Below, in pieces: positions 1-40,862 of a stretch of 40,862 nucleotides of DNA (within the stretch, counting starts at the first letter, position 1; each line of letters starts with the position of its first letter). Under the pieces are notes generated by a model, which was not told the DNA's origin, did not search any database, and was given only the letters and a program-made list of their open reading frames with translations. The position numbers were made by a program, and so were the translations under genes. Source of the stretch: Gammaproteobacteria bacterium (lineage in GTDB: Bacteria; Pseudomonadota; Gammaproteobacteria; Ga0077536); NCBI GenBank assembly GCA_016191285.1, contig JACPPA010000005.1, positions 1 to 40,862 of the forward strand, in the 5' to 3' direction.

Positions 1-250
1 GCACGTTACGCCAATCACTGATGAAGCGACCCGTCTCTAACCGTTTACCCCACACGCAAAAGCCACTGCGGTCAAAATATAAAACGCGGACTTGTCCGCC
101 ACGCCGATTGACGAACACCTACAACGAACCATCCAAGGGATCTTGTCCCAGCGCGTGTCGCGTCAACGCTTGCAATCCATCAAACGAGCAGCGCAGGTCC
201 GTCGGCTGACCGTACAGATACACTCGATACTGACCTTCGGGGAAAAACAT
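1..250 (-). pseudogene. tnpB: IS66 TnpB (Orf2) fragment with in-frame stop
   Basis: Reading leftward from the ATG at 250..248, the frame gives an IS66 TnpB-like start (MFFPEGQYRVYLYGQPTDLR), then the conserved stretch around residues 36-60 ending in NRRGGQVRVLYFDRSG. Codon 44 (121..119) is TAG, where this family normally has tyrosine in the SLYVF motif. The same frame stays open on both sides of the stop, so a single TAC-to-TAG change is the simplest explanation. The ATG overlaps the TAA of the upstream tnpA (TAATG), the usual translational coupling in IS66. The gene runs off the left edge of the window; about 83 codons are visible. TnpB is an accessory protein of unknown biochemical role required by many IS66 elements, so this copy is probably inactive unless complemented. 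Confidence 0.85.
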
Positions 251-561
251 TAGCCGCGCACCGCATGCAGTAACACGCCGCCGCCGAGATCAAGATGTAA
301 CTCCACCGGCACGCGCGAGGCTGGTGGCAGCGTTCCTAACTCTACAAACGCCGCAGCCCTCCCTACCGCATTCAACGCGCTGGGTGTCGCCACTTCACGC
401 GGCGATGAATCACCGAGCAACGACCGCCAACGGTAAAAGCTCGAGGTGCTGATCGACTCGCGCTGACAAAACGCTTCCACCGACAGCCCACTCTCGGCGA
501 AGCGCGCCATGATTGCGCGCCGCAGCGCCGTACTCGGTCGTGGCCGTTTGCGCTGCTCCAT
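250..561 (-). CDS. tnpA: IS66 family accessory protein TnpA
   Basis: A 103-residue protein whose N-terminal half has the TnpA pattern: a basic start, then a helix-turn-helix around residues 15-48 with SGLSVEAFCQRESISTSSFY followed by RWR. The C-terminal part (FVELG...VELHLDLGGGVLLHAVRG) is also typical of this small IS66 protein. It is the first gene of an IS66-type element, upstream of and overlapping tnpB. An SD-like GGAG precedes the start. The reading frame is intact, unlike its partner. Confidence 0.85.
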   Translation of the reverse strand: MEQRKRPRPSTALRRAIMARFAESGLSVEAFCQRESISTSSFYRWRSLLGDSSPREVATPSALNAVGRAAAFVELGTLPPASRVPVELHLDLGGGVLLHAVRG

Positions 562-626
562 CGTTCGCCTCCAGTCGTTGGTACTGGCGCGCTATTGTCC
601 GCAGCTTCGCTATCAGCAGAAGTACG

Positions 627-638
627 TCGAGGAGTTAC
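627..638 (-). repeat. candidate IS66 terminal end
   Basis: On the minus strand a sequence starting GTAACTCC begins at 638, about 75 bases upstream of tnpA. IS66-family ends commonly begin GTAA, so this may be the outer terminus. It would place the insertion three bases after the stop codon of the neighbouring lipoprotein gene. The opposite end lies outside the window, so this is a guess from position and the first bases only. Confidence 0.3.
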
Positions 639-641
639 CGG

Positions 642-1007
642 TTACTTTCCGGTGACCCGTATCTCATATTTCTCCTCGTGCACAGTGCCTTCTTTCAGCG
701 AAACAAAGATCATGCAATCCGCGTCCGACTGAATAAACGCCAGTGCCTTTTCTTCATTGGACAAGATCCTTGTGGGAGGGAACACGTCGAGGCCTTTAAA
801 TACGCGAACGCCCTTTGAAGAAATCTTGTTTGCGAAAGCGTCTTCGATGGCTCGCTTATGTGCGGGACCATCTATTTGAGCCACGACAAGTGGACAATGA
901 AACGAGCGTCCGACGAAAGCCGGATCGCGATAGGACTCAACCCTTGTTGTCGCGCATGCGGCTAGCATGAGCAGCGATAATGCCGGGACGAATCTGGACG
1001 TTTTCAT
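642..1007 (-). CDS. small cassette-borne lipoprotein, unknown function
   Basis: A 121-residue protein starting at the ATG 1007..1005, preceded by AGGA at good spacing. Two in-frame ATGs further upstream have less convincing sites. The N-terminus is a lipoprotein signal peptide (basic start, hydrophobic core, lipobox LAAC), so the mature protein should be anchored to a membrane by its cysteine. The rest (phenylalanine- and isoleucine-rich, ending EIRVTGK) resembles no family I can name. It lies 32 bases inside the cassette boundary at 1040/1039, the expected layout for the first gene of an integron cassette. Its TAA falls in an AAGTAAC sequence that resembles the first core site of an attC. 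Confidence 0.7.
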   Translation of the reverse strand: MKTSRFVPALSLLMLAACATTRVESYRDPAFVGRSFHCPLVVAQIDGPAHKRAIEDAFANKISSKGVRVFKGLDVFPPTRILSNEEKALAFIQSDADCMIFVSLKEGTVHEEKYEIRVTGK

Positions 1008-1033
1008 TCTTGTCATCCTATGAGTCATGGGGC

Positions 1034-1102
1034 GGCTAACGCGCCGATGAGCGGCGCCGAAGTGCGCAGCGCGAAGGCGTCCGCTCGATTGGCTGGTTAG
1101 GT
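1034..1102 (-). other. integron attC site (69 bp) of the toxin-antitoxin cassette
   Basis: Bounded by GGCTAAC (1034-1040) and GTTAGGT (1096-1102), which are near-complementary core sites of the RYYYAAC / GTTRRRY type. Between them lie imperfect inverted arms around GCGCCGATGAGC and GGCGTCCGCTC. It is strongly similar to the site at 2262-2330 (same length, same arms). On the minus strand, recombination would occur after the G at 1040. The extra-helical bases that fix orientation were not modelled; orientation is inferred from the array. Confidence 0.75.
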
Positions 1103-1148
1103 GCGCGTTCTGCTATTACCATAGGGGCGCGACAATTGGAGATTGGCT

Positions 1149-1385
1149 ATGACCAGTTTAGTGTTAGATCGACTACGGTCGGAAGCTCTGAATTTGTCTG
1201 AGTCTGAACGAGCTGAGCTGGCGCATGCTCTCCTGACGAGCCTCGATGGGCCACCAGACGCAGATGCCCTTGATTCGTGGGATGTTGAGATTTCACGACG
1301 TCTGGCCGCCATAGACGAAGGATCGGCAAAGCTGATTGACCGTGATGAGTTCCGGCGCCGCCTTCGGAATCGTATTGGAAGTTAA
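1149..1385 (+). CDS. type II antitoxin, addiction-module component family
   Basis: A 78-residue acidic protein. The ATG at 1149 is preceded by GGAG at 1138-1141; a TTG two codons upstream is less likely. The pattern LNLSESERAELAHALLTSLD is characteristic of the unstable antitoxin family of RelE/ParE modules (PF09720-like, TIGR02574). The stop is two bases before the GTG of the toxin, so the pair is a two-gene operon. It runs opposite to the other cassette genes and must therefore carry its own promoter, which is usual for toxin-antitoxin cassettes. The antitoxin would bind and neutralise the downstream toxin and probably autorepress the operon. Confidence 0.85.
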   Translation: MTSLVLDRLRSEALNLSESERAELAHALLTSLDGPPDADALDSWDVEISRRLAAIDEGSAKLIDRDEFRRRLRNRIGS

Positions 1386-1387
1386 GG

Positions 1388-1693
1388 GTGCGTCGAATCC
1401 GAATCCTTGCGGAAGCTTCAGACGAAGCCGTCGCAGCAGCGGCTTGGTACGATAGAGAAAGGCCGGGATTAGGAGCCGAATTTGAGCAGGCACTTAGTGC
1501 GGCGCTTGACCTTTTCGAAGAGCATCTAGCGCCACTGGTGCCCGTGCCAGGGCTTTCCGGATCGAGGGGTGCTAAACGCCTACTCCTCAGGCGATTTCCT
1601 TATTCGATAGTTGTACGGGAGTCCGACGAGGAATACTTGGTGGTTGCTGTTGCACATCAATATAGAAGACCAGGCTACTGGAGAGATCGGTAG
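1388..1693 (+). CDS. RelE/ParE-superfamily toxin
   Basis: A 101-residue basic protein starting at GTG 1388, two bases after the antitoxin stop. It has the ParE/RelE architecture: an N-terminal helix pair (EASDEAVAAAAWYDRERPGL, then GAEFEQALSAALDLF), then the beta-sheet region with FPYSIVVR and a C-terminal VAVAHQYRRPGYWRDR, a usual ParE-like ending. Such toxins either cleave mRNA on the ribosome or poison gyrase; the sequence does not say which. It fills the cassette almost to the boundary at 1703. The frame is intact, so an active module stabilising the array is plausible. Confidence 0.85.
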   Translation: MRRIRILAEASDEAVAAAAWYDRERPGLGAEFEQALSAALDLFEEHLAPLVPVPGLSGSRGAKRLLLRRFPYSIVVRESDEEYLVVAVAHQYRRPGYWRDR

Positions 1694-1696
1694 CGC

Positions 1697-1785
1697 ACTT
1701 AACGCTGGTGGTGAGCCGCGCGGGCCAAAAACACAAAATAAAAATGCCGGACCGTCACCGCGTCGGCTCGACTGCCTGGTTATGC
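1697..1785 (-). other. integron attC site (89 bp) of the DUF2283 cassette
   Basis: Core sites ACTTAAC (1697-1703) and GTTATGC (1779-1785) enclose inverted arms: CGCTGGTGGTGAGCCGCGCGG pairs imperfectly with CCGTCACCGCGTCGGCTCG, around an AT-rich centre (CAAAAACACAAAATAAAAAT). On the minus strand GCATAAC contains the TAA stop of the DUF2283 gene, as in many gene cassettes. Confidence 0.75.
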
Positions 1786-1983
1786 GGCAACTTGCTCGTA
1801 CGAGAATTGCGGGGCATCAGCACGCGTGGATGCGTGCTCGATTGTGATTGAGCGAATGTTCCCATGTGCATCGAGATCTAGAATAGTGTTTTCATCTAGG
1901 TCTTTGGTCTCCACAACCGGAACGTCTCTAAACTCAATTAGCATCGTATCGGTATCGGTATCGGCAAAGTAGCGTACTTTCAT
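1780..1983 (-). CDS. DUF2283 family protein
   Basis: A 67-residue protein with the DUF2283 pattern: MKVRYFADTDTDTMLIEF near the start and ILDLDAHGNIRSITIEHAS in the middle. Its function is unknown. These proteins are frequently found next to a DUF4258-like partner and are suspected toxin-antitoxin-like pairs, which is inference. The ATG overlaps the TGA of the upstream gene (ATGA), and the TAA lies in the attC core site at 1779-1785. It is the second gene of the fourth cassette from attI. Confidence 0.8.
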   Translation of the reverse strand: MKVRYFADTDTDTMLIEFRDVPVVETKDLDENTILDLDAHGNIRSITIEHASTRADAPQFSYEQVAA

Positions 1984-2228
1984 GGGTCGAAACTTCTATC
2001 AAAGAATGCGTTATGAATGGTTTCGCCATCTTCCAACAAGACGACTCGCAAGTAGCGATTTTCCATTTCTGGCACTAAGGTCCAGCGCCGGATGCGTCCG
2101 TCTTTTTTTTGAATTAATTCCCGAACCGGTGCGTCGATCGCGCGTTCAATCCATGATTCTTGGATGATGGCGCGATCTGGACGATTGCGGATGGCTTCAA
2201 AATAGCGCGTAACTTTCGCTGATACAGC
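1980..2228 (-). CDS. DUF4258-like partner of DUF2283, start codon unclear
   Basis: An open frame of 82 codons that has no ATG, GTG or TTG before its middle. Translated, it contains VTRYFEAIRNRPDRAIIQES, then WIERAIDAPVRELIQ, RIRRWTLVPEME, YLRVVLLEDGETIHNAFFDR and a final SFDP, matching small proteins usually encoded directly upstream of DUF2283. The likely N-terminus is near the GTT at 2213. Either a non-standard start is used or the start codon has been lost by mutation. The stop overlaps the DUF2283 ATG. The gene lies 39-54 bases inside the cassette boundary at 2268. It may already be a pseudogene. Confidence 0.55.
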   Translation of the reverse strand, partial: AVSAKVTRYFEAIRNRPDRAIIQESWIERAIDAPVRELIQKKDGRIRRWTLVPEMENRYLRVVLLEDGETIHNAFFDRSFDP

Positions 2229-2261
2229 TTAGCAGACGCCACTAGATTGGCTACTTTTGAC

Positions 2262-2330
2262 GCATAACGCGCCGATGAGCCGCGCCGAAGTGCGCAGCAC
2301 GGAGGCGTCGGCTCCAACGGCTGGTTGGGG
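2262..2330 (-). other. integron attC site (69 bp) of the GNAT cassette
   Basis: Core sites GCATAAC (2262-2268) and GTTGGGG (2324-2330) flank arms nearly identical to those of the site at 1034-1102, sharing the central GCGCCGAAGTGCGCAGC. The outer core at 2324-2330 departs from consensus at its last base. It lies 19 bases beyond the stop of the acetyltransferase gene on the minus strand. Confidence 0.75.
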
Positions 2331-2349
2331 GTTTTCTCCATGTCCTTCT

Positions 2350-2928
2350 TCAGTCAATCTTCAGTCGGACAATCGGGCGCTGTGGCCTGTGCCGCGCGAC
2401 TTCCCGGAACCCGGCTTTGTCGTACATCGATTTCGCGCCAACCCACATAAAGCCATCATTTGATCGGGTCGGTTTGTCGATGGGGTAACCCTCAACGATC
2501 TTGGCGCCTTTCTTTTTTGCGTACGCTACGGCCGCTTCTAATAGCGCTTGGGCTACGCGTTGACCACGATATTCCGAAGGAACTACAAAGCAAACCACTG
2601 ACCATACCGGTTGGTCGTCTACCGCTTTCATTACAGATGAGCGCTTGAGGCGACCGTATTCTTCGCGTGGTGCTAGCGAAATCCATCCGACGGGAGTCTT
2701 ACCGCGATATCCGATGAGGCCGGGAATGCTTCCGCCTTCAACTAGGTCTTTCATGGCCAGTCGGTTTTCTTTCGCGCGGGCCTGGCCTTGGCCAAGCTCT
2801 GGTCGCGTTCCGACATACCGACATTCCATGCACCAGCAGGCGCGGGCAAATGAACATCCTTTACCCGCAAACACGGTTTCAAGAGCGGCCCAGCGCTCTG
2901 GAGTTAGTGGGGCGACTGTTAGCTTCAT
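2350..2928 (-). CDS. GNAT family N-acetyltransferase
   Basis: A 192-residue intact protein. The ATG at 2928..2926 has GGAAAG five bases upstream; a TTG four codons earlier is a weaker start. The C-terminal half carries the GNAT acetyl-CoA motif as VVCFVVPSEYRGQRVAQALL followed by EAAVAYAKKKGA, and a late MYDKAGFREV. The N-terminal part (CWCMECR) is typical of a subfamily often annotated simply as acetyltransferase. The substrate cannot be told. Acetyltransferases are among the commonest cassette-encoded proteins. The ATG is 22 bases from the cassette boundary at 2951/2950 and the gene ends just before its attC. Confidence 0.85.
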   Translation of the reverse strand: MKLTVAPLTPERWAALETVFAGKGCSFARACWCMECRYVGTRPELGQGQARAKENRLAMKDLVEGGSIPGLIGYRGKTPVGWISLAPREEYGRLKRSSVMKAVDDQPVWSVVCFVVPSEYRGQRVAQALLEAAVAYAKKKGAKIVEGYPIDKPTRSNDGFMWVGAKSMYDKAGFREVARHRPQRPIVRLKID

Positions 2929-2944
2929 TGAACTTTCCAAAAAC

Positions 2945-3037
2945 GCCTAACGCTCGCGGTGACCTGCGCCGGCCAGCGAGCCATTTGCGGAGCGGCAGGG
3001 CGCATGTCCCGGCGTCAGGTCGACTGCGTTGTTATGT
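2945..3037 (-). other. integron attC site (93 bp) of the second cassette
   Basis: Core sites GCCTAAC (2945-2951) and GTTATGT (3031-3037) enclose long arms: CGCTCGCGGTGACCTGCGCC on one side and GGCGTCAGGTCGACTGCG on the other, with GACCTG/CAGGTC pairing. The consensus GCCTAAC is perfect. It follows the stop of the HNH-like cassette gene by 45 bases on the minus strand. Confidence 0.75.
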
Positions 3038-3082
3038 TTCAGTTTCATTAAGGCACTTACGAGTTGATCAACTCAATTGGCT

Positions 3083-3778
3083 TTAGCGATTTGTCTTGAA
3101 AGAACCTAAGCGGACCAGTTTCTTCGAAATATGCGGGTGAAAGTAGTTCTTTACAATATTCATGAACTCACTATCAATCGAGTAAACCACATCCACAATC
3201 AAACCGCCGAGGCGATAATACCAAGATGCGAAAACGGGGACGCCGTTTCTCATAACGGCGTGAATCGGCGTAATCGCTGCTTCTTTTCGATTGGCGGCTT
3301 CCGGCCGTAAGATGAACGAAAGATAAAGATGCGGGTGAGCTGATTCAGTAATTATTGCCGTCGAGAATGCCCTTAAATCGATCGGAATATTGTGTTCGAC
3401 TATAAGACATCCGAAGATCTTGGCGAAATACAACTGGACTTCAATAGCGCTTTTTTTCGTTCCCCCTGGGAACACGCGGGAAAGATCGAATCTTCGGTTA
3501 CGAGCAATGCTAATTATGTTGGTGGCCAGGTAATGTGATAGGCCTTCCCAGGCAATATCGTGCGGTTGCGTTCTTCTGCTGTTGCAATCGTTACAAATTT
3601 TGGCTTCGAACTGCAGCCGTTACGATTTTATACTCCCGACAGGAATTCGCCTTTTATCTGGAGTTCTGTGGAATACCGGATTCTCAAGCGAAACAGGCCC
3701 GAAAAGTCCACGCAGATCTGACGCCTTGATACGGTGTTCCCGTGAGTCTGCGTTCCCCCCACATATCCAACAGCGCAT
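3083..3778 (-). pseudogene. HNH-like protein interrupted by an in-frame TAA
   Basis: The minus frame starting at ATG 3778 reads MRCWICGGNADSREHRIKAS, a Cys-X2-Cys...EHRIK start. It stops at TAA 3622..3620 (codon 53) and continues in the same frame with FEAKICNDCNSRRTQPHDIA followed by WEGLSHYLA, down to the TAA at 3083. Together these make a 231-codon gene with two CxxC pairs, the arrangement of an HNH-type zinc-containing nuclease-like protein. Only the last 131 codons (from 3475) form a conventional open frame. The ATG is 24 bases from the cassette boundary at 3803/3802, which supports this as the real start. A single nonsense change appears to have killed the gene; a sequencing error is the alternative. 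Confidence 0.7.
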
Positions 3779-3796
3779 CACTTCGCTTTTACTGAA

Positions 3797-3877
3797 ACCT
3801 AACGTCCCGCATAACCCGCCTGCGGAGGCGGCGCGAAGCGACGCTGAAGCAGGTCGGCGTTGATACGGTGGTTAGCC
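3797..3877 (-). other. integron attC site (81 bp) of the first cassette
   Basis: Core sites ACCTAAC (3797-3803) and GTTAGCC (3871-3877) enclose inverted arms: CCGCATAACCCGCCTGC pairs with GCAGGTCGGCGTTGATACGG, around a GC-rich centre (GGAGGCGGCGCGAAGCGACG). On the minus strand GGCTAAC supplies the TAA stop of the HNH gene. An internal GCATAAC at 3809 could be mistaken for the outer core. Confidence 0.75.
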
Positions 3878-4554
3878 GTCATGGTGCATCGAGAGATTGC
3901 TTTTCCCAATGTTGATGTCCTTCGCAAGGGTTTGAAGGTTCTCCATCACTGTCTCGCCGCCCTTGTCCCACGGGACGATGTGGTCAACCTCAAGAATTAC
4001 GGTTGGGTCGGTAGCCGGTGATCGCCCCGTAATGCGGCACTTGAAGTTGTCTCGGCGCATGACGAGGAATTTCAAGCGGTAGTTGATATTGCGCAATGTC
4101 CTCCGAGCAGGGCGATCAGCGCCGGATGGGGGGCGGGGTGGTGGGTTCTCTCCCTCATTAGCCCAACGGACAAAAGCTTCAAGAGCTTTCCGCCAGCCAC
4201 CGAATCGTTTCTCGTACGTCCCAGACGAGAAGCGCGAGGTCTGAGAGGTCAGGTCAGCGTATTTCGGCTGGCGACCAAGATGTGCCCACACCTCAACGAG
4301 GTTGCTAAAGGAAGGAGATCTTCCTCCGAGATGTGCAGGTTTCGCGACTTAGCAAGGCCGGCTCGCTCAAGGGACCGAAGCCATGAGCCGAAGCGCCTCG
4401 CGAGCGACGATGCGTGAAAACGCCCGCGTTCGTTGTACTGATCGATCGTCACAGTGCCGGTTCGAAGTTCTGCTGCGACCCGTTTGAGGTCGTCCAAGAA
4501 CTCATCGTCCGGCACATTCCGGTGATGCGGTTCCAGTTCGTAACGGGCGCTCAT
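3872..4554 (-). pseudogene. HNH endonuclease, frameshifted
   Basis: Two overlapping minus frames together encode one protein. The first (ATG 4554) gives an N-terminal HNH-associated repeat region ending NLHISEEDLL, after which the frame drifts. The second continues NLVEVWAHLGRQPKYADLT, then SRFSSGTYEKRFGGWRKAL, and ends with an HNH domain: CRITGRSP, then ILEVDHIVPWDKGG, MENLQTL and NIGKSN. The join lies near 4300-4310, in CTTCCTTT on the minus strand, where a few extra bases break the frame. The HNH histidines and asparagine are intact. It is the attI-proximal cassette; its ATG is only 13 bases from the junction at 4568/4567, so transcription would depend on a promoter in the attI/intI region. 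Confidence 0.75.
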
Positions 4555-4561
4555 TCGTGAC

Positions 4562-4576
4562 GGCTAACAGTTAAGT
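4562..4576 (-). other. putative attI recombination core
   Basis: On the minus strand ACTTAAC (4576..4570) and GTTAGCC (4568..4562) form two inverted core sites separated by one base. GTTAGCC has the G/TT crossover form and sits exactly where attI should meet the first cassette, between the HNH gene and the divergent intI start. The simple-site spacing is shorter than in classical attI sites, so the exact left core is uncertain. Confidence 0.55.
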
Positions 4577-4584
4577 AGACATCG

Positions 4585-4618
4585 AATCGACGTGATTAAA
4601 TCTGTCGATTTGACGTGT
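4585..4618. repeat. GACGTG repeats in the attI-intI interval
   Basis: GACGTG occurs at 4589-4594 and again at 4612-4617, and AATCGAC (4585-4591) is inverted as GTCGATT (4604-4610). The same GACGTG motif forms part of the palindrome at 4749-4767. The direct repeats resemble, in position, the accessory integrase-binding repeats known beside attI; that role is inference. Confidence 0.4.
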
Positions 4619-4748
4619 TTACGAACAAGCGCTGCTGGGATGAGGCGCGGTCTGCTCCGGGGTCCGCGAAGATTCATTTTACTCATCAGTAACTTGTAGC
4701 ATGAGCGACGCCGTTCGGCCAGACGGCGCTGTGAATGATCATGCACAA

Positions 4749-4767
4749 ACACGTCAGATTGACGTGT
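4749..4767. promoter_or_regulatory. perfect inverted repeat, possible operator upstream of intI
   Basis: ACACGTCA and TGACGTGT form a perfect 8-base inverted repeat with the 3-base spacer GAT, about 90 bases upstream of the intI start. It looks like a dimeric regulator's operator. It does not match the LexA pattern usual for intI genes. No convincing -35/-10 pair could be fixed around it. Confidence 0.35.
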
Positions 4768-4858
4768 ATTTCGCAGCGGCCGGCAAAAAAGTACTGCGAC
4801 CCCATTGCCGGGCCTCGCCTGGTTCAGGTAGCGTGTACGACGAATGTATCGGAGGCAC

Positions 4859-4954
4859 ATGGATGTGGCTTCTTCATCGCCGTTCCTTGACCGCGTGCGC
4901 GCGGCGATTCGGGTTCGTCATCAAGAATGCAGGACATCCAATAAGTTTTGCGAA
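4859..4954 (+). pseudogene. intI: truncated integron integrase (intI) N-terminus
   Basis: From ATG 4859, with GGAGG at 4851-4855, the frame reads MDVASSSPFLDRVRAAIRVR then HQECRT. SPFL..VR.AIR.RH...RT is the N-terminal signature of integron tyrosine integrases. Homology fades after about 30 codons, and the frame continues with unrelated sequence to 5116. The SAM-like core-binding and catalytic domains (roughly 300 more residues) are absent, because an Uma2 gene starts at 5158. Position and direction are those of a genuine intI: next to attI and facing away from the cassettes. The integron should therefore be unable to catalyse its own recombination. Confidence 0.6.
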
Positions 4955-5157
4955 ATCAATTCGCAAACCATGAATGCGCTGCATCACATTTCTGCCAAGC
5001 CGCTGTCTGATTCAGCGGTGTCGATGAAAACGCCTGCGATTGAGGTCGGCGCCTACACCTTGCTGCGGAGTTCGGCTAAGCTTGATCCACCAATCAGATC
5101 GTGCCGCGTTGGCTAACGAATCGCGCGAGAATCTGGGTAATTGAAGAGGCTTCTGAC

Positions 5158-5709
5158 ATGAATGCGATCATCGCGCCCCACCGCTGGAGCTTAGAAGAGT
5201 ACGAGCACATGGTGCGTTCGGGTTTGTTTGAATCCGGCCACCATGTCGAGTTAATCGAAGGCGAGGTGATTGATATGGTGCCGCAAAATGAACCGCATGC
5301 AGCCACATTGACCTTGGTTGATATTGCGCTCCGTCGGGCCTTCGGCACTGGTCACGTATTCCGTCAGCAATCTCCGCTTGCGTTAGGGCTCGCCTCGCAA
5401 CCAGAGCCCGACCTCGCAGTCGTTACCGGCGCGCCGCGCGATTTCATATTGAAACATCCACGAACCTCGGTGCTTGTCGTGGAGATCGCAGATTCAAGTC
5501 TTCTACATGATCGCACCACGAAGTGCGCGCTCTATGCCCGCTACGACATTCCGGTTTATTGGATCGTCAATTTGGTTGATGGGGTGCTCGAAACCTATGA
5601 ACGTCCGATGTCTGGAAGTTACCAGATCCAGCTTGTTTTGCGCCGGGGCGAAACTGTTTATGTCGGTCCCGCACGGACGCCACTGATAGTCGATGAACTC
5701 CTGCCTTAG
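5158..5709 (+). CDS. Uma2 family endonuclease-like protein
   Basis: A 183-residue protein starting at ATG 5158 with GAAGAGG upstream; a longer GTG start at 5101 is less likely. It has the Uma2/DUF820 pattern: RWSLEEYEHMVRSGLF, then HHVELIEGEVIDM, PEPDLAVVTG, TSVLVVEIADSSLLHDRTTK and ALYARYDIPVYWIVNL. The spaced E, PD and VVEIAD residues correspond to the PD-(D/E)XK nuclease fold assigned to this family. Biological function is unknown, and such genes are numerous in cyanobacteria and scattered elsewhere as mobile accessory genes. It lies where the lost part of intI should be, so its arrival or a flanking deletion may have truncated intI. Confidence 0.8.
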   Translation: MNAIIAPHRWSLEEYEHMVRSGLFESGHHVELIEGEVIDMVPQNEPHAATLTLVDIALRRAFGTGHVFRQQSPLALGLASQPEPDLAVVTGAPRDFILKHPRTSVLVVEIADSSLLHDRTTKCALYARYDIPVYWIVNLVDGVLETYERPMSGSYQIQLVLRRGETVYVGPARTPLIVDELLP

Positions 5710-5989
5710 GGTCGGCCCCGATTAACACGGCCGCTGCGCTAGGACGCCACGTTGCGTGAGATCGTTGGGGAAATTAGAGACACCCATCATTTAGAAATTT
5801 ATTTCAAAGGCAGTTTCTTTTGATCGCACCTTTCGCGAATTCGGTGAATCGCGCCAACGGCCGCCGTTCACGGCGCCCGTTCCTGCTGAGCGCATTCGAA
5901 TTCAACTCCCACGACGCTCGATTTCTCGGCACACGGCGGTTATGTTTCCTATACGCCCCTATACACCAGATTTGCGACGAGAAGCGTTC
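5710..5989. other. 280-bp gap, no gene recognised
   Basis: Between the Uma2 gene and the antitoxin. Open frames on both strands are short and show no family resemblance, and no hairpin or promoter stood out. Confidence 0.4.
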
Positions 5990-6322
5990 ATGCATAACTC
6001 TTATATCGTGACCGGACGAACGACAGATGCGCACACGGCGACCTTAGATGAAGATCTGCCGCTGCCGCCAGAACGGGTGTGGGTGCGGGTCGAGCTTCTC
6101 CCGTCATTAAGTCAACGGCCTTACCGCGACGTCATGAAGGTGATCCGTGAGCGCCAAGTTCGGCGAAACCACCAGCCGAAATCCCGCGATGCTGTAGATG
6201 AGTATCTGCGACAGGAACGAGCGAGTTGGGACCAACAGTGCGTATCTATCTGGATTCCGGACCCGTCATCTACGCCGTCGAACAATCTCCCGGATTTTCT
6301 TCCCTCGTCGACCAACGCTTAA
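5990..6322 (+). CDS. VapB-type antitoxin-like protein, possibly with extended C-terminus
   Basis: From ATG 5990 (GAGAAG seven bases upstream) the first 83 residues resemble small antitoxins of PIN toxins: a beta-rich N-terminus (YIVTGRTTDAHTATLDEDLP), then VRVELLP and a C-terminal helix ending DAVDEYLRQERASWDQQ. Such genes normally stop here, overlapping the toxin start. This frame instead runs on for 27 residues into the toxin gene in a different frame. A lost stop codon would explain it. The downstream toxin is broken, so the antitoxin may be a relic. Confidence 0.5.
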   Translation: MHNSYIVTGRTTDAHTATLDEDLPLPPERVWVRVELLPSLSQRPYRDVMKVIRERQVRRNHQPKSRDAVDEYLRQERASWDQQCVSIWIPDPSSTPSNNLPDFLPSSTNA

Positions 6323-6631
6323 CCGCAACCGATGCCGTACTCATCGCTAGCGAGCTGATGCGTAGGGAGTGTCGCGTAAAGCCCCTCCGCGACAACGACG
6401 CAGATCTACTCGGGGACTAGGATCGTTTTTTCGAGGAAAGTACTTAACGAATGTGTTTCTCTCATTCGCCGGGTACTCGATCTGGCGACAGAAATCAGGG
6501 CGCGATACGACTTCAAAACACCCGATTCCATCCACCTCGCCGCAGCTGTCACCGACGGTTGCGATCGATCCCTGACCAACGATCGCCGGCTGGAACGTTT
6601 CCCCGGCATCGCGATAGACGTAATTCAAGCT
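6238..6631 (+). pseudogene. PIN-domain toxin (VapC-like), nonsense and frameshift
   Basis: GTG 6238 begins RIYLDSGPVIYAVEQSPGF, the N-terminal PIN motif with its acidic residue, followed by TDAVLIASELMRRECRVKP and DNDADLLGD. A TAG at 6418-6420 interrupts where homologs have tyrosine (GDYDRFF), and DRFFEE follows in the same frame. The frame then shifts near 6430-6440, and the +1 frame continues VLDLATEIRARYDF, then TPDSIHLAAAV, LTNDRRLERFPGIAIDVIQ, the conserved C-terminal PIN half. PIN toxins are Mg-dependent RNases; this one cannot be made whole. The original stop is lost: the frame reads straight into the repeat element at 6632. Confidence 0.75.
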
Positions 6632-6853
6632 AAGGAACCTCTGAATAAGTCCATCCTGGACTTATTCAGAGTACGGGAAGCAAAAAGTATGATTTTTGCT
6701 TCCCTTCATTTTCAATGGTTTGCAACCATCGAAAATGGCGGCACCTCCCTGTGCCGCGGGAAGCTCTGCCTTCATTTTCAATGGTTTGCAACCATCGAAA
6801 ATGGCGGCACCTCCCTGTGCCGCGGGAAGCTCTGCTTTTTGCAGAGCTTCCCT
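6632..6853. repeat. nested hairpin (MITE-like) repeat element
   Basis: The element begins AAGGAACCTCTGAATAA and contains a series of near-perfect palindromes: CTCTGAATAAGTCC/GGACTTATTCAGAG around ATCCT; GGGAAGCAAAAA/TTTTTGCTTCCC; ATTTTC-ATGGTT/AACCAT-GAAAAT; GGCAC/GTGCC; and finally GGGAAGCTCTGC/GCAGAGCTTCCC around TTTTT. A shorter relative with the same start and the same last two hairpins lies at 27478-27567. No coding capacity. It behaves like a non-autonomous dispersed element; the terminal hairpins could also block transcription. Confidence 0.75.
6705..6836 (+). repeat. tandem duplication of a 66-bp unit inside the hairpin element
   Basis: A unit starting TTCATTTTCAATGGTTTGC occupies 6705-6770 and is repeated at 6771-6836, identical except possibly at the last base. 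Each copy holds one AT-rich hairpin and one GGCAC/GTGCC hairpin. Confidence 0.9.
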
Positions 6854-7001
6854 AAATCCTAAAAGGCCATCTGGACACCATGCTGTCGCAGCCGAGCAGA
6901 GGAGATTGTGTACGCAAGGTATAGAAGGTTCCGAATCAGATACCCCTTTATCGCATCACGCCTATACTCTTAAGCTGCGCAATCAACCTTCGGAGGACCC
7001 C

Positions 7002-7349
7002 GTGAGCGCCAGCCCCGCACCTGATAAACAACATCTGGTATACGCCCGATTCACGGCCGCGTTAAAGGTCCAGATCAAGTCCTTGATCACCCCCGCGCTG
7101 ATCGAAGAGCATCGCTTACGACCGCTGGGGCAGGCTAGCGACGCCTTGGAGCGCGTGAAAAATTATCTGAGTCGGCCACCCACTTATGGGCTGTATTCGC
7201 GGGTCCCGATGCGCGAATGGCAGATCATTCGCTTGCCGATCGCAGGCGGCGCGCCGGCGCAACCCATCGATTCGGTGATTTATCGCAGCGAAGCGGAGGC
7301 CTATCACGCGGTCTTTCTAAGACACCTCGAAGATTTGCTGGCCACTTGA
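7002..7349 (+). CDS. dmfA1: N,N-dimethylformamidase-type alpha (small) subunit
   Basis: A 115-residue protein starting at GTG 7002, preceded by GGAGGA. The open frame extends upstream into the hairpin repeat, but that part is repeat-derived and the strong ribosome site fixes the GTG. It lies ten bases before the large subunit gene, the order known for DMFase (small then large). It is helix-rich (LIEEHRLRPLGQASDALERV, NYLSRPPTYGLYSR), slightly shorter than the roughly 130-residue characterised subunit. In the enzyme the small subunit packs on the catalytic beta subunit and is needed for activity. Identification rests mainly on size, order and the clear identity of the neighbour. Confidence 0.75.
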   Translation: MSASPAPDKQHLVYARFTAALKVQIKSLITPALIEEHRLRPLGQASDALERVKNYLSRPPTYGLYSRVPMREWQIIRLPIAGGAPAQPIDSVIYRSEAEAYHAVFLRHLEDLLAT

Positions 7350-7359
7350 GGAGCACTCG

Positions 7360-9612
7360 ATGATTACGCCCTATCTCACCGGCTACTGCGAAAAGCTCAC
7401 GCTAAAAACCGGCATGACCCAACGTTTCATGATCAGTGGCGAAGGCGTGACCGACGCGGAGGCGCAACTCGTGCGCCTGATCCACGGCGATGAGAATCCA
7501 ACGGGTCCCGGTTTCATCGAAAGGGAAATCAGCGCTACCTGCAACGGTCGCGTGAAGGTGGAACCTCAATTCACCCAAGCCGGCAGCTTCATCGAAGTGC
7601 CCGGTGCGAGCGGTAAAATCACGCTTGATCATGGTTTTTCGGTGTATGCGTTTATTTGGCCGACGACACCGCACAAAGGACGCCAGGGGATCATTACGCA
7701 GTGGTCGGCGGCGGAACGCCGCGGCTTCGCGCTCGGCATTAACCAGCAAGGGCGTCTGGCGTTGTGGCTCGGCAATGGCGTGGAATCGGCCGAAATCGCG
7801 ACGGATAAGCCGCTGCTGGCCAAGCTGTGGTATTTCGTCGCGGCGACGTTCACACCGAGCGCCGGTACCATCACGCTGATTCAGACGCCAGTGATCAACG
7901 CGTACAACTCCTTACTGTCACCCATCGTCCCGCTCGATCACACCTGCCGCGTAACCACTCGTAGCTCGATCGCGCCACAGGCTTGTGCGCGCAGTGTGAT
8001 CTTCGCCGGATATCACACGCAAAGTGGCGGCCATGACTGCATCGATGGTCTCTATAACGGCAAGATCGATCGCGCCGGCTTGCAAGGGCGCGCCTTAACG
8101 CCGACCGAACTCGATGCCCTCTGCGCCGGCAGCGAACCGCCGCCCGATCGCCGTCTCGCGCGATGGGATCCGAGCGCCGGTTACACCGCTGACGGTATCG
8201 GCGATCAACTCGTCGATACCGGGCCACACGGCCTGCACGGCATCGGCTACAACCGCCCGGTGCGCGCGATGACCGGCTACAACTGGCGCGGGCGCGATGA
8301 TTGTTTCCGCCTCGCACCCGAACAATACGGCGGAATCTATTTCAACGATGACGCCATTATCGACTGCCACTGGCGAGCGAACCTGGAATGGACCGTGCCG
8401 TCAGATTTGAAAAGCGGCGTTTACGCGTTACGGCTACGCGCCGGCAACGTCGAGGATCACCTGACATTTTTCGTGCGGCCGGCAGCACCCACTGCCAAGG
8501 TCGCGATGCTGATGCCGACCGCCAGTTATCTCGCCTACGCTAACGAGCGCTTCGTCCTGGACTCACCGGGGGTGGAAATCGTCACGGGGCATCCGCTGGT
8601 CTTGCACGACTGCGATTACTTGCTCGGCGCGCATCCCGAATGGGGTCGTTCGAGCTACGATCATCATCGCGATGGTGCAGGCGTGTGCTATTCGTCGTAT
8701 CGCCGTCCGATCATGGGGCTGCGCCCAAAACATCGTATGGCATCGACCGGCGTGCCGTGGCAGTTCCCGGCCGATCTCTCGATCGTTTACTGGCTGGAGC
8801 ATAGCGGCATTGCCTACGATGTACTGACCGACGAAGACCTGCATTGCGAGGGTGTCGCCGCGCTTAAGCCCTACAATGTCGTGCTGAACGGCACGCACTC
8901 TGAGTATTACTCCGAAGCCATGCTCGATGCGACCGAGGACTATCTCGCGCGCGGCGGTCGCGTGATGTATCTCGGCGCCAACGGTTACTACTGGGTGATC
9001 GCGTTCCGCGACGATGAACCGTGGTGCATGGAAATTCGCAAACTCGATTCGGGATCGCGGGCGTGGCAGGCGGCGCCCGGTGAGTACTACCTGGCGACCA
9101 CTGGCGAAAAAGGGGGGATCTGGCGGAACCGGGGGCGGCCGCCGCAAAAGTTGATGGGCGTCGGCTTCACGTCCGAAGGCATGGACGAATGTAAACCGTA
9201 TCGAAAATTACCTGATGCGGCCGCGCCGGCCGTGGCTTGGGTCTTCGACGGCGTCAGCAACGAGGTCTTCGGTGATACGGGCTTAGCGCTTGGCGGAGCC
9301 GCCGGCCTCGAGCTCGATCGCTACGATCTCGCCTGGGGCACGCCGCCCAATACTTGGTTACTCGCGAGCTCCGAGGGCCACTCGGATCACTATCCACATG
9401 TCGGTGAGGAAGTGATGTTCAATTATCCGGGCTTGGGCGGGACTCAGGATTTCCAAATTCGCGGTGATGTGACTTTGTTCAATACCGTCAACGGCGGCGC
9501 GGTATTCGCCACCGGCTCGATCGCGTGGGGCCAAGCACTCCCGTGTAATGCCGAAGTGGCCCGTATCACGCTAAATGTCCTGCGGCGCTTCATGCAAGAC
9601 GGGCCGGTTTAA
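7360..9612 (+). CDS. dmfA2: N,N-dimethylformamidase-type beta (large, catalytic) subunit
   Basis: A 750-residue protein, close to the roughly 760 of known DMFase large subunits; ATG 7360 follows GAGGAG. Residues about 70-250 form a concanavalin/LamG-like domain (FSVYAFIWPT, WYFVAATFTP, FAGYHTQSGG) and the C-terminal two-thirds is the DMFase catalytic fold. Known DMFase binds a mononuclear Fe through two tyrosines and a glutamate, with a nearby His and Asn. The likely equivalents here are Y393 (LAYANE), Y433 (SSYDHH), E515 and H513 (NGTHSEYYS) and N541 (GANGYYW). Matching is by remembered motif spacing. The reaction would be hydrolysis of an N-alkylated formamide to formate and an amine; the true substrate may differ. 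The 3' end overlaps the convergent regulator gene by 42 bases. Confidence 0.85.
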   Translation: MITPYLTGYCEKLTLKTGMTQRFMISGEGVTDAEAQLVRLIHGDENPTGPGFIEREISATCNGRVKVEPQFTQAGSFIEVPGASGKITLDHGFSVYAFIWPTTPHKGRQGIITQWSAAERRGFALGINQQGRLALWLGNGVESAEIATDKPLLAKLWYFVAATFTPSAGTITLIQTPVINAYNSLLSPIVPLDHTCRVTTRSSIAPQACARSVIFAGYHTQSGGHDCIDGLYNGKIDRAGLQGRALTPTELDALCAGSEPPPDRRLARWDPSAGYTADGIGDQLVDTGPHGLHGIGYNRPVRAMTGYNWRGRDDCFRLAPEQYGGIYFNDDAIIDCHWRANLEWTVPSDLKSGVYALRLRAGNVEDHLTFFVRPAAPTAKVAMLMPTASYLAYANERFVLDSPGVEIVTGHPLVLHDCDYLLGAHPEWGRSSYDHHRDGAGVCYSSYRRPIMGLRPKHRMASTGVPWQFPADLSIVYWLEHSGIAYDVLTDEDLHCEGVAALKPYNVVLNGTHSEYYSEAMLDATEDYLARGGRVMYLGANGYYWVIAFRDDEPWCMEIRKLDSGSRAWQAAPGEYYLATTGEKGGIWRNRGRPPQKLMGVGFTSEGMDECKPYRKLPDAAAPAVAWVFDGVSNEVFGDTGLALGGAAGLELDRYDLAWGTPPNTWLLASSEGHSDHYPHVGEEVMFNYPGLGGTQDFQIRGDVTLFNTVNGGAVFATGSIAWGQALPCNAEVARITLNVLRRFMQDGPV

Positions 9613-10635
9613 CGTGTCGAATCGCGCACGACGCTGGGCTACGCCCGGCGTCGTGCCGTACCATCGCTTGTACGCGCGGACAAAACTCGCGGCGCTTTCG
9701 TAGCCGAGCTCGGTCGCGATGTGCTCCACACGATGCTGACCGGAGGCGAGCAATTGTCGGGCTTGTTCCTGACGCACATCGTCGACCAGCTGCTGATAAC
9801 TCACCTGCGCGGCGCGCAATCGCCGATGCAGCGTGCGTACCGAAACGTTTAATCGGCGCGCCATGTCCTCCACCGTCGGTGGCGTGCGACTGCCCCACGC
9901 CCGGCCAAACGCATCATGCAGCTCGCGGGTCACCACGGTAATAATCGCAAGGCCGCCCGCAATCAACGATGTTTCTTCACAGCGGCGCGCCGCGACCTTC
10001 CAAATGACCGGATCGTGACCTGGATTTGGCGTCTCGCGCCACGCGCTCGGAAAAACCACGGCATTACGCAGCGCTTTGAACCGAAACTCACATTGAAAGC
10101 GCTCGCGATAGATTTCTCGCGCCACGATTGGCGGATGGCTGAGTTCGACGGTCATGCCGTGGGTTACGCCGGCGCGCATCGTTCGTACGTAACGCGATAG
10201 CACCAACAACGGCACTTCGATCAACATCGCGCTAATCTCTTGTAAATCGATCAGGGCGCGGACTTCGACCCGGAACATGCGATCAGCACTACCGACCCGC
10301 CACGCCAAGTAGGGCGCGCGATCGGGAATGAAGCGGACAAAAATGTCCACCCCAGCGCCCAACGTCGGCGCGGTCAGCCACGCGGCCGTCAGCGGTCCGT
10401 GGAAATGTTCGGCGAAGGCGGCCGCCCAGCGATGATGCGCATCCGCCCGCCCCATCAGCGCAGGTTCGTTACGCATGCACGCCAGGGCTTGGCGCACGGT
10501 CACCGGCGCATCACTCTCAAGCAATTGGGCCACGCTCAAGCCGCTGCCTTCGACCAATTTCTGCGGATTGTGCGCGGCTAATGCCATCAGACGCAGGTAG
10601 GCGCTCGGCATCAATAAGTCTTCGATTGCTGACAT
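9571..10635 (-). CDS. AraC family transcriptional regulator
   Basis: About 354 residues from ATG 10635; frames open further upstream to 10710, and a second ATG at 10611 is also possible because no strong ribosome site marks any of them. The N-terminal 200 residues match the ligand-sensing domain of OruR/arabinose-binding-type AraC proteins (LRLMALAAHNPQKL, FVRFIPDRAPY). The C-terminal 100 residues are the double helix-turn-helix: MARRLNVSVRTLHRRLRAAQ, RQLLASGQHRVEHIATELGY, then ESAASFVRAYKRWYGTTP. It lies tail-to-tail with the DMFase genes and head-to-head with the flavin oxidoreductase gene, so it is the obvious candidate regulator of either or both. Confidence 0.85.
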   Translation of the reverse strand: MSAIEDLLMPSAYLRLMALAAHNPQKLVEGSGLSVAQLLESDAPVTVRQALACMRNEPALMGRADAHHRWAAAFAEHFHGPLTAAWLTAPTLGAGVDIFVRFIPDRAPYLAWRVGSADRMFRVEVRALIDLQEISAMLIEVPLLVLSRYVRTMRAGVTHGMTVELSHPPIVAREIYRERFQCEFRFKALRNAVVFPSAWRETPNPGHDPVIWKVAARRCEETSLIAGGLAIITVVTRELHDAFGRAWGSRTPPTVEDMARRLNVSVRTLHRRLRAAQVSYQQLVDDVRQEQARQLLASGQHRVEHIATELGYESAASFVRAYKRWYGTTPGVAQRRARFDTLNRPVLHEAPQDI

Positions 10636-10800
10636 ACGGAGCTGCAATGTGGCAGATAATGAATATAACTTGACACATGTTTGCTGGGCCTCGCAAGCGT
10701 TTGTCCGCAATAATTCTTAAACGTTGACGCTTTTTAAACCGGTGCGCCGCATCCCGCGCGCACCCACGCCCTTGGCCCACCAGGTTCTTGGAGGAATGCA

Positions 10801-11931
10801 ATGCACGTTGGAATGGCTTCAATATTTCAAAATCCCGAACACGAAACCGGAGTCAGCGATTATTCGGTCTATCAAAAAGACATGAAGCTCGCGCTGATGG
10901 CCGAAGGTCTCGGCTTCGAGTCCGTCTGGGGTATCGAACATCACTTCACTGACTATACGATGATGCCGGATGTGGTCGATTTCCTGGCCTTCGTCGGCGG
11001 CGCCTGCCGCAAGGTGAAGCTCGGCACGATGGTCGTCGTTTTACCGTGGAACGATCCGATGCGCGTGGCAGAGAAGATGTCGATGCTGGACGCGATGTCC
11101 GATGGGCGCGCGATTTTCGGCATCGGCCGCGGTCTCGCCCGCGTCGAATTCGAAGGCTTCCGCGTCAACATGGGCGATTCGCGCGAGCGCTTTGTTGAAA
11201 GCGCCGAGATGATCCTGCAAGGACTCGAACAAGGCTATTGCGAATACCAGGGCAAACACATCAAACAACCGCGGGCCCGCATCCGCCCCGAACCGTTCAA
11301 ATCGTTTAAGAATCGCACCTATGCCGCGGCGGTGTCGGCCGAGTCGTCGCAAATCATGGCCAAGCTTGGCCTCGGCATTTTGGTGATCCCACAAAAGCCG
11401 TGGGAAGTGCATGCGCAAGAACTGAACGAGTACAACGATCTATTCGTCAAAATGCACGGGCGCGCCGCGCCGCGGCCGTATGTCGCCGGGTGGGTCATGT
11501 GCGATAAGGATCCCGGGCGCGCGGAAGAGCTCGCGCGTAAGCACATCTCGGGCTATTGGCGCACGGTGGTGAAGCATTACGAAATGCAGAGTAACCATTT
11601 CGCGACCACCAAGGGCTATGAATACTACGCGGCGCTCAATAAAACGGTGGAAGACATGGGCGTCGACGGCATGGCCGATTTCTTCATGAACCTGCAGGTC
11701 TGGGGTACCCCAGAACAATGCTACGAGCGACTCAAAGACATTCACTCACGCACCGATTGCTGCGGTTTTACCGGCGTGTTTAGCTACGCCGGCACCTCGC
11801 TCGAAGTGGGCCGCGCGAATATGAGTTTGTTCGCGAAGGAAGTGCTGCCGGAGTTGAAGAAGCTTGGCGAACGGCCGGCGTTCGATGTCGAAGACGCGCA
11901 CGCACCAGCGTTTTTACGCGCGGTGGGTTAA
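10801..11931 (+). CDS. LLM class flavin-dependent oxidoreductase
   Basis: A 376-residue bacterial luciferase-like monooxygenase with GGAGGAA just before ATG 10801. Family signatures include ESVWGIEHHFTDYTMMPDVV, KVKLGTMVVVLPWNDPMRVA, AEKMSMLDAMSDGRAIFGIG followed by RGLARVEFEGFRV, and a C-terminal WGTPEQCYERLKDI. These enzymes use FMNH2 or F420 to oxidise small substrates (alkanes, sulfonates, amines, nitrogen heterocycles). The substrate is not apparent. Divergent from the AraC-type regulator and followed after 57 bases by a cupin gene, it probably forms a two-gene operon with it. It could act upstream of the amidohydrolase in degradation of an N-containing compound; that is inference from proximity. 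Confidence 0.88.
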   Translation: MHVGMASIFQNPEHETGVSDYSVYQKDMKLALMAEGLGFESVWGIEHHFTDYTMMPDVVDFLAFVGGACRKVKLGTMVVVLPWNDPMRVAEKMSMLDAMSDGRAIFGIGRGLARVEFEGFRVNMGDSRERFVESAEMILQGLEQGYCEYQGKHIKQPRARIRPEPFKSFKNRTYAAAVSAESSQIMAKLGLGILVIPQKPWEVHAQELNEYNDLFVKMHGRAAPRPYVAGWVMCDKDPGRAEELARKHISGYWRTVVKHYEMQSNHFATTKGYEYYAALNKTVEDMGVDGMADFFMNLQVWGTPEQCYERLKDIHSRTDCCGFTGVFSYAGTSLEVGRANMSLFAKEVLPELKKLGERPAFDVEDAHAPAFLRAVG

Positions 11932-11988
11932 CCCGATTAACGCGTGGTCGGCGCAACGCTGGCCACGCCTCTCCTTGGAGCTAAATAG

Positions 11989-12447
11989 ATGGCCATGCAA
12001 AATATTTCTCCGATTAATCCCGAGCTCATGGACACCCTCGTGTGTGCGGGCGACGCCGATTGGATCCCGCAGCCCATGGACCCGCATCGCGCGTTTATAA
12101 AGATTCTGTATACCGGCGCCGAATCCGGCCGGTGGGCCGTGCACTTTCGCTGGCTGAAGGGTTTCGTCGCTCCGCAGCACAAACACCTGAGCGCGTCGCA
12201 CACGTTCATTCTGAAAGGCAAACTCCAAGTACGCGATGGCGTGCTCAATACCGGGGACTATGTCTACGAACCGAACGGCATGATCCACGGCGCGACCACC
12301 GCCCTCGAAGACACCGAATACTTGTTTATCTGCGACGGCCCCGTGCTGTTTTTCGATGACAACGGGTTCACGTCGTATCTCGGCTGGGAAGAATTGCGCC
12401 GCCTACAAGCCGCGCACACTGCTAATCAGCGTCAAGCGGCAGCGTAG
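11989..12447 (+). CDS. cupin-domain protein (dioxygenase-like)
   Basis: A 152-residue single-domain cupin; GGAG precedes ATG 11989. The cupin 1 motif is FRWLKGFVAPQHKH with H64 and H66, followed by SASHTFILKGKLQ and, in cupin 2, GDYVYEPNGMIHGA with H100. These are plausible metal ligands. The pattern resembles the small cupins annotated as 2,4'-dihydroxyacetophenone dioxygenase-like or ChrR-like. It could be a non-heme metal dioxygenase or an isomerase in the same pathway as the flavin enzyme upstream. No substrate can be named. Confidence 0.8.
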   Translation: MAMQNISPINPELMDTLVCAGDADWIPQPMDPHRAFIKILYTGAESGRWAVHFRWLKGFVAPQHKHLSASHTFILKGKLQVRDGVLNTGDYVYEPNGMIHGATTALEDTEYLFICDGPVLFFDDNGFTSYLGWEELRRLQAAHTANQRQAAA

Positions 12448-12511
12448 ACGGCGACTATAAAAGGGCTCTCTTGAGCTTCAAGCGGGCGCTTTGGTCGAGA
12501 TCTTAAACCTC

Positions 12512-12546
12512 TCACCCTAGCCCTCTCCCGCAAGGGGGAGGGGATA
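12512..12546. repeat. CCCTCTCCC/GGGGGAGGGG dispersed palindrome
   Basis: CTCACCCTAGCCCTCTCCCG followed by CAAGGGGGAGGGGA is a hairpin-forming sequence dispersed in many proteobacterial genomes. It lies in the gap between the cupin and HDOD genes and could act as a transcript end or processing site. Confidence 0.7.
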
Positions 12547-12648
12547 AGATCGCGCGTCCGTCTGGACGCGCCGCGCTGTCGTAACCTCAAGACTTCCACC
12601 TGACGGCCGACACAGCAAGCCTAGCCCGAACAGCAAAGGTCGATTGCC

Positions 12649-13542
12649 GTGAGCATGCCAGCCGAAGCACTAATCGATATTTCCCCAAGCGAACGCATCG
12701 CGCGCAGCATGCTCGACGATACTGCGGCGCTAGTGTCGCCGCCGGATGTCTGTTTGAAGGTCAACGAGTTAGTCAACGATGAGCGGGCAACGGCCGAGGA
12801 CGTGGCCTCGATAGTCATTCGCGATGCCGGACTCACCGCCCGGATCCTTAAACTCGCCAATAGTTCGTTCTACGGACTACCCACTAAAATCGATACGGTG
12901 TCCCGCGCGGTGATGTTGCTCGGTATGGGAGAATTGCAAAAAATCGTTTGCGCGTTGTGTGCGGTCGAAACCTTTTCCAAGCTCTCAAGCGCGGTCACCA
13001 ATATGAATTCATTTTGGCGACATTCAGTGTACACCGGACTCACCGCACAAACCTTGGCCAAGCACGCTAACATTTTGCATCCCGAGCGCCTATTCGTCGC
13101 GGGCGTGATGCATGACATCGGCACCTTGCTCATCAATCAACGCTTTCCCGAGTTGGCCGAAGATTCGATCCGCGAAGCGGCCGGTAACGAAGACGAACTG
13201 TATCGCCTTGAGCAAACCAAGCTTGGTTTCGATCACGCTTATCTCGCCGGCCTCATGCTCGATCGTTGGCGGCTCCCAGCCGCGACCTGTGACGCCATTA
13301 GCTGGCATCATCTCCCGCACCGCGCACGCGTGGCGCCGGTCGACGCGGCAATTTTAAAAGTCGCCGACACCATCGCCAATTTTTCCGGCACCGGCAGTTT
13401 CTCTGAAACTGTCGCCAAGGAAGATCCGTACGACGCCGCCCTGTTGCAGCGCTTCGGGGTGCACGTCGAATGCTCCAACGATGAACTCATGGATGAAGTC
13501 GATCGTCTCTTCGTCGAGACGATCTATTTGATCGTGGCGTAA
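12649..13542 (+). CDS. HDOD domain protein
   Basis: A 297-residue protein from GTG 12649 with AAAGG about ten bases upstream (an ATG two codons later is possible). HDOD features span about residues 25-230: VSPPDVCLKVNELVNDERAT, then VIRDAGLTARILKLANSSFY, GLPTKIDTVSRAVMLLG, and the HD-like VAGVMHDIGTLLIN with H155-D156, plus H125. HDOD proteins are non-catalytic relatives of HD phosphohydrolases that act in signal transduction, often with two-component or cyclic-di-GMP proteins. The PAS histidine kinase and response regulator lie downstream, but a 495-base repeat-filled gap argues against one operon. Confidence 0.88.
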   Translation: MSMPAEALIDISPSERIARSMLDDTAALVSPPDVCLKVNELVNDERATAEDVASIVIRDAGLTARILKLANSSFYGLPTKIDTVSRAVMLLGMGELQKIVCALCAVETFSKLSSAVTNMNSFWRHSVYTGLTAQTLAKHANILHPERLFVAGVMHDIGTLLINQRFPELAEDSIREAAGNEDELYRLEQTKLGFDHAYLAGLMLDRWRLPAATCDAISWHHLPHRARVAPVDAAILKVADTIANFSGTGSFSETVAKEDPYDAALLQRFGVHVECSNDELMDEVDRLFVETIYLIVA

Positions 13543-13555
13543 GGGGCGTTGCGCC

Positions 13556-13750
13556 TATGAGAGCCGCCTATGAGAGCCGCCTATGAGAGCCGCCTATGAG
13601 AGCCGCCTGTGAGAGCCGCCTGTGAGAGCCGCCTATGAGAGCCGCCTGTGAGAGCCGCCTGTGGGAACCGCCTGTGGGAGCCGCCTGTGAGAGCCGCCTG
13701 TGGGAACCGCCTGTGGGAGCCGCCTGTGGGAACCGCCTGTGGGAGCCGCT
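13556..13750 (+). repeat. 15-unit 13-bp tandem array ending in a REP
   Basis: Fifteen consecutive 13-base units of the form TRTGRGARCCGCC, starting about a dozen bases after the HDOD stop. The first units are TATGAGAGCCGCC, the middle TGTGAGAGCCGCC and the last TGTGGGAACCGCC or TGTGGGAGCCGCC. The final unit (13738) is also the left arm of a REP palindrome, TGTGGGAGCCGCTTTAGCGG. The array has therefore probably expanded from the REP arm. The period is not a multiple of three and nothing suggests coding. Confidence 0.92.
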
Positions 13751-13874
13751 TTAGCGGCGAATATCCCAGCGCTTCAGTCAACCAAAGCAACAGAGATTCG
13801 CGGATAAACCCGCTCCCACAGGAGCGGCGAACACGCCCATCGTTCCTATTCGCCACTAAAGCGGCCCCCACACT
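13738..13874. repeat. REP cluster downstream of the 13-bp array
   Basis: Three REP-like sequences in about 135 bases: GTGGGAGCCGCTTTAGCGGC (forward, 13739), ATTCGCGGATAAACCCGCTC followed by CCACA (reverse, near 13797), and ATTCGCCACTAAAGCGGCCC (reverse, near 13850). Their inverted orientation makes a BIME-like cluster between the HDOD and kinase genes. Confidence 0.8.
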
Positions 13875-14037
13875 CCTGTCGAGCGCACCGCCGACGCGAG
13901 CCCCGCCAGCGGCAGAAAAATTCTCAGATTCGTCCTATATTTGAAACGACGCAGGCCTGATATAAGGTCAGCGCGACGGGTTTCGCCGCGTCGGCCCGGA
14001 CTATCTTTCGACTCACGCGCCATGGCAACCTCGGCCC

Positions 14038-16305
14038 ATGAACTTAGCCACCGATCGCGACGTTATCTTCGCCCAACTGGCGGCCGCCGCCGCCATCTCG
14101 CTGGCGGCGCTCGATGGCGGCTTCGAATTATTGGCGATGGTCTTCGAGAGCAGTACCGATCGCATCTTCGTGAAAGACACTTTAGGGCGCTATCTAGTGG
14201 CGAACGCGGCCGTCACCGAATTCTTTCAGCGCCCGCTCGCCGACATCATCGGCAAAACCGATACCGAGCTACTACCGGATGATCGCGCGAAAGTATTCGC
14301 GACCGCCGACGACGAAGTCCTGACCACCGGCAGGAGCGTCAACTTTGAAGTTGGCGCCACCGGCGACGGTCAACCGATTTGCCTCTACATCACCAAGTCG
14401 CCGATCCGCGATCAGGCCGGCAACATCATCGGGGTGATCGGCATTGGGCGCGATATCACCACGCGCAAGGTCACCGAGGAAGCCCTGCGGTTGAGCGAGA
14501 CTAGGCTCGCTGCTGCCCAACGGATCGCGCACCTCGGTAGTTGGGAATGGAATTTAGAAACTAACGAAGTGGTCTGGTCCGAAGAGTGTTATCGAATATT
14601 TGAGATAAATCCCACGACCTTCCAACCGCGCTACGGCACTGTGCTGCGTTTCCTGCACCCCAGTAACCTCGAACGCGTAAACGCGGTGCTCTCCGCTGCC
14701 GCGAAATTTGGCCTTCCGTTCAAGGATGATTTTCGCATCGTCCGGCCGAGTGGCGAAGAGCGATACATTCATATGGAAGGGGTGGTGACCGCCTTCGACG
14801 ATGACGGTAGTCCGTCGGTCATGACCGGGACGATTTACGACCTCACCGAACGCAAACAAACCGAATTGGCCTTGCGGCAAAACGAGGCGAATTTTGCGCG
14901 CGCGCAACGCATTGCCCAGGTGGGCTCCTGGGAATGGGTGCCGTCGACCGGACGGCATACATGGTCGGCGGAAGCGCTGCGTATCTTCGGTCTGCCTAGC
15001 GATTATCGTCGGCCATTGCTGCAAGCCGATTTCGTACGGTTCGTGCACCCCGACGACCATGTCGCGGTTGCCGCAGCGATTGACGCCGCACTCACGCGCG
15101 AAGTGCCGTTCGATCAAACCTTCCGCATTATTCGGCCCGACGGGGTGGAACGCACCATTTATTCGCTGGGCGAGTCGCATCGCGATGACGACAATGTGTC
15201 CGTCATGACGGGGGTGTGTCAGGACATCACCGATAAACAACGTCTGCACGATCAACTCACTCGCAGTGAAGGCAATCTCGCGCAGGCGCAACGCATCGCG
15301 CGCATGGCCAGTTGGTCATGGGATATGCGAACTGGGAAAGAAGTCTGGTCCGATCATATTTACGAGATCCTCGAAGTCGACCCGACGGAATCCGGGATGA
15401 CGGTGCGCCGGTTACTCGAATTCGTGCATCCCGACGACAAGACCAAGGTTACCGCGGCGTTTAATCCAACGCTCGCCGGCGCGGCCCCACACGCCGTGGA
15501 ATTCCGCGTGATCGCGAGCAGTGGTCGCGAACGCTTCATTCAAAGCCTGGGTGATACCGTGCATGCGGCCGATGGCACGGGGACGTCGGTAATCGGCATC
15601 TTGCAGGACATCACCGAACGCAAGGCGATTGAAGCGGAACTCGCAAGTTCGCGCGATGAAATGCGCGAATTAACCAACCACTTGCAGAATTTACAAGAAG
15701 ACGAGCGGCGCCGAATCGCGCGCGAGATCCACGATGAATTCGGCGCGGTTTTTACCGCCGCGAATTTGAGTCTCTACCGGCTCGCGAGCCTTTTGCAGTC
15801 AGCACCTGCCGCCACGCTTGAATTGGTTAAAAGCACCAAGGACATGCTCGCGAACGCCGGCAAAGCACTCGACGATATCGTGAACGGATTACATCCACAG
15901 ATGCTGAGTCATCTCGGCCTGGTCGCCACCGCACAGTGGTATATCGACGAATTTCATCGCCGAACGGGTATCCGTTGTGTGCGGTCATTACCGAGTGAAG
16001 CCCTGCCTATCGCAGATGATCACGCGTTGACGCTGTTCCGCTGTCTGCAAGAAAGTCTGACCAATATCGCGAAGCACGCGGCGGCGAGCCGCGTGCAAAT
16101 CGATTTTGACGTGACCAACACCCACGTCTATTTGACCGTCACCGACGATGGGCGCGGCCTAAAACCCGACAACCTCGCCGCCGCTGGTACTTTCGGCATT
16201 CGCGGTCTCCAGGAACGCGTCGCCCAACACGGGGGCACGATGCGCCTGCAAGCGGTTCAACCGCGCGGGACACGGCTCTCTGTCGCCCTGCCCAAACCAC
16301 AGTGA
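14038..16305 (+). CDS. multi-PAS sensor histidine kinase (NarL/DegS-type)
   Basis: A 755-residue soluble sensor kinase with no transmembrane segment. Four PAS domains in series lie at about 30-145, 155-278, 283-403 and 410-535. The last three share an RIAxxGSWxW start, and each ends in a D(I/L)T(E/D)(R/K) linker, so they look like internal duplications. The HisKA_3 dimerisation box at about 555-625 has the phospho-acceptor in RRIAREIHDEFG (His565). The HATPase at about 655-755 has QESLTNIAKHA, DDGRGL and GIRGLQERV. The ribosome site before ATG 14038 is weak. It precedes its response regulator by seven bases. The redundancy of PAS domains suggests several cytoplasmic ligand or redox inputs, unidentified. 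Confidence 0.92.
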   Translation: MNLATDRDVIFAQLAAAAAISLAALDGGFELLAMVFESSTDRIFVKDTLGRYLVANAAVTEFFQRPLADIIGKTDTELLPDDRAKVFATADDEVLTTGRSVNFEVGATGDGQPICLYITKSPIRDQAGNIIGVIGIGRDITTRKVTEEALRLSETRLAAAQRIAHLGSWEWNLETNEVVWSEECYRIFEINPTTFQPRYGTVLRFLHPSNLERVNAVLSAAAKFGLPFKDDFRIVRPSGEERYIHMEGVVTAFDDDGSPSVMTGTIYDLTERKQTELALRQNEANFARAQRIAQVGSWEWVPSTGRHTWSAEALRIFGLPSDYRRPLLQADFVRFVHPDDHVAVAAAIDAALTREVPFDQTFRIIRPDGVERTIYSLGESHRDDDNVSVMTGVCQDITDKQRLHDQLTRSEGNLAQAQRIARMASWSWDMRTGKEVWSDHIYEILEVDPTESGMTVRRLLEFVHPDDKTKVTAAFNPTLAGAAPHAVEFRVIASSGRERFIQSLGDTVHAADGTGTSVIGILQDITERKAIEAELASSRDEMRELTNHLQNLQEDERRRIAREIHDEFGAVFTAANLSLYRLASLLQSAPAATLELVKSTKDMLANAGKALDDIVNGLHPQMLSHLGLVATAQWYIDEFHRRTGIRCVRSLPSEALPIADDHALTLFRCLQESLTNIAKHAAASRVQIDFDVTNTHVYLTVTDDGRGLKPDNLAAAGTFGIRGLQERVAQHGGTMRLQAVQPRGTRLSVALPKPQ

Positions 16306-16312
16306 GGACACC

Positions 16313-16957
16313 ATGATTCGAATATTAGTCATCGACGATCATCCGCTGGTGCAAGCCGGCTTGAGCCACGTGTTCGCGGAGATCGAGGATATTACGATTA
16401 CCGGCTCGGCCAAAGATGGCGAAGAGGCGATGAAGGCGCTGGCGGCGGCGGAGTTCGATGTCGCAATCTTGGACATTTCAATGCCAGGCAAACACGGCAT
16501 CGAAGTCCTCCGCGCCATCGGCGCCGAACATCCGGATCTGCCGGTGCTGCTGTATACGCGGTTTCCCGAGGAACATTACGCGGTGCGCACCCTACGCGCC
16601 GGCGCCTCAGGCTATTTGCATAAAGGCGCCGATCCCGATCAGATTATCGCTGCGGTCCGCGCGCTCGCCGGCGGCGGCACCTATATCACGCCAAGTGTCG
16701 GCGCGCTGTTGAAAGAAGCCGTCAATCGCAAACGCGAAGAAGCGAGCCTCGAAGATCTCTCCGATCGCGAATATCAGATCTTCCAGATGATCGTGACGGG
16801 GAAAGGTTCGACGCAGATTGCCAATGAACTTAATTTAAGCGTGAAAACGGTCAGCACGCATCGCACGCGCCTCTTGCAGAAGCTTGCGCTAACCACCACC
16901 GCCGATTTAGTGCGCTTCGCGTTACGCCAAGGGATCGACGAAACCTTCGTCGGATAA
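16313..16957 (+). CDS. NarL/LuxR-type response regulator
   Basis: A 214-residue regulator with a receiver domain (IDDHPLVQAG near the start, phospho-acceptor Asp54 in VAILDISMPG, Thr near LLYTRFPEEHY, Lys in GYLHKGA). The C-terminal LuxR helix-turn-helix is at about 150-205 (LSDREYQIFQMIVTGKGSTQ, then IANELNLSVKTVSTHRTRLL). It is co-transcribed with the PAS kinase seven bases upstream, forming a complete two-component system. Target genes are not evident. The amidase starts 230 bases downstream on the same strand and could be a target, which is only a guess. Confidence 0.93.
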   Translation: MIRILVIDDHPLVQAGLSHVFAEIEDITITGSAKDGEEAMKALAAAEFDVAILDISMPGKHGIEVLRAIGAEHPDLPVLLYTRFPEEHYAVRTLRAGASGYLHKGADPDQIIAAVRALAGGGTYITPSVGALLKEAVNRKREEASLEDLSDREYQIFQMIVTGKGSTQIANELNLSVKTVSTHRTRLLQKLALTTTADLVRFALRQGIDETFVG

Positions 16958-17187
16958 CGTTGGCGTGTAGTGGGATTGTGTATCGGAAAAATTAGGCATT
17001 CGTAAATTGTTTCGAGGCCAAGGGGACGGGCGCCGCGCTGTCCCTCGCCGGGCGCGTTGGAACATGGCGTGATTCACTTTATGCACATTGCCCGTGCCGA
17101 GCAATTGTCGACATTGACAGCCTGCTAGTCGACAGCTTAAGTTCGAAACGCATTGACCGTGCTGTCATCGACGGCGGGAGATCCTCT

Positions 17188-18690
17188 ATGGCTAAGGCTC
17201 GCGGCGCGTTGGCGTTCAACATTGAAGAAGCCACCATTAGCAGCATTCACCGCGCTTTCCGTGCTGGAAAAGTAACCGCGCGCGAACTCACCGATGGCTA
17301 CCTCAAAAGAATCAAACTCATCGATCAACGCGGACCAAATTTAAACGCCATCGTCAATGTGAATAAGCACGCGCTGGCACAGGCCGGTGTGCTCGACCGG
17401 CACCTAGCGAAAACCGGCAAGCTGGTGGGGCCATTGCACGGGATTCCGATGTTGCTCAAGGACAACATCGAAACCTGCGAAATGCCGACGACTTTTGGCA
17501 GCGCGGCCTTCGCCGCCTATCAACCCACACAAGATGCGACCGTAGTTTGCAAGCTGCGCGCCGCTGGAGCCATTATTCTCGGCAAAACCACTCTGCCGGA
17601 TTTTGCGACTTCATGGTGGGCGTATTCTTCAATGAGCGGCGAAACCCGTAATCCCTACGACCTAAAGCGCGATCCGGGCGGCTCAAGCGCCGGCACCGGC
17701 GCGGCCATCGCGGCCAACCTCGGCGCGATCGGGCTCGGCACCGATTGCGGCGGTTCAATTCGCGTCCCCGCCTCGTGCAATAACTTGGTGGGGATCCGTT
17801 CGACTCCCGGCATGATCAGTCGCAACGGCTCATCCACCTTGGTGTTTTTCCAAGATACGGTGGGCCCAATGGCGCGCACAGTGCGCGATGCCGTGACCGT
17901 GTTCGAATTAATAACGGGTTACGATCCGGCCGACTCGCTCTCCGTCCATTATGAAGTGGCTGGCGCACCACGTCGGTTTAGCGATGCACTTGATCGCAAT
18001 GGTCTGAAGCAGGCGCGCTTGGGTCTCGTGACTAATGCGCTGGGGAGTGACTCCGATCCATTTGCCGCACCCGTGAACCATGTAATCCGCGAAGCCGTCA
18101 TGGCGATTGAAGCCGCGGGCGGTACGGTGGCCGAGGTCCAAATACCGAACCTTGCGCATCACGTGAGCGCGACTTCGATGTATGTGAATTGTTCGAAACG
18201 CGATATCAACGCTTTTCTCGCCGCGCGCCCCGCGGCGCCGCTGCGAACGTTGAATCAGATTTTTGAAACGCGGCGTTATCACCCCATGCTCGATTTGATC
18301 GATGCCTGTGTCCTCGGTCCCGAACTCCCGGAATACGATCCGCAGTATTTTCGGCGTTTGGCCGCGCGCGAGGAATTCCAACGCGCAGTGCTGAATCTGA
18401 TGGCCGAACACCGACTTGACGGCTTGTTCTTTCCTGATGTGCAAGTCGTACCGCCAACGCGCGAGCAACTCAACACGCGGGTGTGGACGACGTTGACCTT
18501 TCCGACGAATACGCTGATTGCGTCGCAGACCTGGTTGCCAGCGATCAGTGTCCCCGGCGGATTGGCTGCAGGCGGGTTACCCGTCGGCGTCGAGTTCATG
18601 GCGCGACCGTATGCGGAGGCGACACTGTTTCGACTCGCTTATGCGTTTGAACAAATAACTGCGGCGCGACAGGCGCCAGTGATCGGCTAG
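17188..18690 (+). CDS. amidase signature family hydrolase
   Basis: A 500-residue enzyme with GGGAG before ATG 17188. The Ser-cisSer-Lys triad is clear: K91 in GIPMLLKDNIE, S166 in DPGGSSAGTGAA and S190 in GTDCGGSIRVP. The spacings of 75 and 24 residues match fatty acid amide hydrolase. The family hydrolyses carboxamides, including aryl, peptide and fatty amides; the substrate cannot be read from sequence. It is encoded alone, without the GatB/GatC partners, and ALPxxxTSWW-type loops differ from GatA, so it is a stand-alone amidase. With the DMFase genes it makes two unrelated amide-hydrolysing systems within about 12 kb. Confidence 0.92.
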   Translation: MAKARGALAFNIEEATISSIHRAFRAGKVTARELTDGYLKRIKLIDQRGPNLNAIVNVNKHALAQAGVLDRHLAKTGKLVGPLHGIPMLLKDNIETCEMPTTFGSAAFAAYQPTQDATVVCKLRAAGAIILGKTTLPDFATSWWAYSSMSGETRNPYDLKRDPGGSSAGTGAAIAANLGAIGLGTDCGGSIRVPASCNNLVGIRSTPGMISRNGSSTLVFFQDTVGPMARTVRDAVTVFELITGYDPADSLSVHYEVAGAPRRFSDALDRNGLKQARLGLVTNALGSDSDPFAAPVNHVIREAVMAIEAAGGTVAEVQIPNLAHHVSATSMYVNCSKRDINAFLAARPAAPLRTLNQIFETRRYHPMLDLIDACVLGPELPEYDPQYFRRLAAREEFQRAVLNLMAEHRLDGLFFPDVQVVPPTREQLNTRVWTTLTFPTNTLIASQTWLPAISVPGGLAAGGLPVGVEFMARPYAEATLFRLAYAFEQITAARQAPVIG

Positions 18691-18842
18691 GAACGCACGC
18701 ACTTCGTGCTGCCCGATGGCTGCAATGTTAATTTTTGTGACCGAGCGCACACCCTTCGGCGCTGCATTGTCGTTTTAATGGCCCCATCCGCGGCGCTAAT
18801 AAAAAGCGCGCCGTGGTTCGGCAATTAACGGGGAGAACCTCC

Positions 18843-19346
18843 ATGCAGACCAAAACTGTAATAACCACGATCACGATCGCAGCACTTACCGGCTGTGGCA
18901 GTCTGCCGCAGGATCGCGCGGTCAGTGGCGGTGCGCTCGGCGCTGGCGCGGGTGCGGCCTTGGGCGCCGTGACTGGGATGTCGGTGGCGACCGGGGCGCT
19001 CGTCGGCGCCGCCGCCGGTGCATTAACCGGTGCATTGACCGATCAACATCAGATGAATTTTGGCGAGCCGATTTGGCGCCGCGGCGGACGGCCGGCGCCG
19101 ATGACGCAAATCGCGACGCCACACGCTGGCTCCTACAGCCAGGTCGTCAACTCAATTCAAACGGGGTTGAATCGCCTCGGATACCGAGCGGGTCCGGTCG
19201 ATGGCATCGTCGGTTCGCGCACGCAAATCGCGATCCGTGCCTATCAGCGCGATCACAGCCTGTTGGAAGATGGCCGCGCAACGCCGCAACTAGCCGATCA
19301 TGTGTGGAGCCGCGGGCGCCCGCGGCAGGCGAATCCGACAGGCTAG
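18843..19346 (+). CDS. glycine-zipper lipoprotein with peptidoglycan-binding domain
   Basis: About 167 residues from ATG 18843, preceded by GGGGAGAA; an upstream in-frame start at 18813 is less likely. A lipoprotein signal ends in the lipobox LTGC. A glycine/alanine-rich zipper follows (GGALGAGAGAALGAVTGMSV and GAAAGALTGAL), then a C-terminal peptidoglycan_binding_1 repeat (IQTGLNRLGYRAGPVDGIVG, SRTQIAIRAYQRDHSL). It is presumably anchored in the outer membrane and binds the cell wall. Apparently a single-gene unit. Confidence 0.85.
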   Translation: MQTKTVITTITIAALTGCGSLPQDRAVSGGALGAGAGAALGAVTGMSVATGALVGAAAGALTGALTDQHQMNFGEPIWRRGGRPAPMTQIATPHAGSYSQVVNSIQTGLNRLGYRAGPVDGIVGSRTQIAIRAYQRDHSLLEDGRATPQLADHVWSRGRPRQANPTG

Positions 19347-19400
19347 CGTCTTCGATGCGTGCAGTCTCGCAACCAACCTTGCTAATTCGAGGCTTAGTTT

Positions 19401-19447
19401 TGTGGGAGTGGCTTTTGGCAAGGATTCGCCGCTAAAGCGGCTCCCAC
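19401..19447. repeat. REP pair
   Basis: TGTGGGAGTGGCTTTTGGC followed by an inverted ATTCGCCGCTAAAGCGGCTC CCAC. The first arm is degenerate and the second matches the window's REP consensus. Confidence 0.8.
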
Positions 19448-19505
19448 CTGAAGCGATGTGACGTGCTGAATAGTATTTACAGCTGACCGCAGGCAGGACG
19501 CCGTA

Positions 19506-19850
19506 TTAATCGGCAGCGCAAGGAAACTGCGCGGTTAACGTTTCCTTCACTAACTCTTTGGCATCGCGCGTTAGTGACTGAGGATCCGATTGCAACTCGT
19601 GCACGATCACCGCGGCGAGCTCGGCATCGCGCAGTGTCGGCGGCAGACACCAGCGCGCACGAGCCGGACTACCGCAGACCACGCAGGGATTGACGTACCA
19701 CTCGCACATCGCGCTGTCGACGCCGCGATAGCCATGCGCCAAGGCGACGCCACAGGTGGCCAGTAATTCCGCGCCCGAGACCGCCGCCATAGCCGGGTCG
19801 CACACACTCACGGCGAGCAGGAATAAGAAACTCCACCGCAAGTGCCGCAC
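19506..19850 (-). CDS. Rap1a/Tai-like secreted protein
   Basis: 114 residues from GTG 19850. An N-terminal signal peptide ends about CDPAMA. The mature part has the Rap1a/Tai pattern: SGAELLATC, cysteines at fixed spacing (CEWYVNPCVVCGS), CLPP, then LAAVIVHELQSDPQSL and a C-terminal AQFPCAAD. Members of the family act as periplasmic immunity proteins to type VI amidase effectors, but many are encoded away from effectors, as here. No T6SS gene is nearby, so an immunity role is not supported by context. The ribosome site is weak. Confidence 0.7.
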   Translation of the reverse strand: MRHLRWSFLFLLAVSVCDPAMAAVSGAELLATCGVALAHGYRGVDSAMCEWYVNPCVVCGSPARARWCLPPTLRDAELAAVIVHELQSDPQSLTRDAKELVKETLTAQFPCAAD

Positions 19851-19864
19851 CGGGCAATTTTGTT

Positions 19865-20521
19865 TCAGGCCTCGCCTTTCATCAATTTCGCGAAGTAATC
19901 ATCCATCGTGATGACACCACCCGCGGCCGCAGCGCGGCCGACGTCTTTTGGCGGCAACACATCTTGCACAAGATCGAGGCGCTTCCAGACCGCGAGTGGC
20001 GTCTCACAGGCGGCGCGTGGAACGTAGCGCGACGGCGCGACCCGTTGCATGCGATGGATATAGCGCGGGCAATTGACCCAAATCTTAGTGATCTTCACGC
20101 GCACGATGAGCTCGGCTTCCTTATACGCGGACAACAGCGGGTCATTGGCGGTGACAGTGGCTTCGCCGTGCAACCGTAGCCGGTGCGGATTTTCGAAGTC
20201 GATGAATAAAATTCCAATCTTCGGATTCGCCGAGATATTCCCCATCGAGAAAAACATGCCGTTGCCGTCGTAACTCGGGAAGGCAATGGTCTGCGGATCA
20301 ACCACGCGAATGAATCCTGGATCGCCGCCTTTGTAAGAGGTCGTCGGATGACCGGTTTGATCGACCGTGGATAAGAAAAAGAAGTCACGCGATTCGATGA
20401 ACCCCTTGTCCATATCGTCCACTAGCGGCTTGACGATCATCTCTTCCAAGCGGTCGGCCATCTTGCGCGTGGAAAACTGGTCTTGAAGCTTGCGATGTTG
20501 CTCGCTGTATACCTGGCTCAT
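19865..20521 (-). CDS. pyridoxamine 5'-phosphate oxidase-like flavoprotein
   Basis: A 218-residue split-barrel FMN protein; GGGGAG precedes ATG 20521. The PPOX-fold region includes SRDFFFLSTVDQTGHPTTSY, KGGDPGFIRVVDPQTIAFPS, GNGMFFSMGNISANPKIGIL and a late KIWVNCPRYIHRM motif typical of the subfamily related to general stress and F420/FMN proteins. The function is probably a flavin-dependent reduction, with unknown substrate. It is followed 14 bases later by the Rap1a-like gene in the same direction. Confidence 0.82.
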   Translation of the reverse strand: MSQVYSEQHRKLQDQFSTRKMADRLEEMIVKPLVDDMDKGFIESRDFFFLSTVDQTGHPTTSYKGGDPGFIRVVDPQTIAFPSYDGNGMFFSMGNISANPKIGILFIDFENPHRLRLHGEATVTANDPLLSAYKEAELIVRVKITKIWVNCPRYIHRMQRVAPSRYVPRAACETPLAVWKRLDLVQDVLPPKDVGRAAAAGGVITMDDYFAKLMKGEA

Positions 20522-20854
20522 GGTGCTCCCCTTGTTCGTTGCGAAGTTATTTTCATCGGTGGTGCGGGTCTTCAGTACTTACTTTTATCCGGCGCTCGCT
20601 TCTCGACAAACGCCGTCATAATACCGACATCCACGGTCGCCATCACGAATTCGGACATTGGCGGGGCGCTCCGTCTTGAGATCGAGTTCAGTATGATGGG
20701 GCGATTATAGCCTTGGCCGGGAGTGGGCCCACGATGAACTTGGTAGAGCAGGATTGCAGCGGTTAGTGGCACGAGCCGTGGACTTAGCGGTCCGAACGAC
20801 GCCCTCGCCGACTATTAACCGCGTAAACTATTACGAAATTAAAGAGCTAATCGC
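20522..20854. other. 333-bp gap, no gene recognised
   Basis: Between the divergent PPOX and exported-protein genes. It should contain both promoters; no confident -35/-10 pair, hairpin or conserved open frame was found. Confidence 0.4.
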
Positions 20855-21643
20855 ATGCGCGCTGTTCTAATTGCCTGCCTGCTGACCGCCACCGCCCTGC
20901 CGGCGGATGAATTACGCGTCTTTTCGGTGGCCCAACTCGAGACGCTGGGCCGTGCGTTGTACGACCAAGATCGGCGCGCCTCGATCGCTTCGGAAATGCT
21001 GGACGATCATTTCGATCCAGCGGAAGAAAAAATCAACGGTTGGGTAATCGAAGGGGATGTCAAACACACCGTCGTCCGCTTCATACGCAATACCGAGCAG
21101 GGTCCCGTGGCTATCCTCGATGCGGTATTCGACGATTTATTGCTGCCGAGTTTTTCGCGCTCGACAACGCCGGTATTAACCCCATTTCAAAGCAGTCAAT
21201 TGGCCGCGCGCGCGGTCGCCCGGCCGTATCTCAAAGATCCGTGTTCGCGGCGCTTTGATAGCGCGACCCTGCCCGATCCGGATGGCGGCGGAATTTTGGT
21301 CTACGCGCTCGCGCTGAGCGATGATCCGAAAGAAGTGATGATTGGCGGCCATTACCGGTTTTCGATGAGCCTCGACGGCAAAAACGTCAATCGCGCCGAC
21401 GCGCTGTCGACCTCATGCGCCGCCGCGCCGCGAGAACGACTCCACGACACGGATGCCAAGCAAGGTTTGGCCATTCGCGCGAACCTCAGTGACACACCGC
21501 TCGAAACGCACGTGCTGCTCAGTTTGAAAGAAAAGGTACCGCTGTTCGTCGTTACCCGCGATCTCAAAATGTGGAAGGTCGAGAACGGCAAAATGATCGT
21601 GATTCGCGATAAGCCAGGACCGCTGTCCGCGGCGCAGCGTTAA
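20855..21643 (+). CDS. exported protein of unknown function
   Basis: 262 residues from ATG 20855 with a short signal peptide (MRAVLIACLLTATALPADEL, cleavage near ALPA-D). The mature protein has no family I recognise; it contains an acidic N-terminal segment (LYDQDRRASIASEMLDDHFD), a conserved-looking YLKDPCSRRFD with one cysteine, and a C-terminal basic tail. It lies upstream of the membrane protein gene in the same direction with 19 bases between, so the two may be co-transcribed. Confidence 0.65.
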   Translation: MRAVLIACLLTATALPADELRVFSVAQLETLGRALYDQDRRASIASEMLDDHFDPAEEKINGWVIEGDVKHTVVRFIRNTEQGPVAILDAVFDDLLLPSFSRSTTPVLTPFQSSQLAARAVARPYLKDPCSRRFDSATLPDPDGGGILVYALALSDDPKEVMIGGHYRFSMSLDGKNVNRADALSTSCAAAPRERLHDTDAKQGLAIRANLSDTPLETHVLLSLKEKVPLFVVTRDLKMWKVENGKMIVIRDKPGPLSAAQR

Positions 21644-21662
21644 TCCGCAAGTCAATTTCTGC

Positions 21663-22955
21663 GTGCAACGCCTGCTCGGATTCGTGATCGGTGGCTGCTT
21701 GCTGGCCATGGCGTACACCCTGTGGCCGTTTTGGCGCGAAGTACCGCGCGACGCGGGTTTGGATTTTTATCACTACTGGGGGATCGCCCACGCCCGCACA
21801 CTGATGCCTCAGGCACAAGCGAATCCCTATCGCTACCCCGTCGAATATAAGACCAAGCTGGCAGCAATAGCCCTGGCGAGTAACGACCGAACATTACAAG
21901 CGGTACATCAGGCGAAATCATTTCTTGATCTGACAAACACCCCACTGCTCTATGTAGCCACGCGGCTCCTGCCGAACCAATACGCGCATGCGCTCAGCGT
22001 CTATCGGTGCATACAAATGCTAGCAATCGCTACCGGCATGCTCACGTTGTGGCGCTCGCTCGGAATTGGTAAATGGCGCCGAGCCATCCTCTGGTCTGCG
22101 CTCCTGATGGCGGCGTACGATCCATTGGTGGTCGATCTGAGATTCGCGAATCTTGCGAGCGTGCAGCTCCTTGGCCTGGTGTTTGCGATTGCGCTCAGTT
22201 TGCGTACCGCGCAGCGATCGCGACTTGCACTTCTCGTACTCGGTGGATGGTTGCCAGCGCTGACCTTCCTAAAGCCCAATTTGCTCTTGCCCATGACCCT
22301 ACTTGGGATCGGCGGCCTGCGCCAAGCGCCGCGCAATCTCCGCTTACCGTTCATCGCGGTAGCAATCGCCGCCGCCGCCGTCTGTGTTGAGATCGGCAGT
22401 CTTTATTTCGCCTCGCCCGTGATCTGGATTGACTGGGCTCGTGTGCTGTTTAGCCACGACGGCCGGTTGGGATACGCCTACGCGCTCGGCAATTACTCGT
22501 TCTCGAATCAACTGTCGCTCGCCGGACACTGGCCGCTGCTCGCGACCTCATCGGTGCTAACGCTCGGTGGATTAATTATTCTGGTCGGGGTGCCGTGGGC
22601 GCTGTCGCAAGTCACCGGACGTCAGGTTTCGCTAATGCCGACCGCCAATGCGGCAACGTGGTGGGCATCGGTGGGGTTGGTGATTACACTTGGCGGCGCA
22701 CCGCTCGTGTGGGCTCACTACTACGTATGGGCGTTAATTCCAATTGTGTATCTCGTCGCCGGCGCCAACCAACCGTGGCTCGCGCGTTTTGCAGGCGGGC
22801 TCGGTTTCGTCGGCTGCGCTGGCATGCTGCGCGCCTATTATCTTAACGTGGTCGGCGCGGAGCCTGACTGGTTGCCGCTCGTGAATTGCCTTGGTTGGGC
22901 ACCGCTCGCGGTTGGGTTATTCATCGCTCGGGTAGCGCCGGCACGCCCGGCCTGA
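21663..22955 (+). CDS. GT87-like integral membrane glycosyltransferase (DUF2029)
   Basis: 430 residues from GTG 21663. It is strongly hydrophobic with about ten membrane segments (FVIGGCLLAMAYTLWPFW, LLGLVFAIALSL, TLGGLIILVGVPWALS, YVWALIPIVYLVAG). The order DFYHYWGIAHARTL near the N-terminus and FLKPNLLLPM in the middle match polyprenol-phosphate-mannose-dependent mannosyltransferase-like proteins (PF09594, GT87). The early acidic residue after the first segment would be the catalytic base in this GT-C fold. The sugar acceptor is unknown. No polysaccharide cluster surrounds it. Confidence 0.75.
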   Translation: MQRLLGFVIGGCLLAMAYTLWPFWREVPRDAGLDFYHYWGIAHARTLMPQAQANPYRYPVEYKTKLAAIALASNDRTLQAVHQAKSFLDLTNTPLLYVATRLLPNQYAHALSVYRCIQMLAIATGMLTLWRSLGIGKWRRAILWSALLMAAYDPLVVDLRFANLASVQLLGLVFAIALSLRTAQRSRLALLVLGGWLPALTFLKPNLLLPMTLLGIGGLRQAPRNLRLPFIAVAIAAAAVCVEIGSLYFASPVIWIDWARVLFSHDGRLGYAYALGNYSFSNQLSLAGHWPLLATSSVLTLGGLIILVGVPWALSQVTGRQVSLMPTANAATWWASVGLVITLGGAPLVWAHYYVWALIPIVYLVAGANQPWLARFAGGLGFVGCAGMLRAYYLNVVGAEPDWLPLVNCLGWAPLAVGLFIARVAPARPA

Positions 22956-23070
22956 AGGTCAGCCTCGAGAATCTTGAGTGAGCGCCGCGCCCGTTTTAGC
23001 GAGCCGCGCCAGACAATTTTTGCTAGGCTCCTCCTGCGCCATCAACTGTTCGTTTAAGTCCGAGGTCACT

Positions 23071-24342
23071 ATGAATTTCGACATCCCGGCCGAGCTCGTG
23101 CAATACCTCAAGGAATTGGACGAATTTATCGAGCGCGAAATCAAACCGCTCGAGGCGCAAGACGACAACCTTCGTTTTTTCGATCATCGCCGCGAACATG
23201 CGCGTACCGACTGGGACAACGGCGGCTTGCCGCGCCACGAGTGGGAAGCGTTATTGGCCGAAGCGAAGCGGCGCGCAGATGCCGCCGGGCATTTTCGCTA
23301 TCCGTTTCCGAAGCAGTTTGGCGGGCGCGATGGGACTAATTTGGGCATGGCCATCATCCGCGAACATCTAACGACCAAGGGGCTCGGGCTGCATTGTGAT
23401 TTGCAGAATGAACATGCCGTCGTCGGTAACAACATCAGCCTGTTGTTGATGTTGGAATACGGCTCGGCGGCGCAAAAGGACGAATGGATCGCGCCGTTGG
23501 CCGCGGGTGAGAAGATTTTTGCGTTCGGGATCACCGAGCCGAATCACGGCTCGGACGCCACCCACATGGAGACCGTGGCGGTCCGCGTGGGAGACAACTG
23601 GCGGATTAATGGCGAGAAAACGTGGAATACCGGCGTGCATACGGCGTCGCACGATTTGATCTTCGCGCGCACCAGCGGTAACGCGGGTGACGGTATCGGC
23701 ATCACCGCGTTTATTGTTCCGACCGCCAGCGCTGGATTCAAAGTCGAAGAAATGATGTGGACGTTCAACATGCCGACCGATCATGGTCGCATCTCGTTGC
23801 GCGACGTCGTCGTGCCTAACTCCACTATTTTTGGCCAAGAAGGCCGGGGATTACAGGTGGTACAACATTTCTTCAACGAGAATCGCATCCGCCAGGCGGC
23901 GTCGAGTCTTGGCGCGGCGCAGTTTTGCATAAACGAATCCGTGGCCTATGCGCGGACCCGTAAAACTTTTGGCAAGGCGCTGGCGAGCAACCAGGGGATC
24001 CAGTTCCCGTTGGTCGAATTGCAAACCCAATGCGAAATGTTGCGCGCCTTGATCCACAAAACCGCGTGGATGATGGATACCTACGGCGCGTTCTCGGTGT
24101 CGGACAAAGTCTCGATGTGTAATTACTGGGCGAATCGCATGTGCTGTGAAGCCGCCGATCGCGCGATGCAGGTCCATGGCGGCATGGGCTACTCACGCCA
24201 CAAACCGTTTGAGCATATCTATCGCCATCATCGACGCTACCGGATCACCGAAGGCTCGGAAGAAATTCAAATGCGGCGGGTCGCGGGCTATCTGTTTGGG
24301 TTCATGCAGCAGCGCGCGCCCAAGGGAGTCACCGAGGTCTAA
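23071..24342 (+). CDS. acyl-CoA dehydrogenase family protein
   Basis: 423 residues from ATG 23071, with GAGG upstream; the open frame extends back to 22978 but without a good site. Typical features: FGGRDGTNLGMAIIREHLTT, FGITEPNHGSDATHMETVAV, INGEKTWNTGVH, and a C-terminal MQVHGGMGYSRHKPFEHIYR then RYRITEGSEEIQ. It would oxidise an acyl-CoA to the 2-enoyl-CoA with FAD, passing electrons to ETF. The pairing with an APH-like gene 11 bases downstream is common in this subfamily. The preferred acyl chain is not apparent. Confidence 0.92.
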   Translation: MNFDIPAELVQYLKELDEFIEREIKPLEAQDDNLRFFDHRREHARTDWDNGGLPRHEWEALLAEAKRRADAAGHFRYPFPKQFGGRDGTNLGMAIIREHLTTKGLGLHCDLQNEHAVVGNNISLLLMLEYGSAAQKDEWIAPLAAGEKIFAFGITEPNHGSDATHMETVAVRVGDNWRINGEKTWNTGVHTASHDLIFARTSGNAGDGIGITAFIVPTASAGFKVEEMMWTFNMPTDHGRISLRDVVVPNSTIFGQEGRGLQVVQHFFNENRIRQAASSLGAAQFCINESVAYARTRKTFGKALASNQGIQFPLVELQTQCEMLRALIHKTAWMMDTYGAFSVSDKVSMCNYWANRMCCEAADRAMQVHGGMGYSRHKPFEHIYRHHRRYRITEGSEEIQMRRVAGYLFGFMQQRAPKGVTEV

Positions 24343-24353
24343 GGTAACGCGCG

Positions 24354-25781
24354 ATGAATGGCGAAACATTATCGCTACCGGAAGCGTTACCGGCCGTACT
24401 GGCGCGCAAGCTCCCCGAATTTCGCGCTGTCATTGCGCTCGAACGATTATCGGGCGGGGCCAGTCAAGAAACCTACAAGCTCAAGATCGACACGACCGGC
24501 GGCGCGCGGCAATTGGCGCTGCGCCGTGAGGCCGGCGGCCAACCGATGGCGCGCACCTCTGGGCAGATCGGTTTACGCGCTGAAGCACGATTAATTAAAG
24601 CCGCACACGCGGCCGGCGTGCCAGTACCAGAAATCTTGACGGAGTTCGAACCCGGTGACGGTCTTGGCGAAGGCTTTGTCATGACCTGGATCGACGGCGA
24701 GACGCTGGGGGCGCGCCTAGTCAGAAGTCCCGAACTTGCCGAAGTGCGGCCGCGCCTGGCCTATGAATGCGGCCAGGTGTTGGCGCGCATTCACGCGATC
24801 GATCCCACTACCAGCGGCCTCAGTTCAGTGCTCGCGGTGCGACCGCCGGCAGACTTCGTCAATGCCACCTGGCAACACTATCAAGCGCTACAGTCACCGC
24901 AGCCGATGATCGATTTCACCGCGCGTTGGTTACTCGCGAACCTGCCACCAGCCCGCCGTCCGCGCTTGGTGCATGGAGACTTTCGCAACGGCAACCTGAT
25001 GGTCACGCCGCGCGGCGTGGTCGCCGTGTTGGATTGGGAGATCGCACATCTCGGCGATCCCCTACGCGATTTGGGCTGGCTGTGTACTAATTCGTGGCGC
25101 TTCGGCAATAGCGCCTTGCCGGTCGGCGGCTTTGGTGAGTACGCCGATTTATTGGCCGGTTATGCGGCGGAATCCGGTCAGCAAATCGATTTAGCCGAAT
25201 TAAAATTCTGGGAAGTCTTCGGTTCGTTCTGGTGGGCGGTGGGTTGCCTTAAAATGGCCGAGCATTTTCGCTTAGGTCCCGATCAAACGGTGGAGCGCCC
25301 GGGTATCGGGCGGCGTTCGTCGGAATGCCAAGTAGATTGCGTAAATCTTTTAATCCCAGGCGCCGTAACACGCGTGGTACCCGACGCTGTTCATCGCGAT
25401 GACGCGTTGCCGCGGCTGGACGAGCTGGTCAGCAGCGTCCGCGACTATCTGCGCGCGGACGTGATGCCGGCGACCTCCGGCCGTACGAGTTTTCTAGCCC
25501 GCGTCGCCGCTAATTCTCTCGATATCGTGCTGCGCGACATGGCTATAGGTGAGCAGGCGCGTGGCGCGGAGCAGGCTCGATTACGTCGACTGTTTAATTC
25601 CAACGCAGCACTCAATGCATTACGCTGGCGGCTGGTCGATGGCTTACGCGCGGGTCAGCTCGCGATTGAGCAACCCGAGTTAACGCTCCATCTGCGCGAG
25701 ACCGTCGTCAACGAAGCGTTGATCGATCAACCGACCTACTCGGGGTGCGTGACCGCGTTGAGAAATGCTGGTTATGCTTGA
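24354..25781 (+). CDS. APH-family phosphotransferase (ACAD10/FadE36-like)
   Basis: 475 residues from ATG 24354 (AAGG upstream). The first 300 residues form an aminoglycoside-phosphotransferase-type kinase fold with Brenner's motif LVHGDFRNGNLMV (H207, D209, N214) and the metal-binding DWEIAHLGDPLRDLGW. The C-terminal 170 residues are an extra helical region. Encoded with acyl-CoA dehydrogenases, such kinases are thought to phosphorylate hydroxyacyl-CoAs before elimination, as shown for human ACAD10/11; extension to this gene is inference. Not an antibiotic resistance determinant on this evidence. Confidence 0.85.
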   Translation: MNGETLSLPEALPAVLARKLPEFRAVIALERLSGGASQETYKLKIDTTGGARQLALRREAGGQPMARTSGQIGLRAEARLIKAAHAAGVPVPEILTEFEPGDGLGEGFVMTWIDGETLGARLVRSPELAEVRPRLAYECGQVLARIHAIDPTTSGLSSVLAVRPPADFVNATWQHYQALQSPQPMIDFTARWLLANLPPARRPRLVHGDFRNGNLMVTPRGVVAVLDWEIAHLGDPLRDLGWLCTNSWRFGNSALPVGGFGEYADLLAGYAAESGQQIDLAELKFWEVFGSFWWAVGCLKMAEHFRLGPDQTVERPGIGRRSSECQVDCVNLLIPGAVTRVVPDAVHRDDALPRLDELVSSVRDYLRADVMPATSGRTSFLARVAANSLDIVLRDMAIGEQARGAEQARLRRLFNSNAALNALRWRLVDGLRAGQLAIEQPELTLHLRETVVNEALIDQPTYSGCVTALRNAGYA

Positions 25782-25829
25782 GCGCGCGCTGAGCTGGAAA
25801 CGAGCAATTTAGAAAGGTTCCCCTGTCGC

Positions 25830-27455
25830 ATGACCTCTCCAATCGAAATTCCCGTCCTCGTCGTCGGCGGCGGCCCCGTTGGGATGACGCTCGCGCTAAA
25901 CCTCGCGCGTTATGGCGTCCGATCCATTTTGATCGAACGCAATCCAACCACCACCGCCTCGCCGAAAATGGATCTAACCAATGGTCGGACCATGGAGCTC
26001 TTTCATCGTCTCGGCTTAAGTGCCGCGTTACGCGCGGCGGGGGTGCCAGAAGAAAATTCCTTCGATATCGCCTGGATCACCTCGTTGTCGGGCCACCAGC
26101 TTCATCGCTTTCACTATCCTTCCGCTAAGGAAATGCGCGAAAAAAGTCGGGCGAATAATGATGGCTCGCACACCCGCGAGCCGCCCATGCGCGTTAGCCA
26201 AGTAGTAATCGAGCCGGTGCTAAAGCGCGCGGTCGATGACAATCCGCTGATCGACGTGCGCTTCAGCACGGCGTTCGAGCGCCTGGTCGAGCAAGATGCC
26301 GACGGCGTCCGCGCGGAAATTCGCTCGGCCAACGGCAAAATTGAAATCGTGCGTTGTCGGTTCCTCGCGGGTTGTGATGGCGGCGGTAGCCGCGTTCGGC
26401 GCCAACTTGACATCGAACTCGATGGCGACCTCGGTGTGGGACAGGCGTACATGGTGCATTTTCGCTCGGAGGAGCGCGAGTTCCTGCAGCGCTGGGGCGC
26501 CACTTGGCATTACCAATCCGCCATCGGCACGATGATCGCGCAAAATGATCACGACATTTGGACCTTGCAGTGTTTAGGGCTGCCGGGTGTCGATCGCAAC
26601 ACCCTCAACCCGGCCGAAGTTCTCGAGGCGTGGGCCGGACGGTCGTTCAACTACGAGATCCTGCAGGCGAATCCGTGGGACGCCCATTTCGTCGTCGCCC
26701 AAGCCTTTCATGTCGGTCGAGCCGCCTTGGCCGGCGATGCCGCGCATCAGTTTGTGCCGACCGGCGGCTACGGCATGAACTCTGGCATCGCCGATGCCGC
26801 AGCCCTGTCTTGGATATTAAGCGCGATGATTCAGGGCTGGGGCGATCTTAGCTTGCTCGCGGCGTATGAAGCCGAACGCAAACCCACCGCATGGATGCAT
26901 TTGGCCGCGTCGGCGCGCCACGTCGGCGTGCGGATAGCCATCGGGCAAGTGTTTGCAGAGGCCGGTGAGCTCGACGGCGCCGACGCCGAAACCGCCGCGC
27001 GGCGCGCGACGATCGGTCGCAAGATCGCGGCGCTCGGTAATATCGAAAATGAATCCTGGGGCGTTGAACACGGCTACCGTTACGATGACTCGCCGATCAT
27101 CGTGCACGAAGCGGATCCACCGCCCGTCGATCCCATCACGTATCGCCCGTCCACGTGGCCCGGCGCGCGGTTGCCGCATGTATTCCTGACCGACGGCGAC
27201 TCGGTCCACGATAAGCTTGGACTTTATTTCACCTTGTTGGTATTGCGCGAGGTGGACGTCAGCGCCTTCGAAAGCGCGGCGCAAGCCACCGGCATTCCAC
27301 TCCAAGTTGTAAAAGTAACGCAGCCGGGCTTGCGCGCGATCTACGAACGCGATCTGTTGTTAGTACGCCCCGATCAGCACGTGGCGTGGCGTGGCGATTC
27401 GGTACCAAACGACTGCATGATATTGCTCCAAAAAATCGCCGGGCGCGGTATTTAG
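25830..27455 (+). CDS. FAD-dependent aromatic-ring monooxygenase
   Basis: 541 residues from ATG 25830. The Rossmann motif is VLVVGGGPVGMTLALNLARY near residue 10; the middle has the second FAD motif (AGDAAHQFVPTGGYGMNSGI) typical of PHBH/TfdB/MhpA-type hydroxylases; a thioredoxin-like C-terminal domain of about 120 residues ends the protein. Family members hydroxylate phenols and related aromatics with NAD(P)H. Together with the glutathionyl-hydroquinone reductase downstream, a role in aromatic degradation is plausible. Confidence 0.9.
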   Translation: MTSPIEIPVLVVGGGPVGMTLALNLARYGVRSILIERNPTTTASPKMDLTNGRTMELFHRLGLSAALRAAGVPEENSFDIAWITSLSGHQLHRFHYPSAKEMREKSRANNDGSHTREPPMRVSQVVIEPVLKRAVDDNPLIDVRFSTAFERLVEQDADGVRAEIRSANGKIEIVRCRFLAGCDGGGSRVRRQLDIELDGDLGVGQAYMVHFRSEEREFLQRWGATWHYQSAIGTMIAQNDHDIWTLQCLGLPGVDRNTLNPAEVLEAWAGRSFNYEILQANPWDAHFVVAQAFHVGRAALAGDAAHQFVPTGGYGMNSGIADAAALSWILSAMIQGWGDLSLLAAYEAERKPTAWMHLAASARHVGVRIAIGQVFAEAGELDGADAETAARRATIGRKIAALGNIENESWGVEHGYRYDDSPIIVHEADPPPVDPITYRPSTWPGARLPHVFLTDGDSVHDKLGLYFTLLVLREVDVSAFESAAQATGIPLQVVKVTQPGLRAIYERDLLLVRPDQHVAWRGDSVPNDCMILLQKIAGRGI

Positions 27456-27477
27456 CCGATTCCTTCAAAAGAAATTT

Positions 27478-27567
27478 AAGGAACCTCTAAATAATTCCCT
27501 CCTGGACTTTTCAGAGTAAGGCACCCCCCTGTGCCGCAGGAATCTCTGCCTTTTGCAGAGATTCCTT
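27478..27567. repeat. short relative of the nested hairpin element
   Basis: Begins AAGGAACCTCTAAATAA and ends in hairpins GGCAC/GTGCC and AGGAATCTCTGC/GCAGAGATTCCT. Start, order and spacing match the element at 6632-6853, without its internal duplication. It follows the FAD monooxygenase stop by 23 bases, and its last hairpin could stop transcription. Confidence 0.75.
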
Positions 27568-27581
27568 AATAGTTCGCTTCA

Positions 27582-27645
27582 TGTGGGAGCGGCTTTAGCC
27601 GCGAATGGGCCTCAATAAAGATTCGAAGCTCAACGCGGCTCCCAC
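27582..27645. repeat. REP pair (BIME)
   Basis: TGTGGGAGCGGCTTTAGCCG followed 30 bases later by an inverted partner ending GCGGCTCCCAC, directly after the hairpin element. Confidence 0.85.
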
Positions 27646-27702
27646 GACAAGCTCATAAATGCACCTGATGCATTTTCAACCCGACAGTAACGGAGGTTAC
27701 CG

Positions 27703-27834
27703 ATGTCTCAAACCCCTTCTCATCTACCCTTGCGTTTGCATCGCAACGCCTATGTCACGCGTGACCAGGAAGCACAGCGCTGGCTGGCCGGCGATCACCG
27801 CCCAAGCAATCTGCAACATCGGAGCGAACATTAA
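27703..27834 (+). CDS. short VOC (glyoxalase-like) N-terminal remnant
   Basis: A 43-residue open frame with an excellent ribosome site (GGAGG, ATG 27703). Its start, LPLRLHRNAYVTRDQEAQR, matches the N-terminus of VOC/glyoxalase-superfamily proteins (HHNAYVTRDxEATRxFY), then diverges and stops at 27834, two bases before the next gene. It is either the stump of a deleted VOC gene or a leader-like peptide that now couples translation to the reductase gene. No function is claimed. Confidence 0.5.
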   Translation: MSQTPSHLPLRLHRNAYVTRDQEAQRWLAGDHRPSNLQHRSEH

Positions 27835-27836
27835 TC

Positions 27837-28778
27837 GTGGGCATGCTTGTCGATGGCGTCTGGCACGACGTCTGGTATGACACCAAGCAGTCAGGCGGCG
27901 CCTTCGTGCGCACCACCCCCGCGTTTCGCGGCCGGGTCAGCGCGGACGGCGATGCGGGCTTCCCGGCCGCCAGCGGTCGCTATCACTTGTACGTGTCGCT
28001 GGCGTGTCCGTGGGCGCATCGCACGTTGATCTATCGCGCACTGAAGGGCCTGGAAGACGTCATCCCGGTGTCCGTGGTCGATTCCTTCATGGGCGCTGAC
28101 GGTTGGTCGTTCTCGAACGCGCCCGGCGGTATGCCGGATCCGGTGCTGGGCGCGGCGCATCTTTATGAAATCTACGTTGCCGCAAACGCCGCCTACACCG
28201 GACGGGTCACCGTGCCGGTGCTGTGGGACAAGCACACCAAGACTATCGTCAACAACGAGTCGTCAGAAATCATTCGTATGTTGAATCGCGAATTCGATGC
28301 GTTCGCGACGCGAGTCACGTCGGATTTTTATCCCATCGAGCTACGCTCGCAGATCGACACTTGGAACGAACGGATTTATCGCACTGTGAACAATGGCGTA
28401 TATCGCGCAGGATTCGCCACTGTGCAAGATCAGTACGCGACGGCAGTCACCGAGCTTTTCGCCACACTCGATGCCATCGAGTTACAACTCGAGACCACGC
28501 GCTATTTATGCGGTGAGACTATCACCGAAGCGGATTGGCGTTTATTTCCGACCCTCGTGCGCTTCGACGCCGTCTACCACGGTCACTTCAAGTGCAATTT
28601 GAAACGCCTGATCGACTATCCCCATCTCACCCGCTACGCGCGCGAACTCTATCGTGTCCCCGGCGTAGCCGGGACCGTGAATTTCACGCATATCAAAGAG
28701 CACTACTACCGCAGCCACGAGAGTATCAATCCTACCCGCATCGTGCCGCAGGGACCAGTGCGAGATTTCACGAGCTAG
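27837..28778 (+). CDS. yqjG: glutathionyl-hydroquinone reductase (YqjG/PcpF/ECM4 family)
   Basis: 313 residues from GTG 27837, two bases after the preceding stop. The N-terminus LVDGVWHDVWYDTKQSGGAF and the active-site SLACPWAHRT (Cys57) identify the xi-class GST family. The C-terminal domain has CGETITEADWRLFPTLVRFD. The enzyme reduces glutathionyl-hydroquinones to hydroquinones, repairing side products of aromatic degradation and quinone chemistry. It sits after an FAD-dependent aromatic hydroxylase, consistent with that role. Confidence 0.92.
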   Translation: MGMLVDGVWHDVWYDTKQSGGAFVRTTPAFRGRVSADGDAGFPAASGRYHLYVSLACPWAHRTLIYRALKGLEDVIPVSVVDSFMGADGWSFSNAPGGMPDPVLGAAHLYEIYVAANAAYTGRVTVPVLWDKHTKTIVNNESSEIIRMLNREFDAFATRVTSDFYPIELRSQIDTWNERIYRTVNNGVYRAGFATVQDQYATAVTELFATLDAIELQLETTRYLCGETITEADWRLFPTLVRFDAVYHGHFKCNLKRLIDYPHLTRYARELYRVPGVAGTVNFTHIKEHYYRSHESINPTRIVPQGPVRDFTS

Positions 28779-28836
28779 CTCACGATGCGGTACGAGGTAG
28801 GCGCGAGTTTGCGCTTTGAATCTCCACTGACGCCCT

Positions 28837-28860
28837 TTCGCGGCTAAAGCCGCTCCCATA
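28837..28860 (-). repeat. single REP
   Basis: TTCGCGGCTAAAGCCGCTCC then CATA, one inverted REP unit between convergent genes. Confidence 0.8.
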
Positions 28861-28909
28861 AAATATCGCCACTTATCGCTGCGCGCGGTGCGACACAAAG
28901 CCATCGTCA

Positions 28910-30109
28910 TTATTTATAGGCAGGATGATCGACGACCGACGACACCACGAGATCGGACAGCGTCGAATACCGCACAAAGTTGTCGCCCTCATCCATCAGT
29001 CCGGTCGTCAATAACACCAGCGTCATATCCAACGCAGGATCGATCCAAAACAACGTGGTCCCGCGTCCGATGCCGCCAAAAGTTCTCGGCGAATTGAAAT
29101 CGCCGAAGGGACCTGGTGTCGGGGTTGAGCCGCGGCCCCAAAATCCCAACGCCAAATAAGCCGGAGATTCGACCCATCGTCGATCGGGAAACAAATGCTT
29201 GAAGATTTGATTCGGCATTTGCCCGGTATGATTTTGCGCGACCAACGCAAGGGTTGCTGGCGACAAAATGCGCGCGCCGTCGAGTTCGCCGCCACGGCGT
29301 AACATTTCGGCGAAGCGATGAATGTCGCGTGCCGTCGAGAACGCGCCGCCACCAGGCGCAACCGAACCTGGATGTGTCGCGTAGCCGGTAATGCGCGCGA
29401 TGTGCGTGACCGCGAGTTCGGCGGCGGCCTGCTTCCCGAGTCGCGATAAATAAGCCGCTGGCGCGAGTGGGCAGCGGCGTGGCATTAAGTCCGCGCGCGG
29501 ACCGAACGCCGTGTCACGCATCGCCAGCGGATCGAACAGCAGTTCCTGCATTAATTGCACGAACGGACGGCCGCTCGCGCGCTGCATAAAAAGTCCAAGC
29601 ACCGAATGCGCCACCAACACCGAATACGCCACGCGCTCGCCCGGTTTACAACTCGCCGGCTTATCGAAGGTCCACGCGGCGTAACGTTCGAGGTCAGCGA
29701 TCACGTCCGTCGTCGCGCCGGGGGTATCGATCGGCAAGCCGCCGGTTTGCGTCAGCAGGTGGTAGACATTGATCGTCTCTTTGCCCGCTTCCCCGAATTC
29801 CGGAATGACATCGGCAATGGGGGTGGTTAAACGGAACACCCCATCTTCGATCAGACGCAGTGCGACCACCGCGGTCAACGTCTTGGTGACGGACATCAAA
29901 TGAAAAATCGAATCGGGTTGGAGCGATCGCGCGGCATCTCTATCGGCAAACCCAGCACATAGGTCGAGTACTATTTGGCCGTGACGCGCGACCAGCAGCG
30001 CGGCACCGTTATACAAGCCTTGCTCGATATCCTGCTGTACGCGCCGGGTGACGCGCGCGAGACGCGTTGAATCGACACCTGGCGCAGCGTGGTTCAATTC
30101 GGCACTCAT
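28910..30109 (-). CDS. serine hydrolase, beta-lactamase/esterase family (class C-like)
   Basis: 399 residues from ATG 30109 with GGAG upstream. The nucleophile motif S-x-x-K is FHLMSVTKTL (S73, K76). The second motif is AYSVL with Y162; the usual asparagine of YxN is valine, as in several EstB-like esterases. There is no signal peptide, so it is probably cytoplasmic, which also favours an esterase or amide hydrolase over a beta-lactamase. Substrate unknown. Confidence 0.85.
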   Translation of the reverse strand: MSAELNHAAPGVDSTRLARVTRRVQQDIEQGLYNGAALLVARHGQIVLDLCAGFADRDAARSLQPDSIFHLMSVTKTLTAVVALRLIEDGVFRLTTPIADVIPEFGEAGKETINVYHLLTQTGGLPIDTPGATTDVIADLERYAAWTFDKPASCKPGERVAYSVLVAHSVLGLFMQRASGRPFVQLMQELLFDPLAMRDTAFGPRADLMPRRCPLAPAAYLSRLGKQAAAELAVTHIARITGYATHPGSVAPGGGAFSTARDIHRFAEMLRRGGELDGARILSPATLALVAQNHTGQMPNQIFKHLFPDRRWVESPAYLALGFWGRGSTPTPGPFGDFNSPRTFGGIGRGTTLFWIDPALDMTLVLLTTGLMDEGDNFVRYSTLSDLVVSSVVDHPAYK

Positions 30110-30227
30110 GTTCTTTACTCCGGCGGTTCTTCGTGCGGGACAGCACGGACACAGCCTAACCTAGCGCCCGTGCGGACGGAACCGTTGGCGGATAGACTAC
30201 GGTGCTCCTCCCACTAAGCGCGCCAGA

Positions 30228-30845
30228 GTGACCAATCTAAAAGCAATCTCAAGCCGCACCGTCGGCCATTATGAAGCCCGTGCCGATGCCTATTGGGCAG
30301 GCACGCACGACCACGATGTGCGGCAAAACATTAACGCCCTGCTCGACGCCATTGAAGGTACGCCACCACACACCATCCTCGATTTTGGCTGCGGCCCGGG
30401 TCGCGATCTGAAGACCTTCTCGGAACTCGGTCACGTCGCGATCGGACTCGACGGTTCGACTCGGTTTACAGAAATGGCCCGCGCGCACAGCGGGTGCGAA
30501 GTATGGACACAGGATTTCCTCGATTTGGAGCTCCCGCGCGAACATTTCGATGGGGTCTTTGCCAACGCGGTGCTCTTTCACATTCCGACCGCGGCGCTTC
30601 CGCGAGTCTTACGCCAACTACATGCCAGCTTGAAGGTCGGGGGCGTGTTATTTAGTTCCAATCCGCGCGGTCAAAATCAAGAAGGTTGGAACGGCGAACG
30701 CTACGGCGCTTATCATGCGCTGGACGTCTGGCGACGCTACCTGATCGCAGCTCAATTCACCGAAATCACGCACTACTACCGGCCCGCCGGCGCGCCGCCC
30801 GCGCAACAACACTGGCTGGCGAGTGTGTGGCGCCGCGCGACTTAA
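30228..30845 (+). CDS. class I SAM-dependent methyltransferase
   Basis: 205 residues from GTG 30228. Motif I is TILDFGCGPGRDLKTFSELG, followed by the acidic end of strand 2 (GLDGS), FDGVFANAVLFHIP as motif IV region, and a C-terminal WRRAT. It methylates a small molecule or macromolecule not identifiable from sequence. It is divergent from the serine hydrolase gene and 58 bases from aceE. Confidence 0.85.
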   Translation: MTNLKAISSRTVGHYEARADAYWAGTHDHDVRQNINALLDAIEGTPPHTILDFGCGPGRDLKTFSELGHVAIGLDGSTRFTEMARAHSGCEVWTQDFLDLELPREHFDGVFANAVLFHIPTAALPRVLRQLHASLKVGGVLFSSNPRGQNQEGWNGERYGAYHALDVWRRYLIAAQFTEITHYYRPAGAPPAQQHWLASVWRRAT

Positions 30846-30903
30846 CGATCTCTTGCTCACCCAGCTACAATTAGGCCACCCTTCGGGCGCAGCGAGAATT
30901 TGA

Positions 30904-33582
30904 ATGAACCAGGCGCACTCCCCAACCACCTTACCGGCAACGCCTCCCGATGCCGATCCCAACGAGACCCAAGAATGGCTTGACTCGCTCGACGCCGTAG
31001 TCCGCGACAACGGTAGCGAACGCGCGCAATTTCTGATGCATCAACTCGAAGAGCGCATGCGCGACATCAGTGTTAAGGCGCCGATGCAGCCGTACTCCGC
31101 GTACCGCAATACCATTCCGCTCGATCGTCAAGGGCCGTATCCGGGTGATTTGATTCTTGAAGAGCGGCTGACGTCGATTATTCGTTGGAATGCCTTGGCG
31201 ATGGTCGTGCGCGCGAATCAAGCCTCGGCCGATCTCGGTGGACATATCGCGAGTTATGCGTCCGCGGCAGAAATTTTCGAAATGGGATTTAATCATTTCT
31301 TCCGCGCGGGCACCGAAACCCATGGTGGCGATCTGGTGTATTTCCAACCCCACTCCGCGCCCGGCGTTTACGCGCGCGCCTTTCTTGAAGGGCGCTTGAG
31401 CGAGCGGCAACTCGCGAACTATCGACAAGAGGTCAGCGGCGATGGACTCTGCTCCTATCCGCATCCGTGGCTGATGCCGGATTTCTGGCAGTTTCCGACC
31501 GGTTCGATGGGCTTGGGCCCGATCAGCGCTATCTATCAGGCGCGCTTCCTGCGCTACCTTCGCGATCGCGGTTTGGCGGATACCGATGCGCGTCACGTGT
31601 GGGGCGTCTTTGGCGATGGCGAAATGGATGAGCCGGAATCCATCGCGGGCCTCACGCTGGCCGCGCGCGAGAATCTCGATAACTTGACGTTCATCATCAA
31701 CTGTAATTTGCAGCGGCTCGATGGTCCGGTGCGCGGGAACGGGCAAATCATTCAAGAACTCGAAGCACTGTTCACCGGCGCCGGCTGGAATGTCATCAAG
31801 GTCTTGTGGGGATCGGATTGGGATGCGCTGTTCCAACGCGATACCCAGCACACGCTGTTACGGATCTTCGCCGCGACCCCAGACGGCGAATATCAAACCT
31901 TGGGCGCGAAGGATGGCAGTTATAACCTGGCTAATTTCTTTCAGCAGGATCCCGAGCTCGCTAAACTCGTTGCGCATATGTCGGAGGCCGAGATTGATGC
32001 GCTGCGCCGTGGCGGACACGATTTCCGGAAACTCTACGCCGCGTTTGCGGCCGCCAAGGTGCATCGCGGACAACCCACCGTGATTCTGGCCAAAACCAAA
32101 AAGGGCTTTGGGATGGGCGGCACAAGCGAATCGCGCATGACCGCGCATCAGGCGAAGAAGCTCGATGTCGAGGCGCTGCTCGCCTTCCGTGATCGTTTTC
32201 ATTTGCCGCTGTCGGACGCCGATGTCGAAGCGCTGCGCTTCTATCGACCACCCGAGGACTCGCGCGAACTGCGGTACTTGAAAGAGCGGCGCGCGGCACT
32301 CGGCGGATTTGTGCCGGCCCGTCGGCGTGACGCGCCGGTGCTTAGCGTCCCGCCATTGGCGCAGTACGCAAGCTTCGCGCTCGCGGCGGATAATAAGGAA
32401 ATGTCGACCACCATGGCGGTGGTGCGCATGTTAAGCGCGCTCTTGCGTGACAAGGAGCTCGGGCCACGCGTGGTGCCGATTGTCGCCGATGAAGCGCGGA
32501 CTTTCGGGATGGCTAATTTATTTCGACAGGTCGGCATCTATTCATCGGTCGGCCAAACCTATGAACCGGAAGACGCCGGGTCGATGCTCTACTACCGGGA
32601 AGTCAAAGATGGCCAATTACTGGAAGAAGGGATCACCGAGGCCGGTGCGCTGTCGTCCTGGGTCGCGGCCGCTACGTCGTACAGTGTCAATGGCTTGCCG
32701 CTGCTGCCGTTCTACATCTACTACTCGATGTTTGGCTTCCAACGCGTGGGGGATTTGATCTGGGCTGCGGCGGATCAGCGTGCGCGTGGATTTTTACTCG
32801 GGGCGACTGCCGGTCGCACTACGCTGGGCGGTGAAGGCCTTCAGCATCAGGATGGATCGAGTCATCTCGTCGCCGCGACCGTGCCGAACTGTCGCGCCTA
32901 TGACCCCGCCTTCGCCCATGAACTGGCGATCATCTTGGATCACGGCATGCGCCGCCTGTTGGAAGCGCAGCATGATGAGTTCTACTACGTGACCGTCATG
33001 AACGAGAATTATGCGCAGCCTTCATTACCCGCCGGGGTGGAAGCGGCGATCGTGCGCGGTATGTATTGTTATCGGCCGGCGACAAGCAACGCCCAAGTAC
33101 GACTTCTCGGGTCCGGCACGATCTTGCGCGAGGTGATCGCGGCCGCTGAACTGTTGCAACGCGATTGGCAGATCGAATCGGAGATCTGGAGTGTCACGAG
33201 TTTCACCGAACTCGCACGCGAGGCACGCGAAACGCAACGCTGGAATCGACTTCATCCGCAAGCGTCGCGACGTTTAAGTCATGTCGAAGAATGTCTGCAC
33301 GGCCTACTTCCCATCGTTGCCGCGACGGATTATGTCGCGGCCTATCCGCAGTTAATCGCAGCCTATGTCGCGGCGCCGTTTCACGCGCTCGGCACGGACG
33401 GCTTTGGGCGCAGCGATACGCGCCAGGCGTTGCGGAAGTTCTTTGAAGTAGATCGCCATCAGATCGTCATCGGCGCCTTGCATGCTTTGGCCGGAACTGG
33501 GACGGTGGCCGCCACCGTTGTCGGGCAAGCGATCGCGCGTTATGGCATCGATGTGACATTGGCCGCGCCGTGGGATCGTTGA
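30904..33582 (+). CDS. aceE: pyruvate dehydrogenase E1, homodimeric AceE type
   Basis: 892 residues, very close to the 887 of E. coli AceE. The thiamine diphosphate motif is GVFGDGEMDEPES (about 235) through INCNLQRLDGPVRGN. Other family blocks are YFQPHSAPGVYARAFLEGRL, FPTGSMGLGPISAIYQARFL, and, in the pyrimidine-binding half, GEGLQHQDGSSHL. It decarboxylates pyruvate and passes acetyl groups to a lipoyl-E2. No aceF or lpd lies next to it in this window, so E2/E3 must be encoded elsewhere or this is a second, orphan E1. The frame is intact and starts at ATG 30904 with a weak ribosome site. Confidence 0.9.
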   Translation: MNQAHSPTTLPATPPDADPNETQEWLDSLDAVVRDNGSERAQFLMHQLEERMRDISVKAPMQPYSAYRNTIPLDRQGPYPGDLILEERLTSIIRWNALAMVVRANQASADLGGHIASYASAAEIFEMGFNHFFRAGTETHGGDLVYFQPHSAPGVYARAFLEGRLSERQLANYRQEVSGDGLCSYPHPWLMPDFWQFPTGSMGLGPISAIYQARFLRYLRDRGLADTDARHVWGVFGDGEMDEPESIAGLTLAARENLDNLTFIINCNLQRLDGPVRGNGQIIQELEALFTGAGWNVIKVLWGSDWDALFQRDTQHTLLRIFAATPDGEYQTLGAKDGSYNLANFFQQDPELAKLVAHMSEAEIDALRRGGHDFRKLYAAFAAAKVHRGQPTVILAKTKKGFGMGGTSESRMTAHQAKKLDVEALLAFRDRFHLPLSDADVEALRFYRPPEDSRELRYLKERRAALGGFVPARRRDAPVLSVPPLAQYASFALAADNKEMSTTMAVVRMLSALLRDKELGPRVVPIVADEARTFGMANLFRQVGIYSSVGQTYEPEDAGSMLYYREVKDGQLLEEGITEAGALSSWVAAATSYSVNGLPLLPFYIYYSMFGFQRVGDLIWAAADQRARGFLLGATAGRTTLGGEGLQHQDGSSHLVAATVPNCRAYDPAFAHELAIILDHGMRRLLEAQHDEFYYVTVMNENYAQPSLPAGVEAAIVRGMYCYRPATSNAQVRLLGSGTILREVIAAAELLQRDWQIESEIWSVTSFTELAREARETQRWNRLHPQASRRLSHVEECLHGLLPIVAATDYVAAYPQLIAAYVAAPFHALGTDGFGRSDTRQALRKFFEVDRHQIVIGALHALAGTGTVAATVVGQAIARYGIDVTLAAPWDR

Positions 33583-33598
33583 CCCTATAGGCCACTAA

Positions 33599-33690
33599 AG
33601 ATTCGCGGATAAATCCGCTCCCACAATTGCTGGAGAATTACTGCCTGTGGGAGCTGCCTGTGGGAGCCGCTTTAGCGGCGAATCTTTATT
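33599..33690. repeat. REP cluster with a two-unit 13-bp repeat
   Basis: An inverted ATTCGCGGATAAATCCGCTC unit (33600) is followed by TGTGGGAGCTGCC at 33646 and TGTGGGAGCCGCT at 33659, whose end forms the palindrome GCCGCTTTAGCGGC. The two 13-base units repeat the left REP arm, an early version of the 15-unit array at 13556. Confidence 0.85.
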
Positions 33691-33778
33691 AAAGCGCTAG
33701 CCGAACTCCGCTCGGGGATTCGCGCTCCCTCGCGCGCTTGCTACACTGGAGGCCACCACTTCCCACGCGAGTCACGTC

Positions 33779-34780
33779 ATGTTGAAAACACCGCTCTGCA
33801 AGTTGCTCGGCATCGACTACCCCATTTTCTCGGTGGGGATGGGCGTGAATATATCAGGTCCCGAACTCACGGCCGCGGTTTCGAATGCTGGCGGCTGCGG
33901 CGTATTGGGCAGTGGCGGATTGCCAGCGCCCGTGATGCGCGAACAAATCCGAGCCTTACGCGCGCTCACCACCAAACCCTTCGGCGTCAACATCATCATG
34001 CCGATGATGAAGGAAGGCCAAATTGAAGTCGCCATCGAGGAGCGCGTGCCGTTTATCGTGCTGTTCTGGGGCGATCCGGCGCCGTATATCGCCGACGCGC
34101 ATCGCGCCGGGGTCAAGATCTTTATCCAAGTGGGCTCCGTCGAGGAAGGGCTGGAAGCCGCGGCGAAAGGGGTGGATGCGATCATCGCGCAGGGCATCGA
34201 AGCCGGCGGTCACGTAAAAAGCAAAACCTCGCTGTCGACGATCGTGCCGACCCTCGCCGATAAATTATGCCCGCTGCCCGTCCTCGCCGCGGGCGGGATC
34301 GCTAACGGCCGTGGGATCGCGGCCGCGCTCAGTCTTGGCGCACAAGGCGTGTCGCTCGGCACGCGATTTTTGGCCACCACCGAAGCGCGCGTGGTCCAAG
34401 CCTACAAGGACATGCTGGTCAGCGCGCGCGCCGAAGATACGGTCTACACGCGCTTATTCGATGTCGGCTGGGAGGATGCCGAACATCGCGTGTTGCGAAA
34501 TCGCGAATATAACGAGTGGGAAGCCGCCGGCAGCGCCGCGCCGGGCCACCGCGTAGGCGAAGGCACCACCATCGGTCAAATCGAAATGTTTGGCAGTGTC
34601 GTCGACATTCCCAAATATTCGGTGCTGCCACCGCTCATAGGGTATCGTGGGGATCTCCAACAAGCGGCGCTTTACGCCGGAGAATCGGTGCGTTTGATCG
34701 ATGACATCAAGCCCGCCGCGCAAGTGGTGCGCGACCTGGTGCGCGAAACCGAGGCGGTGCTCGCTGAATTGCGCGCCTAA
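33779..34780 (+). CDS. nitronate monooxygenase / NMO-like FMN enzyme
   Basis: 333 residues from ATG 33779. Diagnostic blocks: PIFSVGMGVNISGPELTAAV, SNAGGCGVLGSGGLP, TTKPFGVNIIMP, IAQGIEAGGHVKSKTSL and the FMN-phosphate site VLAAGGIANGRGIAAALSLG with VSLGTRFLATTEA. The family oxidises alkyl nitronates to carbonyls and nitrite, and some members are NADH:quinone reductases or enoyl reductase-like; which applies here is not clear. Confidence 0.85.
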   Translation: MLKTPLCKLLGIDYPIFSVGMGVNISGPELTAAVSNAGGCGVLGSGGLPAPVMREQIRALRALTTKPFGVNIIMPMMKEGQIEVAIEERVPFIVLFWGDPAPYIADAHRAGVKIFIQVGSVEEGLEAAAKGVDAIIAQGIEAGGHVKSKTSLSTIVPTLADKLCPLPVLAAGGIANGRGIAAALSLGAQGVSLGTRFLATTEARVVQAYKDMLVSARAEDTVYTRLFDVGWEDAEHRVLRNREYNEWEAAGSAAPGHRVGEGTTIGQIEMFGSVVDIPKYSVLPPLIGYRGDLQQAALYAGESVRLIDDIKPAAQVVRDLVRETEAVLAELRA

Positions 34781-34781
34781 A

Positions 34782-34810
34782 TTCGCCGCTAAAGCGGCTC
34801 CCACAGGGAT
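34782..34810 (-). repeat. REP unit after nitronate monooxygenase
   Basis: TTCGCCGCTAAAGCGGCTCC CACA, two bases after the stop codon. Confidence 0.85.
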
Positions 34811-34819
34811 CTCTTATCG

Positions 34820-34906
34820 CTCTGGTGGAGCAGCTTTAGCTGCGAATCTTGATGCGCCGCCCGGATAATTCAGCGCCCTTTATAAACTGGCGCGCGCTTA
34901 CTCCAT
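34820..34906 (-). repeat. duplicated copy of enoyl-CoA hydratase 3' end plus REP
   Basis: Copies the segment 34924-35011 at a period of 104 bases: a REP (GAGCAGCTTTAGCTGCGAATC), then a stretch containing TCAGCGCCCTTTATAAACTG and GCGCGCGCTTACTCCAT. On the minus strand this still encodes VYKGR and the TGA. Differences are mostly single bases. It is a non-functional tail duplicate lying downstream of the hydratase gene. Confidence 0.8.
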
Positions 34907-34923
34907 ACCAGAAGCAGTCCCCG

Positions 34924-34955
34924 CTCTGGTGGGAGCCGCTTTAGCGGCGAATCTT
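34924..34955 (+). repeat. REP unit next to enoyl-CoA hydratase 3' end
   Basis: TGGGAGCCGCTTTAGCGGCG AAT, part of the second copy of the 104-base duplication. Confidence 0.85.
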
Positions 34956-34975
34956 CACGCGCCCGCCCGGGTAAA

Positions 34976-35773
34976 TCAGCGCCCCTTATAAACTGGCGCG
35001 CGCTTCTCCATGAAGGCGCGCGGCCCTTCTTTCGCGTCTTCAGTCAGGAACACCGGTGCGGAGATCTCCGCTTCGAGTTGTAGCGCATCAAATTCGGGCT
35101 TGCCGAGACAGGCTTTGGCGGAGCGCCTAATCGCTTTGACCGCGAGCGGGCCATTGGCCGCGATCTTGTTGGCGATTTCCATGGCTTTGGCCAACACATC
35201 GTCGACGACATAATTGAGAAACCCAAATCCTAGCGCTTCGTCGGCGGTGATCAGATCACCGGTCAACAACAGCTCCATCGCCTTCGCGTAGGGCAGCTGC
35301 ACCGGTAGCCGCACGCTCGAACCACCCGCCGGAAAGATTGCCCACTTCACTTCTTGCACGCCGAATTTCGCGGCGGGCACCGCGACGCGGATATCCGTGC
35401 CTTGCACAATCTCCATGCCGCCCGCGATGGCGTGCCCGTTGATGGCGGCGATGATGGGCTTCTCGGGATCAAAGTCACGCAAGAGTGCGCGACGCGCAAG
35501 ACCGCGGTCGGCGAGCACCCGTTCGTCCCATTCGTTTTCCGCCTTACGCGCGCCGGAATAGAGCGGGATCAGTTGCCCCAGATCGGCACCGGCACAGAAG
35601 CAGCTGCCGGTGCCGGTCAGAATGGCGACCCGCACGCGGTCATCATCGCGCACCGCCACCCACGCATCGGCCAATCGCGCCGCGACTTCCGGATTGAGCG
35701 CATTGCGCGCCTCCGGCCGATTAAGCGTGATAACCGCGATGTGCCCATTCACCGTGTAGTTGACTACTGCCAT
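34976..35773 (-). CDS. enoyl-CoA hydratase/isomerase family protein
   Basis: 265 residues; GAGGAGG precedes ATG 35773. Crotonase signatures: TLNRPEARNALNPE, GTGSCFCAGADLGQL (oxyanion-hole loop), INGHAIAGGMEIVQGTDIRV, and KFGVQEVKWAIFPAGGSSVR, in which the usual catalytic glutamate position is occupied by the QEVK glutamate. It hydrates or isomerises 2-enoyl-CoAs. The last 35 bases are duplicated downstream with a REP. Confidence 0.9.
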   Translation of the reverse strand: MAVVNYTVNGHIAVITLNRPEARNALNPEVAARLADAWVAVRDDDRVRVAILTGTGSCFCAGADLGQLIPLYSGARKAENEWDERVLADRGLARRALLRDFDPEKPIIAAINGHAIAGGMEIVQGTDIRVAVPAAKFGVQEVKWAIFPAGGSSVRLPVQLPYAKAMELLLTGDLITADEALGFGFLNYVVDDVLAKAMEIANKIAANGPLAVKAIRRSAKACLGKPEFDALQLEAEISAPVFLTEDAKEGPRAFMEKRAPVYKGR

Positions 35774-35931
35774 AAAACCTCCTCGCCCTGAGTGTTGGTG
35801 ATGGCTGGATCATGCGGTCCGATTACCCGGTAAGCAACTTATGAACTCGGCTTGGGCGCAAGCCTCTATCCACCACTGCTGTTCCCTTCTATGCTCGCGG
35901 CTTCAATCGTACCTTACGTGGAGGGAAAGCG

Positions 35932-36585
35932 ATGGACGTCATAGAAGCAATGGAGACCTTAAATGCCTGCCGGCATTACAAGAAAGATCCGGTGTCCGAT
36001 CAGCTGGTGGCCAAGGTACTGAACAGCGCGCGCTGGGCCGCGACCGGCAGTAACAACCAGCCCGTCACCTATGTGGTCGTGCGCGATGCGGCTAAGCGGC
36101 GCGCCATCCATGATCTTTATCAACCGATTTGGGATATGGTGATCAAGAAATACGCGAGTGGCGAAATTAAATCCGGCTTCGCACCGAAATTCCTAGCCAA
36201 TGTGGATCACTTCGCACGCCATCTAGCGGATGTGCCGGTCATGATTGTCGTGTGTGCCCGATGGCAGGACTTGACGGCGCTCGATAGCAACCTCGGTCGC
36301 ACCGTACTAACGCCGGGCTCGTCGATCTACCCCGCGGTCCAAAACATCATGCTGGCCGCGCGGAGTGAAGGGCTGGGCACCGTGTTGACCACGCTCCTGG
36401 TCTTGTCGGAGAACGAGATCAAACGTCTGCTCAATATTCCCGATGAACTCGCCACTGCGGCTGTCATCACGCTCGGCTGGCCAGAAAAGCCGTTTCCGAA
36501 GAAGCTTAGACGTAAGCCGCTTGGTGAAGTCGCGTTCTTGGATAGCTATGGCGCTACGTTACCTGAGGCTGGGAAATACGCTTAA
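35932..36585 (+). CDS. nitroreductase family protein
   Basis: 217 residues; GGAGGGAAAG precedes ATG 35932. The FMN-binding start is ETLNACRHYKKDPVSDQLVA followed by LNSARWAATGSNNQPVTYVV. The C-terminal signature is NIMLAARSEGLGTVLTTLLV and LGWPEKPF. It probably reduces nitro compounds or other electron acceptors using NAD(P)H. A second nitroreductase lies at 38117. Confidence 0.88.
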   Translation: MDVIEAMETLNACRHYKKDPVSDQLVAKVLNSARWAATGSNNQPVTYVVVRDAAKRRAIHDLYQPIWDMVIKKYASGEIKSGFAPKFLANVDHFARHLADVPVMIVVCARWQDLTALDSNLGRTVLTPGSSIYPAVQNIMLAARSEGLGTVLTTLLVLSENEIKRLLNIPDELATAAVITLGWPEKPFPKKLRRKPLGEVAFLDSYGATLPEAGKYA

Positions 36586-36700
36586 GTTCAGCGTTACAAC
36601 TCGTTCGCGGGCGACGGTCTGGATTGCTTCGCTGCGCTGACAACGACAGCGGTCCAGGCTAATCGAAATTTACCCCAGGAGCCGCGTTGTGGGCCCATTA

Positions 36701-36764
36701 GGTGGAAGCGGCTTTAGCCGCGAATGAGCTTCCAACGAAGATTCGCCGCTGAAGCGGCTCCCAC
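36701..36764. repeat. REP pair (BIME)
   Basis: GGTGGAAGCGGCTTTAGCCG followed by inverted ATTCGCCGCTGAAGCGGCTC CCAC, between the nitroreductase and cytochrome genes. Confidence 0.85.
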
Positions 36765-36782
36765 ATGAGGTTCACAACAACC

Positions 36783-37151
36783 TCAAGGCGGCAGCCCCGC
36801 TGTCCACAGCGCTTCGCCATGACATTGTGCGCAGCGGCGTACCGGACCGCTCTTGAAGCCAGCATCGCGCATCTTGGTGTGACAATCGCGGCAGAAAGTA
36901 TGAAAATCGCGCTCGATCGTGCGCGCCAATTCGGGCCGGATCTTGTGGCAGAAATAGCAGGAATCGCGACCGGTCTTGTCAAAGAAATTGTGATGACAGG
37001 TCGCGCATTTCACCGCGCCGTGATCGTGATGATCGAAATTAATCGTGAGCAGCGGCCGCGCCAACACTAACCGGTCGCGCCAGTACAGCAGCACTGCCGC
37101 CGCAGTGACTGCGAGTACGGCTGACCCTATAAGCAGGGTTCGATAACGCAC
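36783..37151 (-). CDS. tetraheme c-type cytochrome, c3/NapC-like fold
   Basis: 122 residues from GTG 37151 with an N-terminal membrane anchor or signal (LLIGSAVLAVTAAAVLLYW). Four heme-attachment motifs are present: CATCH (C49-H53), CYFCH (C65-H69), CRDCH (C87-H91) and CAQCH (C107-H111), and further histidines can serve as distal ligands (FDHHDHG, DFH). It overlaps the membrane protein gene upstream by 25 bases. The pair looks like a quinol- or membrane-linked electron-transfer module that moves electrons to the periplasm. Confidence 0.88.
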   Translation of the reverse strand: MRYRTLLIGSAVLAVTAAAVLLYWRDRLVLARPLLTINFDHHDHGAVKCATCHHNFFDKTGRDSCYFCHKIRPELARTIERDFHTFCRDCHTKMRDAGFKSGPVRRCAQCHGEALWTAGLPP

Positions 37152-38014
37152 GGCTTATCCATGATGGGCGAGGGCACGATCGCTTGCAGGCCGCCGTACA
37201 ACATCGACGCCGCCAACCAAGTGAGGGCGACGGCCATGGCCAAGCGCCGACTTCGCCCGTCGATGGCGGCGTGCGTACTGGCAACCGCGATCGACTCGGT
37301 GCTCATTGCCGGCAGCGCTCGATACCGAAAAAGTAAACTCAACAGCGTTGGGAACGCGACCAGCCAGATAAGCGCTCCCTGTTTGCCCACGCCTGAAAAG
37401 TAATAGCCCGCGCCCAGGAAGTGCCACGTCATGCACGCCACCGCCATCAGCGACAGCGCGGCATGCCAATTGCGCCAACCGCGATACGTCCACGCCAGCT
37501 GCTCGCGAAATTTCGACGTTAAAATCAAACCAAGAAACAGCACGCTCGCCACCAGTCCGGCGAGCATCGGCGCCGACGCCGAAAGTTTCAAATACTCGAT
37601 GACTCGTTCTTCCAACACCACCAGGCCCGCGATGTGCACGGCGACTAGGGCGAGTGCGACATAACTGACATGACGATGAACGGCTTGTATCAACCGCAAG
37701 AACGGCGTTTCTCGATGCTGACGCACCCACCAGCGTGCGCTCAGCAACGGTAGCAGTGCAAGCCCGGCGCCGGCCATCACGCCGACTGCCATCAGCGTAT
37801 CCCACCAGAAATCGATGCCGCGTGGAATGCGATACACAACGACGGCCGCGATCGGCGCTGCCGTATACAACAGCAGACTCGCAAACCAACGTTGTTCAAG
37901 CCGCGAATATTCGATCCTATCGCCCGCCTTGATTACTCGCATACCTACCGCATCCAGTATCGTTCTTACTGAGTTTATCCCACGCTTCCGCGGGTCGTGG
38001 TCAACAATCGGCAC
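37127..38014 (-). CDS. b-type cytochrome / ferric-reductase-like membrane protein
   Basis: Up to 295 residues; the first in-frame start is GTG 38014, but the ATG at 37942 (25 codons in) has a better site, giving about 271 residues. Six or so membrane helices are visible. Two pairs of histidines in the HRHVSYVALALVAVHIAG and WRNWHAALSLMAVACMTWH helices fit two b-hemes, as in ferric reductase-like/cytochrome b domains. It is co-transcribed with the overlapping tetraheme cytochrome. No NADPH or molybdopterin partner is adjacent. Confidence 0.78.
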   Translation of the reverse strand: MPIVDHDPRKRGINSVRTILDAVGMRVIKAGDRIEYSRLEQRWFASLLLYTAAPIAAVVVYRIPRGIDFWWDTLMAVGVMAGAGLALLPLLSARWWVRQHRETPFLRLIQAVHRHVSYVALALVAVHIAGLVVLEERVIEYLKLSASAPMLAGLVASVLFLGLILTSKFREQLAWTYRGWRNWHAALSLMAVACMTWHFLGAGYYFSGVGKQGALIWLVAFPTLLSLLFRYRALPAMSTESIAVASTHAAIDGRSRRLAMAVALTWLAASMLYGGLQAIVPSPIMDKPCVIEPCL

Positions 38015-38116
38015 CAGAGCTGCACGCCCGCGATGTCTTAGGCGATACTACTGGCACTTCACCATCAATCGCACGCCATGCATCCGTGCGCTTAATACTA
38101 CGAAAGGCACCTACCC

Positions 38117-38743
38117 ATGGGATTTTCCGAACTCGCGCGTAGCCGTCACAGCGTGCGCCGCTATACGCCTAATCTCTCGATTAGCGACGCGGAGCTGACC
38201 GCGATTTTCACCGACGTTCGTTCATCGCCAAGTTCATTCAATCTACAACATTGGCGCTTCGTGGTGGTCCGCGACCAGGCGCGCAAACAGACGTTGCGCA
38301 ATCTCGCGTTTGGTCAACAACAGGTCGAGGATTGTGCGGCCGTGATCCTAGTCTGCGGCCGACTCGACGCCTATGCCGATGTCGCGCGGATCTATGCCGA
38401 CGCGCCAGCGGAAATGCGCGACAAATATGTGCCGATGATTCCAGGGGTCTATCAAAACAACGTCAGCTTGCAGCGCGAAGAAGCCGTCCGCTCGAGCGCG
38501 CTGGCGGCCATGACGCTCATGTATGCGGCAAAAGATCGTGGTTGGGATACGGGGCCGATGATCGGCTTCGATGCGGCGAAAGTCGGCGCCTTGCTTGAAC
38601 TCGATGCGAACACGATACCGGTGATGATGATAACGCTCGGCAAAGCGCTAAACGGCGCGCAGCCGGCGCGGCTCTATCGGCGCCCGCTCGCTGAAATCGT
38701 CCGCCGCGAGACTTTGACGGGTCCAAGCTTGGACGCCGGCTAG
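38117..38743 (+). CDS. nitroreductase family protein
   Basis: 208 residues from ATG 38117. Start FSELARSRHSVRRYTPNLSI, then SPSSFNLQHWRFVVVRDQAR as the FMN-binding region, and a C-terminal MTLMYAAKDRGWDTGPMIGF and LGKALNGAQPARLYRRPL. Resembles the YodC/MhqN-like branch. The gene is followed four bases later by the small membrane protein, so they are likely one operon. Confidence 0.88.
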   Translation: MGFSELARSRHSVRRYTPNLSISDAELTAIFTDVRSSPSSFNLQHWRFVVVRDQARKQTLRNLAFGQQQVEDCAAVILVCGRLDAYADVARIYADAPAEMRDKYVPMIPGVYQNNVSLQREEAVRSSALAAMTLMYAAKDRGWDTGPMIGFDAAKVGALLELDANTIPVMMITLGKALNGAQPARLYRRPLAEIVRRETLTGPSLDAG

Positions 38744-38747
38744 GCCC

Positions 38748-39053
38748 GTGACGACGATAAGGGCGATCCTCGGTCGCCGCACGCGAAATTATTTACTGGT
38801 GGCGATTGTCGGCTGGCTGGTGTTTATCGCGGCCGTGTTAATCCCTGCGATCGCGCCGATTATCATGATTGGCGCCTTCGTCGCCGTTGTCGGCGCGATG
38901 CTCGGTCTCATTCTTGGGATCCGTTGCCCGCGTTGCGGCGCGCGGCTACTGCAGTTGGGACTCGCCGAAGTCTGGGCGCCGCTGCACGCCCAGCGGATCG
39001 CACACTGCCCGCGTTGTCAGCTCGACGTCAATGATGAGTCTAATCGCCGCTAA
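38748..39053 (+). CDS. small membrane protein with zinc ribbon
   Basis: 101 residues from GTG 38748. Two closely spaced hydrophobic helices (LLVAIVGWLVFIAAVLIPAI and IIMIGAFVAVVGAMLGLILG) precede a CPRCG...CPRC zinc ribbon at the C-terminus. No family recognised; a metal-binding adaptor is possible. The overlap-like spacing with the nitroreductase suggests a functional link. Confidence 0.65.
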   Translation: MTTIRAILGRRTRNYLLVAIVGWLVFIAAVLIPAIAPIIMIGAFVAVVGAMLGLILGIRCPRCGARLLQLGLAEVWAPLHAQRIAHCPRCQLDVNDESNRR

Positions 39054-39486
39054 GCACGGCGCCACGATTATTTGGTCGTTGCCTTACGACAGACGCTGAT
39101 CGTCGAATGCATACCGCGTCACACCTCTAAACCTGCCGAAATGCGTCGGGTATTGCCGCACAAAACTTAACAGCCGCGCGTTGCACAGCAATTCACGCGC
39201 GCAGTCATTACTAGGTCGTTGATTCACTTCGTCTCGCGTTCCGATCCGGAATTTGTTGCCACGTTCTTCTTATGCCTGATCGTGCACGAAGCGCCACACC
39301 CGGCACGCCTGTTGCTCCTCTTACATCAGCTTTGTCATTGGGAGGAGACGTAGGCGACGAAACACGGATTGCTTCGTATTCGCTCGCAATGACGGAAAAA
39401 TTGAGGCACTGACTCTCAAATGCCCCGGCGCATGATGGTTTTTGACGCCTGAATAGCAGCATCTAAAATTCCTGGAGTTTTTGTTA
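39054..39486. other. 433-bp gap with a dispersed palindrome
   Basis: No gene was recognised. The part 39326-39403 holds TCATTGGGAGGAGACG and, 40 bases on, TTCGCTCGCAATGACGG, an inverted pair resembling the widespread GTCATTGCGAGGAGC-type bacterial palindrome. The last 30 bases carry the ribosome site of the next gene. Confidence 0.6.
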
Positions 39487-40305
39487 ATGAACAAGCGATA
39501 TTTCAGCAGCGGTCTATTCCTCTTAAGCGCGCTCTGCGGCGGTTCAGCACGAGCCGTGCCGCTGCTCGATACCTATATTGGCGCGCGCGATTATGGCTAC
39601 GGCGACGTAATCGGCCGCAAGGACCTATTTGATATCGCGAGTGCCGATGTCCGGCGAGGCAACGGGAAACTCGACGTCGATATCTTCACCAACTTTGTCG
39701 GCAACGTGGGCGTTTATCCGTCCGTGACCCCGAACGGCAAAGGCATCGGTTACGGCGATTTATTGTTGGGTGGCAAATGGAATCCGTTCGTAAAGGCGGG
39801 CGATAACAGCGCGGACAATCTTATCGGACACAAATTCGACGACGCCAGCAACGGCACGACCTGGCGCTACGGCTTGAGTTTCGATAATCGCTGGAGCTCG
39901 GCGAACAGCGGCACCTTCACGCTTTACGAGCTCACCGGCACCAACCAGCAAGACCTGTTGCTCACCGACAGCTTCTTCGGTTCAAACGTGACGGTGCGCC
40001 GGGGTCAGGCGGTGGCGGTGAATCGCGACGCGACGAATTTTGTTCACGCACTCGATACGGGTACATGGAGCATCGATCCCGCGTTGAAGAAACTTAGCTT
40101 CGACTTAAGCCTCGCCAACGCCGGTGAATTGGGCACGTGGGAATATCTCTCGCTGCATTGGGGGATGTTGTGCAATAACGATGTGATCGAAGGCGGCGTG
40201 AGCGTTCCGGAGCCGGGAAGCTTGGCGTTGTTTGGCTTGGGCTTAGGCGGATTGTTGGCGCGGCGCGCGCGGCAACGCCATACGACTAGGACCAGAATCA
40301 CATAA
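39487..40305 (+). CDS. PEP-CTERM sorting-domain exported protein
   Basis: 272 residues from ATG 39487, GGAG nine bases upstream. The N-terminal signal peptide ends about SARA-VPLL. The C-terminus is a canonical PEP-CTERM anchor: VPEPGSLALFGLGLGGLLAR followed by basic residues. The middle (repeating GYGDVI, TWRYGLSFDNRW) is beta-rich and matches no family I can name. Such proteins are cleaved by an exosortase and displayed on the cell surface or in the extracellular matrix; the exosortase should be encoded elsewhere. Confidence 0.88.
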   Translation: MNKRYFSSGLFLLSALCGGSARAVPLLDTYIGARDYGYGDVIGRKDLFDIASADVRRGNGKLDVDIFTNFVGNVGVYPSVTPNGKGIGYGDLLLGGKWNPFVKAGDNSADNLIGHKFDDASNGTTWRYGLSFDNRWSSANSGTFTLYELTGTNQQDLLLTDSFFGSNVTVRRGQAVAVNRDATNFVHALDTGTWSIDPALKKLSFDLSLANAGELGTWEYLSLHWGMLCNNDVIEGGVSVPEPGSLALFGLGLGGLLARRARQRHTTRTRIT

Positions 40306-40582
40306 AAATGGGTGCGCCGAATCTGGCGTCGTTTAGTAGTGACAAAATTATAAAAATTATGGTGGGACAAAATTATGGGACACCCAATGAATTAGAGCAG
40401 GTTGAAACTCGCGCCGGAAGCCACGCTTTAGAAAGAATGCGATTGACGATCGAGTTTTTTAATCCAATGTCGTCTGCAATTGATTGCCGGACGGTGGATT
40501 TCAATTACGCGGGTGGCTCTTGGCCACGGGAGTGGCCGCGCACGACTACGGTATTGCGCGTCTGATCAGTTCGGGTCGAAGG
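40306..40582. other. 277-bp stretch between PEP-CTERM gene and transposase remnant
   Basis: No gene. It contains GACAAAATTATAAAAATTAT and, 14 bases on, GGGACAAAATTATGGGACAC, a direct repeat of the GACAAAATTAT type. GTGTCCCATAATTTTGTCCC on the minus strand resembles the flanks often seen beside IS200-like transposase genes. Confidence 0.45.
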
Positions 40583-40862
40583 CTAGCGATTAGCTCTCGC
40601 GTACAACCGCCTTCCAGCAGCGAGGCCATGCACCCAACGCCAGCCTCGGGTGGCGGCGATTTGCCGTAATCGATGTGGCGCGCCGATAAACAGCTCAAAC
40701 CGCGCTTGCCATTGCGTCACCGTCTTAAACCATTCGTCCGGCGCGAGGCCAAGGACGGTTAATAAGCGCGGCACCTGCGCTGGAATCGCACCCCGCTTGC
40801 CAGCGCGCACGACGCGGCCACTGGTGTCCACCAGTTCGAGATAATCCTGCAAATTGAAGGGA
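40583..40862 (-). CDS. IS200-like (Y1) transposase, C-terminal part
   Basis: The frame runs in from the right edge and ends at TAG 40583. Visible sequence, about 92 residues, contains QDYLELVDTSGRVVRAGKRG, then AIPAQVPRLLTVLGL and a C-terminal RLRQIAATRGWRWV HGLAAG. This is the conserved tail of the longer Y1-type transposases (about 320 residues) that resemble REP-associated tyrosine transposases. The catalytic HUH and tyrosine part is outside the window. Relation to the REPs in this window is possible but not shown. Confidence 0.7.
   Translation of the reverse strand, partial: PFNLQDYLELVDTSGRVVRAGKRGAIPAQVPRLLTVLGLAPDEWFKTVTQWQARFELFIGAPHRLRQIAATRGWRWVHGLAAGRRLYARANR

Follow-up and report, generated by a model that had tools for sequence, protein, structure and literature searches.

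The window, that is, the whole stretch of DNA analysed here (40,862 nucleotides), is an entire contig (C56), one of the 60 that make up a 5.1-Mb genome, the assembly being listed as 100% complete and 0% contaminated. Its left 4.6 kb form an integron-type array, with genes mostly on the minus strand, flanked at the contig's left end by a fragment of an IS66-type element (119-561, minus strand) and on the other side by an attI-like junction (4555-4579, minus strand), immediately 5' of the first cassette gene, and a remnant of an integron integrase gene (intI). The junction was recognised by eye, from similar strings that precede the first cassette at each of the three integron loci in the genome.

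Starting from the junction, cassette 1 (4554-3872, minus strand) carries gene 1, which is spread over two frames: a first half with an ATG start and a first HNH_repeat domain (4249-4554, minus strand) and a second half with a second HNH_repeat followed by an HNH domain (3872-4291, minus strand), both delimited from the open reading frame (ORF) list, Pfam matches and alignments to relatives. Its stop codon overlaps the attC-like site of the cassette (3797-3877, minus strand; found at both looser and stricter settings). Cassette 2 carries gene 2 (3083-3781, minus strand; ORF list and alignments), a member of a family with the motif series CWICG...EH...CNxxxTQ that is interrupted here by an in-frame TAA (3622-3620), and ends in an attC-like site (2945-3037, minus strand) supported by the attC finder and by a match to another array of the genome, on contig C40, although not returned by the stricter test. 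Cassette 3 holds an open GNAT acetyltransferase gene (2350-2940, minus strand; ORF list and Pfam) and an attC-like site (2262-2330) assigned to the minus strand from gene order, the finder having scored the opposite strand only. In cassette 4, an open frame with no ATG, GTG or TTG near its 5' end (1983-2228, minus strand; weak Pfam match only, E 0.017) is followed by an open DUF2283 gene (1780-1983, minus strand; Pfam) and an attC-like site (1697-1785, minus strand; both tests). Cassette 5 encodes, on the opposite strand (1143-1693, plus strand; ORF list and Pfam), an antitoxin (PF09720) and a ParE-like toxin (below the Pfam cut-off), both open, with an attC-like site at 1034-1102 (minus strand; both tests), and cassette 6 is an open 128-aa ORF (642-1028, minus strand; ORF list) with no Pfam family, whose product we take, by eye, to be lipoprotein-like.

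The five attC-like sites within 1034-3877 are what makes this stretch an array. The attC finder was home-made and noisy, and an over-strict first version recovered none of these sites; the stricter test returned three of the five, with 8 matches in the 4 kb array compared with 12 in 33.9 kb of background. Sites 2262-2330 and 1034-1102 share 88% identity, and four of the five have counterparts at 76-82% in the array on C40.

Gene 1, a frame-broken member of a recurrent cassette family

The two ORFs of gene 1 (4554-4249 and 4291-3872, both minus strand) lie in different frames, with Pfam matches above cut-off to HNH_repeat (PF18780) in both halves and to HNH (PF01844) in the second, so that the domains of an HNH_repeat/HNH endonuclease are present outside a single open reading frame. 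The original prediction had placed a frameshift near 4305, and alignments to relatives bear this out: those to close relatives stop at first-half residue 81 (4314-4312) and resume in the other frame at 4309, locating the break at about 4315-4305, outside any long single-base run. Among the best 80 of 225 relatives, the second half lay in one open frame in all 80 and the first-half match fell inside the same frame in 79 (the other, L116, had no first-half match), although the relatives were sought with stretches of the second half, which favours unbroken copies and so makes 79 of 80 a biased rate. Three additional relatives (L020, L021 and L045) were likewise all single-frame. Because full-length relatives exist and extend past this point, the end of the first ORF is a break and not a natural end. 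No second copy of gene 1 or of gene 2 was found in the genome.

The closest of these 80 relatives came from a Candidatus Brocadiaceae metagenome-assembled genome (MAG; L046; 74% and 81% identity to the first and second halves), Dechloromonas sp. H13 (L047; 65% and 76%) and an Acidobacteria MAG (L048; 61% and 71%). With synonymous distances saturated in most pairs, non-synonymous distance (dN) alone was used to compare them. For the second half, dN was 0.169 between the window and L046 and 0.197 between the window and L047, compared with 0.204 between L046 and L047; for the first half, the corresponding values were 0.183, 0.229 and 0.203, and the distance to L048 was 0.291 for the window compared with 0.252 and 0.245 for the intact copies. 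Neither half thus carries a clear excess of amino-acid change, and the break therefore looks recent, a sequence error appearing less likely.

The order of domains, two HNH_repeats and then HNH, is common to gene 1 and to the intact relatives L046, L047 and L068, from which the window copy differs in its broken frame. Its HNH domain is without CxxC pairs, as in L046-L048, and we rejected the idea that the domain had decayed for want of these pairs since the closest intact relatives are also without them. Together, L046-L048 and window 3872-4291 form an HNH subgroup in which CRIT or CCIT, and AKEI, AKEV or AKDI, replace the usual CxxC pairs; the second halves of L046-L048 are 71-81% identical to that of the window, with hosts of different phyla. 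Judging from its domains, the whole gene 1 product is most likely a putative HNH endonuclease with two DNA-binding-type repeats.

Relatives of gene 1 were also found beside attC-like sites elsewhere. Such sites lay 3' of 6 of 79 relatives at stricter settings, compared with 6 of 790 shuffles, and 3' of 9 of 79 at looser settings, compared with 30 of 1580 shuffles (both tests left out 4 of 83 loci, L046, L062, L087 and L098, as too short). By form, the sites at L051, L054, L074, L082 and L092 are convincing and those at L020, L047, L099 and L108 doubtful; L056 and L068 have attC-like sites by eye that the finder test missed. A full-length intI lies near two relatives (L074, 62% over 323 residues; L068, 52% over 322), and in L068 the intact HNH relative is the first listed ORF after it. 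HNH_repeat-HNH genes recur, then, as integron cassettes in unrelated bacteria. L046 and the window both carry GTTAG(T/C)CGTCAC just 5' of the start codon (by eye), as expected of one cassette type.

Phage-defence genes have been reported in integrons, and gene 1 and gene 2 had both been proposed to be defence-type genes. In PADLOC, the HNH part of the gene 1 second half and of three relatives matched REase_II (best E 1.8e-9, for L068), and that of L068 also weakly matched PtuB (7.5e-5) and mREase_IV (5e-4). These matches are generic, at the level of HNH, and are suggestive but not specific; a match to IscB in NCBIfam fell far under the cut-off (30.5 compared with 175 bits). Neither of two gene 2 relatives had a PADLOC match. 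The defence-type label is not supported by these matches.

Gene 2, its early stop and an unnamed family

In the frame of gene 2 (3781-3083, minus strand), the TAA at 3622-3620 is codon 54 counted from a GTG and 53 from the next ATG, the latter being the codon at which a stop had been predicted. Relatives have D or K at this position in one alignment (A1) and D, K or N in another (A4). Since full-length relatives exist and continue past the TAA, it is a break rather than a natural end. Conservation was counted over columns in which all relatives agree, with the window excluded: after the stop, the window keeps 20 of 23 such columns in A1 (4 relatives), 8 of 8 in A4 (9 relatives) and 15 of 15 in a third alignment, A5 (5 relatives), and before the stop it keeps 12 of 13, 6 of 6 and 9 of 9, respectively. 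The Cys and His residues are kept in the DNA, with the stop dividing two CxxC pairs. The claim that both broken genes keep their downstream attC and their catalytic or metal motifs stands for the attC-like sites (3797-3877 and 2945-3037), with the qualification that the HNH of gene 1 has none of the usual CxxC pairs and that the Cys/His set of gene 2 is split by its stop.

The family occurs on plasmids (5 records, H1-H5) and viral contigs (6 loci: L144 and L146-L150), with which window gene 2 shares its conserved residues and the length of most members, and from which it differs in its early stop. The longest relatives are on plasmids (94-98% query coverage, 33.6-34.4% identity), and two genomes of the class have relatives over nearly the whole query at 35-40% identity. 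Along the matched stretch, 13 of 14 relatives are open (L016-L019, L041-L044, L144 and L146-L150, of which L148 and L150 are nearly identical), L043 ending about three residues short of the end of window gene 2; the other, L042 (genome G333), is frame-broken near the C end. Of eight relatives tested, only L042/L142 adjoins an attC-like site, which lies far from the intI genes of G333; both attC-linked copies found in the family, that of the window and L042, are broken. No relative of gene 2 was found among the 24 stretches of the first contig scan, and alignment to 398 genomes of the phylum and 36 of the order returned only the window's own copy.

Both cassettes had been described as encoding HNH-type proteins, and this was confirmed by Pfam for gene 1 only. 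None of 10 gene 2 family members matched Pfam, and hence none matched a Pfam HNH family; none of four proteins matched a nuclease in NCBIfam or PHROGs (the nuclease-profile searches used full-length sequences). The full-length protein was modelled with a pLDDT of 87 and a pTM of 0.88, and the N-terminal part alone poorly (pLDDT 53). The full-length model had no PDB match at E <= 0.001 in Foldseek (best VIA Z 2.5 in VIA-align), and one viral protein of similar length in BFVD matched it at E 2.5e-5; a sequence search of the PDB gave one chance-level match (E 0.46). The motif order, CxxC, EH and then CxxCN, presumably resembles that of HNH_5-type nucleases, which is a lead and no more. The whole gene 2 product was most likely a small metal-binding, HNH-like protein, although this is a weaker inference than for gene 1 and draws on the motif only. 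The CWICG...EH...CNxxxTQ family is unnamed in the libraries searched.

Integrase loss and the surrounding block

A local loss of the integrase, as had been proposed, is evident at the right border of the array. Three of 11 IntI-type proteins compared (L127, L129 and L134) align at about 4859-4954 with E <= 0.003, the best alignment (E 1.6e-5) being 55% identical over 31 residues, and the intI remnant is accordingly an N-terminal piece of about 31 codons (4859-4951, plus strand). None of the 11 proteins gave a further significant match in the first 7 kb, and a full-length intI in the window was rejected, only the N-terminal start being left beside the attI-like site. With the attI-like junction directly before cassette 1 and this remnant beyond it, both broken cassettes are attI-proximal, as the original prediction had it.

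Two further loci of the genome carry integron features. Contig C36 (L009, 755-1726) has a full-length integron integrase gene, an attI-like site and at least one cassette, the intI being flanked by purD-, purH-, fis- and dusB-like genes (labels read from ORFs). Contig C40 (L010, about 10230-11021 onward) has a second intI, decayed, accompanied by an array of its own; the first ORF next to this intI is uninterrupted, and a Phd/YefM-ParE pair has stayed intact. The C36 integrase is of a different lineage from the window remnant and might act on the window array in trans.

Damage in the window extends beyond cassettes 1 and 2. The block at 1-7016 that contains the array also includes the intI cut to its start, the startless frame of cassette 4 and an apparent PIN-domain gene that is split between two frames and carries an in-frame stop (6226-6634, plus strand; Pfam PIN matches the second piece only, 6452-6634). 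Open genes of the block are a Uma2 nuclease-like gene beyond the intI remnant (5101-5709, plus strand), the GNAT and DUF2283 genes, the antitoxin/ParE pair and the 128-aa ORF. This block is missing at the site in all four same-genus genomes with a readable flank (G001, G002, G004 and G005), in which DNA similarity ends at window 7017-7086, a helicase-like gene stands in its place (label read from ORFs) and the flank contains no intI; the fifth same-genus genome (G003), with a flank of 1.35 kb only, is likewise without a match. The absence is compatible with gain here or with loss in the relatives. At 6703-6838 of the window is a 70-base direct repeat (98.6% identical), part of which recurs at about 27.5 kb. 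The long gene that neighbours the block (7360-9612) has an open frame and aligns to relatives along all, or nearly all, of 750 residues.

Explanations for the two broken cassettes

We consider it likely that the attI end of an integron remnant has decayed by ordinary mutation under relaxed selection. A chromosomal-type integron has lost all of its intI but the start, leaving a remnant within the block that is missing from same-genus relatives at that site; without a local integrase, its cassettes would have been neither moved nor replaced and the genes they carried would have been dispensable, and cassettes 1 and 2 would then have been knocked out, one by a frame change and the other by a nonsense change. 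Both the cause, relaxed selection, and the order of events, integrase loss before the cassette breaks, are our inference. Such a setting would be ordinary for integrons, because intI pseudogenes, a cost of the integrase and repeated loss of intI have all been reported: a genome survey describes nearly one third of intI genes as pseudogenes (PMC2426708), active integrases are described as costly and as inactivated by frameshift (PMC3510236), and Xanthomonas lineages are described as having lost intI repeatedly while keeping their arrays (PMC12444791). As those accounts present integrons with an inactivated intI, or CALIN arrays (PMC12444791 and PMC2426708), the window shares with them its attI, attC array, truncated integrase and retained cassettes, and differs from them in the additional breakage of its first two cassette genes and in belonging to a genome with three integron loci, one of which has a full-length intI from another lineage. 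Three points count against decay: the C36 integrase may act in trans, so the array is perhaps not fully immobile; decay is non-uniform, cassettes 3, 5 and 6 being open and both broken ones nearest attI; and the distance of the window to L048 over the first half of gene 1 is above those of the intact copies, in one comparison.

It is improbable that either break, or both, arose as an error of sequencing or assembly in genes that are intact in the organism. Conservation on either side of each break is about that of intact relatives, as an error would give, but the gene 2 lesion is a substitution-type stop and that of gene 1 lies outside long single-base runs; the assembly, in 60 contigs, is listed as 100% complete and 0% contaminated; the long neighbour at 7360-9612 is open over its 750 or nearly 750 matched residues; and two more genes of the block, intI and the PIN-type gene, are broken. 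Still less probable, and by a long way, is that the broken forms are functional, through a useful short or restarted product or through frameshifting or readthrough that yields the whole protein. As function would predict, gene 1 keeps its two halves and gene 2 most of its conserved residues; against this, the stop of gene 2 parts its two CxxC pairs, and gene 1 relatives have one uninterrupted frame in 79 of the best 80 of 225 (the other without a first-half match) and in all 3 additional ones, so recoding is not a trait of the gene 1 family.

The original prediction held that adjacent nuclease cassettes, in the most expressed positions, were selected against after integrase loss. On such a reading, genes expressed next to attI, no longer excised and harmful to the cell, would have been inactivated. 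The two broken cassettes are indeed the two nearest attI, with cassettes 3, 5 and 6 open; with 2 of 8 array genes broken, chance alone would put both breaks in the first two in 1 of 28 cases, or in 3 of 28 when the startless gene is counted (hand counts, made post hoc). Consistent with selection, too, are the restriction-type PADLOC matches of gene 1 and its relatives and the frame-broken state of L042, the sole gene 2 relative of eight tested that lies beside an attC-like site. However, the damage also reaches intI and the apparent PIN-type gene but spares the Uma2 nuclease-like gene, and intact HNH relatives adjoin attC-like sites, that of L068 coming first after a full-length intI. As for expression, no sigma-70-like site turned up between 3700 and 5150 in a simple scan for the consensus, compared with 0.7 expected from shuffles, which gives the claim of most expressed positions no backing, although a promoter may lie there. 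Selection against costly nuclease genes therefore seems an unlikely cause. A more elaborate form, which we regard as somewhat more doubtful still, would have HNH_repeat-HNH proteins as integron-adapted nucleases, moved as cassettes between phyla and acting on invading DNA, that became a liability after integrase loss and were knocked out first, the gene 2 family likewise. Plain decay in a dispensable remnant is favoured over the possible adaptive reading of defence genes selected against after integrase loss.

As a case of decay, the locus is mostly a clean example of what follows integrase loss, and the breakage looks ordinary; in the titles and abstracts of the literature searched, we found no report of attI-proximal nuclease cassettes broken in pairs. 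Should such cassettes prove to be the first to break in many integrons, their breakage could serve as a measure of the cost of cassette-borne nucleases. Useful in either case are the recurrence of HNH_repeat-HNH genes beside attC in unrelated bacteria and the presence on plasmids and viral contigs of a gene 2 family that is nameless in the searched libraries. On one of these viral contigs (L147, 1242-4682), the gene 2 relative lies between repressor-like and recombinase-like genes (labels read from ORFs).
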